Positions 1 through 64,000 of a stretch of 64,000 bases of DNA are shown one piece after another. Source of the DNA: [Phialemoniopsis] sp. UDSM-2020 (taxonomy: Eukaryota; Ascomycota; Sordariomycetes; Thyridiales; Thyridiaceae); contig JAEILZ010000001.1 in assembly GCA_018873225.1 (NCBI GenBank), positions 496,001 to 560,000 on the forward strand. The letters are read 5' to 3'. How positions within the stretch are numbered: the first letter of the stretch is position 1; the number at the start of each line of letters is the position of its first letter. The notes beneath the pieces are model-generated. The model did not search any database. It saw nothing but the letters and a program-made list of their open reading frames with translations, and had not been told where the DNA came from. The position numbers and the translations under genes were made by a program.

Positions 1-343
1 CAACGTTGATGATCTTGTGGCCACTGGCTTCCACAGCACCAGTCTCCCGTGTAACGATATGGCCGGAACTAGCGGCGATCACGGCTTCGTGTGGTCGTAG
101 ACATGCGGCAATCGAGATCGCGTTGGCTGACGTTCCGCTCGGAACGAAGAAGATGCCGACATCATCGCGGCCAAGGTGGCGTCGGATCCTCTGTCGGGCT
201 AGCTCGCAGTACGTATCGCGTCCGTAGCCGGTCTCCTGGGTTGTGTTACTCGCGATAAGAGCTTTGACTAGCGCCGGATGTGCCCCTTCGCTGTAGTCAT
301 CCATAAAACTATAACGAGGTGTCGTCGGTGTTTGAGAAGGCAT
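1..343 (-). CDS. L-threonine aldolase-like PLP enzyme (5' part, cut by window start)
   Basis: Reading the minus strand from the ATG at 343 gives an uninterrupted 114-codon frame that runs off the left edge. The protein contains YSFMDDYSEGAHPALVKAL near the start, then ETGYGRD, then FFVPSGTSANAISIAACL and later SGHIVTRETGAVEASGHK. This order (DDYSEGAHP, tGYG-D, GTxAN, H-x5-ETGA) is typical of the aromatic amino acid beta-eliminating lyase / threonine aldolase family. Those enzymes are PLP-dependent and cleave L-threonine or L-allo-threonine to glycine and acetaldehyde. The catalytic PLP lysine lies in the missing part, so activity cannot be judged. The start is favoured because it matches the usual short N-terminus. 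Next gene inward is a bZIP regulator about 0.5 kb away on the same strand; a functional link is not evident. Confidence 0.8.
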   Translation of the reverse strand, partial: MPSQTPTTPRYSFMDDYSEGAHPALVKALIASNTTQETGYGRDTYCELARQRIRRHLGRDDVGIFFVPSGTSANAISIAACLRPHEAVIAASSGHIVTRETGAVEASGHKIINV

Positions 344-812
344 CTTGATGGATAATGCAGAGAGAACAATGGACCAAGTGTCTGCAAAGACCACTGCGCG
401 TTGCAACACACCTTCAATTATATCTACAGAGAAATGTACGTCCCGTTCCCACTCGCCGACCCACTGGAATGTCAAACTATCCATGTTACTAACAGAAGTG
501 TTAGTCAATCCGTCTTGGTGGGTCGTTACTAAAGTTTAATGCATCCGTGGCCGCCGAATTTCGGACCCATCGGATTACCCCATGTTGCACATATGCTGTG
601 CGATGAGCCCTTTGTACACCGCTGCACGGAGATGAGGTAGTGCGTAAAGCATCGAATTCATTTTAGGTCTATTATGATTATGATTATATGGTCCATGTGT
701 AAGTTTTCCACTTGACGTCCTAGTGAATAGGACGGGGGTAGAAACTGTACCATACATCCCTGTGAGGGATTAACCTCTGAACGCCTGGGGACCAACAGAA
801 CCAGCCCATTGC

Positions 813-2490
813 CTATGTCATGGAAATGCTGTTGGTAGCCTCAAGGGAAAAGTCTATGAAGCTCCGATATGTCTCCATGGTTGAAGCATCTAGAGGTTTC
901 GGGTACGTCAGAATCTTTTGAAACTGAGGCCTTACGGGCATCCCAGTAGCCGTAATGTCACTGTTAGGATCGTACAGCTCGGGATACTTCTCGAAGAATG
1001 CGGGATCGATCTTGTAGTACCCCGCGCCTTTGTCCATGTTCAGCGTCTTGAATGCCGCCCGAGAATAAGCTGAAGATGAGAACAACGTGGAAATATCCGG
1101 AGCAGGAAGGAAAGCTGCAGAGTCATCGTCTTCGCGTGTCGCAGAGCCCATTGCCGTAATCAAGTCTGTGACACGTATATACACGGCAGTCCGGGGTGCG
1201 CCGAGGACTAGGTCAGACATGAAAGTCTCGACCACATACCCTGTGACAGCGTCGCAGAAGATCTGGTCGATCCGGGGGTTGGCAGCGTGAAGCTGGATCA
1301 ACCGATCTCGGATTGACGGGAAGGGTATCCAATCTATTATGCTCGCATGAGGGTTTCGTAATTGGATCTCGGTAGGCCGGTACCTTTGATGAAGCTTGTT
1401 GAAAGTAGCCGAAGAAGGGTACAACTGCCATGCCGTGAGTTCAATGATATGGTAGAACCGTGTCTTTGCGTACCAAGCCATGACGTCCGGCCGAGTCATG
1501 CTGTTGAACATAGACAGGACCATGAGAACTGGTTGATAAACGCTGTAATGAAACATTAGGAAAGGCTTTGAGAGAAAAAAGGTCATGATAGATCTCACTT
1601 TCTTACAGTGTCACGGCCTTCATAAACAAAGCCAAGCGAGTCTAGCTTGTGTTTAAGCAGTCGTTGAAGCAACTGGATATGATCTGAGAAAGGCGAATTT
1701 GTAGATGCAAAATCTTTGCCCAGTATCAAACTCGACTCTTCGGTTGCATTTATGGCAGTGACATAAGGCTGTAATCCTATCTGATATTCGTGGCTCCAGA
1801 TATTAGGGATCTGAGAATAGAATGGAGTAGTGCCGGCAACATTGACTAATTCAAACGACCCGAGGTTGTCACCTGCATAGACACGGTCAATCCGAGCGAT
1901 CTAGACATCTCATGGACAGGGAAGGTAAGTTGTGATGCTCACCTGGAGCCTCGTCTTGTGTGAAAGGCGCGCCAAAACTCGCTAGAGTATCATCGAAGGG
2001 TTCCAAATCAAACGGCGACAGCGATGGGACAGATGACTGCTGGCCCTTTGTCTGATCCTGAACATGGCCTGGTGGCTTCGAAAAGGTCCTCTCTTGATTG
2101 CTCGGGTTCTTTTCGTCTGAAGAATTGTCATGTGTGGTGTCATCGAGCGTGTTCGACACCGACTCATTCAAAAGTTGCATGGCAACCAGCATCTTCGACA
2201 TTTTGCTCTGGATATCCGTCAGCTGTTGCCGGAGCTGCCGGTTCTCCTTCTGGAGAGCCTCTATGCGCTCGCTGTCTGGTCGGTGATCTGCATTGACGCG
2301 AGTGCGCAGTTCTCTGATACATTCTGCCTGCCGGCGACGGTATGCGCGTTGTGCGAGTCGATTACGTAGTTTTCTGATTGAATTGTTAGTAACATGTGCA
2401 GCGTATCGTCTTTCTCGGTACTCACTTTGTGTCTTGTTCGCCGATTGCGGAGATCCTTTCTTCTCGCTCTGGCACATTGTGAGACTCCAT
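813..2490 (-). CDS. bZIP transcription factor with DUF3425 C-terminal domain
   Basis: The proposed start is the ATG at 2490 (MESHNVPEREER). A short intron of about 50 nt with a ttactaac branch site (around 2372-2423) joins it to a basic region reading KKLRNRLAQRAYRRRQAECI, followed by a leucine-zipper-like heptad stretch (IEALQKENRQLRQQLTDI). This is a fungal NxxAQxxYR-type bZIP (AP-1/Yap-like basic region). A second intron lies near 1880-1938 and a third near 1567-1607. The C-terminal part (PFLMFHYSVYQPVL..., NPHASIIDWIPFPSIRDRL, YVVETFMSDLV) is the DUF3425 signature that often follows such bZIPs in filamentous fungi. The protein is expected to be a nuclear DNA-binding regulator; its targets cannot be told from sequence. 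It is not close enough to any cluster to assign it as a pathway regulator. Confidence 0.85.
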
Positions 2491-2995
2491 GACTTCTATC
2501 TTGCTCGCCAGCTGCAGGCATGTGGTGGTCAGGCAAGGGTGTCATTCGGGTCCTGAAGATTATGATCCCCATAATTGGAGTCGAGCCCCTCGATTACGAC
2601 ACCTCCCTCCTTGAAGCTAGCCGGCCCTGTGCGGTTATTGGCGGGCAAAGCCATCAAGCTAGGTTCCGTCCCCACTTAGTCCAAGACCTCCGTTGCACTG
2701 GCGCCCCCCTGTCGTCAAGCTTATCGTCTCTGACAAGAGTCACATAGTTCTTAGTAAACACTTTGTTCATATTATGAGCACCGCACGGAGTAGTAGAGAT
2801 CTAGGACTTTCCGAGCCGTGCCCACAACAGCCCAAAGATGGTCACGGAATCAGGTCGCAAAAGATCCTTCCGGGTCGTTGACATTCGAGAGCATCTCAAA
2901 GTAGCGCTCCCCCTTGAGCATAAGACCTGGCTCGCTTGCTAGCCGGATTTCTTGACAAAATATCAAGCCTACAATTGTCTTGTCTTCCACTTAGA

Positions 2996-3520
2996 ATGAC
3001 TTCTCCCTCCAATTTTCGAAAGAATGAGCGGATCCTCATCATCGGTGCTGGTGTCTTTGGGCTCTCCACCGCGCTGGAGCTAAGCCAGCGTGGCTTCAGC
3101 AGCATCACCGTTCTCGACCGCTATAATGCCCCTGTCCCCGACGGGAGCAGCGTCGATATTTCCAGAATAGTTCGGGTTGAATATGCAGACGAACTCTATG
3201 CCAAGATGGCTCGTGAAGCTCTGCTGGAGTGGAGCACGACCTATCAGGATTACTTTTATCCCGTCGGTTTTGCAATGCTGGCAGAAAAGACTGGAAATAT
3301 GTCTTAATTCCACAAAACCCAGGAGAAGAATGACAAATTTGGCGACACGGAGGCTCAGATTGCCGATGGTTCTCAACTACGGTCCCTGTACAAGAATTTC
3401 CCTACCAACATGGAGGGCTTGGCCGCTTATGTTAACCCCAAAGACGGTTGGGTGGATGCAGCGGCGAGCATTCAACAGCTGGCACAGACATGTAGCCAAA
3501 ATGGCATCAACTGCTAAGCT
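2996..3520 (+). pseudogene. Broken FAD-dependent amine/fructosyl amino acid oxidase remnant
   Basis: From the ATG at 2996 the frame encodes a dinucleotide-binding N-terminus (RILIIGAGVFGLSTALELS, then ITVLDRYNAPVPDGSSVD). This is like the DAO-family FAD oxidases, in particular sarcosine/saccharopine/fructosyl amino acid oxidases. An in-frame TAA at 3305-3307 interrupts it, yet the same frame continues with clearly homologous sequence (FHKTQEKNDKFGD, LRSLYKNFPTNMEGLAAYV, NPKDGWVDAAASIQQLAQ). It stops again at about 3514, after which resemblance is lost. Family members are about 400-450 aa, so over half of the gene is missing. I see no intron that would remove the first stop. The stops could be C-to-T changes (CAA to TAA), compatible with RIP, but two sites cannot show that. 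AT-rich sequence follows. Confidence 0.7.
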
Positions 3521-4093
3521 CGACGACATGGTTCCGCATGCCTGTCAATCCCATGTCAAGCTGGCGCACATGGCAGCCTGCCCAGCAGTGCGAGAGTGAC
3601 GGCGACGGCGGCGGCGGCCTGAACTAGCCGCTGGAGCGCTGCATCGTCGCCTAAAATCCAACTCTGATTATGTATACTTATTTAAGTGATAATATAGCAT
3701 ATTACTAATTCTAGTTGTGAATTATCAAATAGTAGGCTAGTGATTCTCTAATCCTCGTTCTATCAAAGCCTGGTTGCAGGATAGTAGTGGTATTTTGGAA
3801 TAGTGGACAGGAGTATTGTTCTGGGATTGAAATGGTGTCTGAGCATACGAGTGAGAGAGGCTACGTGTCCATTGTCATGGACTGGCATGCTGCTGAGAAA
3901 GGCATACTCGGAGACCACACGGGAATGTTCGTTCCAGAGTGCTCTCTCGATTGCTTGATAGAAAGAGAGTACATAAAGAGCATACTGCCAAGAGACGACT
4001 TCACGCGGAAAGCCACGTATGCTCTGATAGCATAACCTAGGTATATCAAATATATTGATTACCGCTAGAGCTCATCTCCTTTCGCTTCAGGCG
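3521..4093. other. Non-coding stretch after the oxidase remnant
   Basis: No convincing gene. The first part (about 3655-3760) is AT- and TA-rich and looks decayed. An 82-codon open frame at 3787-4035 (+) shows no domain, signal peptide or composition that supports it as a gene. Confidence 0.4.
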
Positions 4094-4351
4094 TTACAAT
4101 ATCACACAACAATCACAGTCATCGCTCGGTCCGCACTGGGCGCAGTAGTTGCGGTCTGCACGCTTTCCCCTCATATTACATCGTTGACAGGTATCTACCC
4201 CTTTCATGAGCAACTGTAAGAAGCATGTAAACAAAGAGGCGCACATGTTATGAGACCTACGGTACTGGCACCATCGTGAGATTCTATTGGGATAGCGAAA
4301 CTTTTGGTTTCCGCAACCAGGCCATTGACATTGGACCTGGGTGTTGACCAT
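4094..4351 (-). CDS. Possible small cysteine-rich protein, unknown
   Basis: An 85-codon frame starts at an ATG at 4351. It has ten cysteines, arranged as a C-x5-C pair near the N-terminus, single cysteines in the middle, and a C-terminal run with CQRCNMRG, CAQCG and CDCC. The CxxC pairs resemble a zinc-ribbon or knuckle, but I recognise no family. There is no signal peptide, so it does not look like a secreted effector. A GTAGGT...TTACAG segment in the middle looks like an intron, but removing it breaks the frame, so the unspliced reading is kept. It lies alone in a gene-poor region. It may be a chance frame. Confidence 0.25.
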   Translation of the reverse strand: MVNTQVQCQWPGCGNQKFRYPNRISRWCQYRRSHNMCASLFTCFLQLLMKGVDTCQRCNMRGKRADRNYCAQCGPSDDCDCCVIL

Positions 4352-5481
4352 AGTGGCAGAGTGGAGTGGTTTTATTGTGGTGTTCCGAACGCGTTCGTAG
4401 ACTCGGAAATTCGACAGGCGGATGAAATTCGGCGATTGTGAATATGTGCGGGGAAGGAAATTCGTCTGTTCTAAAAGTAGGCTGTTGGGGCTTTGTTCCC
4501 GTACATATACTTTGCTGGAGGTAGCTCAGAGGGATACATGGCCACATTCAGCACATTTGATCTGCCGTGGCACCCCAATGTGCAGGAATGTAAGCAATAT
4601 CAAGCAACCCAACGGATCGCCAAGCTGCCAGCAAACCAACAGGAGGAGGACACATGGACTTCAAGCCCCATTCTTTCTGATGACTCTGGTGCAATAGTTG
4701 GAATATTCCTCTAAAAGTAGGGTGGATGTAACCCTTGCCTCGTCCTGCCTCTTTCTACTCCGGAACTTTGGCAGAAGGGGCTAATGGCGGCGCACTGAAG
4801 CCGGGCGACTGCTCACTGCACGCCATCTAGAAAGGTTTCATGATAAAGGTCTGTCACCAAAATTCGTCCGTGCCGAGATTGTCGCAAGAATGTCAGCGAA
4901 AACCACAAAAACATAAATGCCGGTGGCCAAGTCCAGGGCGATGATGTACCCCCTTTGTGACGCAGCGGGAGCTCAGCCTGGGGACTAAGCCGCCAGAATT
5001 GGCGATGGCAGGGTCACAGAAATGAGGCCCGGGCCTGAAGAGCGACAAATTGTACAGGGGTGACGTCAGGCTTGGCAGCCGAGCGACATGAGGCAGTGAT
5101 TGTCGCCTGAGCCTCAGAAGCCGTATTTGAAGCGGCAACACCTGTTCGAGGGGGCAGAAGTACTCTCCAACCTACTGAACTCGAGCAGAGGTGGCTTCTC
5201 ACGTACAACAAGGTGTAGTAGGGTTCATTGGCCTCGATCCACTAAGGTCTTTTATTGTGAGCACTTTCGGGGCGATTTCGAGGGTGGTAGAAATCTGGCA
5301 TCTAAGTAGCAGTTGACTGCATGGTATTTACAATGGAAGCCCATCCTGGTAGCAACCACCCACGCTTCCAGCACGGAGATAAGAGGAACATTCGGGGGAG
5401 ACGAAGGCAGTAGGGTACCTGAGGGTGATCTGGGTGATGGACTGCCGGAAAAGTGGACAGACTTGCCTAGACGATTCCACA

Positions 5482-5609
5482 GGATACCGCTCCTGTCCTG
5501 GGACACCGTCCCTATCCTGGGATACTGTTCCTATCCTACGATACCACTCCTGTTACTACTCCTATCCTAGAGTAGTACTCCTATCCTAGGATAATACTTC
5601 TGTCCTGGA
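5482..5609. repeat. 19-nt minisatellite, about seven degenerate units
   Basis: The segment divides into successive units of about 19 nt resembling GGATACYRCTCCTRTCCTG. Examples are ggataccgctcctgtcctg, ggacaccgtccctatcctg, ggatactgttcctatccta and ggataatacttctgtcctg. One central unit is shortened or disturbed. Several differences between units are C/T or G/A changes, including CCTG to CCTA. The array is not inside a gene. Confidence 0.75.
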
Positions 5610-5614
5610 ATATC

Positions 5615-5638
5615 AGATTTAGATTTAGATTTAGATTT
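5615..5638. repeat. Four tandem AGATTT units
   Basis: Four perfect copies of AGATTT follow directly on the 19-nt minisatellite and lead into an AT-rich stretch. It is a simple sequence repeat with no evident function; it is not the TTAGGG telomere unit. Confidence 0.8.
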
Positions 5639-6864
5639 ATTTATAGACTGACCTAGTCGCTCTAGGGCGGCTATAGAGTGTTCTACTATTTAGTATAGGT
5701 ACCTTAAGTCGTAGCTTTATAGATCCATTTGCTTCTGATCTGCACGTAAAATCAATATGAGAGCCGGAGGGTTTGCTGCTTTTGCCGACAGGACCGACCC
5801 TGACTTGTGATGGGTTACAGGAGGAGGGTTAGTGGTTGTCAGCCGAGTGCATTTATATATCGCTCGGGATCCCTCTGCAGGAGCTGTATAACCGAGTTTT
5901 GGACTTTATGAACTATGACACTTGGACGACCTGCTTGGTCGTATTACGAGAGAATTCGGCATTGCTGCGTTCGCAAGTATAGGCTGGGTGATCAAATGAG
6001 CATTATAGCAGCAGTAGCAGTAGTCTATTACGCCTGGGAGAATGTCTCTTATAGGGCCCTAGCCCATGTTCCACATACCCTTTGTGTGATTCCTCCTATG
6101 CATTAGAGCAGGTCTCTTTGTGCGGCGGCAAAACGTGTCGCAGGAGCCATTATTATAGTTTGACTTCGAGCGAGGATATGCAGCTCATATTGGAGGTGTT
6201 CGTCCAATTCAAGCTAGCAGGCGATGTTCCGATAGAAACTGACGACGATGGTGGTTGCACGTGAAGCCTTTGAACAGATGGCATTGGCTGGATGCTTGAA
6301 GTTTCAAAATACTTCGAAGGAGTCTCCTGCATCTGCCTCACAAAAGATGATCGACTACGTCATATGCATTGAGCCGAGCAGCGAGGATAGTACAGAAATC
6401 GACAGGGCCATCCATCCAGACAGTGTGATCAACCACACAACTTACTTCCCTCTCCGCCAACGTCCGGTCGCCGTCGGCATCGACACAAGATCCAACACGC
6501 GAGGACTAGGCCTTGCGGAGCTCGTGCCACTCTGAGCTGAGCTGGTCCCGAGCAACAGTGAGCGACACGGAGCAGAAACTGAGACAGGGCGAGCCGGGAT
6601 GAGCCAGGGTGAGCCATAGTGAGTATGCGCCCGAAAATGGTCTCATCTCAATGAACGGGCTCTGTTCTGGGGATGAAGGCATTGCTAGGTCCCAAATCTT
6701 GACCCATGGCCTTGTATTGGGCCTCGGCTAGACTTTCACATAAACAATCTACACTTGTAACACTACGCTTCCGAAGGTTGTGGATCAGTCGGTCCTGGGA
6801 CGTGCTGTCGTATGCTTCGTTGAGAGGCACCCATCTGACTGACAGAGACGCAATCGTACAATGG

Positions 6865-8628
6865 TCATTTCACCTCCTTTCTATCAACTTGCGTGTCCAA
6901 TCTGATGTCCAAGTGCGCCACCCCTTCGACCATTTGTTCAGGCGACTCAATCAGCATCGGCACAAGCGACTCCTTCGCAGGAAACAGCTTGCTCGTGCCG
7001 ACATAGATCAGAATGCAAGACAGGAAACCGAAGTACCAGTTGAGATTACTTATGTAGATGGCACCACCGATGGCTAGCTTGGGATTCACCGCGTTTGCGA
7101 GCCCCGGCAACTGCGGTGCGACCGAGATGACCATGGCTGACAGCGCACGCCAATTGACGCCGTGCCAGTAGGTGTACCGCCCGCGAGGCTGGTACAGGGC
7201 GGGGATGTCGATTGCTTGTCGCTTAACGATGAAGAAGTCTGATATTTGGATAGCCTGGGGTGAATTATTGGCTAGCTGTGCTTGAAAGAGAATGTTGATG
7301 AGCCTTGGACTGAGACTCACCATGATGGGTGCCAGAAATACGCCGAGCGAGTTCATAAAGCTCAACAGACTGCTAGCTGAATGTAGGATTTTCCAGGGAA
7401 CCATGACCCAGCCGCCGATGAAGGTCAAAATGATAGCTCCCCTGCGGATGTTGACCCATTTGGGAAATAGACTCGCCATGTCGTTGGCGCCGGAGACGAC
7501 GGTGGCTGAGATGTTGACACACACCTGGGCAAGGCACCAACTAATGCCGGCAAAGAAGGCTGCGGCACGTCCTGCCGGTCCATCCCAGGTATCGATGATG
7601 GAGATGGGATCCCATAGGTACTCACCGAAAAGCACACCGGAGGCAGAGGTCACCACTATTCCGATGATGGCAATCCAGCTGCAAATCAAGGGAAACCATA
7701 CAGCCTGACTCAAGGACGAACGGGGGTGTTTCATATACCTTGTAAAGTCTGGTATGTTCACACCGACGGTGCTCCAGCTTGCTGTGCAGCTGTTCAAACT
7801 CCACATGATCATCCAGCTCTTCGAAGAACCAGTGACAGTCGACTTTTGTGCCCAGATAGCACCAGAGCCACCAGCCTGTGTGCAAATCCATATTGTCATG
7901 CCCACGACAGTTGCTGTAGTCATTACAACCTTGACGACAAAGAGCCAACGCATCTTATGCGGCGGAATCAGAAGCAGAGGAAATTGGATGCACCAGATGA
8001 CCAAGTAGGAGATCATCTGCTGAGTGGTAATGCCGACGGCCTCTGGGATGTGATTCGTCAAGTCGCGGTAGCTGGGCCAGATTGACCGGATCACCTGTGT
8101 AGTGGGCCCCACGCACAGAAAGTTGGTGATGCCGTGCCAAAAGAGACAGGTGATGAGGCGCACAACGACAGGGAATTTGAAAAGTGGTAGCCGAAGGATG
8201 CACGGGCTAGCACAGGGAAGGGAACGTGCGTCTTTGCGCCGGTGTACCCATTGAGCGCCATGGGGATTGCCATGACTGAAGAGCCGAAGATGATGCTGAA
8301 GATAGCTTCACGCCTGTCACATTATCTCAGTCGCACGCTCTTTGCTCAGTAGTCTCGGATACTCTCACCATGTCAACCCAACAGCTAAGATAGTACTGCC
8401 AGTTTCCCAACTTTGTATACTGATGATATCGCTGACCCAGTATCCCAGAATAGTTAAGCTTGTCCAGGTTCTTCGAGCAAGTGGTGTCACATCAAGATCA
8501 AGGTTGGTCCACGTGCCAGGAGGGGCCCAACTCGATTCTTGCTTCGGCAGCACCCAACCCTCCACCTTAGTCTTCATGCGAAAGTCTTGCTTCGAGACTG
8601 CGACACGACGGCGAAAAGCCTCAGTCAT
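6865..8628 (-). CDS. NCS1-family nucleobase transporter, apparently frameshifted
   Basis: The first exon runs from the ATG at 8628 (MTEAFRRRVAVSKQDF) to about 8369. An intron follows (about 8314-8368), then an exon with IFSIIFGSSVMAIPMALNG and VPFPVLARASFGYHF. The remainder (VVRLITCLFWHGITNFL, PTTQVIRSIWPSY, WSTVGVNIPDFTRYM, ISATVVSGANDMASLFPKW) is a typical NCS1 permease with about twelve hydrophobic segments (Fur4/Fui1/Dal4-type uracil, uridine, allantoin or thiamine carriers). At about 8178-8183 the reading frame changes by one base (ttttcaaattcc, where a C or similar seems missing before aaattc), with no room for an intron. The gene is therefore either a recent pseudogene or has a sequencing error there. 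Start and end otherwise fit a full-length ~550-aa carrier. It diverges from a 2OG dioxygenase gene 0.67 kb away. Confidence 0.8.
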
Positions 8629-9300
8629 TATGAGATATTGAAAGACCAGAGCACCGCAGAACACAACTGAGCATAACTGGTTAGGTGGACACAGTGCACA
8701 TCTATGGAAAGGAAAAAGAGGAAAGTGATCATATGATGTGAGTCTCACCGTTAGCATTAATAGTCAGAACATGCTTATCATTCATTTTTTTCTGATCTAC
8801 CCCGTTACGGATTCAGCTTTCGACCTATCTTTAGACGCATATCTCCCGCATATCCATTATCTCTGGGGCAGTGGATCTCGGGCAGGTAGGGTTAAAGGTT
8901 GTCTGATCTACCATGCCCGAGCCACGGCTCGCGGCCCCTTAAGTTGACTTGCGCTGTGTCTGTCTTCAGCGCTGCGGGGTAGGGTGACCTTATCAAGATA
9001 AACCCGCGCAAGATAAGGACTGGACTCACAAGATCAAGATAGAGAGTACATAGAACATGATAAGGTTCTACACAGTCCAGATAAGCAGCCTGTGCCAAAT
9101 GCCGACGTCTACTTCGTAAGCCTGTACCCGTACTAATTTGCGGAGACCAACCCCAGATTAGGCGTTTCATTGCCGATCAGGGAGTCAGGTAACCCCTCCC
9201 CCATATTAAACATTGAGTGGCTACCTTTTGGGCCTCACTCATTCTAGGGAAGTGTATCTCTACGACCTTCATTGGGACTTCTGCAAGATATCAAGAAACA

Positions 9301-10431
9301 ATGCATAGCCACGAGTCCAATGCAGCAGGCTCAGCCCAGGCTTTGACAATCCCCGTGATTGACATTTCAGGCTACCTCGCGGGGGAGAGCACCCTTACTC
9401 CCTTCATTGCATCACAATTGCATGCAGCTGCCCGTAGCCCAGGATTCCTACAAGTAGTGGGCCACGGCGTGTCAGCGGAGTTGCGGGCCCGCGTATTCGA
9501 GCGTCTCGCGGCCTTTTATCGGCTGCCCGAGGCGGAAAAGCTCGCGCTACATCGAGACAACTCGCCTCACGGCCTACGTGGTTATGAGAATGTCGGCAAT
9601 CAGACGCTCGAAGCGGGCTTCGCCGACCGCAAGGAGGGATTCATGGTGGGCGCGGAGCTTGGCGCAGGCGAGGAGGCTAGGTTTTTGCAGGGGCCGAATC
9701 AATGGCCTCGAGAGGAGTCCTGTCCTGGATTTCGGGAGACGATGATGGAATATTTCGAGGCGCTCCGTGCTTTGAGCAAAAGCATGTTTCGGTTGATGGC
9801 ACTAAGTTTGGATATGGATGAGACTTTCTTCGACGCCTTTATAGGAAGCAAAGACTGTAAGTGACATTTCTTCCGACGAGAAGCTCTTGCTGACAAGACA
9901 AGCTATTGCGCTATGTCGAGCGCACAGATACCCACCAACCACCAAGGAGATGGCAGAGCAGTCTCGAGGTATAGGTACCCATACTGACTTTGGGGCATTG
10001 ACTTTACTAATGCAAGATGATGGTGAGAATGCTTTCCTCAATCCAATGAGATACCGTCCACTTCATGATCATCTCAGTCGTTGCCAACTTTATCATGCGC
10101 AAGCTGCTAACAACTACCAGTGGGTGGGCTTGAAGTCTTCCACCGCCCTTCCGAAAGCTGGCATCCCGTGGTGCCAGTTGCGGATGCATTTGTCGTCAAT
10201 ATCGGCGACATGATGGAACGCTGGACCAACCAACAGTACACATCGACGCTGCATCGTGTCATCTCGCCTGTCAGCACGAAGCACCGCTATTCAGTCGCCT
10301 TCTTCAACGAGGGTTTACTTGACCAGATTATTGAGTGCATACCGACGTGCCTGGCAACGGGTGAGACGCCGCTATACGAGCCTGTACGGGTGGAGGATCA
10401 TCTCAGGAAGAGATATGGTGCTAGCTATTGA
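9301..10431 (+). CDS. 2-oxoglutarate/Fe(II)-dependent dioxygenase, isopenicillin N synthase-like
   Basis: Three exons (9301-9856, 9903-10022, 10121-10431) give 328 aa in a consistent frame. The N-terminal DIOX_N part reads IPVIDISGYLAG and later HAAARSPGFLQVVGHGVS. The catalytic jelly-roll holds HTDFGALTLLMQD (Fe ligands His and Asp), VGGLEVF, a second His in TSTLHRVISP, and the RYSVAFF motif for the 2-oxoglutarate carboxylate. These are complete, so an active enzyme is likely. The family includes thymine 7-hydroxylase, isopenicillin N synthase and flavonoid- or toxin-modifying oxygenases. Its divergent neighbour is a nucleobase-type transporter, which makes a pyrimidine-hydroxylase role possible; that is inference. 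The 3' end converges with the GNAT gene, 159 bp away. Confidence 0.88.
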
Positions 10432-10590
10432 TTGGCTAGGGATGTACTGTTCAGACTCGAATCGGAATTCTCTGAGCAGCACAAGACAGGTTCCTCTCTT
10501 TCTGGGAGTCTGTCATCTTCTTTGAGACACCAGCTCTTCTCGTTGATGTGCGATGAAAACCTGACCGCGTTCAACCCAAGCGACCTGCCC

Positions 10591-11328
10591 TCAAAACTCA
10601 GCCTCGCCAAACAGACCCGTCACCCTCTCCCTCCCGCCATCCTCCCACTGATCCCACCCATAACTATACACAAGTGTGTCGCGCCACAGATCATCCGGGT
10701 CCCCGTCCGGCGGCCCGGGCCTCCCATTGCCAACCTTGCCCTTGAGTTTACCCTTGGGAAATCGAAAGTGCCACTCAATCGTCCCGACCTCCTTGAACCC
10801 CATCTTGGCCGCCAGCCCTTGGCTCGCCTTGTTCGTCGTGCTGGTGTGCCAGTGCAGACGCCTCAGGCCTAGCCCACCTTGCGCCGTGGATGTGAGGCCG
10901 TACTGCATCAGCAATGCGACAGCGGCGCTCGCAATCCCCTTGCCCTGGTACTGCGGCAGGACGGTCACAAAGCCAATCTCGCTGCTCAGGTGCATCTCCG
11001 AGGTGTAAATGTAGCTGATGGACCCGGCGAGCTCGCCATCGGGACTGTCTTTCGACGCGGGCGCGGTGCGGTCGATGACGGCAAAGTTGAAGCACGACGG
11101 GTTGGAGCGGGAGAGGATGGTGTCTGGCCGTTCAAAGAGGTTGTGCAGCTCTGACTCGTCGCGCATGGGGCCGAGAGGCATGTGGGAGAACATTTCTGGG
11201 TGGTCCTTTGAGCGCTCGAAGAAGGTGGACTTGTGCAGGACCGGGTCAAAAGGGATGAGCTTGACGCGGGCGTTGGAGATGGAGGGCTTGACCGGCCAGT
11301 AGAAGTTGCATCCCTGGGTTTCGACCAT
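10591..11328 (-). CDS. GNAT-family N-acetyltransferase (RimJ/RimL type)
   Basis: A single exon of 245 aa from the ATG at 11328 (MVETQGCNFYWPVKP). Core GNAT elements are present: ARVKLIPFDP at the N-terminus, LAGSISYIYTSEMHLSSEIG (beta4), then VLPQYQGKGIASAAVALLM, which holds the acetyl-CoA pyrophosphate loop (Q/R-x2-G-x-G/A as QYQGKGIA). The motif B part is LHWHTSTTNKASQGLAAKMG, followed by FKEVG. It is close to the fungal acetyltransferases annotated as Acetyltransf_3. The substrate is not predictable; fungal members commonly acetylate small amines or protein N-termini. The 5' end has in-frame sequence upstream but no earlier ATG. It converges with the dioxygenase gene at 10431. Confidence 0.85.
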   Translation of the reverse strand: MVETQGCNFYWPVKPSISNARVKLIPFDPVLHKSTFFERSKDHPEMFSHMPLGPMRDESELHNLFERPDTILSRSNPSCFNFAVIDRTAPASKDSPDGELAGSISYIYTSEMHLSSEIGFVTVLPQYQGKGIASAAVALLMQYGLTSTAQGGLGLRRLHWHTSTTNKASQGLAAKMGFKEVGTIEWHFRFPKGKLKGKVGNGRPGPPDGDPDDLWRDTLVYSYGWDQWEDGGRERVTGLFGEAEF

Positions 11329-12427
11329 CTTTGCTCGTTGTTTGGTGTCTCGCTCTCGAGACACTCTTTCAATAGAAAATTTGGAAAGGGACAATTAGCC
11401 AATGAGACAAGATTCAAGTCGGGCGTGATTTCAATGATCGCTCAACCACTCTGGATGAGTGTGTAACGCCTCCCTTATGAAGTCAGATCCAGCCAGAGTT
11501 GACGTGAGTCAATTGATCTTCGGCCAACGAAAGCGGCTAGATTGAAAATCGCTCCCTTTCCCGCACATAAGCTCATTGTCGGCTGCCGAGTTCGGATCCG
11601 CTTGGATCCACTCGGAACTAGGGGAGAGGCACGTCGGTATAGAGTAATTACTGCGCATCCGATAAAGAACTCTGTGTTGTCCGGTTCCTTTCGTTCAGCG
11701 GTATATAGCTTAGGTATAGTGATTAGCACGGAGTCGATTCTCAAATGAGGTTGAGGTAACAGTATAGTGTAACAGAGCATTAAGAAAACTGCAGATACCA
11801 CTAAAGTAAAGCTCCCTATAATCTTAGAAAGTACAAGTAGAATGTAAATGCACTTAAAAGCACTTGAGCAAATATAATCCAGCGAACTTACCAAAGAGAA
11901 CAGGAGCAATGACAAAAAGGTAATGCCCGCGGCATTACCTTTTGGCCCAAGCCCATCTTGTGGCTACTTGCGCCCCGTCTGCCCTTTCGGGGTTATTGCT
12001 TTTATCGCAACGGTATTTATTTTGCGCCTCTCACTAAGCCTCGCCTGTACCGTCATTTGCTCGACAAGTCCCCTGCGTCAAATCTCAGCGGGTGCGAATC
12101 GAACTCAGGACCTTGGGCAGGGGCTTGCGGACGTTTCTGAAGGGGGATGGTGGTCTTAGCTTTCTGATGAGAGTCTGACGTTTCTCCCACCGCTGCACCA
12201 TCTCTTCGTTCCTTGGGGATCATGGCTATTAAACTTCTTTATGTAGGGCATCTCCCTCCAGGCGCGAGTGCCTTGTGCTCGATGTTTAAGCTTCATTGTT
12301 ATGTGTGTGTATGTATCTGCCTAACTTGGTCTAAATCCCACAAACGCCGTGTCAATGCCGATCTAACTATGCTATATCATGTGTATGCCGTGAAATGCAA
12401 TCCGTCTCTCGTATGATCTTCGTTCTA
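11329..12427. other. Intergenic, about 1.1 kb
   Basis: No gene seen. It contains one strong short inverted repeat (listed separately). A stretch at 12088-12110 contains GCGAATCGAACTC, which looks like a tRNA T-loop on the minus strand but cannot be folded into a tRNA. Confidence 0.5.
11916..11943. repeat. Perfect 11-bp inverted repeat (hairpin)
   Basis: AAAGGTAATGC is followed by a short GC-rich loop and then GCATTACCTTT, giving two perfectly complementary arms. It stands in AT-rich intergenic DNA between the acetyltransferase promoter and the 3' side of the ferric reductase gene. It could be a hairpin at the end of a small decayed element or a chance structure; no target-site duplication is obvious. 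Confidence 0.6.
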
Positions 12428-14992
12428 TCACCAAGTGAAGCTCTCCTCAAAGTACTCAACCCCAACAAACCCCTTGCCCAGGACATCCACCACCGCTCTC
12501 CGCGCATCATCCGCCATCCTCGCCGGCCCGCACGCGACAACAGCCAAACTGCCACCCTGCGCCGCCCTCGCCGCCGCCTCGACCTCGCCAGCGACGTCGG
12601 GCCTTCCAGAAAGCATCCTCACTCCCTCCGGTGGCGTAGGGTGCTCTTCTTCATCGCCACTCGCGACTTCGTCCTTGTTCGTAATGTACACGTCCAGCGA
12701 CAGCCTCTCTCCCGCGCTGGAGTCTACGGCCCGCGTGGCTATGGCCGACTCGAGCGAGTCGCCAAAGTCCTCACGCAGGACTTCGACGGCGAACCCGCGC
12801 TCGCGCGCGGCCCAGACGATGCGCACCGAGCGCGGCGCGTCGAGGCTCGCCATGTGCGAGAGCGGGACGACGATGCCGCTGCCGCCGACGACGAAGAGTA
12901 CGTGATCGAAGCGGTGGAAGGGCTGCGTGTGCCCGTAGGGCCCGTCGACGAGGACGCGCAGGTGTGCTGGTTTCGGCCAGGCCGCGGCCGCTGTGTCGCG
13001 CAGGCGTGCGGTGAAGCTGTCGTACGGGCGGATCAGGAAGGTCATGGTCGACGGGGCCTTGCCGGCGGGTCTGTCGGAGCTGCCTGCGCCACTGAGGAGG
13101 AGCGGCGCTTCATCGCCGAGGGCGGCGTCTTGGTCTGCGGCGTGGCCGCCTAGGACTTGGCGGGTGGCGGTTGTTGAAGCTACTGTAAAGGGGTGGGATT
13201 CCCAGAAGCGTAGGTCATTGAGAACGTGGAGGTAGTAGAAAGTGCCCGGTTTGGGACGGTAGAAGCTGGTGTGGTAAGGGATGCTGAGGCGGATGATGTT
13301 GGAGTCCGGATTATATGTGGCGGTAGCCGGGGTGTTCCAGAATTTGCGATTGAAGGCGACGACTCGGAGACCTCGGAATATGCGATCGAAGACCCAAATG
13401 ACAGCTGGAACCCATACTAGGAAGTCGAAGCGACCCTTGAAGATAGAAACGTGTCTGATCGAAAATGTCAGTCGAGGTATGCGGAAGGGGATAGGGGCAG
13501 ACCGACCCAAGCATGGTGAACAACACCAAGATCGAAAGCACAATATGCAAAACAAGGAATAGCTCGTAGGTGTTCCGACGCAGCCAAAACACGGAAAAGA
13601 TGAGGATAAAACACATGAAGATGGTAGCCTAGGCGCATGGTTAGTAAGTATTAATGACCAAACAGGGTGATTGGTAGAGTAGGACATACAAGTTCTCCGA
13701 CCCAGAAGTAGTACTGTACCAGAAAGTACTTGAAGTACTGCCAGCCACCATCTATCTAGTGTTAGCAGTGATCGCACCCACAACGACAAGGACACTTACC
13801 CTTGAAAATCAGATAGGTGTACCCGACCGAGTGGATGACTGCTTGTAGTGTAGCCACACGAGCCACCCAGCGGTGGAAATTATTGTATGTGCCAAAGTCC
13901 CACCCGGTCAGGGACATCAGCAAGTTGTTACGCATCCCAAACAACCAGATTATGGGGAAGTTGGCGAAAGAGATGATGCCTGTGCGATCTGATAGGTATC
14001 GCCAAATCTGCTTCGAGATGGTTCCAAAGCTAGGAGCATGTCAGCCAGGTGTCTCTCCACCACTATAGTCATCTGAGCCTACTATAAGTTCCCCTCAAAC
14101 ACTGTATAGCCGTGAATACAAAAGAAGGTGTTGAGGAGGATGAAAGTTGCTATCGTCAAGGTCTGAATTCTGGGTGGCACCGTGCACCATCCGACATTCT
14201 GGGCACATTTGTATCCGAATGTTGCCGGAACAGTCAGATAGCGTCTCAACCAAAGATTAGGCCGGCTTGTCCAAGTGATGGGTCTCGCTTCCGAAGCCGG
14301 GTCGTCACTCTCAAACTGCTCTCTCTGTGGAACAGGTCGCCAGTCTCTTCTCCTCACCATGCAGGCAGCCGCAATCAGGCGACTCAGCAGTCCAATGGCA
14401 ACGACGCTGATCCAAAAGACAGTGACAGCACCCCTGGTTTACGCTTTAGTACAGGCCTCATAGTCAAGGAGCATCTCATCACGGTCCAGACCCACCCATA
14501 GAGAAAGTGATACTTGTGCACATAGGCAACAGCATCAAGCGTATCATGCGCGTCGGCATAAAACTCGTCCGACGGCAGCACGACCTCGTTCAACACCAGA
14601 ATACTGTCGACCTCCTCGTCGGTGATCCTGCGCAGGCCGGCAATCACGTCGTCGGTGTAGTTGGCGATGATCTCGTACGGCAGGATGGGTGTGTGCAGGC
14701 TCTGCATGCATGACTCGTTGCGCGCGGCGAGCCCGGGCTGCCTCGACTCCGGGCGGCAGTTGACCTCGAGGCAGAGGTACAGCGACGTGAGACCCAGGCG
14801 GCTGAGGCAGTTGCGCGCGATCTTGGAGGAGCCCTTGCGTATGTCCTCGAAGAAGGGCTCGCGCAGGGTCATCTGACACGCGTCGAAGCACATGGGCCCC
14901 GCGCGGTCGGTCGGGCGCTTCGCATGCGCAAAGGAGCACCATGATGCCAGCACAGAGGCCCAAAGCACGAGGGATGCGTGTGTGAGCCGCAT
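12428..14992 (-). CDS. Ferric reductase-like transmembrane flavocytochrome (FRE family)
   Basis: A multi-exon gene. The ATG at 14992 opens a signal peptide (MRLTHASLVLWASVLASWC) and a cysteine-containing luminal domain of about 150 residues. Several hydrophobic segments follow, with heme-ligand-type histidines spaced in two helices: FHRWVARVATLQAVIHSVGY (13 residues apart) and a later FLVLHIVLSILVLF. The cytosolic half has the FAD-binding HPFTVAS motif and an NADPH-binding glycine-rich site (VDGPYGH, LFVVGGSGIVVPL, CGPARMADD), and ends in YFEESFTW, the usual aromatic C-terminus. Such proteins move electrons from NADPH across a membrane to reduce Fe3+ or Cu2+. It lies 0.8 kb from a UstYa gene, whose family is thought to be metal-dependent; whether it belongs to that cluster is unknown. 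Introns are numerous (at least four). Confidence 0.85.
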
Positions 14993-15821
14993 GACTGCCA
15001 CTCTATGGCGGTTTGCGCATCGCTGGGCGTGGCGTTGAAGAAGTGTGGAGAGGGGTTAAGTACCAAAAACGGAGTCAAGGGAGAAACGGAAATTATCAGA
15101 TCCAAAAGTCTGAGGGAATTTTATCTTATCAGATCATCAGTGGAGCCGCACGGCCCGATCTCGGCATTGGGACACCAGACCCCTCATTTCGACCATGTGA
15201 TTGGCCAGAAGGCATCATAGGGGAGAATTGAGCCCACGTGTGTCCAGGAAGCGCCTCTTGGCAGAGGGGAAAACGACTTGGCAAATTCTCCTGGGAATAG
15301 GCATCAGCACAGACATTGTTCACCCGTTACAGACCAAGGAAACTTTGAAATGTTGAGCCTCATCCAATCCAAGCGATGACTTGCAGGTAGCTCAGTCCTC
15401 AAGTCATGTGACTACTCTGGAAAGCCATCTCAAAGACCAAATGCACGTAGAGACATGGAACAATGATTTCTCGTGTCCCGATTTGTGATTTCGCCGATTA
15501 CTAACTAGTGTAGAATTCGGAAGACGCTGTGGGAGCAAAGTATCCGCCATAGAGGGTCTCCTTCCTCTCCGCATCACATAAGCGGTGTCCGCTTACCCGC
15601 ATCCTCATCAATACCCCTTACAGTGCGAAAACATCACCTTCACGGCGGTACGGTTGCTCGATCAGGGTAGCATACACCCGACCAGTCCCTTTGATCCTTT
15701 CATGGTTACATTTCCTTTCTTGGGCTAGTAGTTCACTCACAGGTTGTTTCTTATTAAGACAGTTTTAGGGCGAACATAGTGATTCTTCCAAGATAGTGTC
15801 ACACGTTTTCTCACACTCAAC
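14993..15821. other. Divergent promoter region between the reductase and UstYa-like gene 1
   Basis: About 0.8 kb with no gene. The two flanking genes are transcribed away from each other, so both promoters should lie here. No clear repeated operator was found. Confidence 0.5.
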
Positions 15822-16499
15822 ATGGCTAACAAAATCGAGTATTCGCAAGTCAATGACACTGACAGCGACAACGACCATGACCAGTCGTATCAGGCTGTCC
15901 ATCGACGGCGCAGATGGATCTCAACAATAATCTCATTCATCATTGGCCTCGTCACCATGGGGGCCTTGATGGCCCTTTTCCAAACCTTCATATTGCCGAA
16001 ACCACCACACGCACGCATCCTGCCGCCCGGGCCCAGCGGCGCTGACCCGAAAAGTGGCCTGCCTCTGGCCTGGTTCAACGGCGACTGCGGCAACTCTTAT
16101 GAAGAGGCTGTGGCGCGAGACTGTCGGTACAACGTCGTTCTTCACGCGTGGCTGCCCAAGACCTGCCTCACAGAAGCCGATGCAGAAGACGCCGAAGAAA
16201 TGTACAAAGACCGCAATTGGCAGTACACTGCTGCGTCGGGCCAGAACCAGACCATCGAGCGAATCGCTGTTGGAGACTCTCACCACTTTACCACGTCGTT
16301 TGGCTGGCATGTCGTGCACTGCATGTATATCTGGAAGCGTCTGCACAGGGTCTTGCTTGACCCAACCCTGCAGATAGACTCGTACACGGCCAGCTATCAG
16401 CATACGAGTCACTGCGTGGAAATGATTGCGGGCGATTCAGAGGGTATGGTGGACCAGGGCACGAAGGTGTTTGTCAAATTTCCGAGTTGCGCAAAGTAG
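15822..16499 (+). CDS. UstYa/DUF3328-like protein 1 (divergent subtype)
   Basis: An intronless 225-aa protein. It has a polar N-terminus, one transmembrane segment (about residues 34-54, IISFIIGLVTMGALMALFQ) and a lumenal domain. That domain contains two histidine-cysteine motifs, HVVHC and HTSHC, the HxxHC pair that defines the UstYa/DUF3328 family. The preceding NGDCGNSYEEAVARDC and CLTEADAEDAEEMY region is the subtype with extra cysteines seen in a branch of this family, different from UstYa-like proteins 2 and 3. UstYa proteins are single-pass oxidases that act on peptide cores in dikaritin and cyclochlorotine-type pathways; known members oxidise or cyclise the substrate. It is convergent with UstYa-like gene 2, ending 68 bp from it, and lies 1.9 kb from the repeat precursor. 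Confidence 0.85.
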   Translation: MANKIEYSQVNDTDSDNDHDQSYQAVHRRRRWISTIISFIIGLVTMGALMALFQTFILPKPPHARILPPGPSGADPKSGLPLAWFNGDCGNSYEEAVARDCRYNVVLHAWLPKTCLTEADAEDAEEMYKDRNWQYTAASGQNQTIERIAVGDSHHFTTSFGWHVVHCMYIWKRLHRVLLDPTLQIDSYTASYQHTSHCVEMIAGDSEGMVDQGTKVFVKFPSCAK

Positions 16500-16567
16500 A
16501 TGATTGTCAAGTATTGAGACTAGTAGTATTATCATGTTGATATCCTCATACATAATTGAATGCTCTT

Positions 16568-17470
16568 CTAGCTTTGCCTGATTGGGGCTCCTGCGACAAA
16601 CACGTAGAAATCCAAATCTGTCTGAGCTTTGTGCTCCACCGCCCAGTCTCTGATCTTCTGAAAGTTCTTGCAAGTATGCGTTGTCTTGACATTGCCCAAC
16701 ATCCTCTGCCGCTCCACACTCCACTCCCAAAAGATCGTGCTGACATCCGACGAGCACTGAAGTGACTGTCTAACCTGTTCGATGCAATGCTCCATGTGAT
16801 GAACATTCTCAATTGCTTCTTCTGATCCCGACGTCATGTCCATCTTGTAGACAGTGGGATAAGCCAGTTTGCGCAGCATATTGAGGCAATGCAGTTGATG
16901 AAACACATCAAGCTCCACAATGTAGTGGCTGGTGTCGTTTGTGAACGGCGTTGTTGCGTTGGGCAGCTTGGCAGCCGATTCAGGAGTGATTTGAGAGATC
17001 AAAACTTCTGTATATTCGAGACATTAGCCTTCGCGTGAGAAACAACAAGGCTCTGCGCGAAACACACCGTTGTAAAGTTCATCCCAGTGAGCGTCAACCT
17101 CGCTTGAAGAGCCTTGATACTTCGACCCATCGCCCTCGAGGCCACCCCCGCTGAAGACTACCGTCTCATATTCAACTGCAGCTTGTGCAGGGGCTATCCT
17201 CTTGTCAAATCGTGGCCCATTTGAGAACAGCCTGTATCACTTACAGTATATCTCGTCGGGAATATAGGCTTTGCTTGTATCGCGTCTTTGCAATGTCCAA
17301 GTAGCGAGCATGGCTAAGAGCAGAACGATGTTCAGCGCAACGGAGTATGGCATAAGATGAGCCCATCTTCTCAGTCTCGACCTTCTCTTCGTAATTGGGA
17401 GGATATCACTCTCCTCGTCCCCCAGAAAAGGCACCTCATCAGAGGCTCGATCAGTCTTCTCGTAAGCCAT
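16568..17470 (-). CDS. UstYa/DUF3328-family protein 2
   Basis: Three exons start at the ATG at 17470. Exon 1 has a charged cytoplasmic tail and one membrane helix (MPYSVALNIVLLLAMLATWT). Splicing restores the conserved Y-S-A-V-E-Y-E sequence of the family. The second intron joins HWDELYNE to VLISQITPES. The C-terminal domain holds both HxxHC motifs, as FHQLHCLNMLRK and HHMEHCIEQVRQ, then CSSDVSTIFWEW and HTCKNF. This is the classical UstYa layout, close to UstYa-like protein 3. It would act in the secretory pathway on the precursor peptide, most likely in oxidative cross-linking. It is divergent from the precursor gene, separated by about 0.9 kb that holds repeated TCGGAC motifs. Confidence 0.9.
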
Positions 17471-18394
17471 AACAGTAGACAAGGCCTCAAATTGAGATAT
17501 CTCAGTGATCGTAGATTGATTTGATGTAGTGATCTGGATTTCTCGTGTGCATTCAGAAGTCCCGCGCAAGCTGCCTGCCTACCCAGAAGCATGCAGTCTC
17601 GTACCGTGTCTCGTGTACTGTGCATCAAGTCAAGGTTGTGCTTAGAATTCATAGGCAACCAAGGTTGCATTTCTGCTTTGAGAAGGTGACATCTCGTTTC
17701 CCGAGCTGTATCATGCAGTGAGACATGATCAACAGTAGGCTTCGTCCATGTGGCTCCCGAATGCGAGAAATGCTACGAAGCCGTGAAGGAAGAGCTTTGC
17801 TTTTCATCGAATTCTACTTGTCATTGGATGCAAACGATTCGTGCTCACCGCAATTGAGGGGGATGTTGAACCTAGCTTGGGATTGCTAGGTCCGAGGTAT
17901 GTTCGTTCCCCGCGCTTATGGGCGTACAGCCTCGGACTCCAGGGTCCTTCGGACTTTTAACATCTCGGACTTCACGCAGCATCTCGTCAATGCGCTTTCA
18001 TAGGATCAGAACCAACCTATCAAGCAAACCAATCAACCAGAGCTGCTTCAAAGAGGACCTGCTAGTTGTGTAGTTACTGCAATAGTCGGTGATCAAATGC
18101 TCAACTAGGCAGGAGAAGAGACAACATCACGGCTGACACAAAGCTAGTGCTGTAGGTCATCGCGGGGTATTCTCTGGTTGACAGAGGAACATATCGTGAC
18201 ATAATCCCGTGGGATTCCATCATGACTGCATTGCAACGTTGCGGGTGACTTGCTCTGCCTTAACAGGTAGATAAGTGGTGCGATACTCGCATCGATATCC
18301 AGGGCACCCTTTGATAATTCTGCGAAGGTGAGCTCAAGCATCAAACATCAACGTTCATCTCAAACCAACCTCGTTATCTCAACAAACCTTCAAG
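17471..18394. promoter_or_regulatory. Shared upstream region of UstYa-like gene 2 and the repeat precursor
   Basis: About 0.92 kb of non-coding DNA between two divergent genes. The final 90 bp before the precursor ATG are rich in CAAC and CATC and A/C-rich, a usual fungal 5' UTR style. The TCGGAC motifs are listed separately. Confidence 0.45.
17890..17970. promoter_or_regulatory. Four TCGGAC/GTCCGA motifs, candidate regulator binding sites
   Basis: GTCCGAG occurs at 17890-17896; CTCGGAC at 17931-17937, TTCGGAC at 17948-17954 and CTCGGAC at 17964-17970. The three direct copies are 17 and 16 nt apart. CGG-containing motifs are the usual half-sites of Zn2Cys6 regulators, but no such regulator gene lies next to the cluster. 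Function is inferred only from clustering and position between two divergent cluster genes. Confidence 0.35.
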
Positions 18395-18787
18395 ATGAAG
18401 ATCGCTCTTCCCGTCGTCTTCGCGCTCTTCAGTGCTTCCCTTGCCGCGCCCGTCCAGAGCGGTGACAAGCGTTCTGAGGCTCAGAGCCCCGACATCCTGT
18501 ACAACAACGCCGCCGGCTGGGGACGAAAGCGCTCTGAAGCCCAGAGCCCCGATATCTTATACAACAACGCCGCCGGATGGGGCAGGAAGCGGGACGAGGC
18601 CCAGAGTCCCGATATTCTTTACAACAACGCAGCTGGTTGGGGAAGGAAGAGGTCCGAGGCTCAAAGCCCCGATATCTTGTATAACAACGCCGCCGGCTGG
18701 GGACGGAAGCGTTCTGAGGCTCAGAGCCCTGACATTCTCTATAACAATGCCGCTGGCTGGGGAAGAAAGCGGGAGGAGGCTGAGTAA
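18395..18787 (+). CDS. Kex2-processed repeat precursor peptide (dikaritin-type RiPP candidate)
   Basis: A single-exon 130-aa protein. Residues 1 to about 18 are a signal peptide (MKIALPVVFALFSASLA). APVQSGDKR follows, then five 20-residue units SEAQSPDILYNNAAGWGRKR, then EEAE. Only the first residue varies (Ser in four, Asp in one). Every unit ends in a dibasic site after which Kex2 would cut. Signal peptide, multiple identical cores, KR sites and UstYa genes on both sides match the layout of UstA, PhomA and the epichloecyclin precursor. Each unit has one Tyr and one Trp, residues that oxidases of this kind could cross-link. Codons differ between units while the peptide is unchanged, so the peptide is selected. 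The residue before RKR is Gly, so trimming by carboxypeptidase would leave a C-terminal Gly. A linear secreted signal peptide is the main alternative; it lacks the W-x-GQP-like alpha-pheromone signature. No tyrosinase or methyltransferase gene is nearby. Confidence 0.9.
   Translation: MKIALPVVFALFSASLAAPVQSGDKRSEAQSPDILYNNAAGWGRKRSEAQSPDILYNNAAGWGRKRDEAQSPDILYNNAAGWGRKRSEAQSPDILYNNAAGWGRKRSEAQSPDILYNNAAGWGRKREEAE
18473..18772 (+). repeat. Five tandem 60-bp coding units of the precursor
   Basis: The units lie at 18473-18532, 18533-18592, 18593-18652, 18653-18712 and 18713-18772. They encode the same peptide with many synonymous third-position differences (for example CTG, TTA, CTT, TTG and CTC for the single Leu). 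There is no length variation and no frame break. Confidence 0.95.
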
Positions 18788-18946
18788 CGCCTCGGTATCA
18801 TTCGGCGTGCGCGAATAGACTATCACCATCTGTATACTCGTAGTGATCAATGCAGACAGAGTCTATCTGGACAAAGCTCTATGGCTTCCTTGACGACTGT
18901 GTGTGTAGTCATAAATTTGTGGTTGCTGTTCTAGGAAGCATCTCAG

Positions 18947-19076
18947 TACAGAGGTGGTAAGGGTAAATAAGACGTCTCTGCAAGGCATTAAACGGTTTGA
19001 ATATGGGTAGTGGGATAACCCTCCACCTAGCAGTCGATACCTGACAGGGGGGGGAGAAATTTCAGCTTGCGACCTT
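18947..19076. repeat. Cluster-specific dispersed repeat, copy A
   Basis: It starts with TACAGAGGTGGTAAGGGTAA and continues through GACGTCTCTGC, GGGTAGTGGGATAACC, CCACCTAGCAGTCGATACCT and a run of G to TTTCAGCTTGC. It lies between the precursor stop codon and UstYa-like gene 3. It is closely similar to copy C and partly to copy B. Confidence 0.8.
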
Positions 19077-19475
19077 AGTAGGAATAAGCATTTCTGTAAA
19101 AGCTTGGCAGAGAAGTATATTCGCCGCTCAATAGACCCCTTCCTTCACACAACATCGGATGTAACCTTACATGGCACGTAAACCCCGTTGGGGCTACAGA
19201 TGCTGTGAGTGAGCCTTCGCGTTGAAAAGGAGTGCGACCGATACTACGCAAGGTCATGCGCAGTCAGCACTTGAGCTTGGACGTCTATGCACCTCGCTTT
19301 CCATCAACCTGTCAGTTCCGAGCTGTTCAATTACAACCGACCGAGCGATGCCCTCCAAAAGCCGAACTCAATTTCAACGCCCACCTACACAGAAAATACT
19401 GTCCAGTTCAAATCGCGAGAGATTGACCATTACCGTCACCTCGCAAATGTATGTCTTTTTCATCTGCATACAGTC

Positions 19476-20535
19476 ATGTATTCAGAGCGTGATGTGACCG
19501 ACAGACATGGTCCCGCAGAACCATCAGACACTGAAAGTCTCTTGAGTTCTGATCAACTGCAAGAGAAACTGATACCTTCATTACCGTCCACTCCATCAAA
19601 ACAACAGAGAAGGTTAAGGACATATCTTCATATCGCCGCTATAGTCTTCTACACCTGCATCACCATCGTCCTATACATATGGAGCACCAAAACAAAGGGG
19701 GATACTTGCAAATGCGAGAAGGTCGACGTCTATTGTAAGTCGACGGATAGTTGCTAAGGTGTCAAGGGTAACTAAGATGTCCCTGCGAGGTATTGGCTGT
19801 GTGATTTTGGGTAGTGGGATAGCCCTGAATGTGAGGATTGATTGCTAATTGAGACTTCCAGCTCCGGCCAAGACCGCGGTTGAATATGAGACACGGACTA
19901 TCGTCCACAACGTAGCCGACAGTAGCAAGTATCGTGGCCCGCCGCGGCCAGAGCAGGACGCTGCATGGGAGGACCTTCTGAGATGTAATTGAGAAACTGC
20001 TGAACTCAGTTCAGCAACTGTACTAACATGTGATTATCCTAGACAACAATCTCCGCATACAAAAGGAAGATCTCGAAAGGGCAGGCCTTACATCAGTACC
20101 CTTGAATGACGACGAGGGCGGCTACCTCGCGACACTCGATGTATTTCACACGCTCCACTGCGTGAACAAGGTCCGAAAGTCTTACTACTCCGACTACTAC
20201 CACGACCCCAACCCAATCGAAGACCAGCGAGAGCACTTTGATCACTGCATCGACCTGCTCCGCCAAGTCATCATGTGCCACGGAGACGTTTCTCTGCATA
20301 CGTACGGATGGAAGGACGACTACAGATGGCCGTGGCCGAGTATGCGAACGGAACACCAGTGTCGGAACTGGGACAAGTTGATCGCTTGGTCGGAGGACCA
20401 TTACGTTCCGAGTTTGACGGGTCCGATATTGTCGCATCCCATTTTGGGTAAGCCAGTCGATGGGAGCATCCTAAACCACAAGGTACTAATCGAGTCACAG
20501 GTACATCGTTCCGAGGAGATGAACCACATGACTGA
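19476..20535 (+). CDS. UstYa/DUF3328-family protein 3
   Basis: Four exons (19476-19734, 19862-19984, 20043-20447, 20501-20535) give 273 aa with all phases consistent. Exon 1 has an acidic tail and one transmembrane helix (IAAIVFYTCITIVLYIW). Splicing gives the family sequence Y-S-P-A-K-T-A-V-E-Y-E. The catalytic-type domain reads YNNLRIQKEDLERAG, GGYLATLDVFHTLHC, then HFDHCIDLLRQVIMCHGDVS, with both HxxHC motifs, and HQCRNWDKL. The last small exon ends in GTSFRGDEPHD; if it is not spliced the frame runs to 20563. Role: probable peptide oxidase/cyclase on the precursor 0.7 kb upstream, same strand. Intron 1 contains copy B of the cluster repeat, which is unusual. Confidence 0.9.
19754..19848. 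repeat. Cluster-specific dispersed repeat, copy B (inside an intron)
   Basis: The shared segments are GTGTCAAGGGTAACTAAGAT, TCCCTGCGAGGTATT and TTTTGGGTAGTGGGATA; the distal part seen in copies A and C is not recognisable. It occupies most of intron 1 of UstYa-like gene 3. Confidence 0.65.
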
Positions 20536-20619
20536 TACCATTGCGCTGGCTGTAGTAGGGTGATATGCATAGCGTGCCATATATCAGGATCTGTATGGGA
20601 GCCAAGTCCCAGTACACTC

Positions 20620-20750
20620 TACAGAGGTGGTAAGGGTAAATAAGACGTCTCTGCGAGGTACTGACCTAGATGGGTTTGGGTAGTGGGGTAACCATCCACC
20701 TAGCAGTCGATACCTAACAGGGGGGTCGACAATTTCAGCCTGCAACCTTC
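20620..20750. repeat. Cluster-specific dispersed repeat, copy C
   Basis: It matches copy A over its length: TACAGAGGTGGTAAGGGTAA, GACGTCTCTGCGAGGTA, GGGTAGTGGGGTAACC, CCACCTAGCAGTCGATACCT, a run of G, then AATTTCAGCCTGC. It lies just 3' of UstYa-like gene 3. Confidence 0.8.
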
Positions 20751-20848
20751 GTACATGCTGAAGCTGAAAAAACGCTTGCTTGTTCCATGCTAATCTAGTA
20801 TATACATAATACATAACCTCGTTTTGAAAATGTTCATCTTGTGCAACC

Positions 20849-22384
20849 TTACTTCTGGCCGTATTCTACAGTAAAGTCTCTCCTCATCATAATGCCAGCC
20901 GCCGGCTCCGGCTTCTGCAAAATGATCTCCTCGCTGGTGTTGTCCGACGTCGTATGTCCCTCGCCGTTGTACATGACCCCATCCGTATGCCTCTCGGAGG
21001 CTTGGGACAGCGTGCCCTGGATGCGTGTAGTTGCCGGTGAACTCGAAACGGTACGCTCCCCGACCGTGACCTCGTTCTTGGTATGCAGCTCGAAGTCGTC
21101 CTGGAGGCCGGTGCGCCTCTTGTTGTTCACGCGGCTTCCAGGGTTGGTGCCCAGGGGTGTTCGACCGCTCCGACCGTAGGCGTACTGACCGCTGGGGTAG
21201 TAGCCAGCCGAGGTGTTGATCTTGAGGAGGCGACCGACCAGGGGCTTGAGGAAGGAGGCGCAGGCTGCGATGATGCCGATGTTGAGTTGGAGGCTGTTAT
21301 GCACTGGTTAGCTTCGTTGCTTGCCTTGTCTTGTCTCTCAGGCCGAGAACTTACTTCTCCCAGAAATGAACATAGTAGTCAAAGATGGCATCCGGGTCGC
21401 CGCCGGTTGTCAGCATGAAGACCGCTTTCAGGATGCCCATCAAGACGGCACTGCGTTGCAAGATCAGTCAAATGCGATGTCTTATTTGGTCATTTTAGTA
21501 TTGACTTACAAGTATCCGAGGTTGAGAATGCCAATGACGTAGAGCTTTACCCGGAGCTTCATCTTGAGATTCCAAATGATGGGGATGGGCAGGGTTCCGA
21601 GACACACATCAGTGAAGATGTGACACGCTAGAATTTGCCCAGATTAGCAGACTGAAGACAACAGTCAAAATGGTTTCAACTCACAGATATTCCAGTAAAC
21701 TAGGTTGACAAAGGTGGTAAAGCTGTGACACCTGGGGTCAAAGGGGTTCATCCACTGAAACTCCCACCACCCGGAGTACGGCGTGCAGTAGACGAACAGC
21801 CAAGCGATGGCCTGTATTGAGTACGCCACAACGAAGCCTATCGTTGCCAAGAGTCAGCATTATCAAAAGAGGTGAGAGCGATGTCACGGGAGTTACTTAC
21901 CCATGACCGCATACAGCGAGTACTTGTACCACTTGAGGTCCCTGTTCAAGCGCAGGAGACTGATCGCCATGGATATCCTCAGCAGGCCCAGCGCAAATCC
22001 GTCCGACAGCACCGTCTTCCAGAACGTAATCTGCTCAAACTTTATCCTATCTGGAATGGGTACGGTGAGGCCGTGACGCCCCAGGCCGTAGGGAATCTGC
22101 AAAACCAGGCAGATCCATGATGCGAGTGCGAGAGCCTGCGCGATCGAAATCGTCAATACTAGCCTTGGAATCTTAAATCCACAGAAATAGGCACTTACAG
22201 CAGTGATAATAATCAGTACATCGTCAACGCCAAGCGTTCGAACCATAAACATGCGGCAGTACACGCGGAGGGCCACGAATGTGAGGGCGATGAAGTGGAA
22301 GACGCCCACCACGCCCACGATCCTCCCGGCGTTGCTCGCGGCGACGTACTCCGGGGGGAAGTCAGGAATGGCTGTCGGATCCAT
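20849..22384 (-). CDS. Seven-transmembrane rhodopsin-domain (PTH11-like) membrane protein
   Basis: The chosen start is the ATG at 22384 (MDPTAIPDFPPEYV). About seven hydrophobic segments follow, with landmarks RIVGVVGVFHFIALTFVALR, YCRMFMVRTLGVDDVLIIIT, LRISMAISLLRLNRDLKWYK, CTPYSGWWEF and NLQLNIGIIAACASFLKPLV. The GVDD, W-x-F and NLQLNIGIIAAC elements mark the fungal rhodopsin-like family that includes PTH11-type receptor candidates. A cytoplasmic tail of about 120 residues (Ser/Thr- and charge-rich, from about NTSAGYYPSG on) completes it. There are four or five exons. No CFEM domain is seen at the N-terminus. It may be a plasma-membrane receptor; its ligand is unknown. Its 3' end faces the 3' end of UstYa-like gene 3, so cluster membership is only a possibility. 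Confidence 0.82.
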
Positions 22385-24994
22385 GGCAGCGTAATCTGTT
22401 GCGATCAAGACACGACAAGGAGAGAGTCGAGGGTACGTGGCATCCTTGCCGTCGATGATGGGTTTGTCTTATGTTGATCGACACTCGCGGAGGTGGGCCC
22501 TCGGTCCTTCTTAAAAACTTTAAAAACACCACAGGCACAACATGCATGCAATGCCCATTTGGGAGGGACAGCGACTGGACCAGAGCAGACCGAGAAGGGG
22601 CACATGCAATCGTATGGTCTGGTGTTGCATGGAAGGAAAATTCCATGGGATCGGGGGTCCACAAACGTGCAGCATACCACCGGGTCTTGCCCCGACAAGG
22701 ACAAGAACGCTCAGGAGAGTCACACTTCTCCTACGGTAGTACCCATAGTATATGTCAGAACCCTCAAGGGCGCTCCATGAAGCAACGTGTGCCCCTTGCA
22801 GCACAACCGAGTTCCGCGTATTTTCATACACATGGAGAAGGTATGGAGAGGGGAACTGGGCAGTGGAGTGACCTACTGTACTGTCCTTTGTAGGATCAGA
22901 TCCCGTGGGGGCAAGGATGAGTTACGAACAAGCGGCCGTCTTGTCTCTGCTCACTTGCTAGGTACGAGTAAACGAGATCAAACACCAGGGGATTCAGCGG
23001 ACTTGTGCGTCTCTCCGAAGGTTCAGAACGTACGATGGAAGCTTCTGGCCTTGGCTACCTGGCTCGCACGGTCTGTAAGCCCTAACGTCGATGGAACGGT
23101 CTCAGGACAGGGACCTGGAGACCAAGCTTCGTTCGGGCATTGCATTGCACTTGTGGTAGGAGGCGTTGCATGGTGAGACTTGTTATTGTGACCCTTTTAC
23201 CCTCCGCGGGGCCTAGATGCGGGGCGACTTTCTGGCCTAGAGGCGCCGGTGGCCGGGCCCGTGAGCGGCGCAGGGGTTAGTGAGCACCCGGTGGAGCCGC
23301 CTGGAGATTTCAGCTTGCGTTACAATCCGAACAAGGGACCGATTACATGCTAGCGCGCTCAGGGGTCGGGAAGAAAGAGCCGCTTTAGAGCCCGCGCTAC
23401 CTTCTTTCGTACTGACCAAGGCCTTTTAGCACAACCGGCGCGGGCGCGGAAAGAGAACGATGAGAGCTGGAGGGGAAAAGAGATCGACAGTGACAGGTGA
23501 CGGCGTCAATCACTTGTGGGAACATGACGATGCGCTTGAGAAGATCTCATCAAGGGAGTAGTAACTTCGTAGATCAAAAATGACACCGATCGCATTACTT
23601 TGATGGCTGCAGACGTAGAATAGGGCAGTGCCGATATGCTGTCGACCCTGGCCTCAAAAGTACCGACAGAACGAGACTGTGAGACTGTAACAATTATACC
23701 TTGGCATTAAAACAAATAGGTGATCCAGAGAACGCCACAGCCCCGAGGCGCGAAGAAGCTTGCGGCCCGTTGAATGTCAACGGTGGCTGGACTTAGCGGG
23801 AGGACCGCCTGAGCTAAGAAAGTCGAAGTAAGGGGCTGCCATCTCGCTATCCGGATGTGGGAGGATGTGCGTGCCTCTTTCAAAGTCGAAGCATACGCGG
23901 CAAACAGGGCCGGCCAGATGAGCTGGTCCTCGATCGGGGTATGAAGCCGCGATCTAAGTGCTAGGTTCGACTCGTTTGATCTAAGAGAGTTCACGATCCT
24001 GTTTCCGGTTCTGGCGCAGTGGTGGTTTTGCCATGTTATTATCAGCTCTGTGCTATCGAGGCGAAGGATGAGGTTGCCAAGAGGCTCAAGTGGGTTTCGC
24101 CGCAGCCGAAATCCACCAACTAACCCGGAGTTGGTTTGGGGAAGCTAATCCTTGCTCCATATGCACAGACTTGCATGACATTGTCTTGCAACACTGGCGA
24201 CTTAGACGAGTTAGACCGACAAGAAAGAGCTCACACCTTCCCCTAACAGTAAATGCTCCTTGGCATTCATCCCCTGCTCGAAAAGCAAAAAGAGATTCGA
24301 TTTCGGTGGATATATCTCGGTTATCCCTGCTTCGATTGCGCAACCTGATGCACTGTTCAAGGAGAAGTCTGATGGTTCGATGGGCCCCCTTGCCTCTCGC
24401 TCGCTTAATCCTACTTGTCAAAATAGCCTGAAATGTCAATTTCGAACGAGATTCGCAACCGCAACGCCAGAGCTAACTCCGAGCCAGATCCTACCCATAT
24501 AAAGCCGCAACTCATATCGTTTCTGACAGGACAACACTACAGGCTAGACACACGCGCGTCTGCAAACGGAATAGTCACCGTGTCACGCCGCCGGCTCCGG
24601 GCCACAGTCCAATAGTCTGCTGCTCCAAATCCACCTAGCATCCAGTTTGGATGAGACCCGGGCAGGCCTGGGCAATTTATGTTCTTGAGCATGAACCCGG
24701 CTGGGGGCATCCAGTCCTTATCCATACCAGGGTGCTCTTGGAATCATGCATTCTGACAGGCAAAAGAAGCCCTGTCGCCACGAGGTCGGCTCCTAAGAGC
24801 CGAAAGGGGGGCGCTCTGCTCGTGAACCCGGGTCTCCGTGCCTCTGATAAATCTCCGGCCGATCCCTAAAAAGAAGCTGTAGCCCCAAAAGCCCAGCTGT
24901 GCGTTGTGCATCTCGCTGCCGATCACCTGCCCATCCTAGCATCACCAACCCAGCCATTCTCTTTGTGGCTCTTTCATTCCTTTAGATCCAAAAG
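22385..24994. other. Intergenic, about 2.6 kb
   Basis: I see no gene or RNA here. GC-rich patches at about 23195-23290 have no recognisable RNA fold. The stretch from 24900 carries the promoter and 5' UTR of the flavoprotein gene. Confidence 0.5.
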
Positions 24995-26505
24995 ATGCGT
25001 AGTAACAAGATGCGCGCTGGCCTCCTGGCCGCGGTCCTCTGCCAAGGCGTTGCTGCTGCCCCGAGCTGCTGCGCAAAGTCCATCACTCGTGATGTCGTTG
25101 TTGTTGGCGGTGGCGCCGCCGGTGCCCACGCCGGTGTCTGGCTGCGCGACCACGGCAAGAGTGTCCTGGTCGTCGAGAAGCACAGTCAATTGGTATGTGC
25201 ATGACTCTACAGGCCCTTATGGCAACTCAAGATGTATCTTCTAACACCTTTCGTCCTTTCTAGGGTGGCCACACAGCCGCCTACACCGACCCGGTCTCGG
25301 GCAAGGCCATCAACGTCGGCGTCCAGGCCTGGATGGAGTACAAGAACGCCTTCGACTTCCCCAAGCGTATGAACGTCTCGACCGCGGGCTCTATGGAGTT
25401 TGCCAACGTTGAGTACAGCTACGTCGACTTCGAGACGGGCACTCCCGTCGCCGGTTGGACGGCGCCCGGCCCGGACACCATGTACCCGGCCCTGCAGAGG
25501 TACCTCGACGCCATCGAGCCGTACGAGAACATGGTCCTGCCCGGCTTCTTCAACTTCCCCGAGGGCGCCGCCATCCCCGAGGACCTCCTCATGCCCTTTG
25601 GCGAGTTCGTCGCCAAGTACGACCTCGCTGCCGCCGTCCCCCAGGTCTGGGACTCGACGGCCCAGGGCCTGGGCGACACCATGAACGTCCCCACCCTCTG
25701 GGTCATCCAGGCCTCGGGCGTGCCCATGGTCCGCGCCCTGCTCGGCCAGGCCGCCGCCGCCGTCCCGCCCTCGGGCCGCCTCCTCGAGCTGTTTGAGCGC
25801 GTCGCCGACTTCCTCGGCGGCGACGTGCTCTACTCGAGCACCGTCGTGCAGGCCTCGCGCTCCGGCGACAAGGTCACGCTGCGCGTCGAGTCGGACAAGG
25901 GCGAGGTGACGTGCGTGCGCGCCAAGCGCCTCGTCGTCGCCATGGAGCCCACGCCCGAAAACATGGCGCCGTTCGCCCTCGACGAGGCCGAGTCCGACGT
26001 CTTCAACACGATCGAGTACTCGACCGTCTACGCCGGCATCCTGCGGCACCCGTCCCTCAAGGCCGGGAAAGCCTACACCAACCGGTCCCCGGCTCCGGGC
26101 TCGACCAACTACACCGTCTTCCCCGTCGCGGCGCAGGTGGGCCGCATGGACTGGATCGGCGGCACCGAGGACCTGTTCCAGTTCACGGCCGTCGGTACCG
26201 AGGAGGACACCGAGGAGAGCATGAAGGCGCTCATCGGCGATGCGATCGACACCATGATCGAGGCCGGCACGCTCCCCGCCGTCGAGGGCGAGGGCGGGCT
26301 CGAGTTCCCTGCCTTCGCCAACCACGGCAAGATGCACGCGCGTGTCACGGCTGACGAGCTGCGCGGCGGATTTATGCAGGAGCAGTACGCGCTGCAGGGC
26401 CACCGCTCGACCTTCTACACTGGTGCTGCCTTCTCTGCTGGCTTCTCGACTGTTCTTTGGGAATTCAACGAGGAGCTCCTGCCCAAGGTCATTGAGGGTA
26501 TCTAA
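24995..26505 (+). CDS. Secreted FAD-dependent oxidoreductase (amine oxidase-like)
   Basis: Two exons, with one intron at about 25192-25263. The N-terminus is a signal peptide (start at 24995, or the second Met at 25010, MRAGLLAAVLCQGVAAA). It is followed at once by the FAD-binding Rossmann motif DVVVVGGGAAGAHAGVWL and VLVVEKHSQLGGHTAAY, i.e. GxGxxG plus the ED-GG loop. The remaining 400 residues resemble the NAD(P)-binding-8/amine oxidase group of flavin proteins. The C-terminus (YTGAAFSAGFSTVLWEFNE) fits the FAD-contacting GAxxS/G motif. Total about 460 aa, in the family range. Substrate unknown. Codon use is strongly GC3-rich, which produces long antisense frames that are not genes. It lies 2.6 kb beyond the 7TM gene; participation in the RiPP cluster is conceivable but unsupported. 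Confidence 0.82.
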
Positions 26506-26876
26506 GTGGGAAGGGGTGGTGTTGATGTTGTTTGAACCGAAGTACATATCACGTTGCTCTCGCCAGCCGCTTTTCCTTGTCTCCTGTCCCCAGCCTGTTA
26601 GTGTGCATCTATACCAGAACTTCTCGTCCATTCTTTCCAAAACACAAGGGGGAGCAGGGGTTGTCCCGCCTGTATTTCTATGTTTGTACATGAACATCGC
26701 ATTGTAAATAGACCTTATCATAGACTAGAAAGAAGAAAGGCAACCTAATCACCTCAACCTGTCATCTCAAATAGCGACTTCCAAGAATGACACTTCGGTT
26801 TACCAATCCCGACCAAGAACTCCGAGCTTATATCAAACACGAGCCCAACCATGCCACAGCAACAGATCAACCCGGA

Positions 26877-27572
26877 TCATGCCTCCCACCGAAGCAGATC
26901 AACCGTCTCAAACTTCCCACCGACAGGCCACATCCTGCTCCGCCACCGCAGCGCAGCCAGCGAGCCAGACCGCAGCCACCCCGCCAGCGCCTCGTCCGGT
27001 GTTCCCGCAACCACGCCGTAGAACTTCATGATCTCGACCCACGGCACGCACCCGTCCCGGACGGTCAGGACCTCCCCTACTTCAGACTTCCTCCAGTGCC
27101 CGTCCTCCCATTTCATCCCGCGGAACGAGTCCTCGACAAACGTGCCCACCCCCTCGCACTCGAGCCGAAAGTTCATGTGGAAGAGCCCCTTGCGCTCCAC
27201 GTACTCGAGCTGTATGGGCGGCTCGCCGCTGGCGCTGGGCGGGTTGGCGAGCAGCGCGGCGGCGGCGTCGAGCAGGCGCCAGGGCGAGGTGCGGGTGGCG
27301 ATGTCGTCGGGACCGTGGGGCACGCTCCAGGGGCGCGACGTGGCTAGCAGCATGCGCTTGATGACCTGCTTCCGGAAAGTGTTGGACGTCGTGAAGGCCT
27401 CGCACATTGCTGGGCATGCGCATATCACGCTGCAGATATCTGCTGGTCTCGTAAGGAAGGATATGATATTCATGCGAACTTGGAGGGGGAGGCAGACGAG
27501 AAGGGTTGGAGGAAGGTGAGCGCGAGGTTCTTCGTCCGTCGCAGCGGAGGCTATGGCATCTTGTCCGGACAT
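26877..27572 (-). CDS. F-box-like protein
   Basis: A single exon of 231 aa from the ATG at 27572. Residues about 24-75 (LPPTLLVCLPLQVRMNIISF, then PADICSVICACPAMCEAF) have the spacing of an F-box (LP-x-hydrophobic, I-x-xFL, D-hydrophobic-x-x-h). The rest has no recognisable repeat (no WD40, LRR or Kelch). Proteins of this kind are small fungal F-box proteins of unknown target that may join an SCF ubiquitin ligase. The stop is at 26877. It faces the flavoprotein gene tail to tail. Confidence 0.6.
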   Translation of the reverse strand: MSGQDAIASAATDEEPRAHLPPTLLVCLPLQVRMNIISFLTRPADICSVICACPAMCEAFTTSNTFRKQVIKRMLLATSRPWSVPHGPDDIATRTSPWRLLDAAAALLANPPSASGEPPIQLEYVERKGLFHMNFRLECEGVGTFVEDSFRGMKWEDGHWRKSEVGEVLTVRDGCVPWVEIMKFYGVVAGTPDEALAGWLRSGSLAALRWRSRMWPVGGKFETVDLLRWEA

Positions 27573-27880
27573 TTTCCCGAAAGCTTTTTATAAGGAGTCT
27601 TGTCGGTGTTGGTGAGGACAGACACGATGTGGGAAGGCTGATTATCGGTCTCTGGCGATGTATCGAAGAGGAGTAGGCGTTATTGTAATGAGACTGATGA
27701 AAGGAAACATGCTGCTCTTCAGGAAACGAAAGATATATAAGGAGACAATGCGCAGAGCAAGTCTATTTCTTGACCGAACCATGGCTCGACGAAAGGTTCC
27801 TAGATACTCAGTTCCCTGGCCAGAGATTCTTCCAAAAGTATGTCCATATCGGTACATCATCTAAAGTACCTTGACTTGCT
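27573..27880. other. Short intergenic interval between the F-box-like and peptidase genes
   Basis: About 0.3 kb of AT-richer sequence. It would hold the F-box gene promoter and the peptidase 3' UTR. Nothing else seen. Confidence 0.5.
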
Positions 27881-29472
27881 CTAACTCGAAGAAATGATCT
27901 TCTCCATCTCGGCAACATCCTTGACAGCCGGTGTCAAGTTCTCGTATCCTCCAGTCTTGATGAGGATGTTGTCCTCAATGCTACAAGGTCCAGGTTAGCA
28001 TTACCACAAACAGATTGCCATTGGGTTGGATCGACTTACCGCACACCACCAACATCCCAGTACTTGTTCAGAACATCGGCATCGATGTACTTTGACAGCT
28101 CTGGGTCCTCAAGATAAGGCTTGATAATGAACTCGCAGAAGTAGATCTGCACTCGAAAGTCAGTTTCCTTCCCAAAACCAAGCTTGATATGTGCACAAGA
28201 AAACTTACGCCAGGTTCCACGGTAACGATAGCGCCAGCGGGCAGCTTCCCACGGATGCGCAAGTACCTAAACATCTTGTCCTTGTCGGCATAGTTCGCAT
28301 TACCGCCCGTGTCGTGCGTGTCCATGCCGAGGTAGTGCCCCAGCCCGTGCGGGAAGAAGGCGACGCTGACCCTCTTGTCAAAGATCTCATTCTTGTCGCC
28401 CTTCAAAATCCCCAGCTTCAGCAGCCCATCAATGGCAAGCCTGTGCGCGTCAGAGTGGATGTCGTCCCAGACGGCGCCCTCCTTGCACTTCTCGATGCTC
28501 TCCAGCTGCATGCCCAGCACAATGTCGTAGATCTCGCGCGACTCCTTGCTGAACTTGCCCGAGATGGGGAACGTCCGCGTGATGTCGGCCGCGTAGCAGT
28601 CCCACTCGGCGCCGGCGTCGAGCAGCAGGTTCAGCCGGCCGGACATGTCGGCGTCGTTGCGCCCGTAGTGCAGCGTGGCGGCGGTGCGGCCGCTCGCGAC
28701 GATGGCGTCGTACGCCTGCTTCTTGGCGCCCAGCGAGATGCACGTGCCCTTGAAGACGGCGTCGAGCTCCGTCTCGTTCTTGGCCGTGCGCGCGCGGGCC
28801 ATGACGGCGCGGTGCGCGGCGCTCGAGACCTCGTTGGCCTTGCGCGTCAGGGCGACCTCGTAGTCGCTCTTGACGACGCGCGCGTACTCGATGGCCGTCT
28901 TGAGCGAGTCGAGGCGCTTCTCGTCGAACTCGAGGAAGGTGATGTGGTCCGAGACCTGCTCGGGGATGGCGTAGATGGCCGTCTTGGGCCGCGAGGGCGT
29001 CGACTTGCCGAGGCGGGCGAGCTCGGCGTTGATCTCTGTCGTGAATTTCACCTCGTCGACGTCCCACAGCTTGAGGGCCTCCTCGGGGGAGACTGGCAAG
29101 CCGGACCAGATGACATCGTCGGCGTCGATGGGCGGGATGAAGAGGGTTGAGTGGGCGGTGTCGATGTCGTAGATGACGTAGCAGTCTGGGAGGGGGCAGC
29201 CGGTGATGTAGAAGAATGGGCGCCGTTGCCTGTGCGCACACGCGCGTCAGTCAGGCCTCAATTGAGCTCTCACTACGGGAGGATCATAGAGTAAAGACGT
29301 ACCGGAAGGGCTCAGCTGCGTCGCTGTCCTCTAGCATCTTGGTCGCCCGGCCCTCGAGGTAGATGATGCCAGAGACATCGGGGTTCTTGAGGCGCAGCTG
29401 CTCGACGACATGCTTGGCGTGGGCTTTGGCCGGGTATTTTCCCTTGAGAATCTCCTCGTAGTTTGTCGCCAT
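27881..29472 (-). CDS. PEPP: Xaa-Pro aminopeptidase / prolidase (metallopeptidase M24B)
   Basis: Four exons (29303-29472, 28209-29229, 28040-28146, 27881-27980) give 465 aa. The N-terminal AMP_N domain begins [20 protein letters not shown], as in the fungal PEPP proteins. The pita-bread catalytic domain contains the metal ligands: Asp in [20 protein letters not shown] (two Asp), His in [16 protein letters not shown], Glu in TVEPG and Glu in VRIEDNILI. All five appear intact. It hydrolyses dipeptides or N-terminal X-Pro bonds in the cytosol, using manganese in known members. The ATG at 29472 is preferred over in-frame upstream sequence because the family begins here. This is a housekeeping-type gene. 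Confidence 0.93.
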
Positions 29473-30593
29473 CGTGGCTCTGGGTAGCTTGACCAGCATA
29501 GAGGAACCGATAAGACTTTTTGGTCGCGGCGTCGGAGGGCGGCAGGTGGAAAGAGGTCGGATGTGCTGATTAAGGATGGGAGCTTGGTGGGGTAGGGGAT
29601 GGCACGCAGCTGCAAAGGTGGGAGTGGTAAATGTTCTCGAGGTCGTACAGGTGGTAGATATGCTGGCAGAGTCGAATATGCACCGATATGTTCGCGCCGT
29701 CGATAACCGCATTGGCAAAGATGTGGGAGGAGCGAGGATTCATGTAGTCACGATAACATGACGAGCTCGGGTCATCCGAATGGCGCCCGTTTCTTGCCAT
29801 TCTCCAGCAGCTCCTCAGTGGCCAAAGCTCCACGACCAGTGCGGGGACCCTGGAAAGTGCCCCGCGCCGGTGCCGATTACGGTGTGCCACAGTGGGCGAC
29901 CTTCCTGATAAGGTGCGCTATCGTGCTCCACGCCGCACCTCGTCGGCCAACCACGAGAGTGGTGTTTGGAAGAGATTGGGATGGAGAGCAATCATCTCGG
30001 ATGGCCTGCCGTGCGCCGGTCACTTACTGGACCTGTGTCTGAGCAGAACTGGGAATGTTTGATCCGAAAGATTGCCTGTCGTGTTCGTTTGCCCGTGACC
30101 TTGAGTCCTAGAGTGAAGACGAGACTGAACCAAAGTTGTATTAAATCGGGTATCAGAAGCTTAGAAAACATGGACACACAAACTTTGTGTCTAGGTTCGG
30201 ATTAGATGCCAGGGAAAGAGGTGGTTTTAACCTTCCAACCTGAACCCAGCTGGTGGTGGAAATGCTCCCGGATTTCAGAGAAAATGTGTCAAATGCTGCT
30301 TGAGAGAGGATAAAAAACAGCGATGAATACCCCGTGAATGCTCCCACGCGAACTCAGAGGTGGATGAGATAGATAATGCTAGAACGAGATATCCCACCCA
30401 GGAAAACCAATGTCGCTTGAAAATGCTGCTGCTGCTGCTGTCGATGCAATTTGTCTTTCATATGCCCACCCTCTTATCGTCTCGTGTTGTGCCTGCTCTT
30501 ATCACTGTCGATGCTGCCCATACAACCAGACTCAAACTTCCACAATCACATGGCCGATAATATAATATCCAAGCTTTTCCTTGCCGGTCATGT
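29473..30593. other. Intergenic, about 1.1 kb
   Basis: It carries the peptidase promoter on the left and the end of the cyclin gene on the right. No gene is visible. There is a small CTG repeat at about 30427-30441. Confidence 0.5.
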
Positions 30594-31763
30594 TCAGCCC
30601 TGATTCTTCGGCCTCCGCTCCAACTTGAGCTCCCCCAGCGCCGGCGGCCCGTCCAGCCTCCCCGCCACGCTCTCCCTCCGCATCCGCACCCAGTGCGCCC
30701 TCATCTCTTCCTCGCGCACCACCAACTCAAACCCAGCCAGGAAGCAAAAGCTGATCTCCAACCTCGCGAGCTCGGCGTCGCTCACCCCGCCCACCTTCGC
30801 GATCTTGCTGTGCGGATAACTCAGGTCCTCGAGCGCCTTCATCGCCACCCTCAGACCCGCAAGTAACAACCTGTGCGCGTTGCGTTTCGTGACGGCGATG
30901 GCGCGCTCCGTGACGGCCAGGCGATGTATGTACAGCCCCGTCGCGAGGTAGACGGCCGTGCTCATGGGGCAGAAGCGGTGGATGCGCAAGAGGTACTCGC
31001 CTATGCCGATGGGCGGGGGCTTCTTGCTGTAGAACTTGCGCGTGATGGCCGAGTGCTGCAGGTTGAGCGGCTGCGAGTCGGCGCCGATGATGATGTAGGG
31101 TTCGGGAGTTGAGGTCGGGGTCAGCGGTATGGCTGGGCTCGCGGCGACGATGTCTTGCGCGGGCCGGAGCTGGACGCCGTCGATGGCGGGTAGGCTGGGC
31201 TGTGAATTCTTGAGGAGTAAAGGTGGTCGGGTGGGTTTCATTTCTATGCCGTCTGCCTTGATGGGGGATAACCTTCGTGGTGATTTCCTCGGCGATCTCG
31301 TCGGCGACCTCTGCGGTGATCTTTGCGGTGATCTCTGGGGAGATCTCCTCGGCGACCGGCCGAGAGGCGAGCCCGGCAGTCCTCCACCCTGCTCCAGCAG
31401 CCGTGCCAGGCTCTTCTCGCTGTGCGACCGCACGATGTTCTCCTTCTCGGCCTGCATGCCCCGCATGTTGGGCAGGTACGATGTCGACGAGGGCGGGGTT
31501 GGCGGTATGTCGCCCGTCAGGCGGACGAGGGCCTCGATCTCGGCGCCGAGGAGCCTGAGCGCCGCGACGGGGGCGACCTTGAATATGTCTTCGCTCTGGG
31601 CGGCGAGCTGTGTTGAGATGTTGTTATCGGGCGTGACGGGCGCCAGGCGAGGGTCGGAGGCGGGGACTGGAGGGGGAGGAGGGGTCTTCGCGTGGCCGTC
31701 GGGGCCATTGTCGGATTGCTCATGGTCTTGGTGTTGGGGAGGAGGAGGGTCGGCATCCGCCAT
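30594..31763 (-). CDS. PHO80-like cyclin
   Basis: A single exon of 389 aa. The first 150 residues are proline- and acidic-rich and unstructured. Residues about 135-170 have repeated R-S-P units (GRSPRRSPQRSPQRSPQRSP then TRSPRKSPRRLSP), candidate proline-directed kinase sites. The cyclin box lies at about 240-365, with GIGEYLLRIHRFCPMSTAVY, LYIHRLAVTERAIAVTKRNA, HRLLLAGLRVAMKALEDLSY and VGGVSDAELARLEISFCFLA. This is the fungal PHO80/PCL cyclin pattern, including the N-A-H-R-L and GG-x-x-x-x-E-L-x-x-L-E motifs. Such cyclins partner Pho85-type CDKs in phosphate signalling and morphogenesis. Which Pho85 cyclin it is cannot be said. Confidence 0.88.
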   Translation of the reverse strand: MADADPPPPQHQDHEQSDNGPDGHAKTPPPPPVPASDPRLAPVTPDNNISTQLAAQSEDIFKVAPVAALRLLGAEIEALVRLTGDIPPTPPSSTSYLPNMRGMQAEKENIVRSHSEKSLARLLEQGGGLPGSPLGRSPRRSPQRSPQRSPQRSPTRSPRKSPRRLSPIKADGIEMKPTRPPLLLKNSQPSLPAIDGVQLRPAQDIVAASPAIPLTPTSTPEPYIIIGADSQPLNLQHSAITRKFYSKKPPPIGIGEYLLRIHRFCPMSTAVYLATGLYIHRLAVTERAIAVTKRNAHRLLLAGLRVAMKALEDLSYPHSKIAKVGGVSDAELARLEISFCFLAGFELVVREEEMRAHWVRMRRESVAGRLDGPPALGELKLERRPKNQG

Positions 31764-33919
31764 GTTGCAGGCGAAGCCGTGAACAGGCGAGGGTCGGGAC
31801 TAGGAAGAGGCCCAGCCAAACGAGCGTGGCAGTGACACTCAGTGGTGCTTGGTCAAAGACCAACAATCGCGTATTAGAGGTGCGGCAAGGCTGAAGCTTG
31901 GAGCCGTTTCAGTGCACTCGGTCGCGGTGTTGCACGTGTTAATTTTTGATGCAAGTAGGCACCGATCGTACCAGGCAAAGGCAAGTAAAGAGAGAGGAAA
32001 CAGCTTCAGAAGGAGGAGCCAGGTGGTTCCCCGATGTTGTGTATGCGCCGACTCGACGTAGAGACAATGATCATCGTCGAGCAGTGTCTGTTCCGTTGGG
32101 AGTTTTGCTGTGCTGGCTGACTCGCGGATTGGTCTCAGTGGTGACAGAATTGGGTATACCCGCGATTCGGTCGGAGACCCTGTGATACAAATGGAGTTCT
32201 TGACGGGGACACTAGGGATCCCGAGAGAGCTGCCTTATCTGCAGCTCTTGGGTCAGGGCCGAGCCAGAGGGACAGAAAACGACAAAAGATAGGATTTCCC
32301 TCTTTTTTTCCAAGGGTCTGGAGGAGGCGAAAGCAGGAACCCCATCCGTGGATGGAGTCGAGAGCTTCTTGGACGGCGGGACGGAGGGGCTGGGCGCGCG
32401 GCGAACAAACGGGCGGAGGCGTGCTAGGCCTTGGGAGCTTGGGACGCGACCTGCCCAATCTTCAGCATTAGCGCGGGGCACAATAACTATGGGCTTCAGT
32501 GCTGGTCCTCCTGTCCACATGCAAGCTTGTGATTTTTGGCCTCTATCGATACAATGCGGGCGATCGCGGGCGCGCCTCCAGTAATTTGGTACTGGCATGC
32601 ATGCCATGCCCTTGCATATCAGCTCTGCCTCTTCCCTTTTCGCCTTTCAACGGTTGAGAAAAGGGACCAGGGGCGCAGAAAACGCGGGATGCGGGACAGG
32701 GCGTGCATGTAATGTATGTGAGTCGCCACCCTTTATTATTGCAAAATTTCTTCTCGCGCCTGCAGACAGCCTCGTGGGCTGCAGTGCTGGCTGGGGGTGG
32801 ATGGGGATATCATGAACAGCCAAAAAGGTTCAGCGATGGGTTGCATATATGTCGATGCGAGCTGTAGAAGGCGGTGATCGCCCTGGGTCTTTTGGAGCTT
32901 CTCGACCGCGGCATGGGAGCTGACAGGGATACGAGCTCTCCAATTGCGTCGGGGAAAGCGGTTCATCGTCACACGGCACCGCCCTAATGCAATACGCCAG
33001 CTGCGCCTGACGTGAGTGCAGGGATTTGTGGTAGCAGGTGGTCTTTCATCCAGAGGTTGCTTGGGTGCTTTGCGTGGCAAACGCGCCTCTTCATTAGCGA
33101 GGAGGGAGAGGGGCTTGAGGGTGAGGGGTTACTGGAGATCGGCAATCTGATATCAAGAGGTCTTGCGTCAAGCTCGTTGCTGATCTTCTTGGCCACATTC
33201 GCCTGTTCATTCATCTAAACTCTGGCTGTAGATGCGGCCATTCGGGTGCTCAATGGGCAGACCGAGAGAATTAGGATCCCGTGGTCTCCCGCCCGTTTTC
33301 TTCCCAGCTGCAAGTGCCATTCGCGACATCAGGGCATCGTAGCATTCGAGAGCGGCGCTGATGCAGGGTCCTGGGTCACAAGATGGTCACCGACCAGGGC
33401 CTGGAACGTGCCACGGCTTTGGCGCCCGAGCTTCGGTGATTTTATGGGGAACCCTGGGAGCTGCCAAGAGGGTTTCCTTGCCCTCCCTCGCATTAAAACC
33501 CTTGTCCAACGTTTCTTCAACGACCATGTAGACATCAATGTGTGATACAAGTACATTTGTAGGCGGTGAAAGACCGGTTTCATTCACGCATTTGACGACT
33601 AGAAGCATTATAGGCAGCACAATCTCCAGCTCCCAATCGGTAGTACCTGCCAACTCAAGAATTGGCTGAAATAATCGTCACATCACAGCAGGCATCCGCC
33701 AAGTATTATATCGTCATCGCACTATTTGCAACTCGCTCTTATACAGACTAGACATATTGTAGACATATTGGACAGAGCCTTCAATTGATATAGCTCAATG
33801 CTTAACTTCCTAAAGATCCGCTATGTGATGCGAGTTACACCTATGAACCCTGATCCGGCGCTATTCCGGCCCCGTCAGGATGCACTGATTGGGCATATCA
33901 AGTGAAACCCAAACTTACT
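31764..33919. other. Intergenic, about 2.1 kb
   Basis: The upstream region of the cyclin gene and the 3' side of the TDP enzyme. No gene or RNA is recognised; open frames are short and lack domain features. Confidence 0.5.
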
Positions 33920-35802
33920 TTAACAGCCGTTGGCGACCTTGACATCAATAACGGCATTCTGACCGCTCTCCACGACAGCAATGGCCTCCTTCAGCACACT
34001 TTCCAAGTCTGCCACCTTGTCCACCCTCGCAGCGTGCAGATCACCGCCAGCCGCCGCCTTGGCGATGCCTGCATAATCGGGTGATGGCTCAAAGGAAATA
34101 TTGATCTCTTCGTTGGTGGCCCTGGATCCCTCACCATCGGGGTGAACGAGCAGTAGCGATTTCCTAGGCGCGTTCCATCCTAGTACACATGTTAGTCGCA
34201 TTCAACTTCATTCAAGACGCAGGCCTATGAGACATACCTTTGTTGTTGAGCACAATCGTCAATACCGGGATCTTATATCTCCTGGCAATCCAATAAACGC
34301 TGCCGGGGACAGAGAAGAGGTAGGTACCGTCACCAACAATTTGGCACACAAACTTGCCCTTGCCACCGTTCTCGGCGTCAGTGGCCAGCTTAACACCCAG
34401 CGTACCGCCTCCAGACCAGCCGAGCCCGCCGCCACCACAGTTAATCCAGTGACCGGGGATGGTAGCTCTGATATTATCGTGAACGAAACCAGTGCAGGTA
34501 ACAGCCTCGACAGCCCAAATGGTATCCTGAGGGCACAGCTTCCTAAGCGTCTTTGACAGATACCCCGCGCCAAACGACCCATCATCAAGGGGCTTCGTCT
34601 TGTCATCGATAGCAGCCAACTTGCTCTTGTACGACTCCTGCAGCGCCGTCCACCTCTGCGCATACTCATCGCTCTCAAGCTGCGCCTTGGCCGCGCCGTC
34701 GCCGCGCAGGTACGCCGTGACCTGCTCCACCGCCGTCAGGCTGTCGGCCTTCCACCGCTGCTGCGCCGCGATGTAGTACACGGGCATCATCTGCTTGAGC
34801 GGGTCGCTGTCGACGTGGAAGATCCTGGCGTCCTCGCGCGGCCGGCACTGCGTCGGGATCCAGGGGACGTCGCAGTCGATCACGACGATGACGTCGGCCG
34901 TCCGGATCGCCGGCTCGTTGCCGTACTTCACGCCGAGCCAGGCCGGGTGGTCGCCCGGGAAGGACATGTCGCTACCGCCCGTGTCGAGCACGCGCAGGCC
35001 TTTAACAGTGTTGCACAGCTCCACCATGGCCGGCGGGAACACGCGGTTGCGCCCGGCGTACCCCGTGATGACAAGCGGCTCCTTGGCGCTCAGGAGCGCC
35101 TCGGCGACGCTCCTGACGCCGGCCTCGGGCAGGCCGCCCAGCGACACGGGGTCCCAGAGCGTCTGGTCGAGGTGGTACGGCTCGATGTCCTCCTCCATGA
35201 CCTCGCGCGCGCCGCACAGGTAGACCGGGCCCGCGGGCGCGGAGCGCGCGAACTGCAGGGCGCGGTTGACCATCTGCTTCACGTTCTTGCCCGTCTTGAG
35301 CTCGGCGGCGTAGCGGCAGTACTGCGCGACGATGGCCTTTTGGTCCGGCACGTCCTGCACCCAGTGGATCCACTCGGTGCGGGAGCCGCGCATCTCTCCT
35401 TCCTGCGTAAAGGGCGAGAGGCCCGCGAAGACGAGGACCGGGGCGCGGCCCATGGAGGCGTTGTGCACGGCGGCGCCGAGGCCCTGGGTGCCGACGTCGA
35501 CGTGGACGATGACGGCTTGGGGTTTGCCTGACTGCCGGGCGAAGCCGTCGGCCATGGACATGGCGACCATCTACGTTTGCAGTTCAGTTAACGACCATTC
35601 GCCGCCTGTCTCGTTGGAAAAGTTTGAGTCGTCTTACCTCATTAGGACACGTGATGATGCGCGGAAACTTGCCCTTCTTCTCGCGCTGGCCCTTGGTCAT
35701 GGCCTCGATGATGCTGGGGTGGTCGGACCCGAGGTTGACGAAGCAGTGCGTGACCCCGGCCTCCCATATCGCCTCGAAGAAGGCGAACGAAGTTGTGTAC
35801 AT
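33920..35802 (-). CDS. Thiamine diphosphate-dependent enzyme (acetolactate synthase / benzoylformate decarboxylase-like)
   Basis: Three exons from the ATG at 35802 (MYTTSFAFFEAIWEAGVTHC). The N-terminal pyrimidine-binding domain ends in the catalytic Glu of ITCPNEMVAMSMADG; the intron falls just after this Glu. The central domain has a glycine-rich stretch with SDMSFPGDHPAWLGVKYGNE. The C-terminal domain has the thiamine diphosphate motif QIVGDGTYLFSVPG, with Asn about 27 residues later (LTIVLNNKG), the GDG-x(24-30)-N signature. Length about 590 aa. The family contains decarboxylases and C-C ligases acting on 2-oxo acids. True ALS is usually mitochondrial with a longer transit peptide, absent here, so a cytosolic TDP lyase or decarboxylase is more likely. 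Substrate not assignable. No obvious pathway neighbours. Confidence 0.88.
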
Positions 35803-38387
35803 CCTGTGCGATCGGCGGCTATTCTCGAAGGGTGCTCTCGTCGTTGTCGTCCTCGGCGCAAGCTTCCTTTAGTGAATTGGCCGCGTTACAGCTGCTTCTG
35901 TCACTCCTGGAAGACCCTGATTAGATGTCACGGCCGTGCTGCGAATCTGGGGCCGACCTGGTTTTGGGGTCGCGAAAAAAATAACGTGGCGGACTGAAGC
36001 TATGCTCGAATCTGCTGTCCGACCCCGCATCGCGGTGGACCCGGTCGGTCTGGCGCCGATGTGCGGCCTTCGGCAATAAATTGACAGGGCGCCTTGCTCC
36101 CGGGCAGCGGTGCGGAGACTGGTAGGGTACTGAGTCTGGGGAGTATCTGGAGCAGCTCACAGCTCTGTTACTAAGCCGCGCTGCAGGGCAGCGGCTTCTG
36201 GTGAGGCGCCTTGCACCAGAACCATGGCCGTCTTTCTTTTCCCCTACCGGACCCGGCGTAGGCGATGACCCAGGCGATGCTGGACGGGTTAACGAAATCC
36301 CAGACGGCAGTTGTTGTGCGTCCCACTTGGGGCGACTTGTTGGACCAGCGCATGGCTAGCTTGCTAAAGCGGGTTTAGCATCTGAGCCTCACAGGTCGGT
36401 ATATGAGTTGCATGTGCATTAACGTGGAGAAACTTGGGGAAACTTGGGTACGTTCTGATGTCCTGGGGATCTTAACGTCGTTGGTCGCTACCGAAGCGCG
36501 TGGACAGATTCCGCAAAACCTGTCCGCCGATACACCTGCTTGTCCGAAGGCCTGACCGGGAACAAGACCCTGCTCCGGTTTCGTGCTCTACACCTTGGGT
36601 CCCGGAGTCGCACGCGTGCGCGCACTGCCTTTCGTCGTTCCAGGATGAGTGTTTCCACGTACCTGGCTGCTGTTATTCTGTCTATTTGCCGTGTCGCGAG
36701 TAGTTCTTGCTTGTGACCAGAAGTTTGTGCCCGGCGAGTTGGCAAGTGGGGCCGGCGCCAAAGGGATTGCCTTATGTTACATATTTGACCACCCTTGCAA
36801 TCTTTCCAAGGGGCAAGGCGACCTATCTAGGTAGTGTTACCTCCATGGCGGTAAAGTCTCATAGTTCAGCTGGCGAGACGGGAATAGCCTCCTCGTATGT
36901 GGGGTTGAAACTGTGATGGAAAAGCGGCCTGCTCGAAATCTTATCATCAAATACACAGGCACTGTACCGCTTCAAAGGGACATGACGAGATTTTGAACTG
37001 GGAAACAGGACAGGCTTCGCCATTATATCTATACTCTTAATATTTGCGAATTCAATGTTCAAAGTGTCTAATGAGTTGTGATCAACTACGGTATCGAGAC
37101 TATCATCAAGTCAAACAAAGGATGTGCAAAGGAAAGAATAACTAAGATGAAAGGGGGATGATAGAAAGAAATAGAGAATAGAAGAAAAAAAAACAATTTT
37201 GCTTGCGGGATTCCAGCGTCAAACTGGCCAAGCTTCCCCTGACCTCCCCCCAAGCTGTGCGCACAACCGAGAGGAGGCAGACGTCCGGCTGAGCCGGTTC
37301 CGTTTTCTGGTCTTTTTATGTCCCTCCCACGGCAGGCATATATTTTTGTCGCACACGCGGGCAGTTCGAACTGGTCGCTCGGGCGGTTAAGGTACTAGCT
37401 TAACCATTTTGTGCTGGGGTCCTTGGGAGTTTAGTCGATGGGAAATTTTGTCGAGTGGCCACTTTGTCGATCCCCGCCATGACTGTTAGGCCATGGGCTG
37501 CTTCGGGTGGCAGACAGGCTCGCTGTTTAGCATTATAAGGGGAGGTCTCAAGTGAGAGTGGGGCGAGAGGGATGCCTGGTGCCGGATGTGGAAGTGGTAA
37601 CTCGGGTGTCGTGGGTGGTGCCAGGAGTGGAAGTGAAGTGAATCTGAGGTGAGGCTGATGTGGTGGTTATGGGAACTCTTGACAGCAACTGGACGGGCAC
37701 GTGTAACGGCAAGGCAGCAACACGGGCCCACTTTACACCGCAACTCTACAAAAGGCTGCCCGGCCGTGATGAAAGGCTCTCGTGGGAAACTCTAGCCCGT
37801 TGGGTGATGTTGAGTCTTTGCCCAAAGGACACCAGCCAGCTGGACCATGGATGTGAGGCTGACAACTCCACACGAAAGGTCTCCGTATGTTGTGTGGCCG
37901 TCCTCTGGGAGGGTTGTATCCCCTGTCGTAGCCACCTCCTCATTGTAAAGTCTTGACTCGAAGCGAGCTAGGCTGTGCTACCGTTTCGTTTAGCCACGAC
38001 GCGATTGGTCTATGACATTCAAACGCACCAATTAAGTTACCGACGGATCTGTTCGCAGGAACATCGATCCAGATCGCTAATCTATTTTACAGAGGCAATC
38101 CTGGTAACGGGTTTACTTACCTAAACAAGCGATGTATGCAATAAATGAACGTTGCAGTCTAGATTAATTCATCCATTTGGTGGAAAATCTGGGCGGGACT
38201 GCCCGTTATGAAGGTGTGCTGGTTCCGGCTAATCTGCCTCGACGTATGAAGAAAGCTATCCCTGACTGGTGATGCGCCCAACTATAACAGAGGACGATTG
38301 CTCGAATAAGGCGTCTTGCGGGAACACTTTGGATCAACGTCGAGCTTTACTTCCAATATCGTGAATAATTGCGAGAATAGTATCAAC
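35803..38387. other. Intergenic, about 2.6 kb
   Basis: No gene seen on either strand. A purine-rich patch (about 37130-37195, AAGATGAAAGG..., GAAAGAAATAGAG, then poly-A) is simple-sequence-like. Confidence 0.5.
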
Positions 38388-39374
38388 ATGATGAAGGGCT
38401 TCTTCACAGCTGGGAGTGTCTTGTTGGCGCTCGTCAACAGATGCCAGGCCAATCTCGATGTCGTCACCCTCCATACAAGCCGTGACAACTGGATCCAGGA
38501 AGCTGTTGCTACCCTTGTCGTTGGTGATGTCCCCACCTCCATGACGGGCGACGTTGCGTTGTGGACTGGTATTATTCTTGACAAGGGAGACTTCATTCAA
38601 GGAGTCACTGAGAATGCTTCGCCGAGGTAAGCCGCTAAGCTTCAACCGAAGGTTCGAGCTCACAACTAGGATTTTGATACAGTCCATACTGTGGCAACAT
38701 AGGCCGCAACTGGTGCACATTTGCCTATGCACTGAAAGGTATGCTGGGCCTTTGAGATGTGACTTGTTCTTGCGCTTGGAGCTTACAATTTTGATTGTAT
38801 TAGGCCCGCAGTCAGTTGTGGAGAATGGGAAGCCGATAACTGCAGCACCCGGTTCTCGTATCAAAACACACTGTAGGTTTCGGTCGCAATACCATACCTT
38901 GAAACCCGGCTTACGGTCCTCCAGACAAGATCAACCCAGACACGCAAATGTGGGACCAGGATGTCTACCTTAACGACAAGCTCGTATCCCAGGTGTCGAC
39001 AAGTAAGCTAAAGCGCTTACCAATGGCCTCATCAACCCCGTGACTAACAACCCACGCAGGCAAAGGACAGCACGGCACAATCTTTTACGTCTCCATGGAA
39101 TGCGCGGCGGGCAACTGTGCCCCAGCACCAGCACACTGTAGGTCTCTTGCTCCAGCACTGCCGCTAATTTGGCGATACAACCACGCGCTGACTCAATTCT
39201 TATCGAACAGCTTGGGAGGACATGTCCATCATACTGAACAAGGCGGATCAAAGCTTTGGTCACAGCGGAGACTGGCTGTACAAGGCTACGGGTGGTAAAA
39301 TGTCGACGTCTGACGGTGGCAAGACCTGGAACTTCACTACCCTCAACATCCCGCAAACTCCAATCAAGAACTGA
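38388..39374 (+). CDS. Secreted protein of unknown function, six exons
   Basis: Proposed exons: 38388-38626, 38683-38738, 38804-38872, 38925-39002, 39060-39137 and 39211-39374. All phases agree and give 227 aa. The N-terminus (MMKGFFTAGSVLLALVNRCQ) is a likely signal peptide. Landmarks are TSRDNWIQEAVATLVVGDVP, PYCGNIGRNWCTFAYALKG, INPDTQMWDQDVYLN, GTIFYVSMECAAGNC and GDWLYKATGGKMSTSDG. The pattern of beta-strands with four or five cysteines suggests a compact secreted beta protein, but I recognise no named family. It could be an effector or cell-wall protein. No partner gene is evident; the neighbour downstream is a CorA-like membrane protein. The small exons explain why no long open frame marks this gene. 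Confidence 0.6.
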
Positions 39375-40152
39375 ACAGACTCTCTCCCTGAACCTTGGCG
39401 AAATTGCACTTCACAAAGGACAGTCAAGGAGGGCGAGAGCTTGTGGTTGAGTGCGGTCGAATGGGGTGCAGATTGAATTGATTCATAGGGTCCGACCTTT
39501 TAGGAGAGTGGCAACACGGATCAAGACAAAGCAGTGAATATCAGCTACCTATACTGTATGGCTGTCTCAGCTGAACATTGCCACGTCACGTACATATGCA
39601 GGCGGATAACGCGAGGGTGGGGGTTTTACGTCCCACGTCGTTTTCGCACTTGGTTAAAAATCATAGAGCTTACCCATCCCAGGAAAAACCAGAAGGGAAC
39701 ATCCTCCCTACAAACCCCATGTACTTATTGCTCTGTATACGCCAACAAGCGCAGAGGCCGTGTCTTGACACTTGTTCTGCTTCCCCCTAGCATGGGCGAT
39801 TTCAAGCGTGCGAGTAGTACCACTACTCGGGAACTCAAAGAAAAGGAACCACCAGAGGCAATGAACAGCATTAGCTTCGTCGCAGCAGAGAAGACGGAGC
39901 TCTGCTGCTACCATTTCAGTAGTACATCTTCACTCCACCGAGGAAGGTCAGGCAAGGTTGATGAAGATATCCAGGTAGCGCTGAAAATGAAGTGGGACGT
40001 GGCTTTCCACGCCTGCGTCGCCAAGACGACATACGGGAGTTTTTGAGTGTAATTTGACAAATCCCGAGGCACTCACGACCTTCTCTGACCACGTGTGTAT
40101 CATTTAGACAGTGTCTCGATTGTCTCTTCTCTCAGGATACTCATTCACCATC
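39375..40152. other. Interval that may hold 5' exons of the CorA-like gene
   Basis: An open frame at 39534-40046 (+) has no domain signal. Its end (KMKWDVAFHACVAKTTYGSF) could be an upstream exon of the next gene, since relatives of that protein are longer at the N-terminus. Not resolved. Confidence 0.35.
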
Positions 40153-41452
40153 ATGTTAGTGTTCCTCCCAGTACACGAGGTGTATCGTTTTGACAAACAT
40201 AGTGCCGGCTACGGGAATGGTACTCTCCATCCCCTGAGTGCAGATCGGATCCTCTTTGAAGAGATAATGGGTGCTTTCCGACTCCCAGACCGCGTGCGCC
40301 AAGTGATACGCTCTATTCACGGCGTAATCGCTCAGTTTGTGGAACGCAATGACAACGGACGGACCTCTTTGCGTTTGTGAACTCTGTAGTATGAAGCTCG
40401 ATGGCTCATAAACTAACAGTCATGCTTTAACTAGTGATCCTCCTATCAATGCCAAAGGCCCCAGTCAGGGAGCTCTTCTGCGCCCTACGTGTGGACCCAG
40501 AGACAAGCTCGGCAAGATGTCTGCTTTTCGACTGCAACCGCTCTGACCTTATCAATCTTATGCGTAATTTACATGCTGAGCGGGCATGGAGAAACCCTCT
40601 GGCTTTCGTGTCATTCCTGGTTCGACAATGCGGAGTCAGCTCCGAGTTGAAACGGGCAGCGCTGGACCAGGATATCCTGGGGGCTGAAGTCCAGACCAAG
40701 TCTACCCCGTGGTCAGATCCCGGCAAGTCGCTCGTCCACTGGCCGGACGACTTTTACGGAGCGACGAGCGTTTTGCATTTGTGCCATAATAATCTGGTGT
40801 TCGTCGCCCGAGCAGTGAATGATGAGATCAAGATATTGCGGAAATTGCAAGTCATGGCCGAGAATCCCAGGACGAAGACATTGTTGAAAGGGGAGTCGGA
40901 GGACGCCGAGGACTCAATGGACCTGGATATTATTGAGTATGAGATTGCGCTTACTGAGAGTCGAAAGGCTCAGATCGACTGCCTTCAAGACCGAGTCAAG
41001 GTGCAAATCAATCTGGTGAGTGCATGGTTTCTCAAAGTCGATCTACTGATAGCATGGAGTGTTTTGGCAGCTGACAACACAAGATAAATAACCTAATCGC
41101 CCACAGAGAATCTTCTCAGACTAATCTCATCGCTGTACTGGCTTTGATATTTGCGCCCGCGAGCCTCGTCGCGGTATGTTCTGGCCCGCAGATCAAGCAC
41201 TGCAAGACACCTTTTGCAACCGCACATGATTCGCTAAATAATCTTACCATGCAGGGCATATTCAGTGCTGGCATCTTTGCGACCAGCGAGGCTTCATGGG
41301 TCACCTACGTGGCGTCAGTCGTGCCAGCCACTGTTGTGACAGTCGTAGTCGGGCTTGGGTTCCTCGAGCAGCAGAAGCTCATGAGAGCGTATCGCAAATT
41401 GAATACATATGTGAGACAGAGTACAGCTTCATCAGCAGATGATTTCAGCTGA
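40153..41452 (+). CDS. CorA-like membrane protein (Mg2+ transporter-like fold)
   Basis: The model uses the ATG at 40153 (MLVFLPVHEVYRFDKHSAGY) and three introns. The first (donor after TSL, acceptor near 40435) joins to ILLSMPKAPVRELFCALRVD. The second joins VKVQINL to INNLIAHRES; the third joins APASLVA to GIFSAGIF. The body is a soluble domain with a long C-terminal helix. Two membrane helices follow, TNLIAVLALIFAPASLVAGI and SWVTYVASVVPATVVTVVVG, the layout of the fungal CorA-like family. The true CorA GMN motif is absent, so magnesium transport is not assured; many fungal relatives lack it. The N-terminus may lie further upstream (see preceding interval). Confidence 0.65.
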
Positions 41453-41920
41453 TCAAAGATAGAGACTGGGATTCAATGTTGCACATATGTCAGATGGAAT
41501 GACGGTGGGTAATAGCTTTATTCAATCAAGATCTGGGTAGTGTGAGATCTGCGTAGGGGCCGGTACGCATTTGTAAAGATGACATGACCTTTCCCATTCG
41601 GCACAGAATCTCGGGATGCCCGGATGATGCAACGACGGACGCGCGGAAGCTAGTGCGGTATACGTGTAACTCTGAGCAGCGAGCTTTCGGAACCTTCCTA
41701 AGTGGACCAGTCACATCCGGGGAAGCCTAGCAATATTCACCGGGGTGAATCTCAACATCCCTGGAGCATGCAGGATATCCCGTGGCTTAGTGACGATGAC
41801 CCACGAAGCGAGCATATAACCAACACGGTGAGAGATGTTATCCGACTGCTAAGAGCCATGGTATTAGTCTGTGCCTTACTGTCAAAGTAAAACTGTCCTT
41901 TCACAAGAAGTCAAAATATC

Positions 41921-42529
41921 ATGTCTCAAAAGACCCAGGCTACGCAGTGGCCATCTTCGACACCAGTGCCAGATGCAGCAAAATGTCTCCTTGAGGACTA
42001 CTTTCGTCTGGTTGACACCAACGCCGAAGACGTGGGCGACCGTCTCGCTGAGGATTATTTCGCCGCAGATGGCGTAATCGTCGGCCCACGAGGAGAAGTT
42101 CGGGGAACTGAAGGTATGAACCTTGTCGACAAGTTTCGCTAGCTTATTGCTCATTTGAAATGGTCCTCAGCCATCCGCGAAAGCCGCCGTGGGGCCTGGG
42201 CCGTGATCAAACATCGCGAGCACCGAATGATACGAGTGTATGCACATGATGGCAAGGGCTTGGATCTGATTGTGCTAGGGGAAGTCTCGCAAAGGCTCGT
42301 GAACGACAGTCCGTTGATCTCCGAATGGGCTGCCAGGATATGCTTGACTGAGGAAAGTGGGAAGTTCAAGATCAATCTTTACAAAGTTTGGGCTGTAGGT
42401 CCCTTCCTTTCGGCATTGAGTCCAAGATTGTGTGCTTTAGAAGCGGATGCTGACAGAAATTCTCGTTCTAACAGGACTTCGGCGGTACTAACGCAGCTAT
42501 ACAGGATGCCTTGGCTTCAGGCAAGTAGG
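41921..42529 (+). CDS. SnoaL-like / NTF2-fold protein
   Basis: Three exons start at the ATG at 41921 (MSQKTQATQWPSSTPVPDAA). Introns lie at about 42115-42171 and 42391-42474; the final small exon encodes DFGGTNAAIQDALASGK. The spliced ~155-aa protein has the start of a cone-shaped NTF2-like fold (CLLEDYFRLVDTNAEDVGD, then DYFAADGVIVGPRGEVRG). The conserved continuation is RMIRVYAHDGKGLDLIVLGE and KINLYKVWA. Such proteins include polyketide cyclases, dehydratases and scytalone-dehydratase-like enzymes, or non-catalytic ligand binders. It begins the putative aromatic catabolic cluster, same strand as the FAH-type gene 0.4 kb downstream. The specific reaction cannot be assigned. Confidence 0.7.
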
Positions 42530-42916
42530 ATCTTACATCATATACGTCTGAACAGGAAAAGAAATGCATCATATTTCAGCGCGGGTCATTGTTTGAGGAT
42601 CTATACGTGTTTACTTTTGAATATTTGTTGATATGAGGTAATGCCTTCTTTATGCCCGGTACGGTATGTGGCTGGATTTGAGTAGTTTATGAACCCCGGA
42701 CAGGGGCACGTCAGTCCTATTGCAGACAACATCGAACATCCGGGGAAGAAGTGCGGGGAATCCAGGCGTCCGCCATGACCCACAATCAGCTCGGATAATG
42801 ACAGCGCTCCATGGGAAGAACAATGGCTATGCAGATAAGAAGCCTACATCGGGAGAATGATATTCTATCACCTCTTTCCTGGGATTTAGTCATTGTCAAC
42901 CATTTCGATTCTCAAG

Positions 42917-44022
42917 ATGGGGCCCCAGTTTGACCGTTTGTTCCGTTTCGAAAGCGAACAAGGCAATGAACTCTACGGAGAGTTGCCTCCAGCACACTCT
43001 GTCGAAAGTGTCATTGGCACAGACGTAGAGGTCTACGAAGGCGACGCACCCTGGCAGCCCGAGTTCCGACGATCGTCAAGACGGGAGACTGTCTCGAAGG
43101 TACAGTGCTATCTATGGACCTGCTTGTAGAACAACCGAGCCACGAAATGCTGAACAGCTTCAAGATTCTCGCCCCATTGCCGCGCGTGCCCATGTTTATT
43201 GGCGTGGGTCTGAATTATAGACGACATGCAATCGACGCCAACGTACGTGACCGGTGAAGCGAGTTTGGAATCACGCTGACTATATATGAAATAGTTTCCA
43301 ATTCCTGAGCATCCGGTGCTCTTCATGAAACCATCTAGTACGTGAAGGGATCCTCTTGTGAACAGTTTGCAGGACATAACTGACACAATTCAGGCTCATT
43401 GGCTGCACCAGGAGAAGACATCGAGATCCATGGTGAAGCTAAACTGCTAGATTACGAGGTAAGTACTCATGGCGTTATGACCGTCCCTTGAACATTGCAA
43501 ACGGAGACGCATTCTGACAAAGAAATTACAACTCGCCAGGGCGAGCTCTGCGTGGTGATTGGGAAGACGTGCAAAGATCCCCCGCCGGATTGCGATATCA
43601 CCGACTACTTCCTCGGCTATACAGTCGGGAATGACATTAGCTCACGGTATTGGCAACAGCCTGAGAGATCTGGACAACAGGCGAATTACTGCAAAGGCTT
43701 CGACAAGTTTGCTCCAATTGGTCCGGTCATCTGCTCGACAAAGCAGATCCCTGACCCAAGTCAACTGACCCTTACAACCCGTGTAAATGGAGAAGAAAGG
43801 CAACGCTCGGGTACTGATGACCTCATATTTGACGTGGAAAAGCTCGTAAGGTTCTGTAGCGCTGGACATACTCTTGAGCCTGGAACTGTCATTATGACTG
43901 GCACCCCGGGTGGTGTGGCAGCATTTATGAAGCCACCAGCCTGGCTCCAACATGGCGATGTTGTTGAGATTGAGATTGATGGCATTGGAAAACTCCGGAA
44001 CAGAATGATCTTTAATAGATGA
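42917..44022 (+). CDS. Fumarylacetoacetate hydrolase (FAH) family enzyme
   Basis: Five exons starting at the ATG at 42917 (MGPQFDRLFRFESEQGNELY). Joins give SKILAPLPRVPMFIGVGLNY, then AIDANFPIPEHPVLFMKP, then SSLAAPGEDIEIHGEAKLLD and DYEGELCVVIGK. The FAH fold markers are GVGLNYRRHA, FMKPSSS, the metal Glu pair in DYEGEL, Asp in NDISSR, the GFDKFAPIGPVI loop and the GTPGGVA motif. All key residues are present. The family hydrolyses or hydrates C-C bonds of 2,4-dioxo or 2-oxo-pent-4-enoate type acids after aromatic ring cleavage, or decarboxylates oxaloacetate. With a ring hydroxylase and a dioxygenase-like protein next door, a ring-cleavage-product hydrolase or hydratase role is likely. The intron at about 43100-43165 is inferred because the unspliced frame stops. 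Confidence 0.87.
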
Positions 44023-44311
44023 ACAGCTTGGTGTCTCGAAGTTCGCTCACCGGAAGTGGGTTGTCGGCTCATTGAATTCTAGACTTCTCTTTGAATGGAT
44101 TAGAACCTGCTTGACTAATAGTCAGCTCTTTGGTTCAAGGTTGATTTGATGATAATGTTTGGTAGGATGATCTTGTAATACCCTTTTTAGGCTTGAAACG
44201 CGACTATGACTGTTCTTCAAAGAGAGAGTCAAGAGGTGTAAACTCAAACATCAACATTGACTCATATTGTCCTATCTTGTCTGTCATAATGACATAATAT
44301 CCAATGTGATG

Positions 44312-44884
44312 CTAAATTGGAGCAGTCTCAAATCCCCGTGGACCGATCTTCTTTCTCTCTACCAGTTTTTCGTACGGGACACCGTTTTGCAAATCCTCCC
44401 AGAGCTCATCGGGGTCAAAGTCCACACCGACAGGGTTCTCTCTGAACTCAGAACCATTGATCATCTTGTTAATCTCGTCAACATCGTCAATCGTGTCGAT
44501 CTGAGTCTCTAGAGTGTTGCCATCGGGATCTTTGTAGTAGATGGATATGGTCGGCCCGTGGTTGACACACCACACAGGGTCGAGGCCCTTTGCCTTGCGA
44601 CCCTTGTACGCAAGTATAAGGTCTTTCAGGTTCGCATGTGTGAATGAAATATGATCCAGGCCGCAAGTCCTGGGATCTTTTGGCTTGAGGTTGGGCACCG
44701 CGAGAATCGCGATCCGATGGTGTTCGCTGTCGAAGGTGACGAAGCTCATGCCAGGCACTTCGGCGGAAATTGGGCCTCCCAGGAATGCTTTGTAGAAGTC
44801 GACCATCTTGCGATGAGACTCCATCGTAGTCCGGAGAACCACATGGGCTATCTGATTGGGGCGAGGGATTTCTGTGGAAGCCAT
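44312..44884 (-). CDS. VOC-family protein, extradiol dioxygenase-like
   Basis: A single-exon 190-aa protein starting at 44884 (MASTEIPRPNQIAHVVLRTT). It has one vicinal-oxygen-chelate domain pair. Putative metal ligands are His in QIAHVV, His in CGLDHISFTH and Glu in DPDGNTLETQID, the usual H-H-E set of type I extradiol dioxygenases and glyoxalases. Length is short, as in single-domain fungal relatives annotated as biphenyl-2,3-diol 1,2-dioxygenase-like. It would open a catechol-type ring next to a hydroxyl with O2, using Fe(II). It diverges from the FAD monooxygenase gene; the shared 586-bp region carries an inverted repeat. Glyoxalase or bleomycin-resistance-like binding proteins are alternatives. 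Confidence 0.8.
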   Translation of the reverse strand: MASTEIPRPNQIAHVVLRTTMESHRKMVDFYKAFLGGPISAEVPGMSFVTFDSEHHRIAILAVPNLKPKDPRTCGLDHISFTHANLKDLILAYKGRKAKGLDPVWCVNHGPTISIYYKDPDGNTLETQIDTIDDVDEINKMINGSEFRENPVGVDFDPDELWEDLQNGVPYEKLVERKKIGPRGFETAPI

Positions 44885-45132
44885 GGTGTAAGGTTGGTGT
44901 GTCTGATCGGTTGCTGTGATCTGGGGACAGCTTCAAGTTCACGCTTCACCGTTTGGTTGGCTATATACCTACTCATACGCATTGCCGGAACCCCCCGGCT
45001 AACAATTGTGTGACCACTGTCAGGCAAGATGTTCAGGTTCTATGGATGCTGCTGTGGCAGTAACAATTACCGCACTCGTATTGGCTCGGAATAGAGTGTG
45101 GAGAACCATACTCTTCCGCGGAACACCAGGCG

Positions 45133-45172
45133 GTGGGTCATCCATGGATCCCGTCTTCCACGGATGGCCCAC
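45133..45172. promoter_or_regulatory. Imperfect 15-bp inverted repeat between divergent genes
   Basis: GTGGGTCATCCATGG and, after 10 nt, CCACGGATGGCCCAC. The arms match at 13 of 15 positions. It lies between the VOC dioxygenase and FAD monooxygenase starts. An operator for a dimeric regulator (the Zn2Cys6 gene is nearby) is possible. Confidence 0.45.
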
Positions 45173-45469
45173 CTCCACATAAGCCATGGACTAGGTGTAT
45201 GTCCCTCTCATACCACTCGGCTGCTCGAATGACATGCGTGGATGTTGCGTGAATGAAGCATCTCCGGCCCGAGGGATCATCCTAAGCCGGTTGGGCGGCT
45301 CCGTGTCAGCCTAGTGTAACGAGCTCATCCATATAAGCCATGTGACAACTTGGGTAAAGGTTTGATAATAAGGTTTTCCGAGCATCTCGGACTCTTTGTG
45401 CACACTGATGACTCATCTGGGATAACCTTTTCTAAGCAACAACCACCCTTTTCCAGACGCTCATTCCTA

Positions 45470-47284
45470 ATGGCTAGCAAGACCTCCTTCTACGATGCTA
45501 CAGGCACAGGGCTCAACATCCTCCCTGTAGCAGCCGCGCCAGATGCCCACCATTCCGTCAATCCGTTTTTCGCAACACCTGAGGTCCCAGTCCTGATTAT
45601 CGGAGGTGGTCCTGTCGGACTTGCTTGCGCGATCTTGCTTGCCCGGTACAATATTCGCAGTACTGTTATCGAGAAGCACCAGAGCGGGTTGGATTTGCCC
45701 AAAGCTCACGTCGTGGGACCAAGAACTCTGGAAATATTCAGGCAAGCTGGTCTGGATATTAACAGACTTCGCAAACTTGGCGTCAAACCAGAAGATGGTG
45801 ATGTGGTCCGCTTCCTGACGTGTCTCGTTGGGTACGAGTACGGGAACATTGTCCTCGATGCTGGCTCTACCGATGACATAACCCCTGAGAACCTTGTCAA
45901 CGTTCCCCAGCCGCGCTTGGAAGATTATCTGAACGAAGTTGCCGCACAGACAGGGTTGATCACTATATGGAGAGGCATCGAATGGCGGTCTAGCACGTCG
46001 ACCAATAATGGACTCGAAGAGTCCCTCTTGTTCAACAGAAAGACTCAGAATACGATACGCATGCGGTCTAAATACCTCCTTGCGTGCGATGGAGCGAATG
46101 CGAGCTCGCGAACCAAGCTTGACGTCCCGTTCCCAGACCTACCCGGCCAGCCAGTCATCAAGACACACTATGTTACCGTGTACTTCGAGGCTGATCTAAC
46201 CCACCTGAAGAGTGGGCTCCTGTTCTTCGTCATATCACCATCACGACTCGGCACCTTCATATGCTACGAGAGGACTTCGACCTGGGCTTTTGTCATGATT
46301 TACGATCCAGCCCATACGCCAACTTCGTTTTTCACGGAGGACTATTGTCGGAGTGCGATTGCAACAGTGAGTTTATCTGTGCCTCATGCTTTTTACAAAG
46401 CTGGGAGCTAAGCTTGCGCGCAATAGGCCATCGGTGAACCCGTACCTTTCAGGCTCCTCTCCACGACAATCTGGAGCACACACCCTCGAGTCGCCGAGAC
46501 ATACCGATCCCCGACACACCCCAGTGCATTCTTGCTCGGGGATGCTGCGCACACGTTCCCTCCTACAGGCGGTCTAGGCTTGAATACCGGTATTGACGAT
46601 GCGCATAATCTTGCTTGGAAGATTAATGCTGTTGAAAGGGGCTGGATGAGTGATGCGAAGAGCATCCTCGACTCGTATACCGCAGAGCGCCGGCCTGTCG
46701 CACTCGCGAATGCCCATCAAAGCTATGTAAATCAAAGGGCACTCGCGGAGCTCGTCGAGACTATCATGAAGACTGTCGGTGGCGACCCGACCTTAATGAC
46801 GGATAGTAAAAGTCTGCCCTTGCTGGAGAAGGCAGTTCTGAAGAACAAGGACCATTTCCAATCGATCGGTCTGCAAATAGGCTTTGTGTATGGGCAGGAC
46901 CCAGAGAGTACCATGTCAGTCGGGCAATATGTTCCCCAGTGCACCCCTGGGGCCCGATTGCCCCACGCCTGGGTGCAGGTTGGCGGCAAGTCTCGCTCAA
47001 CACTCGATCTGGTGGATGGCCACTCTTTCGTTGTGCTCGCGACCCAAGGGTTCCCGTTAGTAGACTCTGCTTCTTTACCTTCGACTTTGTCAAAGCGTGG
47101 TGCCCCTGTCAAGACAATGCGACTCGGCGTAGATTTCCAAGACTCCGATGGCAAATGGTCCGAGTTGATGAAGATGACAACGGGAGAAGCAGCTGTTCTG
47201 GTCAGGCCGGACCAACGAATTGTCTGCCGGTCAGAAGATGTCGAAGGATTGTTAAAGAGGCTCCGTGCCTGTTTCGGCGATTGA
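45470..47284 (+). CDS. FAD-dependent aromatic monooxygenase (PheA/TfdB/MhpA-like)
   Basis: Two exons (45470-46366 and 46427-47284) give 584 aa. The FAD Rossmann motif is VLIIGGGPVGLACAILLA with VIEK downstream. The DG motif is LACDGANASSR, the GD motif FLLGDAAHTFPPTGGLGLN, followed by DDAHNLAWK. These are the three group-A flavin hydroxylase signatures. The C-terminal third resembles the thioredoxin-like extension of phenol 2-monooxygenase/PheA-TfdB relatives (LVDGHSFVVLATQG). It hydroxylates a phenolic or aromatic acid ring using NAD(P)H and O2. With the adjacent ring-cleavage and FAH-like genes it likely provides the first step of an aromatic degradation route. The ATG at 45470 is favoured; sequence upstream in frame has no ATG. 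Confidence 0.9.
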
Positions 47285-47765
47285 TATTATTGAGCACCGC
47301 CATGTGAATGATGATCAGATAGGTAACTGAGCTTAACCGTTTCTCTGTGTCAAATAGATCAATCGAAGAAGACTCATACACCCTTAAGTGCTTAAGCATG
47401 AAACTGGGCAACAAGAGACATCAAAGGCTGCAGCCTGCCCCGGATTTGCTTGAGCAACTTCTGCCGAGTGATTCCAGCTTCAGCTGGAGCATGCCCCACT
47501 CTTGAATGCGCCAGCAGCACTACCAGCACTGTAAATTGATTTGTCAGTCCCCCAGACACTCCGCAAGTAGCACTAGAGCGCGCCTATTAAGCGTCCTTGT
47601 CATGTGGACAGGGCGTGAAAGCGGGGAAATCCCCATTGAAGAAATCTTACCTACTTTCTGTTTCTCAGATGTTCTACGGTCTTGGAAACTAGCGAGTCCC
47701 TCGATCACAGTGGTCCAGTGCGCATAGAATGATACACATGTCAGCGGCGCGCCCGTGACGGATCC

Positions 47766-50277
47766 AATGATGAGCCCCAGCGGCGCTGTCCATGAGCAGT
47801 CTCGCAAGAGGGTTCAGGTGGCCTGCGACTACTGCCGTGTGAAGAGGGTATGGCCGAATCTCACTTCCTATGTCATCTAGATGACGCTGTGAACTTATCT
47901 CACCTCATCTCCTCTGATCTAGTTGAAATGCACCGCCGACCAAGACCCGTGTCTGAATTGCCAGCTTTATGGAGTCGAATGCAAGAAATCGAGTTGCCAG
48001 AGACGACGAGGTGTCGGCCAACAGCGTCCAGTCGTTGCAGACTCTACGAGCCTATCGGATATCCAAGCTTCGACCTACCCAACCGAGTTCGATAATTCAG
48101 GAGACTACGCCGCAAATGGTTGGCATAGTCTTTTCATTCTGGACATTTCATTTACAACACAAAACTGACAATGGCATAGGCTTGACAGGAATGCCGACCG
48201 AAGTTAATGGGGCGAACACGCCTGCCGCCGGTGGCGGTCCGGAGTTTATGGACCTGTTTGACGACTGGGACCCTGAACTGCTGGCTCAAAGTGAATATCC
48301 TAGGGACACGATGCTCGAGGCGCCTCAAACAGCAGTCAACGACTTACCATGGGATATACCGACGCTCCCGAATGGGGCAAACGCCACGTCGGGGGCCATT
48401 ACTCAACCAACCCCTGCTCTCGCGGAACCGCGAGGAACCTCAAAAGCACCAACCCCAAAGCTGACTCTTCTTAATGCTGGAGCCGACAGTGATTTGCTAC
48501 CAGGCGTGTTCATGAGACTGAGCGAGTCAAGGTGTGGCTATGTCGGTTCGTGCATTTGGCTACTACTCTGCATGCCAGCCTTGATATTGACACTGATACC
48601 TAGGTGGGCACTCGATCGGTGCTTCTCTTGCCCTCTGCATACAAGACGTCGCCAAGCTCGAACCAGAATCGCCTAGAACCAGTCCCAATTTTCTGGCTGA
48701 GGCGGCAGACTACATCGACAATTCGCCAGATTTGTACCATATCAACGCGTCCACCTGCAAGTTGCCTCCGAAGCCAACTTCGGCATCAAATATCGATGGT
48801 ATGTCACCTCTCATACGTTGATCATTACCTGGCTAATCAATAAATCTACAGCATATTTCAACTACGTACACACAGTCTACCCATTTCTCGACGAAGCCAA
48901 GTTCAAGGGTGAATGGGAGGGGCTTTACAGCGATCCGCAATCATATCATCGCCCCGTGACAGCTGTCCTGCTTACTTTAGTAGTTTCCATCGGGGCAGTA
49001 TGCGACCGCGAGGCCGGTGGATTGACCACCCGCAGTCAACGCCTGCTCACTTCCCTACAAGATCAATTGCGGTTGATCTTTGACCAGGTCTGGGACAAGA
49101 CTTCCATTGAGGCTGTTCAGATCCAACTGCTGCAGGTACGATAACAAGACCCAGGTCAGTCTAGCTCTCAGCTGACCATCTCCAGATTCTGTACCTGTTG
49201 CACCGGGGCCAGACCAGCGCCGCTTGGTACAGGTGTGGGTTGGCTATACGCACATCTCAGACCCTCGGGCTTCACCGGAAGCCACCGCCTGAGCTAGGGC
49301 TATCAAAGGCGGAGCAACAGCTGCGCTCTCAGATCTGGTGGACGGCGTTTAGTCTCGATGCGTAAGCACGTCTCTGCCCTCAACTTGCTCAGCATGACTA
49401 ATATCGAACCAAGCTCTTGCTCTATGGCTCAGGGCAGACCGCCGGCAGCTGTTGAGTCAGACTGCGATGTTGATGTGCTCCCATTGGCTGGTTTGGACGA
49501 CTCGAATACGGCCAAAGTCATTTCTGACACTTATATCTGGAGAGTTCGACTGGCCAAGATTGAGAATCGGCTATCTCGACTCATGGTCTCCCCTCGAAGT
49601 GCGACGAAGCGGGTTCAAGCTATAGAAGAGCTTGATACGGCTTTACAGGAATGGCGCAACGGACTGCCGACTCATCTTCGTCCGGAAGAGGACTTTCTAG
49701 TTGACCGGGACACGTACCAGTTTGCAGCTGTGGCTCATCTCGAGTACTTCAATATGCTCCGAGCCATACACTGGGCTTCGGTCAACTGTGCGCGAGCCTC
49801 CGAAGGTATCAGCTCTGTTCTAGGTCCGCGTATGCGTGCGAGTGAAGCCCTCTGCCTTGCTGCAGCCAGGTCCTTCGCGAGGACTCTGAACGAGTACGAT
49901 ACAACACAGTCCTTCTCCTCTTTTATGTATACTAACAGGGCTTACAGTGTCGAGGACGGCTGCAGCCCCCAAATCATGTTCCCTGTCACGTAAGGACCTA
50001 GATCAAACTCGCATATCCGTCGCTAACCTCCCACAGTCTACATGCTGACCAATACATGGCCGCGCTTGGTGTTCTTTACCGGAATATCTGTCGCAACCCA
50101 ACAAGAGCATCTGCAAAGGCAGATCTGGCGCACTTTTACGCGGCGAAGGAACATCTCGAGCGGGACCTCTTTCACGCAAACTACGAAGCCAGTGTTGCAT
50201 CTATGTTCAAAGAAGTGTTTGAAGGCATGCTCTCTTCAGCGGAGAGATTTGTCAATTACAGGATTACTGTATCATAG
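47766..50277 (+). CDS. Zn2Cys6 transcription factor with fungal_trans domain
   Basis: The start is the ATG at 47766. The zinc cluster is CDYCRVKR joined by splicing to LKCTADQDPCLNC and LYGVEC, giving C-x2-C-x6-C-x6-C-x2-C-x6-C. The intron is at about 47848-47922. A low-complexity linker follows. The fungal_trans/MHR region has AYFNYVHTVYPFLDEAKFKG, ILYLLHRGQTSAAWYRCGLA, TLGLHRKPP and QIWWTAFSLDA, then SCSMAQGRPPA. The last exon ends LSSAERFVNYRITVS. It probably controls the neighbouring aromatic genes, as pathway-specific regulators of this class do; that is inference from position. At least five introns are needed, so boundaries in the middle are approximate. Confidence 0.82.
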
Positions 50278-50422
50278 TAAAGGAGCGAATACATGTTGTA
50301 GCTTCAATGCCAACCTCATGACGAACATTTAAAAGACAACATGCGAACCGGCATACCCCATGCGACACCACCCCCCTCCCCAGTCCTAGCACACTGAATG
50401 TATCCTACGACATGCGATGCGC

Positions 50423-50832
50423 CTAGAACATCTTGCAGTAGCCCAGAGTTCCGCTGCGGTCCCTGAAAGCGACATACTGGGTCTTCGAGTTGGGCTGGGG
50501 CTGGCAGACCGGGTTCTGTCCGCAAGCTCCCCAACAGCCGTTGTTGCCCTTGCAGTTGCAGGCACCCGGTGTGCACGAGGCGTGCAGGCCGACCTGCGAG
50601 ACGGGAGACTTGCATCTCGCGTCCAGTTCACCGCGTGCCTCAAGAGTTTCCTGCATCAAATGTTAGTCTCCGCTCATTTGCGACGTAAGAGTCGAAATCT
50701 GGTTTGACTTACGTCTACCCACTGGCCGGTCTGTCTGTCCATGATGGGGCCGTTGAACTCGACGGGAGGAGCAGCCCAAACGGTGCTAACAGCGGCAGCA
50801 AGGACGAACAGAATGGCCTGGATGGACTTCAT
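50423..50832 (-). CDS. Small secreted cysteine-rich protein (8 Cys)
   Basis: Two exons, intron at about 50652-50711, giving 115 aa. Signal peptide MKSIQAILFVLAAAVSTVWA, then a pro-like segment (VEFNGPIMDRQTGQWVDETL). The mature part has eight cysteines: ARCK, ASCTPGACNC, GCWGACG, PVCQP and GYCKMF. The arrangement CTPGACNCKGNNGCWGACG is compact and glycine-rich, resembling fungal secreted antimicrobial or effector proteins, but no named family is recognised. It is convergent with the Zn2Cys6 gene (0.15 kb). Long promoter sequence lies to its right. Confidence 0.7.
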
Positions 50833-53173
50833 CTTGAAAGGAGTCTTTTGATGTGTTTGGAGAAAGTCGAGGTGTAGGTAGTTTTGATGGGGTAGTTTGA
50901 CTTGAAAGTGTGATGTGGATGTTACTGAAAATCAAACGAATGATGCCAGAGCGCGAGAACTCTGTGGCCTTTTATACCGCTGTGAGCAGGATGGTTCACC
51001 TTTTGATACGAGGCTGTCTTCAGCACCGTTGATGCTCCATGATCCGACTTCCAGTAAGGAGATGGTCAACTCCCGCCAAAATCCAAGTAAAGCCTCATTG
51101 AAGTGGAGACATTCGGGCAGGAAATGCTATTCTTGGGGCGCGTATAGGCGGCCGGCAGTCTTCAACCTGCACTAGGCCCCGCGATGTCCCCAGCAGTTCT
51201 AGAAGGATTAATCTAACGGAAGGCTGTGCAGCTGTGGATTTCAGCACTACGCCAACTCTGATTGGTCCCCGCGCTTCAGGGCCAAAGCTTGTCAGCTTCG
51301 GACTCGACTCCATGCATATAGCCTCAACGATGCGCTGGCTCGTTTAGTTCCACAACATCGCTAACGAACCTTTGCTTGTTGAAAACAAAAGACCCTTGCC
51401 TTTGCTTGTACGCAGTGAATCTACAATTCGAGGGCCGTTTCTGATCAAAGGAGTTTGCGGATAATGTCAAAAGTCCGAGGCTTTCCTCGCCTACATATGC
51501 ACGGATCCGAGATCCTTCTGCGTTACAGAAGTCGAATTCGAGATTGCTTGAATGGACATGCGCGCGCAAAGGACCTTTCATCTGGTAACTTGTCGCGGCC
51601 ATCGCACTTTATATGATTTTGTTATCGTTGCCTAATTTGAGGGTATGGAAGCCATTCAATATCATCGATTGGTCCCATTCTATGTGGATGGCAGAAGAAT
51701 ACTAGACCTCCATTCTCTATCAGCTAGGCTAGCACGACCATGGACGTAGTGCTCGCTCTCGACATGCAACTGACTTGTTGAAGACGACGATATAGAACGC
51801 AATGGCTAGCCTAGGCTCCGCCAATCACCCAGTGCCACTTCAAGGCCGGCAGTGCTGAAATCATAGTGCTGACGCCGGAACGAATCCACCTCGCACACAA
51901 AATCCGAGCTCCACAACCTTAGGACCCGAGCTCGTCCAAGCCGAGGGTTTTGCCACGGATGGCTTTGGTTCTGGACCGCCCACAAATCCTGCATCTCCAG
52001 CGCAGACAATACTAGCCAGGGGCCAAATCCACTATTGTAAAATCGGGGGCCTTGATGCTCTGGAAGCTATGAGGCTCGCTCTCCTGCCAACCCCGTACCA
52101 TCCGCATCGCCCATACTCAGCCGTAATATCAAACTCAAAAAGGGAAAGACCAAACATTGCCTGCCGCCTGACATGTTGATGAAGGTTATGGAGAGCTGAA
52201 GGAAGGAAGCAACGACCAAGACACTGTTCCATGTTTGACTCGCAGAGCCTCCACGGAGATTGCATAGCATGAGCATCATTTGTTTCAATGTTATGGATTC
52301 TCGTCCTAGTACATCTCCACAGCTGATAAGCCCAGACCCAGTGATGGATGCCCCGCGCATTCCCACGGAGCTGAAGTTTTGGAGGTAAAGGGGTGTGTGC
52401 GACACAGCAACGCTTGGGCAACAGGGGCGATGGAATGAGCCGATCACTGTCACATCCCACAAGAAAAAAAGGTCTGCCGATCATTTCACTGTTTCCCCAG
52501 ACTTGCATTTCACACCCTTTTCTCGTTCGCCGGCCAGCGTAGCTGCATGCGAACATAGAAGCTTCTTCGCATTTTGCGCCTCTCCCTGCACAGAGAGGTC
52601 ATAATGACATCCACCAAGTCCTGAAGGTGTCCCGAGGTCGAGTTTAACATTTAGCGCCACCTTGGCAGGTGCGTATTATTTTCCCTCATTGGCCCACCCA
52701 GCGCCAGGGGCCAAAAAGGTATCCGGTACATTCGTATCATAGCGCCGGAGGCTAAGAGATGGGGGGAGCCACCGACGTTATTTGCCCGCAGTGGCGCCGC
52801 TTCCTGCGCGCGCTAGGATCTACGACGAGGAAACTTTGGTTCACTCCATAGCTTGTTTTAGTGAACATTGAAGGGAAGGGAAATAGAGGCCTCGGCAGAC
52901 GAGATACCGAGGGGTGGCCACGCGAGGTCAGGGTCGGTGAGCGTTCATTGGGATCACACAATTTTGGCAGGCATACGCTTCACTCTAAGGATCGATAGAA
53001 ATTGATTGCACAGAAATAATTGAGAGATGTAAGATTGGTATCGGGAAGGGGTATATCGATGCGCCGGAATATCAAAGCCCTTACAGACCAGTGTGACGCC
53101 TCCATGATGTACCAGTAGACCCCAGAGATAATAGGAAATCAAGTGACTTTTCCCTGTCCATGAACACCCTCCT
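50833..53173. other. Intergenic, about 2.3 kb
   Basis: No gene can be supported. Frames at 51324-51602 and 52032-52556 (minus strand) lack domains and codon-use support. Confidence 0.45.
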
Positions 53174-55165
53174 CTAGCCGTCTTTCTTGGCCACAGGCTC
53201 CTCGACAGGCGACTCGGCGTCGTGCGCGAGGGGCTGGTTCTTGCCGCGGTACTGCGAGCGCGCCAGGTTGTTCCACTGGTCCTCCTCCTTGTCGAGGTCG
53301 CGGAAGCAGAACCAAAACACGGTGCCGCCGACGAACGCGATGCAGCAGATGACGACGTAGTTCCAGACGAGCAGCGGGTCGCCCGACAGCGGCGTGAAGG
53401 CCTGGCCGATGGCCGACGAGATGGCGCTCATGAACAGGTTGACCGACATGACGAGCGACTTCATGTTCTCGGGCGCCTTGGAGTAGGCGTACTCGTACGA
53501 GGTCGTGTTGGTGAAGATCTCGCTGATGCCGACGAGGATGTAGGGCAGCGACTGGACCCAGACGTTGATGGGCGCCGTGCAGCCGTCGTTGTCGGTCGGG
53601 TAGTCGCCGCAGGGGCTCATCTTGTAGATGTAGTGCTGGGTCACGGCGGCGGCGACCATGGAGAAGGCCGAGAAGAAGAACCCCAGGGTCATGCGCTTGA
53701 TGGGCGTGAAGTTGATGCCAATCTTGCGCAGGCCAGGATACACAAGACGGTCGAGGATGGGGATCAGGATCAGGATGGACAGCGGGTTGAGGTTCTGGAT
53801 GATGTCGTTGGGCACGCCGTGCAGCTCCATGGTCGAGGCCTGCGTCGTCAGGTTGCCCGTCATCTGGTTGTACGCGAGGAAGAAGACGGGCAGGAAGAGG
53901 AAGACCTTGCAGGCCTTGAGGCCGCGGCGCACCTCGTCGACCCACTCGTCGTCGTAGGTCATCCAGCTGGGGCGGTCCTCGGGCGCGATGTTGGACGGGC
54001 GCGCGACGTCCCAGGTGAACTCGCGCTTTACGCGCGCGAAATTGAGCGTCCACTTGCCCTTCATGACCCAGGCGAACATGTGCACAAACTTGGACAGGAC
54101 GGAGCCCGTGGGCGGCGAGAGTGTGTAGCGCTTCTTGTTGAAGTAGAGGACGAGGGGGCAGGCGGCGAAGAGCACAGTAGGCAGAAGCCACGCGAGCCAG
54201 AAGCCGACGTACTTCTCGACGTAGACCATGGAGAGCTGGCCCGCGAGGGAGCCGATGTTGATGGCGAAGTAGAAGTAGAGGAAGATGCGGGTGTTGGTGA
54301 CGGCCGGGTCGACGATGACGCGCTCGCCGCTCTTGAGGACCTTGATATGCATGCCGCCGCGCTCGTGGTTCTGCTCGGCGAGCAGCGGCGAGATGTTGGC
54401 CTTGAACAGGCCCGTACCGACGCAGAGGCAGAGCAGACCGATGATGAACGCGGCGAAGGAGCTGTCCTTGTGCTTGATGACCTCTGGGGCGGCGGCGGCG
54501 ACGAGGATGACGTGGGCGACGAAGGAGGCGAGGATGGCGATGTGGATGGTCTTGTAGCGGCCGAGACGGGCATCGGCGATGTAGGCACTGAGCCGGAATA
54601 GTTAGCGACTAGGCCTTATGGTTTTGCGCTGCGCAGGAGTTCACTTACCCAGGAATCGGCATCAGGTAGGCAAAGAACTGGTTGAAGAGGACGATACCCT
54701 GGGCGGCCTTGGCACCCATGCCCAGGGCGCCGGCGACGCCATTGGTAGCAGGGTTGGAGCCGGTGGTCGAGCCTTCAGGAAGAGGGCTTCGCACGTAGTT
54801 CGTGTACAGAATGGTCGTGCCGTAGTAACTACGTGATAATTAGCATCGCCGAAGGTAATGTCCAGGTGAAGCATTAGTTACCTAAAACGTTCCGCGAGCT
54901 CGCAGAAGGCAATGGTGTAGGCAGGCCAGTAGATCTTGCCCGAGACGCGGCGGAGAGTGTGCAGCTCCTCCTCGGTGGGCCTCTCAAACTCCTCGTCGGC
55001 CGAGGCGGCGAAGCCCAGGTTGACGTCGGTGTGCACCGCGTTCATGGTCGTCTCCTTGGCCTTGGTCTCCTCCGCGGAGCCGATGGCGGGGCCCGGATGG
55101 ACACCCTCGCTCGCCAAGGCGGCCTGGGCGATCTCAGCCCGGTCGAGGTTGACGGTCTGGCTCAT
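53174..55165 (-). CDS. PTR2-type peptide transporter (POT/NPF family)
   Basis: Three exons; start at the ATG at 55165 (MSQTVNLDRAEIAQAAL). After an acidic cytoplasmic leader, TM1 carries TIAFCELAERFSYYG, whose E-x-x-E-R-F-x-Y-Y is the POT signature. The second conserved segment is FFAYLMPIPGAYIADARLGR. About twelve membrane helices follow, including FLYFYFAINIGSLAGQLSMV (the PTR2 FYxxINxGSL motif). The C-terminal half has the periplasmic-type loop MSPCGDYPTDNDGC and PYILVGISEIFTNTTSYEYA. These proteins import di- and tripeptides with protons at the plasma membrane. The sequence is GC3-rich, giving long antisense frames that are not genes. Expected length about 610 aa, as in fungal PTR2. Confidence 0.92.
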
Positions 55166-57777
55166 GGTCACCAGGAGGGTCTTGAAAAAATCTCCCTTGA
55201 AGTGTAATGTAAACAGGCCTTCACGACAGATCAATGCTGTGTGGAAGGTGTAAGGGAGGAATATGCACAAGGTGAATGAAGAGCTGAGAGGGAAGGGAGG
55301 GACAACCAGGTCTGGGATGGAGAGACAAAGATAATAAATAGTTACACAGATGCGGCAAGTGAGCGACGGGGCACGAAGCTATCATTGGGGTAGGTAATCA
55401 TATTGACAAACGGCATGGCGGCAAAACTGGGGTAGCAAAAGTATCGGGACACGGCACATGCGACAGACCACGGCCTGGGCAACGCACACTCTTGGTAACA
55501 CACGCCCGAGCTGGGTCGGACGAAGGAGGGTCACCAAGTAGGCTGATCTCGCCTCGCCTCCCGGGGTAAAACATGCGTCGAGGCGATTAGGTTGGAGTAG
55601 CGCGAAGTGGTCACGTAAGAGACTACACAGCTTCGAGGCAATCAAACACCATCGATTGGTACCTGAGAAGAGGGAGTCGCCGAAGGACCAGACACACTTC
55701 TCCTGATAACACACAGCGGCGATTCTGTGGACATCATCTGAGAAAAGCGCCATGTCGGCCCATCTTTGCCGGATTGGGTAGGGGATTGGACATCAAGATG
55801 ATAGCAAGGTCAGTCCCGAGTTTTCTTGATAGAGGCGTATCTTAGCCCGTTGTAACGTTGACGTTGGTCCGCTTCACCTCGGTGCGCTATTCTAGCCTCG
55901 AGGGCTAGTCCAGAGTTGGTGACGGAGTGGGAACCGGCCATGATGGGCCGAAGCTGGCTTGTCCGGCAAAGCCTGGAGAACTCGATCGCGGTGCTGTGGG
56001 ACCCTCCCTTCTAGCGCTTCTGGAAGAAAGGCTTGACCAGCTCGAGCAGGGATGGGCATCGCTCAGAATGGGCGCTGATGGTGCAATGGCACATCAGCGG
56101 CGCCGGAGAAAGACTTCAGTAGCGCCGGAGATCAGCATCAACCATTCCCTTGATGGGTACGAGTGTGGATGGCATGGACAATGTTTGCTCGTCTGCCCTT
56201 TTGATCTTTGGCGCTATTCAGGGTCGCGTGCAGATAGCCAGTATTGCGGGGGTGGGTAGGCATTGGCGAACAGGAGTGAACGAGAGGGAAAGCGATATCA
56301 GATCATGAGATCAGAGCTGAGATAAAGTGCCCAATCACTGCATAAGCGACCGGCATCCTGCACTAAAATCCTGATTATTTGTGCCCTTTCCTGGAGGGCA
56401 ATGCATAATTCCTCAGTGGCGTGACCAAACCAAAATCAGACCAGAGCCCCGAGCAAAAGTGACTGCCGCCCGTAAAACTTGACTCGGTAAGCTAAAATAG
56501 ACAGGCCTCAAATCGAGGGACTCCCGCAGGTACTGGATACGCCATATCCAGACACTCCACCTGTGAATCGGGCAGACTTCTTATCTTAGTGAGTTTAGTC
56601 GCTGTGAAGTGAAGCTGTCGCCCCCACAGTCCCCCAATTTGCCTCACCCTGTGCTAGCAACAATCAACACGAGCTGGCATGTTTGAGGAGCCAATGTCAG
56701 GACATGTCAGGCTAGGTTTATCGCATCCGTTCGAGGCGCCGGTTCGTACTAAATATTCGCGCCGGAGAGTCTAGTGATGCCGCTCAACCAGTATTACCTT
56801 CACCTGGTCTGCCATTGGCGGGATTATTCCAATGGTATCGTGCAATAAACCCACCTACGTGCCAGCAGGTATTTATCTCGATCTTTACATGCTCAGTGCT
56901 GGTCGCTCGCCCTGCCGAGACATCTGCGGCTGGCTGTAGTCAGTCTTGGCTTTCCGGCAGTTGATGCGTCTAGCCGTTCTGCCGTTCCAGGAAGTCTTAG
57001 CATTGCCATCCGCAGGGTTTCTTGGCTGTCAGCCGCTGTAAAATGCGACTGTGCCACATGTTGAGACCAGAGTCTTGGGTGCTTGGTATGGATCACAGCA
57101 CTGAGCAAACCGATTTGAATGGTAGGTCGGACGAGCAGTCCTAGTTGATCACCGTGTCTCCCTGTAATTCCGAGTGAAGCAGCTTCCTGTTCAGGCATGG
57201 TGAGTGGTGGTTCGCGAGTGGAGACAAAACATAGACTCCAAAATTCCGACCTCCCATATTAGGGTCATGTTGCGGCGCTATTACCAAATCAGCGGAAAGC
57301 TTCCCCAGATCGCCACCACGAGTTTATCCTTGTATCACACCCAGGCAAGATTCGGGGCAGGGAAAGACACGCTTCGCTGCGGCTCAACGGGTGCGGAATG
57401 GCAAGGCTATGTCTGGGGCAAATCACATCACTGGTCTTGCAAGTCGGACGGCTGGGGTAACGTGGGGATGAGGAAATAACTAATGCAAACCCTGTTTTCC
57501 ACTGGTGTTGCCAAGACGGCGTGCAAAGCTGTCTCGATGGCTATTACTTGTAGCATTCTTGTACCTGGTCAACTGAGGAGGCAACGTCTGAATAGGTCCG
57601 CTTCTTTCTCCGCCGACAAATGAATACATGGATAGGATTACCAAGTGGAAGGCAGCCACGTTCCATCAATCTAGTTATACCATAGAAAGGGGGAATCAAG
57701 GCAGGAGAAATAACAAAGTCCACACGGAAGTCCAATGATAGCAAATAGGGACCTGGGGATAAGGTACCTTCCCCAGA
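55166..57777. other. Intergenic, about 2.6 kb
   Basis: The peptide transporter promoter side and the 3' side of the NACHT gene. No gene, RNA or repeat was recognised. Confidence 0.5.
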
Positions 57778-60700
57778 TTACTCAAGCCTTTCCCTGTTTA
57801 AAACTTCCTGACATCTGATGAGATCTTCAGTCGAGCAGTCAAGAGCGTATTCTTTACGTTTATGAATTCCCGAGTCAACCTTCGGGCCTTCGGCAAATCT
57901 GTGAAACAACTCCAATCCTTTGGATATGATACTTGAAGCGTCGTCGCCGTTGAGATCTTGTCGATCGACATCCGCGCCACAACTTACGAGATGGGCGAGA
58001 AGCAAGTGCGCACCTGCATAAATAGCCCACATGACGGCTGTTTGCCCTTCATTGTCAGCGCTGTTTACGTCGGCTCCACGCTCGATGAGTACCCGGGCCA
58101 CGGGGTGCAGATCGGCTCGATTCAACATCGTGGCCCCCTGTGCTAAGGCTATCAAGGGGGTTCTGCCACCGAAGTCGCGTGCATCCACATTGGCGCCTCT
58201 GTCAAGGAGAGTCCTCGCGGACGGTAACTGGGACGTGGAGAGGCAATCAAACAACAGTGATCGGCCGAGGTGGTCTCTCGAATCGGGGTCTGCACCACGT
58301 TCCAGAAGCGTATACACCGTGGGGGAATTTAGACCTTGTGATATAGCGCGCGATAACGGTGTCCTCCCTTCATTGTCTCTGGACTCAATATCTGCCCCAT
58401 GATCAAGAAGGATATCGACGCTCGCCTCAAAGGCGCCGAAATCTGAAGCCCATGACAGCGGTGTTCTTCCATCATCATCTCTTGATTCGACATCTGCCCC
58501 GTGATCCAGAAGTACCTGTACAGTTGGGACAGCTGTCTTCCATGCTGCAATAGACAGGGGCGATCGGCCACAGCTATTCTTTGCCTCTATATCCGCATTT
58601 CTCGCGAGGAGTAGTTTGATATTTGGTATCCCACCCTCCAAAAACGTTCCTGCAGCTACAAAAAGGGCTGTTCGTCCGTCGTCGTCCCTGGCCTCGATGT
58701 CCGCACCAGCATTCAGTAGGGCCTCCGCAATAGGTCTTGTGTGCATTTTAGAAGCAGCTAAAATCAAGGCTGTCTCACCGATGTTATTTTTGTGATTGAC
58801 ACCGGCGCCACGGGATATCAGTAACCGCACCATCTTGATGCGGTTTTCGCGAGCGGCAATGGCTAGCAACCCATTGTCCTTGTCGTCTGTTACTTCAAGC
58901 ATCGAAGGGTAGCCGTCTATCAACTGCTGCACGAAGGCTACATCATCGACCGACAATGCGGCCAAAATGATGTTCCCACGAATCGTGTGTACGTCGTACA
59001 TACGATTGTCGGCGGCGCCCTGTTCCACAATGGAGGCTGAAAGTATTGCGTCGCCAGAGGCATAGGCTTGGGAAGCTAGACTGTTGCTCTTCTTCAACTT
59101 GAAGTCACGCGCATAGCGTGGTCTGGGGCTGCCGTCGCTGTGGGCATTGCACAGAAGATGTAAAATTGAATCCACTGGTGAAAGCTCGAGCGTTGTTTCC
59201 ACTAGTGCGCGGACAGCATCCTGGCTGTTTGTGGCATGGGCCGCGATCCAGGGACATCCATAACGTTCTTTCTCAAGCTCAAAACAGGACTGTTTGGAAG
59301 GGTTATGCCGTATGAGATGTCCGAGGTCTCTCTCGGCCATAATATAAAGCAAACTCGCATCCACGGTATATCGACGTATTGCATGTTTTTCCCACAGGTT
59401 TGAATATCGGATCCAGTCCTGTCGGGGAAATTGTCGGAAAATATCTGACGGCGTGGCTCCTAGACTTGCCGCTTTGTTCGCGTGCCAGAGGACGTTCTGT
59501 ATTGCATATTGAAGGAAAGGCACGTCTAAGTCCAGTGACTCGAAAAGTTCTTTTGATTGCCATACACCGCAGATAATCGGGTTGGAGAAGCTGTAATGAA
59601 GGTAGTTCATACAGCACTCTACTATCTCCTGGTGCCCTGTTGCCAGACGCCCGTTACCAAGATCAGAGGAGAGAACATCCAGACCGCCATCACGGATCAG
59701 GAAATCCACAACTGATTCGTGGATGAATTGTACCACCGGATCCTTAGTTCTGGTAACTTCGGTCAACCCTTTGGAGTCGTTCAGAATGCTCTTCTTGATT
59801 ACATCAATCGGGAGCTCATCCTGATACCATCTGTTCAACTCATCATTGTTTGCCCCCGCTAGTATTGCAAAGTACAATTGTTGGGGGGATAGCGGCTTCC
59901 GAGCGAAAAGAACCAAGTGGATGCACAGCAAGAGTTCTTTGGTGTCACGGCAGTCTCTCGTGAGAATGTCGCGAAATAGCGCGTGCAAATCGCCAGGAAT
60001 CTCTTTCAATTTTCGTAGTAGTCGTTGGCCATGACGCCCAGCATCGTATTCCTTATTCAAGATGCCGACAACTAGCACAACCCACATGAAGACCCCTGAT
60101 GACTTTTCGTAGAGATTGTTCCGTATCGATACGGTCGATTCGTTGTCCGGGCCGATTATCAGCTCGTTGTCGATGTATGTTCTGATGTCCTGGTCATGAC
60201 CTGCCTGGCCACTCAAATCCAGGTCAAGGCAATGGCGAATGCTAATATGGGGATAGTATCTGCTTGCGAAACATATCCGAAACCTGACCTTGGCCTCTAT
60301 TGCCATTTCCCCGAGCTGTTCAAATAACTTCATCATAGATCGGATCTGACTTTCGTCACATTCGTCCAGAGCGTCAATGAAACAGGTGACGGAGTGGTCT
60401 GCGAGTCGTTCAACAACGAGTTCGAAGATTTGTTCCAGCAAATGGACCGGCCACTGAGCCTTGGTGTTATGATAGCTTCTCAGTGGAGGGAGATCGAAAG
60501 TCTCTTGTAGCTCAGGGATCTGCTCGAGAATTTGAACAAGTAGTGAGCGATACATCCCCTCTGTCGACTTCTCCAGATCGTCTCCACGTGCATGAAAGAA
60601 GAAAGAAACAACGGTCTGGTCCTTCAATGCCCTACGCGCGCTTGCAAGGGCGAACTTCATAAGGGTCGACTTTCCAGCCCCAGGTTTCCCTTTCATCCAT

Positions 60701-61986
60701 AAGAAGCCGTGGTGCTCGTTCTGGCTATCTGGATGAAGCCAGTCCAAGTACTTGGGATCTTTGAGAAGCCACCGGCAAGTCTTCCTGTGTGCAGCCTTGA
60801 TACTGAGATGTCGTGCATCAATTTGATCGAAGCGCAAGCTATCGAGCAGAGCTTCTCTCTGCTTTTTATCAAAGTGTTTTCTCGGGAGAGACGGACTGTT
60901 GTACAGTTCGGACTTTTGGTGGTTCGTTTTCAGCATGCTCGAGATTGCGGAGGAGACCTTCTGGTATTCGATATCTGTGGGGCCAGTGAAGCGACACATG
61001 TCTCGATGATCTCGGGCAATATGTTGTACTGTCTCTATGGCTGGGTTACCGATGCAAGAAGAAACGTCTTCAACAACCTACAAAAGAAACGTCAGTCTCA
61101 TCAGGCTAACACCTACAGGAATGGACTCAGAGACAACCCACTTTGCGGTTGTTCAGAATGTTCATCCCATGATCTTCCTGGAAAGAGTAGATGCGCCAGC
61201 TTTGCTGCTGTGCCATTGGCCCGAACTCATCTCTCAACTCTCTCAACCGTTCTGACGACGGCAACAACGCTCGCACAACGTCCTTATTGACCTGGAACCC
61301 GAGCGCCTTGACTGCTCTTTCTGCCGCGTCGCGCAGCAGACTTTGAGGATCCGCTCCGGAATGTGGTGTACCGAAGAACACGATACCCTTTGTGGCTTTG
61401 AAAACCATGTGGTGGTCTGGGTGGACCGACTCGCAGCTTCGGGACCTCCGCAGCATCTCCTTGACGATGATGCCACCAAGACTGTGGGCAATGAAGATAA
61501 GGGGCCGGGAGATATCCATGTCACGCTTCGATACGAGCTCAACCAAAAAGTCTCCCGCATGGTCATAGACTGTTTTCTGGCTACTTGAGCCATTCAATCG
61601 GTGCTTCATCCGTGTGTCATAGCCGTAAGTGAGCACGCGAGCCTTGGGTACAGACTTTGGCAGCAAATCCCGAGGCCAGTAGACAGGACCAGTTGAGTGA
61701 TTCGGCCTGGAGGGTCTCAAAAACGGGCCGAACTTTCGTGATTTGGTTGGCGGCTCGCTCGATCCGTCATCAAATAATCCATTCCCGCCGTCTTGTACTT
61801 CCCCCTTTAAGTGAGTCCAAGTGCGCTGTGGGTGGCCCGTAAAGCCATGGACAAATACGATGCTTGTGTCAGTCAGCGACCGTGCTCAATATGTTCGTGT
61901 TCTATAACCTTTGGGACTTGATCATACTCAGCATGATCGTCTTCCGGCTCGTGAACAACGGTCAATCCTGTGGCAGGAATCTCCAT
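57778..61986 (-). CDS. NLR-like protein: alpha/beta hydrolase, NACHT, ankyrin repeats
   Basis: The proposed start is the ATG at 61986 (MEIPATGLTVVHEPED). An intron (about 61864-61930) leads to IVFVHGFTGHPQRTWT. The N-terminal domain is a serine-hydrolase fold with IFIAHSLGGIIVKEML (nucleophile Ser in AHSLGG) and FGTPHSGAD. A second intron (about 61080-61142) joins it to DHRDMCRFTG. The NACHT domain begins after a linker, with Walker A GKPGAGKSTLMKFA and Walker B CFIDALDECDE. The C-terminus has about nine ankyrin repeats (e.g. NIGETALILAASKMHTRPIA, DGRTALFVAAGTF). This PLP/hydrolase-NACHT-ANK architecture is that of fungal STAND/NLR proteins implicated in non-self recognition, heterokaryon incompatibility or immunity-like cell death. 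Total about 1,360 aa. The repeats are not near-identical, so it is not of the high-identity-repeat class. Its role here is unknown. Confidence 0.9.
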
Positions 61987-62958
61987 GGCTTTCGATGCGT
62001 CTTCAAAGGCTCCAAAGGTTTATAGCTACCCGGGAAGTACGTCTTCGGAAGCCCAGCGGTAATGTCAAGCAGGCAAGTATGGCAGGAAGTCGTTGTTTGA
62101 GACACGATAGATCGGGTTTGCGGTTGAGAAGGAGACAAAATCGGCGTCAGGCAGAAGGCGAGGCGGATTTTCAACCCCTCCTCGCATGCCTGATGGATGG
62201 CTGGATGTAGCCAGCAAGCGATTGGTCGATCATGCATGCACAGCCTCTGATCTCGGTTTAGAAGGCGTTGAATGGCTTGTTGGTCATGCAAGCTGAATCA
62301 ATGTCACGTGTTCACTGTCAGTCCATCCTTCTGGGTTGGCAGAAGGACGAGGCCATTTTGTGAGCAGTATTGATGGAATTTAAGTCAACCCGTTTCGTCT
62401 CGGCTTCAGCCTCTGAAAGAGATAAACAATTTTGACACAGTTAACTGAGAGCAGTTGTACCCCAACACGACAGCTGTTGCCTAGTGTGAGGACTTCAGGT
62501 CTGTTCCTTAAATCAAGTCCCGCAAGTCTCGAAAGCTTGACCCTTAATATTTGAAGAGGGTATCCTCGGGGGATCAATTTTGTAAAGGTCAACGCGATTG
62601 AACCGCGAAGGAGTAATAGATAGTGAGCGAATCAATGAATTCATCCCAGATATGTAATGTTACGTCTAGGCCGACGTTCAATAACAGAGTCAAGTTCAGC
62701 ATTGTGATCTCACCTAAGGAATATCTGCAGGATTTTTAATTGAACGGCGTCCTTCAGTAACCCTGAAGTATTTTCTCCTTGGCGTGGCTCCTTGCTGTGC
62801 CGGAACCGGAGCCGAGGCAGTTTCTTCAGTGGGGCCTGGCGTCATTACTCCGCAACACAACCTCTTATGCATCCATACCCAACACGACCTTACTTCGCCG
62901 ATTGTACCATCAACAAATTATTTCAGCAAAAGGTGTAGTGTACGAACCTCAGCTTACT
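61987..62958. other. Divergent promoter region, about 1 kb
   Basis: It lies between the NLR-like gene and the MFS gene, which point away from each other. No other gene seen. Confidence 0.5.
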
Positions 62959-64000
62959 ATGGAACCGGGCATCGCCCGTGTACGAACTTCGCACTCTGTG
63001 CTTCATGCGACTGAGAATGAGAACGATGGCGAGTTCCGAGAGAACATCGAGATGACAACCTCCGGTATCGCGGAGCTGGCTTCACCTGTGCCGGATATCG
63101 AGGGCGACTGGAGGGCGTGGACTTGCGTACTTGGAGCGTTTACCTTTGCGGTTCCATCATACGGTATGAGTTTGAGTCTAGCTGTAAACAGCAGGATCCC
63201 ATCGTACTGAGCACCTGAGTCATTTGTTAGGCTTCATGCAATCCATCGGCACCATACAGTCATATTTGCAACTCAATCAGCTGTCCGATTATTCGGCTGG
63301 CCAAGTGGGCTGGATTAGCGGTATATACCTGTTCATGAGCTACTTCTGCGCCATCCAGATAGGCCCGATTTGCGACTATGACGGACCGCTCACCGTGGGA
63401 TCCGTTGGCATCGCTGTCACGGTCGCTTCCTTCTTGCTCTTGGCCGAGTGCAGCAAGTATTGGCAGTTTATGCTTTGTTTTGGTCTCCTCAGCGCCCTGG
63501 GCGCTGCCATCATTGGGACAGCAGCGATGTCGGCCATTGCGAAACTATTCAACCGCCGTCGCGGTCTCGCGATCGGGGTTGCTCTGACTGGCTCTGCTGT
63601 CGGTTCCATCATCTTTCCCATCATTCTTCGATCCTTGTTGCCCAGACTCGGCTGGCAGTGGTCAATGAGAATTATATCCTTTGTCAACGCGGGGATCACC
63701 GTTCCTGGCATCTTCTGTTTCCTGCCATACGGTCAGCTCACAGCCACCTCGTCGAATGAGCGCCTGCGTACTCGCGGGGAAGCTTTGTTGGACTTTTCTG
63801 CATTCAAATCGGCTTCTTTCTCCCTCATTTCCATTGGGTCCTTTCTTCTCGAGTTTGGAATCTTTGGAATTGCAGGACTCCTACCCACCGTTGCTGTGAG
63901 CGCGGGATTTGCGCCGGAAGACGGTTATCTGTTGATCACCGTACTCAGCATTTGTTCGTGCTTTGGACGGATGTTGCCGGGACTCGTCGCCGACTTCCTC
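62959..64000 (+). CDS. MFS monocarboxylate-type transporter (cut by window end)
   Basis: Exon 1 is 62959-63163 and exon 2 starts at 63231 and runs to the edge. The chosen ATG gives a charged N-terminal tail of about 48 residues, then DWRAWTCVLGAFTFAVPSYG, GFMQSIGTIQSYLQLNQL, GQVGWISGIYLFMSYFCAIQ and IGPICDYDG. Next come WQFMLCFGLLSALGAAIIG, SAIAKLFNRRRGLAIGVALT and GWQWSMRI. The FNRRRGLAIGVALTGSAVGS segment is typical of the monocarboxylate-porter (MCH/MCT) branch of the major facilitator superfamily. About nine of twelve helices are within the window. Substrate unknown; fungal MCT-like carriers rarely transport lactate and many serve secondary metabolism or riboflavin uptake. Confidence 0.85.

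Follow-up and report, generated by a model that had tools for sequence, protein, structure and literature searches.

A probable tyrosinase-free, dikaritin-like RiPP locus with three UstYa-family genes in [Phialemoniopsis] sp. UDSM-2020

In a window of 64,000 nucleotides (the whole stretch of DNA analyzed) from [Phialemoniopsis] sp. UDSM-2020, a gene for a Kex2-processed repeat protein, the precursor, is found together with three UstYa/DUF3328 genes in the order U1-U2-precursor-U3 (C1:511822-516535; Table 1). The precursor is located between U2 and U3, and U1 lies beyond U2. A sequence-only reading had proposed a Kex2-repeat precursor amid three UstYa genes, and both the coordinates and the PF11807 domains hold in the open reading frames and the Pfam scan.

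Table 1. Features of the U1-U2-precursor-U3 locus and the adjoining reductase-type gene (window positions)
Feature	Position	Strand	Structure and basis
FRE, ferric-reductase-type gene	12428-14992	-	FAD_binding_8 and NAD_binding_6 matches at ~12491-13983; start inferred
U1, short divergent UstYa/DUF3328 protein	15822-16499	+	Single exon, 225 aa; ORF list, Pfam scan
U2, UstYa/DUF3328 protein	16568-17470	-	263 aa; exons 17470-17245, 17193-17068, 17007-16568; GT-AG introns
Intergenic region U2/precursor	17471-18394	.	Flanked by divergent genes; TCGGAC four times within 17890-17970, counting both strands
Precursor (Kex2-processed repeat protein)	18395-18787	+	130 aa, intron-free open frame; ORF list and repeat analysis
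Five 60-bp units	18473-18772	+	Precursor residues 27-126; repeat analysis
U3, UstYa/DUF3328 protein	19476-20535	+	273 aa, four exons; introns 19735-19861, 19985-20042, 20448-20500, GT-AG

All three UstYa genes are intact, and each product carries a hydrophobic N-terminal segment together with a pair of HxxHC motifs. The PF11807 domain is matched at 168 bits in U2 (the scanned model being one residue short), with the motifs HQLHC at 154 and HMEHC at 188, and at 202 bits in U3, with HTLHC at 163 and HFDHC at 192; a sequence search of PDB with U3 yielded no matches. In U1, the PF11807 score is 25.0 bits, exactly the curated cut-off, the peak hydrophobic stretch covers approximately residues 35-54, and the motifs are HVVHC at 163 and HTSHC at 194. 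These two motifs sit on two helices of the AlphaFold2 model of U1 (mean pLDDT 83.5), for which a fold search of PDB with a cut-off of E 10 produced 22 matches, none of them with an E of 0.001 or lower. A DUF3328/UstYa protein with two HxxHC motifs is the later, class-defining feature of dikaritins (PMC12048977), and three genes of the locus encode such a protein, U1 only at the cut-off. For CctR, also a DUF3328 enzyme, the double HxxHC has been described as the copper site (PMC12435403).

The precursor starts with a leader, MKIALPVVFALFSASLAA, which is signal-like as judged by eye, followed by five units [S/D]EAQSPDILYNNAAGWGRKR; the unit has 20 residues, [S/D]EAQSPDILYNNAAGWG plus RKR. The protein therefore has the features of a KEP, or Kex2-processed repeat protein (secreted in type, with dibasic Kex2 sites separating three or more repeats), and those of a dikaritin precursor (a signal or leader, here called by eye, and repeated cores between KR sites). 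The five units reported in the sequence-only reading are present, but only four are identical in protein, as the third begins with D instead of S. In the gene, the tandem repeat has a period of 60 and 5.1 copies. Among the five units, 22 of 60 nucleotide columns vary, including 17 third codon positions, and over the ten unit pairs there are 103 silent versus 14 replacement differences (pS 0.78, pN 0.03). Since silent sites diverge while the protein hardly changes, the repeat is beyond chance, and both a chance repeat or pseudogene and a recent tandem duplication of the units were rejected.

As the sequence-only reading had stated, there is no tyrosinase in the interval, the closest match in the genome being at C1:834882, ca. 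318 kb from the locus. Hence one element of the original dikaritin definition (tyrosinase, methyltransferase, and transporter or peptidase; PMC12048977) is absent from the cluster. The sequence-only reading also saw no methyltransferase or peptidase gene in the interval. Pfam identified no methyltransferase in the frames scanned, namely those of U1, U2, U3 and the precursor plus another 35 in the window, and the sole S41 peptidase match in the genome is weak and located on C11, with none near the locus. Elsewhere in the window there are a purine-type permease (ca. 7 kb from U1), a peptidase of the M24 type and a fragment of an MFS protein, none of which is counted as part of the cluster. The genome has one match to the Kex2-type P_proprotein domain. 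The TCGGAC sites, 29 in the whole window by simple count, were dropped as a promoter motif, as they are absent before U1 (15003-15821) and before U3 (18950-19475).

A database protein search with the precursor returned two relatives among six candidates at E up to 1, which are 71 and 76% identical to it across 68% of its length; a scan of viral contigs revealed no relative. The three precursors together have 11 units, and 14 of 17 positions hold the same residue throughout, as counted by eye. The core DILYNNAAGWG presumed in the sequence-only reading has been revised, because the whole 17-residue unit is kept between precursors. In one unit of the relative P0001, Ser replaces Ile8, which weakens the case for a Tyr-Ile bond as in phomopsin.

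The U1-U2-U3 set is conserved across species. At least 16 of 49 U1 homologs are on a contig of the same size as that of a U2 or U3 homolog, and 11 of these 16 contigs are under 100 kb; 33 of the 49 have no U2 or U3 partner among the 120 of 284 matches listed. Equal contig size is a proxy for linkage, not a proof, and the sizes compared are those of the longest contig of each 90% cluster. As a control, contigs of equal size were seen in 20 of 9284 different-class pairs versus none of 4912 same-class pairs among the matches listed (Fisher P 0.0002), although one of the 20 pairs (1,262 bases, U2 and U3) is on a contig too short for both genes. In addition, U1 and U2 homologs carry consecutive locus tags in at least four pairs (F66182_8879/8878, FHETE_974/973, PT974_07036/07037, NLG97_g4516/g4517). 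In Fusarium austroafricanum, the precursor relative P0002 and the U2 ortholog P0064 are on equal-sized contigs (136,486). A contig size of 4,283 bases is common to U1, U2 and U3 homologs and had no match in the precursor search; there, the precursor may be missing or have another sequence.

The F. austroafricanum relative bears the UniRef name 'Mating factor alpha', and alpha-pheromones are also made of a signal and Kex2 repeats (PMC6339444), as would be expected if the precursor yielded a linear signal peptide that stays unmodified (a hormone, or one resembling alpha-pheromones) while the UstYa genes served another product. Still, this is quite improbable. Compared by eye, the unit has neither Cys nor a PCW end, while two Cys and this end mark the alpha-pheromones of Sordariomycetes, and both features are described as conserved in Fusarium and other members of the class (PMC6339444). 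The unit also does not start with the XA or XP dipeptide of the Ste13-type signature. Moreover, pheromone-type repeat proteins are reported to lack DUF3328 neighbors, with three exceptions (PMC7329392), while the precursor and U2 occur together here and, as equal-sized contigs suggest, in F. austroafricanum. A search of the genome with a pattern for a Fusarium-type alpha-pheromone gave no matches.

The other alternative concerns the enzymes. According to the sequence-only reading, UstYa genes conserved without the precursor in relatives would speak against its interpretation, and we found two precursor relatives versus 49 U1 homologs. The UstYa set, with far more relatives found than for the precursor, could be a conserved module for another substrate, with the precursor a later or lineage-specific neighbor, and DUF3328 enzymes indeed serve non-ribosomal and other pathways as well (PMC12048977, PMC12435403). 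However, at this locus the precursor has UstYa genes on either side. Gene callers readily overlook short repeat proteins, and the cores of such repeats differ widely between fungi (PMC7329392). In Fusarium sp. VM40, the tags of U1 (017000) and U3 (016970) leave room for two genes between them, assuming that tags step by ten. We regard this alternative as unlikely.

Gene structures, motifs, conservation of the unit and conservation of the three-gene set are established at the locus, and we are fairly confident that it is a tyrosinase-free, dikaritin-like RiPP cluster, in which Kex2 would free the unit and UstYa oxidases would modify its Tyr and/or Trp. By analogy with characterized relatives, the signal-like leader would direct the precursor into the secretory pathway, and Kex2 would cleave after each KR. 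A carboxypeptidase would then remove the basic residues, yielding five copies of [S/D]EAQSPDILYNNAAGWG. U1, U2 and U3, as membrane-anchored oxidases with a binuclear copper site predicted from relatives, would act on these in the Golgi or endosomal lumen, most likely forming an oxidative cross-link via Tyr10 and/or Trp16. The product would finally be secreted, as in the relatives, possibly after N-terminal trimming. The interpretation given in the sequence-only reading is partly supported: the three-gene set is conserved, and in a second species the precursor and the U2 ortholog appear to be linked, judging from contig size; cyclization of the peptide is a prediction.

The locus is a further example of a known cluster kind rather than a new kind, because 1758 of 7878 (22%) surveyed fungal Kex2-processed repeat proteins have DUF3328 neighbors, with a mean of 1.7 genes, that is, the same kind of gene neighborhood as here (PMC7329392). 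The lack of a tyrosinase, noted in the sequence-only reading, is not unusual, being shared with the putative asperipin-2a cluster of Aspergillus flavus, which likewise combines a repeat precursor and a DUF3328 oxidase with very few genes (PMC6514808). By contrast, this cluster is described as having one DUF3328 gene, not three, and its core, FYYTGY, contains three Tyr where the present unit contains a single Tyr and a single Trp. Nothing corresponding to its transporter and isoflavone reductase was identified among the neighboring frames scanned, save for the purine-type permease. Asperipin-2a genes have been expressed in Aspergillus oryzae (PMC6514808). Like the founding dikaritins, ustiloxin and phomopsin, as far as these are described, the locus has a signal-like leader, KR-cut repeats, more than one DUF3328 protein and Tyr in the unit. 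Unlike them, it has another core and neither tyrosinase nor S41 peptidase nearby, and the scan of neighboring frames brought up no methyltransferase. CctR, the cyclochlorotine hydroxylase, is also a membrane-anchored DUF3328 protein with the double HxxHC, but it hydroxylates a non-ribosomal cyclic peptide (PMC12435403).

That the pathway is undescribed, as the sequence-only reading suggested, is plausible, since no fragment of the unit turned up as a peptide in a main-text search of the literature; the papers that came up were unrelated by title. The unit was not seen in the available main text of PMC7329392, and no matching cluster was found in the available text of PMC7099791, PMC12142624 and PMC10334655. 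The locus would thus add a sequence unmatched in the searched main text to the fungal peptides with oxidative modification, here a predicted one. As a compact system with one substrate gene, three oxidases and no tyrosinase, it could serve to dissect the role of each DUF3328 copper enzyme.

On the other side of U1, the FRE gene is apparently divergent from U1 at a distance of ca. 830 bp (calculated with the inferred FRE start), so that the two apparently have a common intergenic region. CctR requires Cu(I) and electron input, for which its authors postulate an accessory protein (PMC12435403), and FRE could be an additional member of the proposed cluster, acting as the source of Cu(I) or electrons for its UstYa enzymes. 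This is speculative and rather doubtful. We compared 27 FRE-type loci with 18 UstYa loci, both merged by hand: within 10 kb, two FRE-type loci were observed versus 0.25 expected (Poisson P 0.026), but one of the two is the pair that prompted the test, and within 3 kb the numbers were 1 and 0.10 (P 0.096), two distances having been tried. Ferric reductases are not mentioned in the main text of PMC7329392; at least three other papers name them along with UstYa or DUF3328. The putative N-terminal frame of FRE has no Pfam match. On the proximity statistics, FRE was rejected as a firm cluster member. If it does belong, it offers a route to the donor postulated by the CctR authors. A broader proposal, for which we see little likelihood, is that U1-U2-precursor-U3 with FRE typifies a RiPP class that is widespread in Hypocreales and works without a tyrosinase, with three dedicated binuclear-copper oxidases, supplied by a dedicated metalloreductase, and a Trp- and Tyr-based modification of a 17-residue peptide whose core varies by lineage.

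Repeat-precursor-like frames adjoin at least six of the 18 UstYa loci of the genome (merged by hand from 34 rows), this one included; the fraction is a rough lower bound from a simple repeat scan, whose sole control, the rest of the window, gave nothing more. The (S/A)EDAALRNGAWG frame of L019 matched the precursor at E 7e-7, but firm kinship was rejected, as repeats were compared with composition correction and the low-complexity filter off. Elsewhere in the genome, the C8 cluster (L024) has the unit DVEPAYVWASPG, which fits the published conserved motif YVW[G/A][G/S] (PMC6339444), and includes genes resembling U2 (43% over 258 aa) and U1 (27% over 198 aa); it differs from the U1-U2-U3 locus in its core, gene order and larger number of UstYa matches.

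For the predicted product, the computed [M+H]+ of linear SEAQSPDILYNNAAGWG is 1792.814, with 1790.798 after loss of one H2 and 1788.782 after loss of two. The computed values for the trimmed linear forms are 1576.739 for AQSPDILYNNAAGWG, 1377.643 for SPDILYNNAAGWG and 1193.559 for DILYNNAAGWG, each lower by 2.016 or 4.031 after dehydrogenation.

The locus at 15822-20535 is a real, conserved, dikaritin-like RiPP cluster, in which the modification and function of the peptide are putative. It lies in a genome of 44.2 Mb in 11 contigs, from a filamentous ascomycete, probably of the Hypocreales, judging by the introns and the best-matching proteins, and holds four intact genes: a repeat precursor and three UstYa/DUF3328 genes, U1, U2 and U3. 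The placement of three such genes around a precursor in the sequence-only reading was borne out by domain matches, that of U1 being at the cut-off. U1 and U2 are convergent and 68 bp apart, while U2 and the precursor are transcribed divergently from either side of a 924-bp intergenic region.

Features of the locus, its surroundings and related sequences
Feature	Position	Strand	Exons	Remarks
FRE, ferric-reductase-type gene	about 12428-14992	-		start inferred
U1		+	one	UstYa PF11807, 25.0 bits, at cut-off
U2		-	three	clear UstYa (PF11807), 168 bits
Precursor gene	18395-18787	+	one	
U3		+	four	clear UstYa (PF11807), 202 bits
Dispersed repeat (~105-134 bp)	18947-19080; 20620-20753			on both sides of U3
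Diverged repeat copy	19757-19826			apparently inside U3 intron 1
Aminopeptidase P (M24) gene	28071-29246	-		~7.5 kb from cluster
Large open frame	57781-61077	-		NPHP3_N domain, ankyrin repeats
P0001, precursor relative				from ENA contig of 781 bases
P0002, precursor relative				F. austroafricanum F53441_7361
L019, UstYa locus	G000:C5:1877900-1887500			precursor-like frame
L024, UstYa locus	G000:C8:1878900-1888800			precursor-like frame

The precursor consists of a signal-like leader, KR and five units (S/D)EAQSPDILYNNAAGWGRKR; thus the five repeats with dibasic sites are present, but they are not fully identical, the first position being S or D. In the ten unit-to-unit comparisons, 103 differences were silent and 14 were replacements (pS 0.78, pN 0.03), which points to an old array and a peptide under strong selection. 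The only precursor match in the source genome was the gene itself, and 5.8 billion proteins yielded two relatives among six candidates; P0002 carries the misleading public name 'Mating factor alpha'. Across the five local and six relatives' units, 14 of 17 positions agree (counted by eye), the variable ones being 1 (S or D), 8 (I except for one S) and 13 (A or Q). DILYNNAAGWG, proposed earlier as the core, does lie in the conserved stretch, but conservation in the three precursors spans the whole unit. Unit fragments searched in the main texts of a set of papers did not retrieve the peptide, only matches unrelated by title. The peptide is apparently undescribed so far, as had been supposed; a cluster lacking tyrosinase, however, already has a precedent in that of asperipin-2a as described (PMC6514808).

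Among 190 candidates, 49 were U1 homologs (E ≤ 0.001). A U3-U2 profile search gave 284 matches, many misleadingly named 'tat pathway signal sequence'; by best BLAST match, the best 120 included 74 U2-like and 46 U3-like proteins, distant members counted in. Sixteen of the 49 U1 homologs were on contigs equal in size to that of a U2 or U3 homolog from these 120 (2.3 kb to 14 Mb, 11 below 100 kb). As a control, among the matches listed, equal sizes occurred in 20 of 9284 different-class pairs versus 0 of 4912 same-class pairs (Fisher P 0.0002), although one of these different-class matches, between a U2 and a U3 homolog at 1,262 bases, must be a coincidence or artefact, since both genes do not fit into that length. 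One size, 4,283 bases, was common to one homolog each of U1, U2 and U3, U1 and U2 locus tags were consecutive in four species, and P0002 shared its contig size (136,486) with the F. austroafricanum U2 ortholog. Together, these matches argue that the U1-U2-U3 set is inherited together, and indicate precursor linkage in one further species, F. austroafricanum. No precursor was found for the other carriers among the 5.8 billion proteins; any of three causes would account for this: a core that differs, small genes that were overlooked, or real absence of the precursor. The U3 orthologs of Talaromyces proteolyticus (P0053) and Fusarium albosuccineum share 85% identity, and P0053 groups among names that are otherwise hypocrealean (97/96), with weak support for its exact position; horizontal transfer is possible.

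Two HxxHC motifs and a hydrophobic segment in the N-terminal part are found in each of U1, U2 and U3. Of the DUF3328 enzymes, the one studied best is CctR, a membrane-anchored protein that uses O2 and binds two coppers at a double HxxHC (PMC12435403). The model of U1, from 33 sequences and with a mean pLDDT of 83.5, places HVVHC within helix 160-179 and HTSHC within helix 192-202, a predicted helical placement like that described for CctR. No solved structure was found matching U3 by sequence or the U1 model by fold. Repeat release in ustiloxin and asperipin-2a is thought to be due to Kex2, and their ether-linked rings require DUF3328 proteins, with tyrosinase also needed for ustiloxin (PMC6514808); the source genome has one Kex2-type (P_proprotein) match. 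By analogy, U1-U3 would oxidise the 17-mer, released or still attached to the precursor, with Tyr10 and Trp16, invariant across the three precursors, as the obvious sites. A Tyr-Ile bond would be less favoured, because Ser replaces Ile8 in one P0001 unit.

FRE is seemingly divergent from U1. CctR requires electrons and Cu(I), and an accessory protein was postulated by its authors (PMC12435403). In the source genome, two FRE-type loci were closer than 10 kb to UstYa loci where 0.25 would be expected (P 0.026), one being the very pair that prompted the test; within 3 kb there was one against 0.10 (P 0.096). FRE as a further cluster partner is a lead, not a finding.

In a survey of 1461 fungal strains, 1345 had Kex2-repeat proteins, 7878 in all, and 22% of these proteins had DUF3328 neighbours (PMC7329392). 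By a simple scan, repeat-precursor-like frames adjoin 6 of 18 UstYa loci in the source genome, the present one included. L024 is a second RiPP-like cluster: its precursor-like frame contains the unit YVWASPG nine times, and U1-like and U2-like genes are among its several UstYa matches, so both types recur there. The L019 frame, near a weak UstYa match, is built of Tyr-less units (S/A)EDAALRNGAWG, each with KR or RE after it, one ending in WGRKR, similar to the unit studied here. Further frames near UstYa matches (L014, L027, L028) are of types ALPQVYGAHQLKTKEDDF, NEERQILPYKITTF and AEAADYIYPIP.

The dispersed repeat flanking U3 has at least 40 matches genome-wide (80-100% identity). Although the unit carries Ser-Pro close to its N-terminus, a role for the nearby aminopeptidase P gene would be speculative. 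The large open frame resembles a fungal NLR gene, its NACHT match being below the cut-off.
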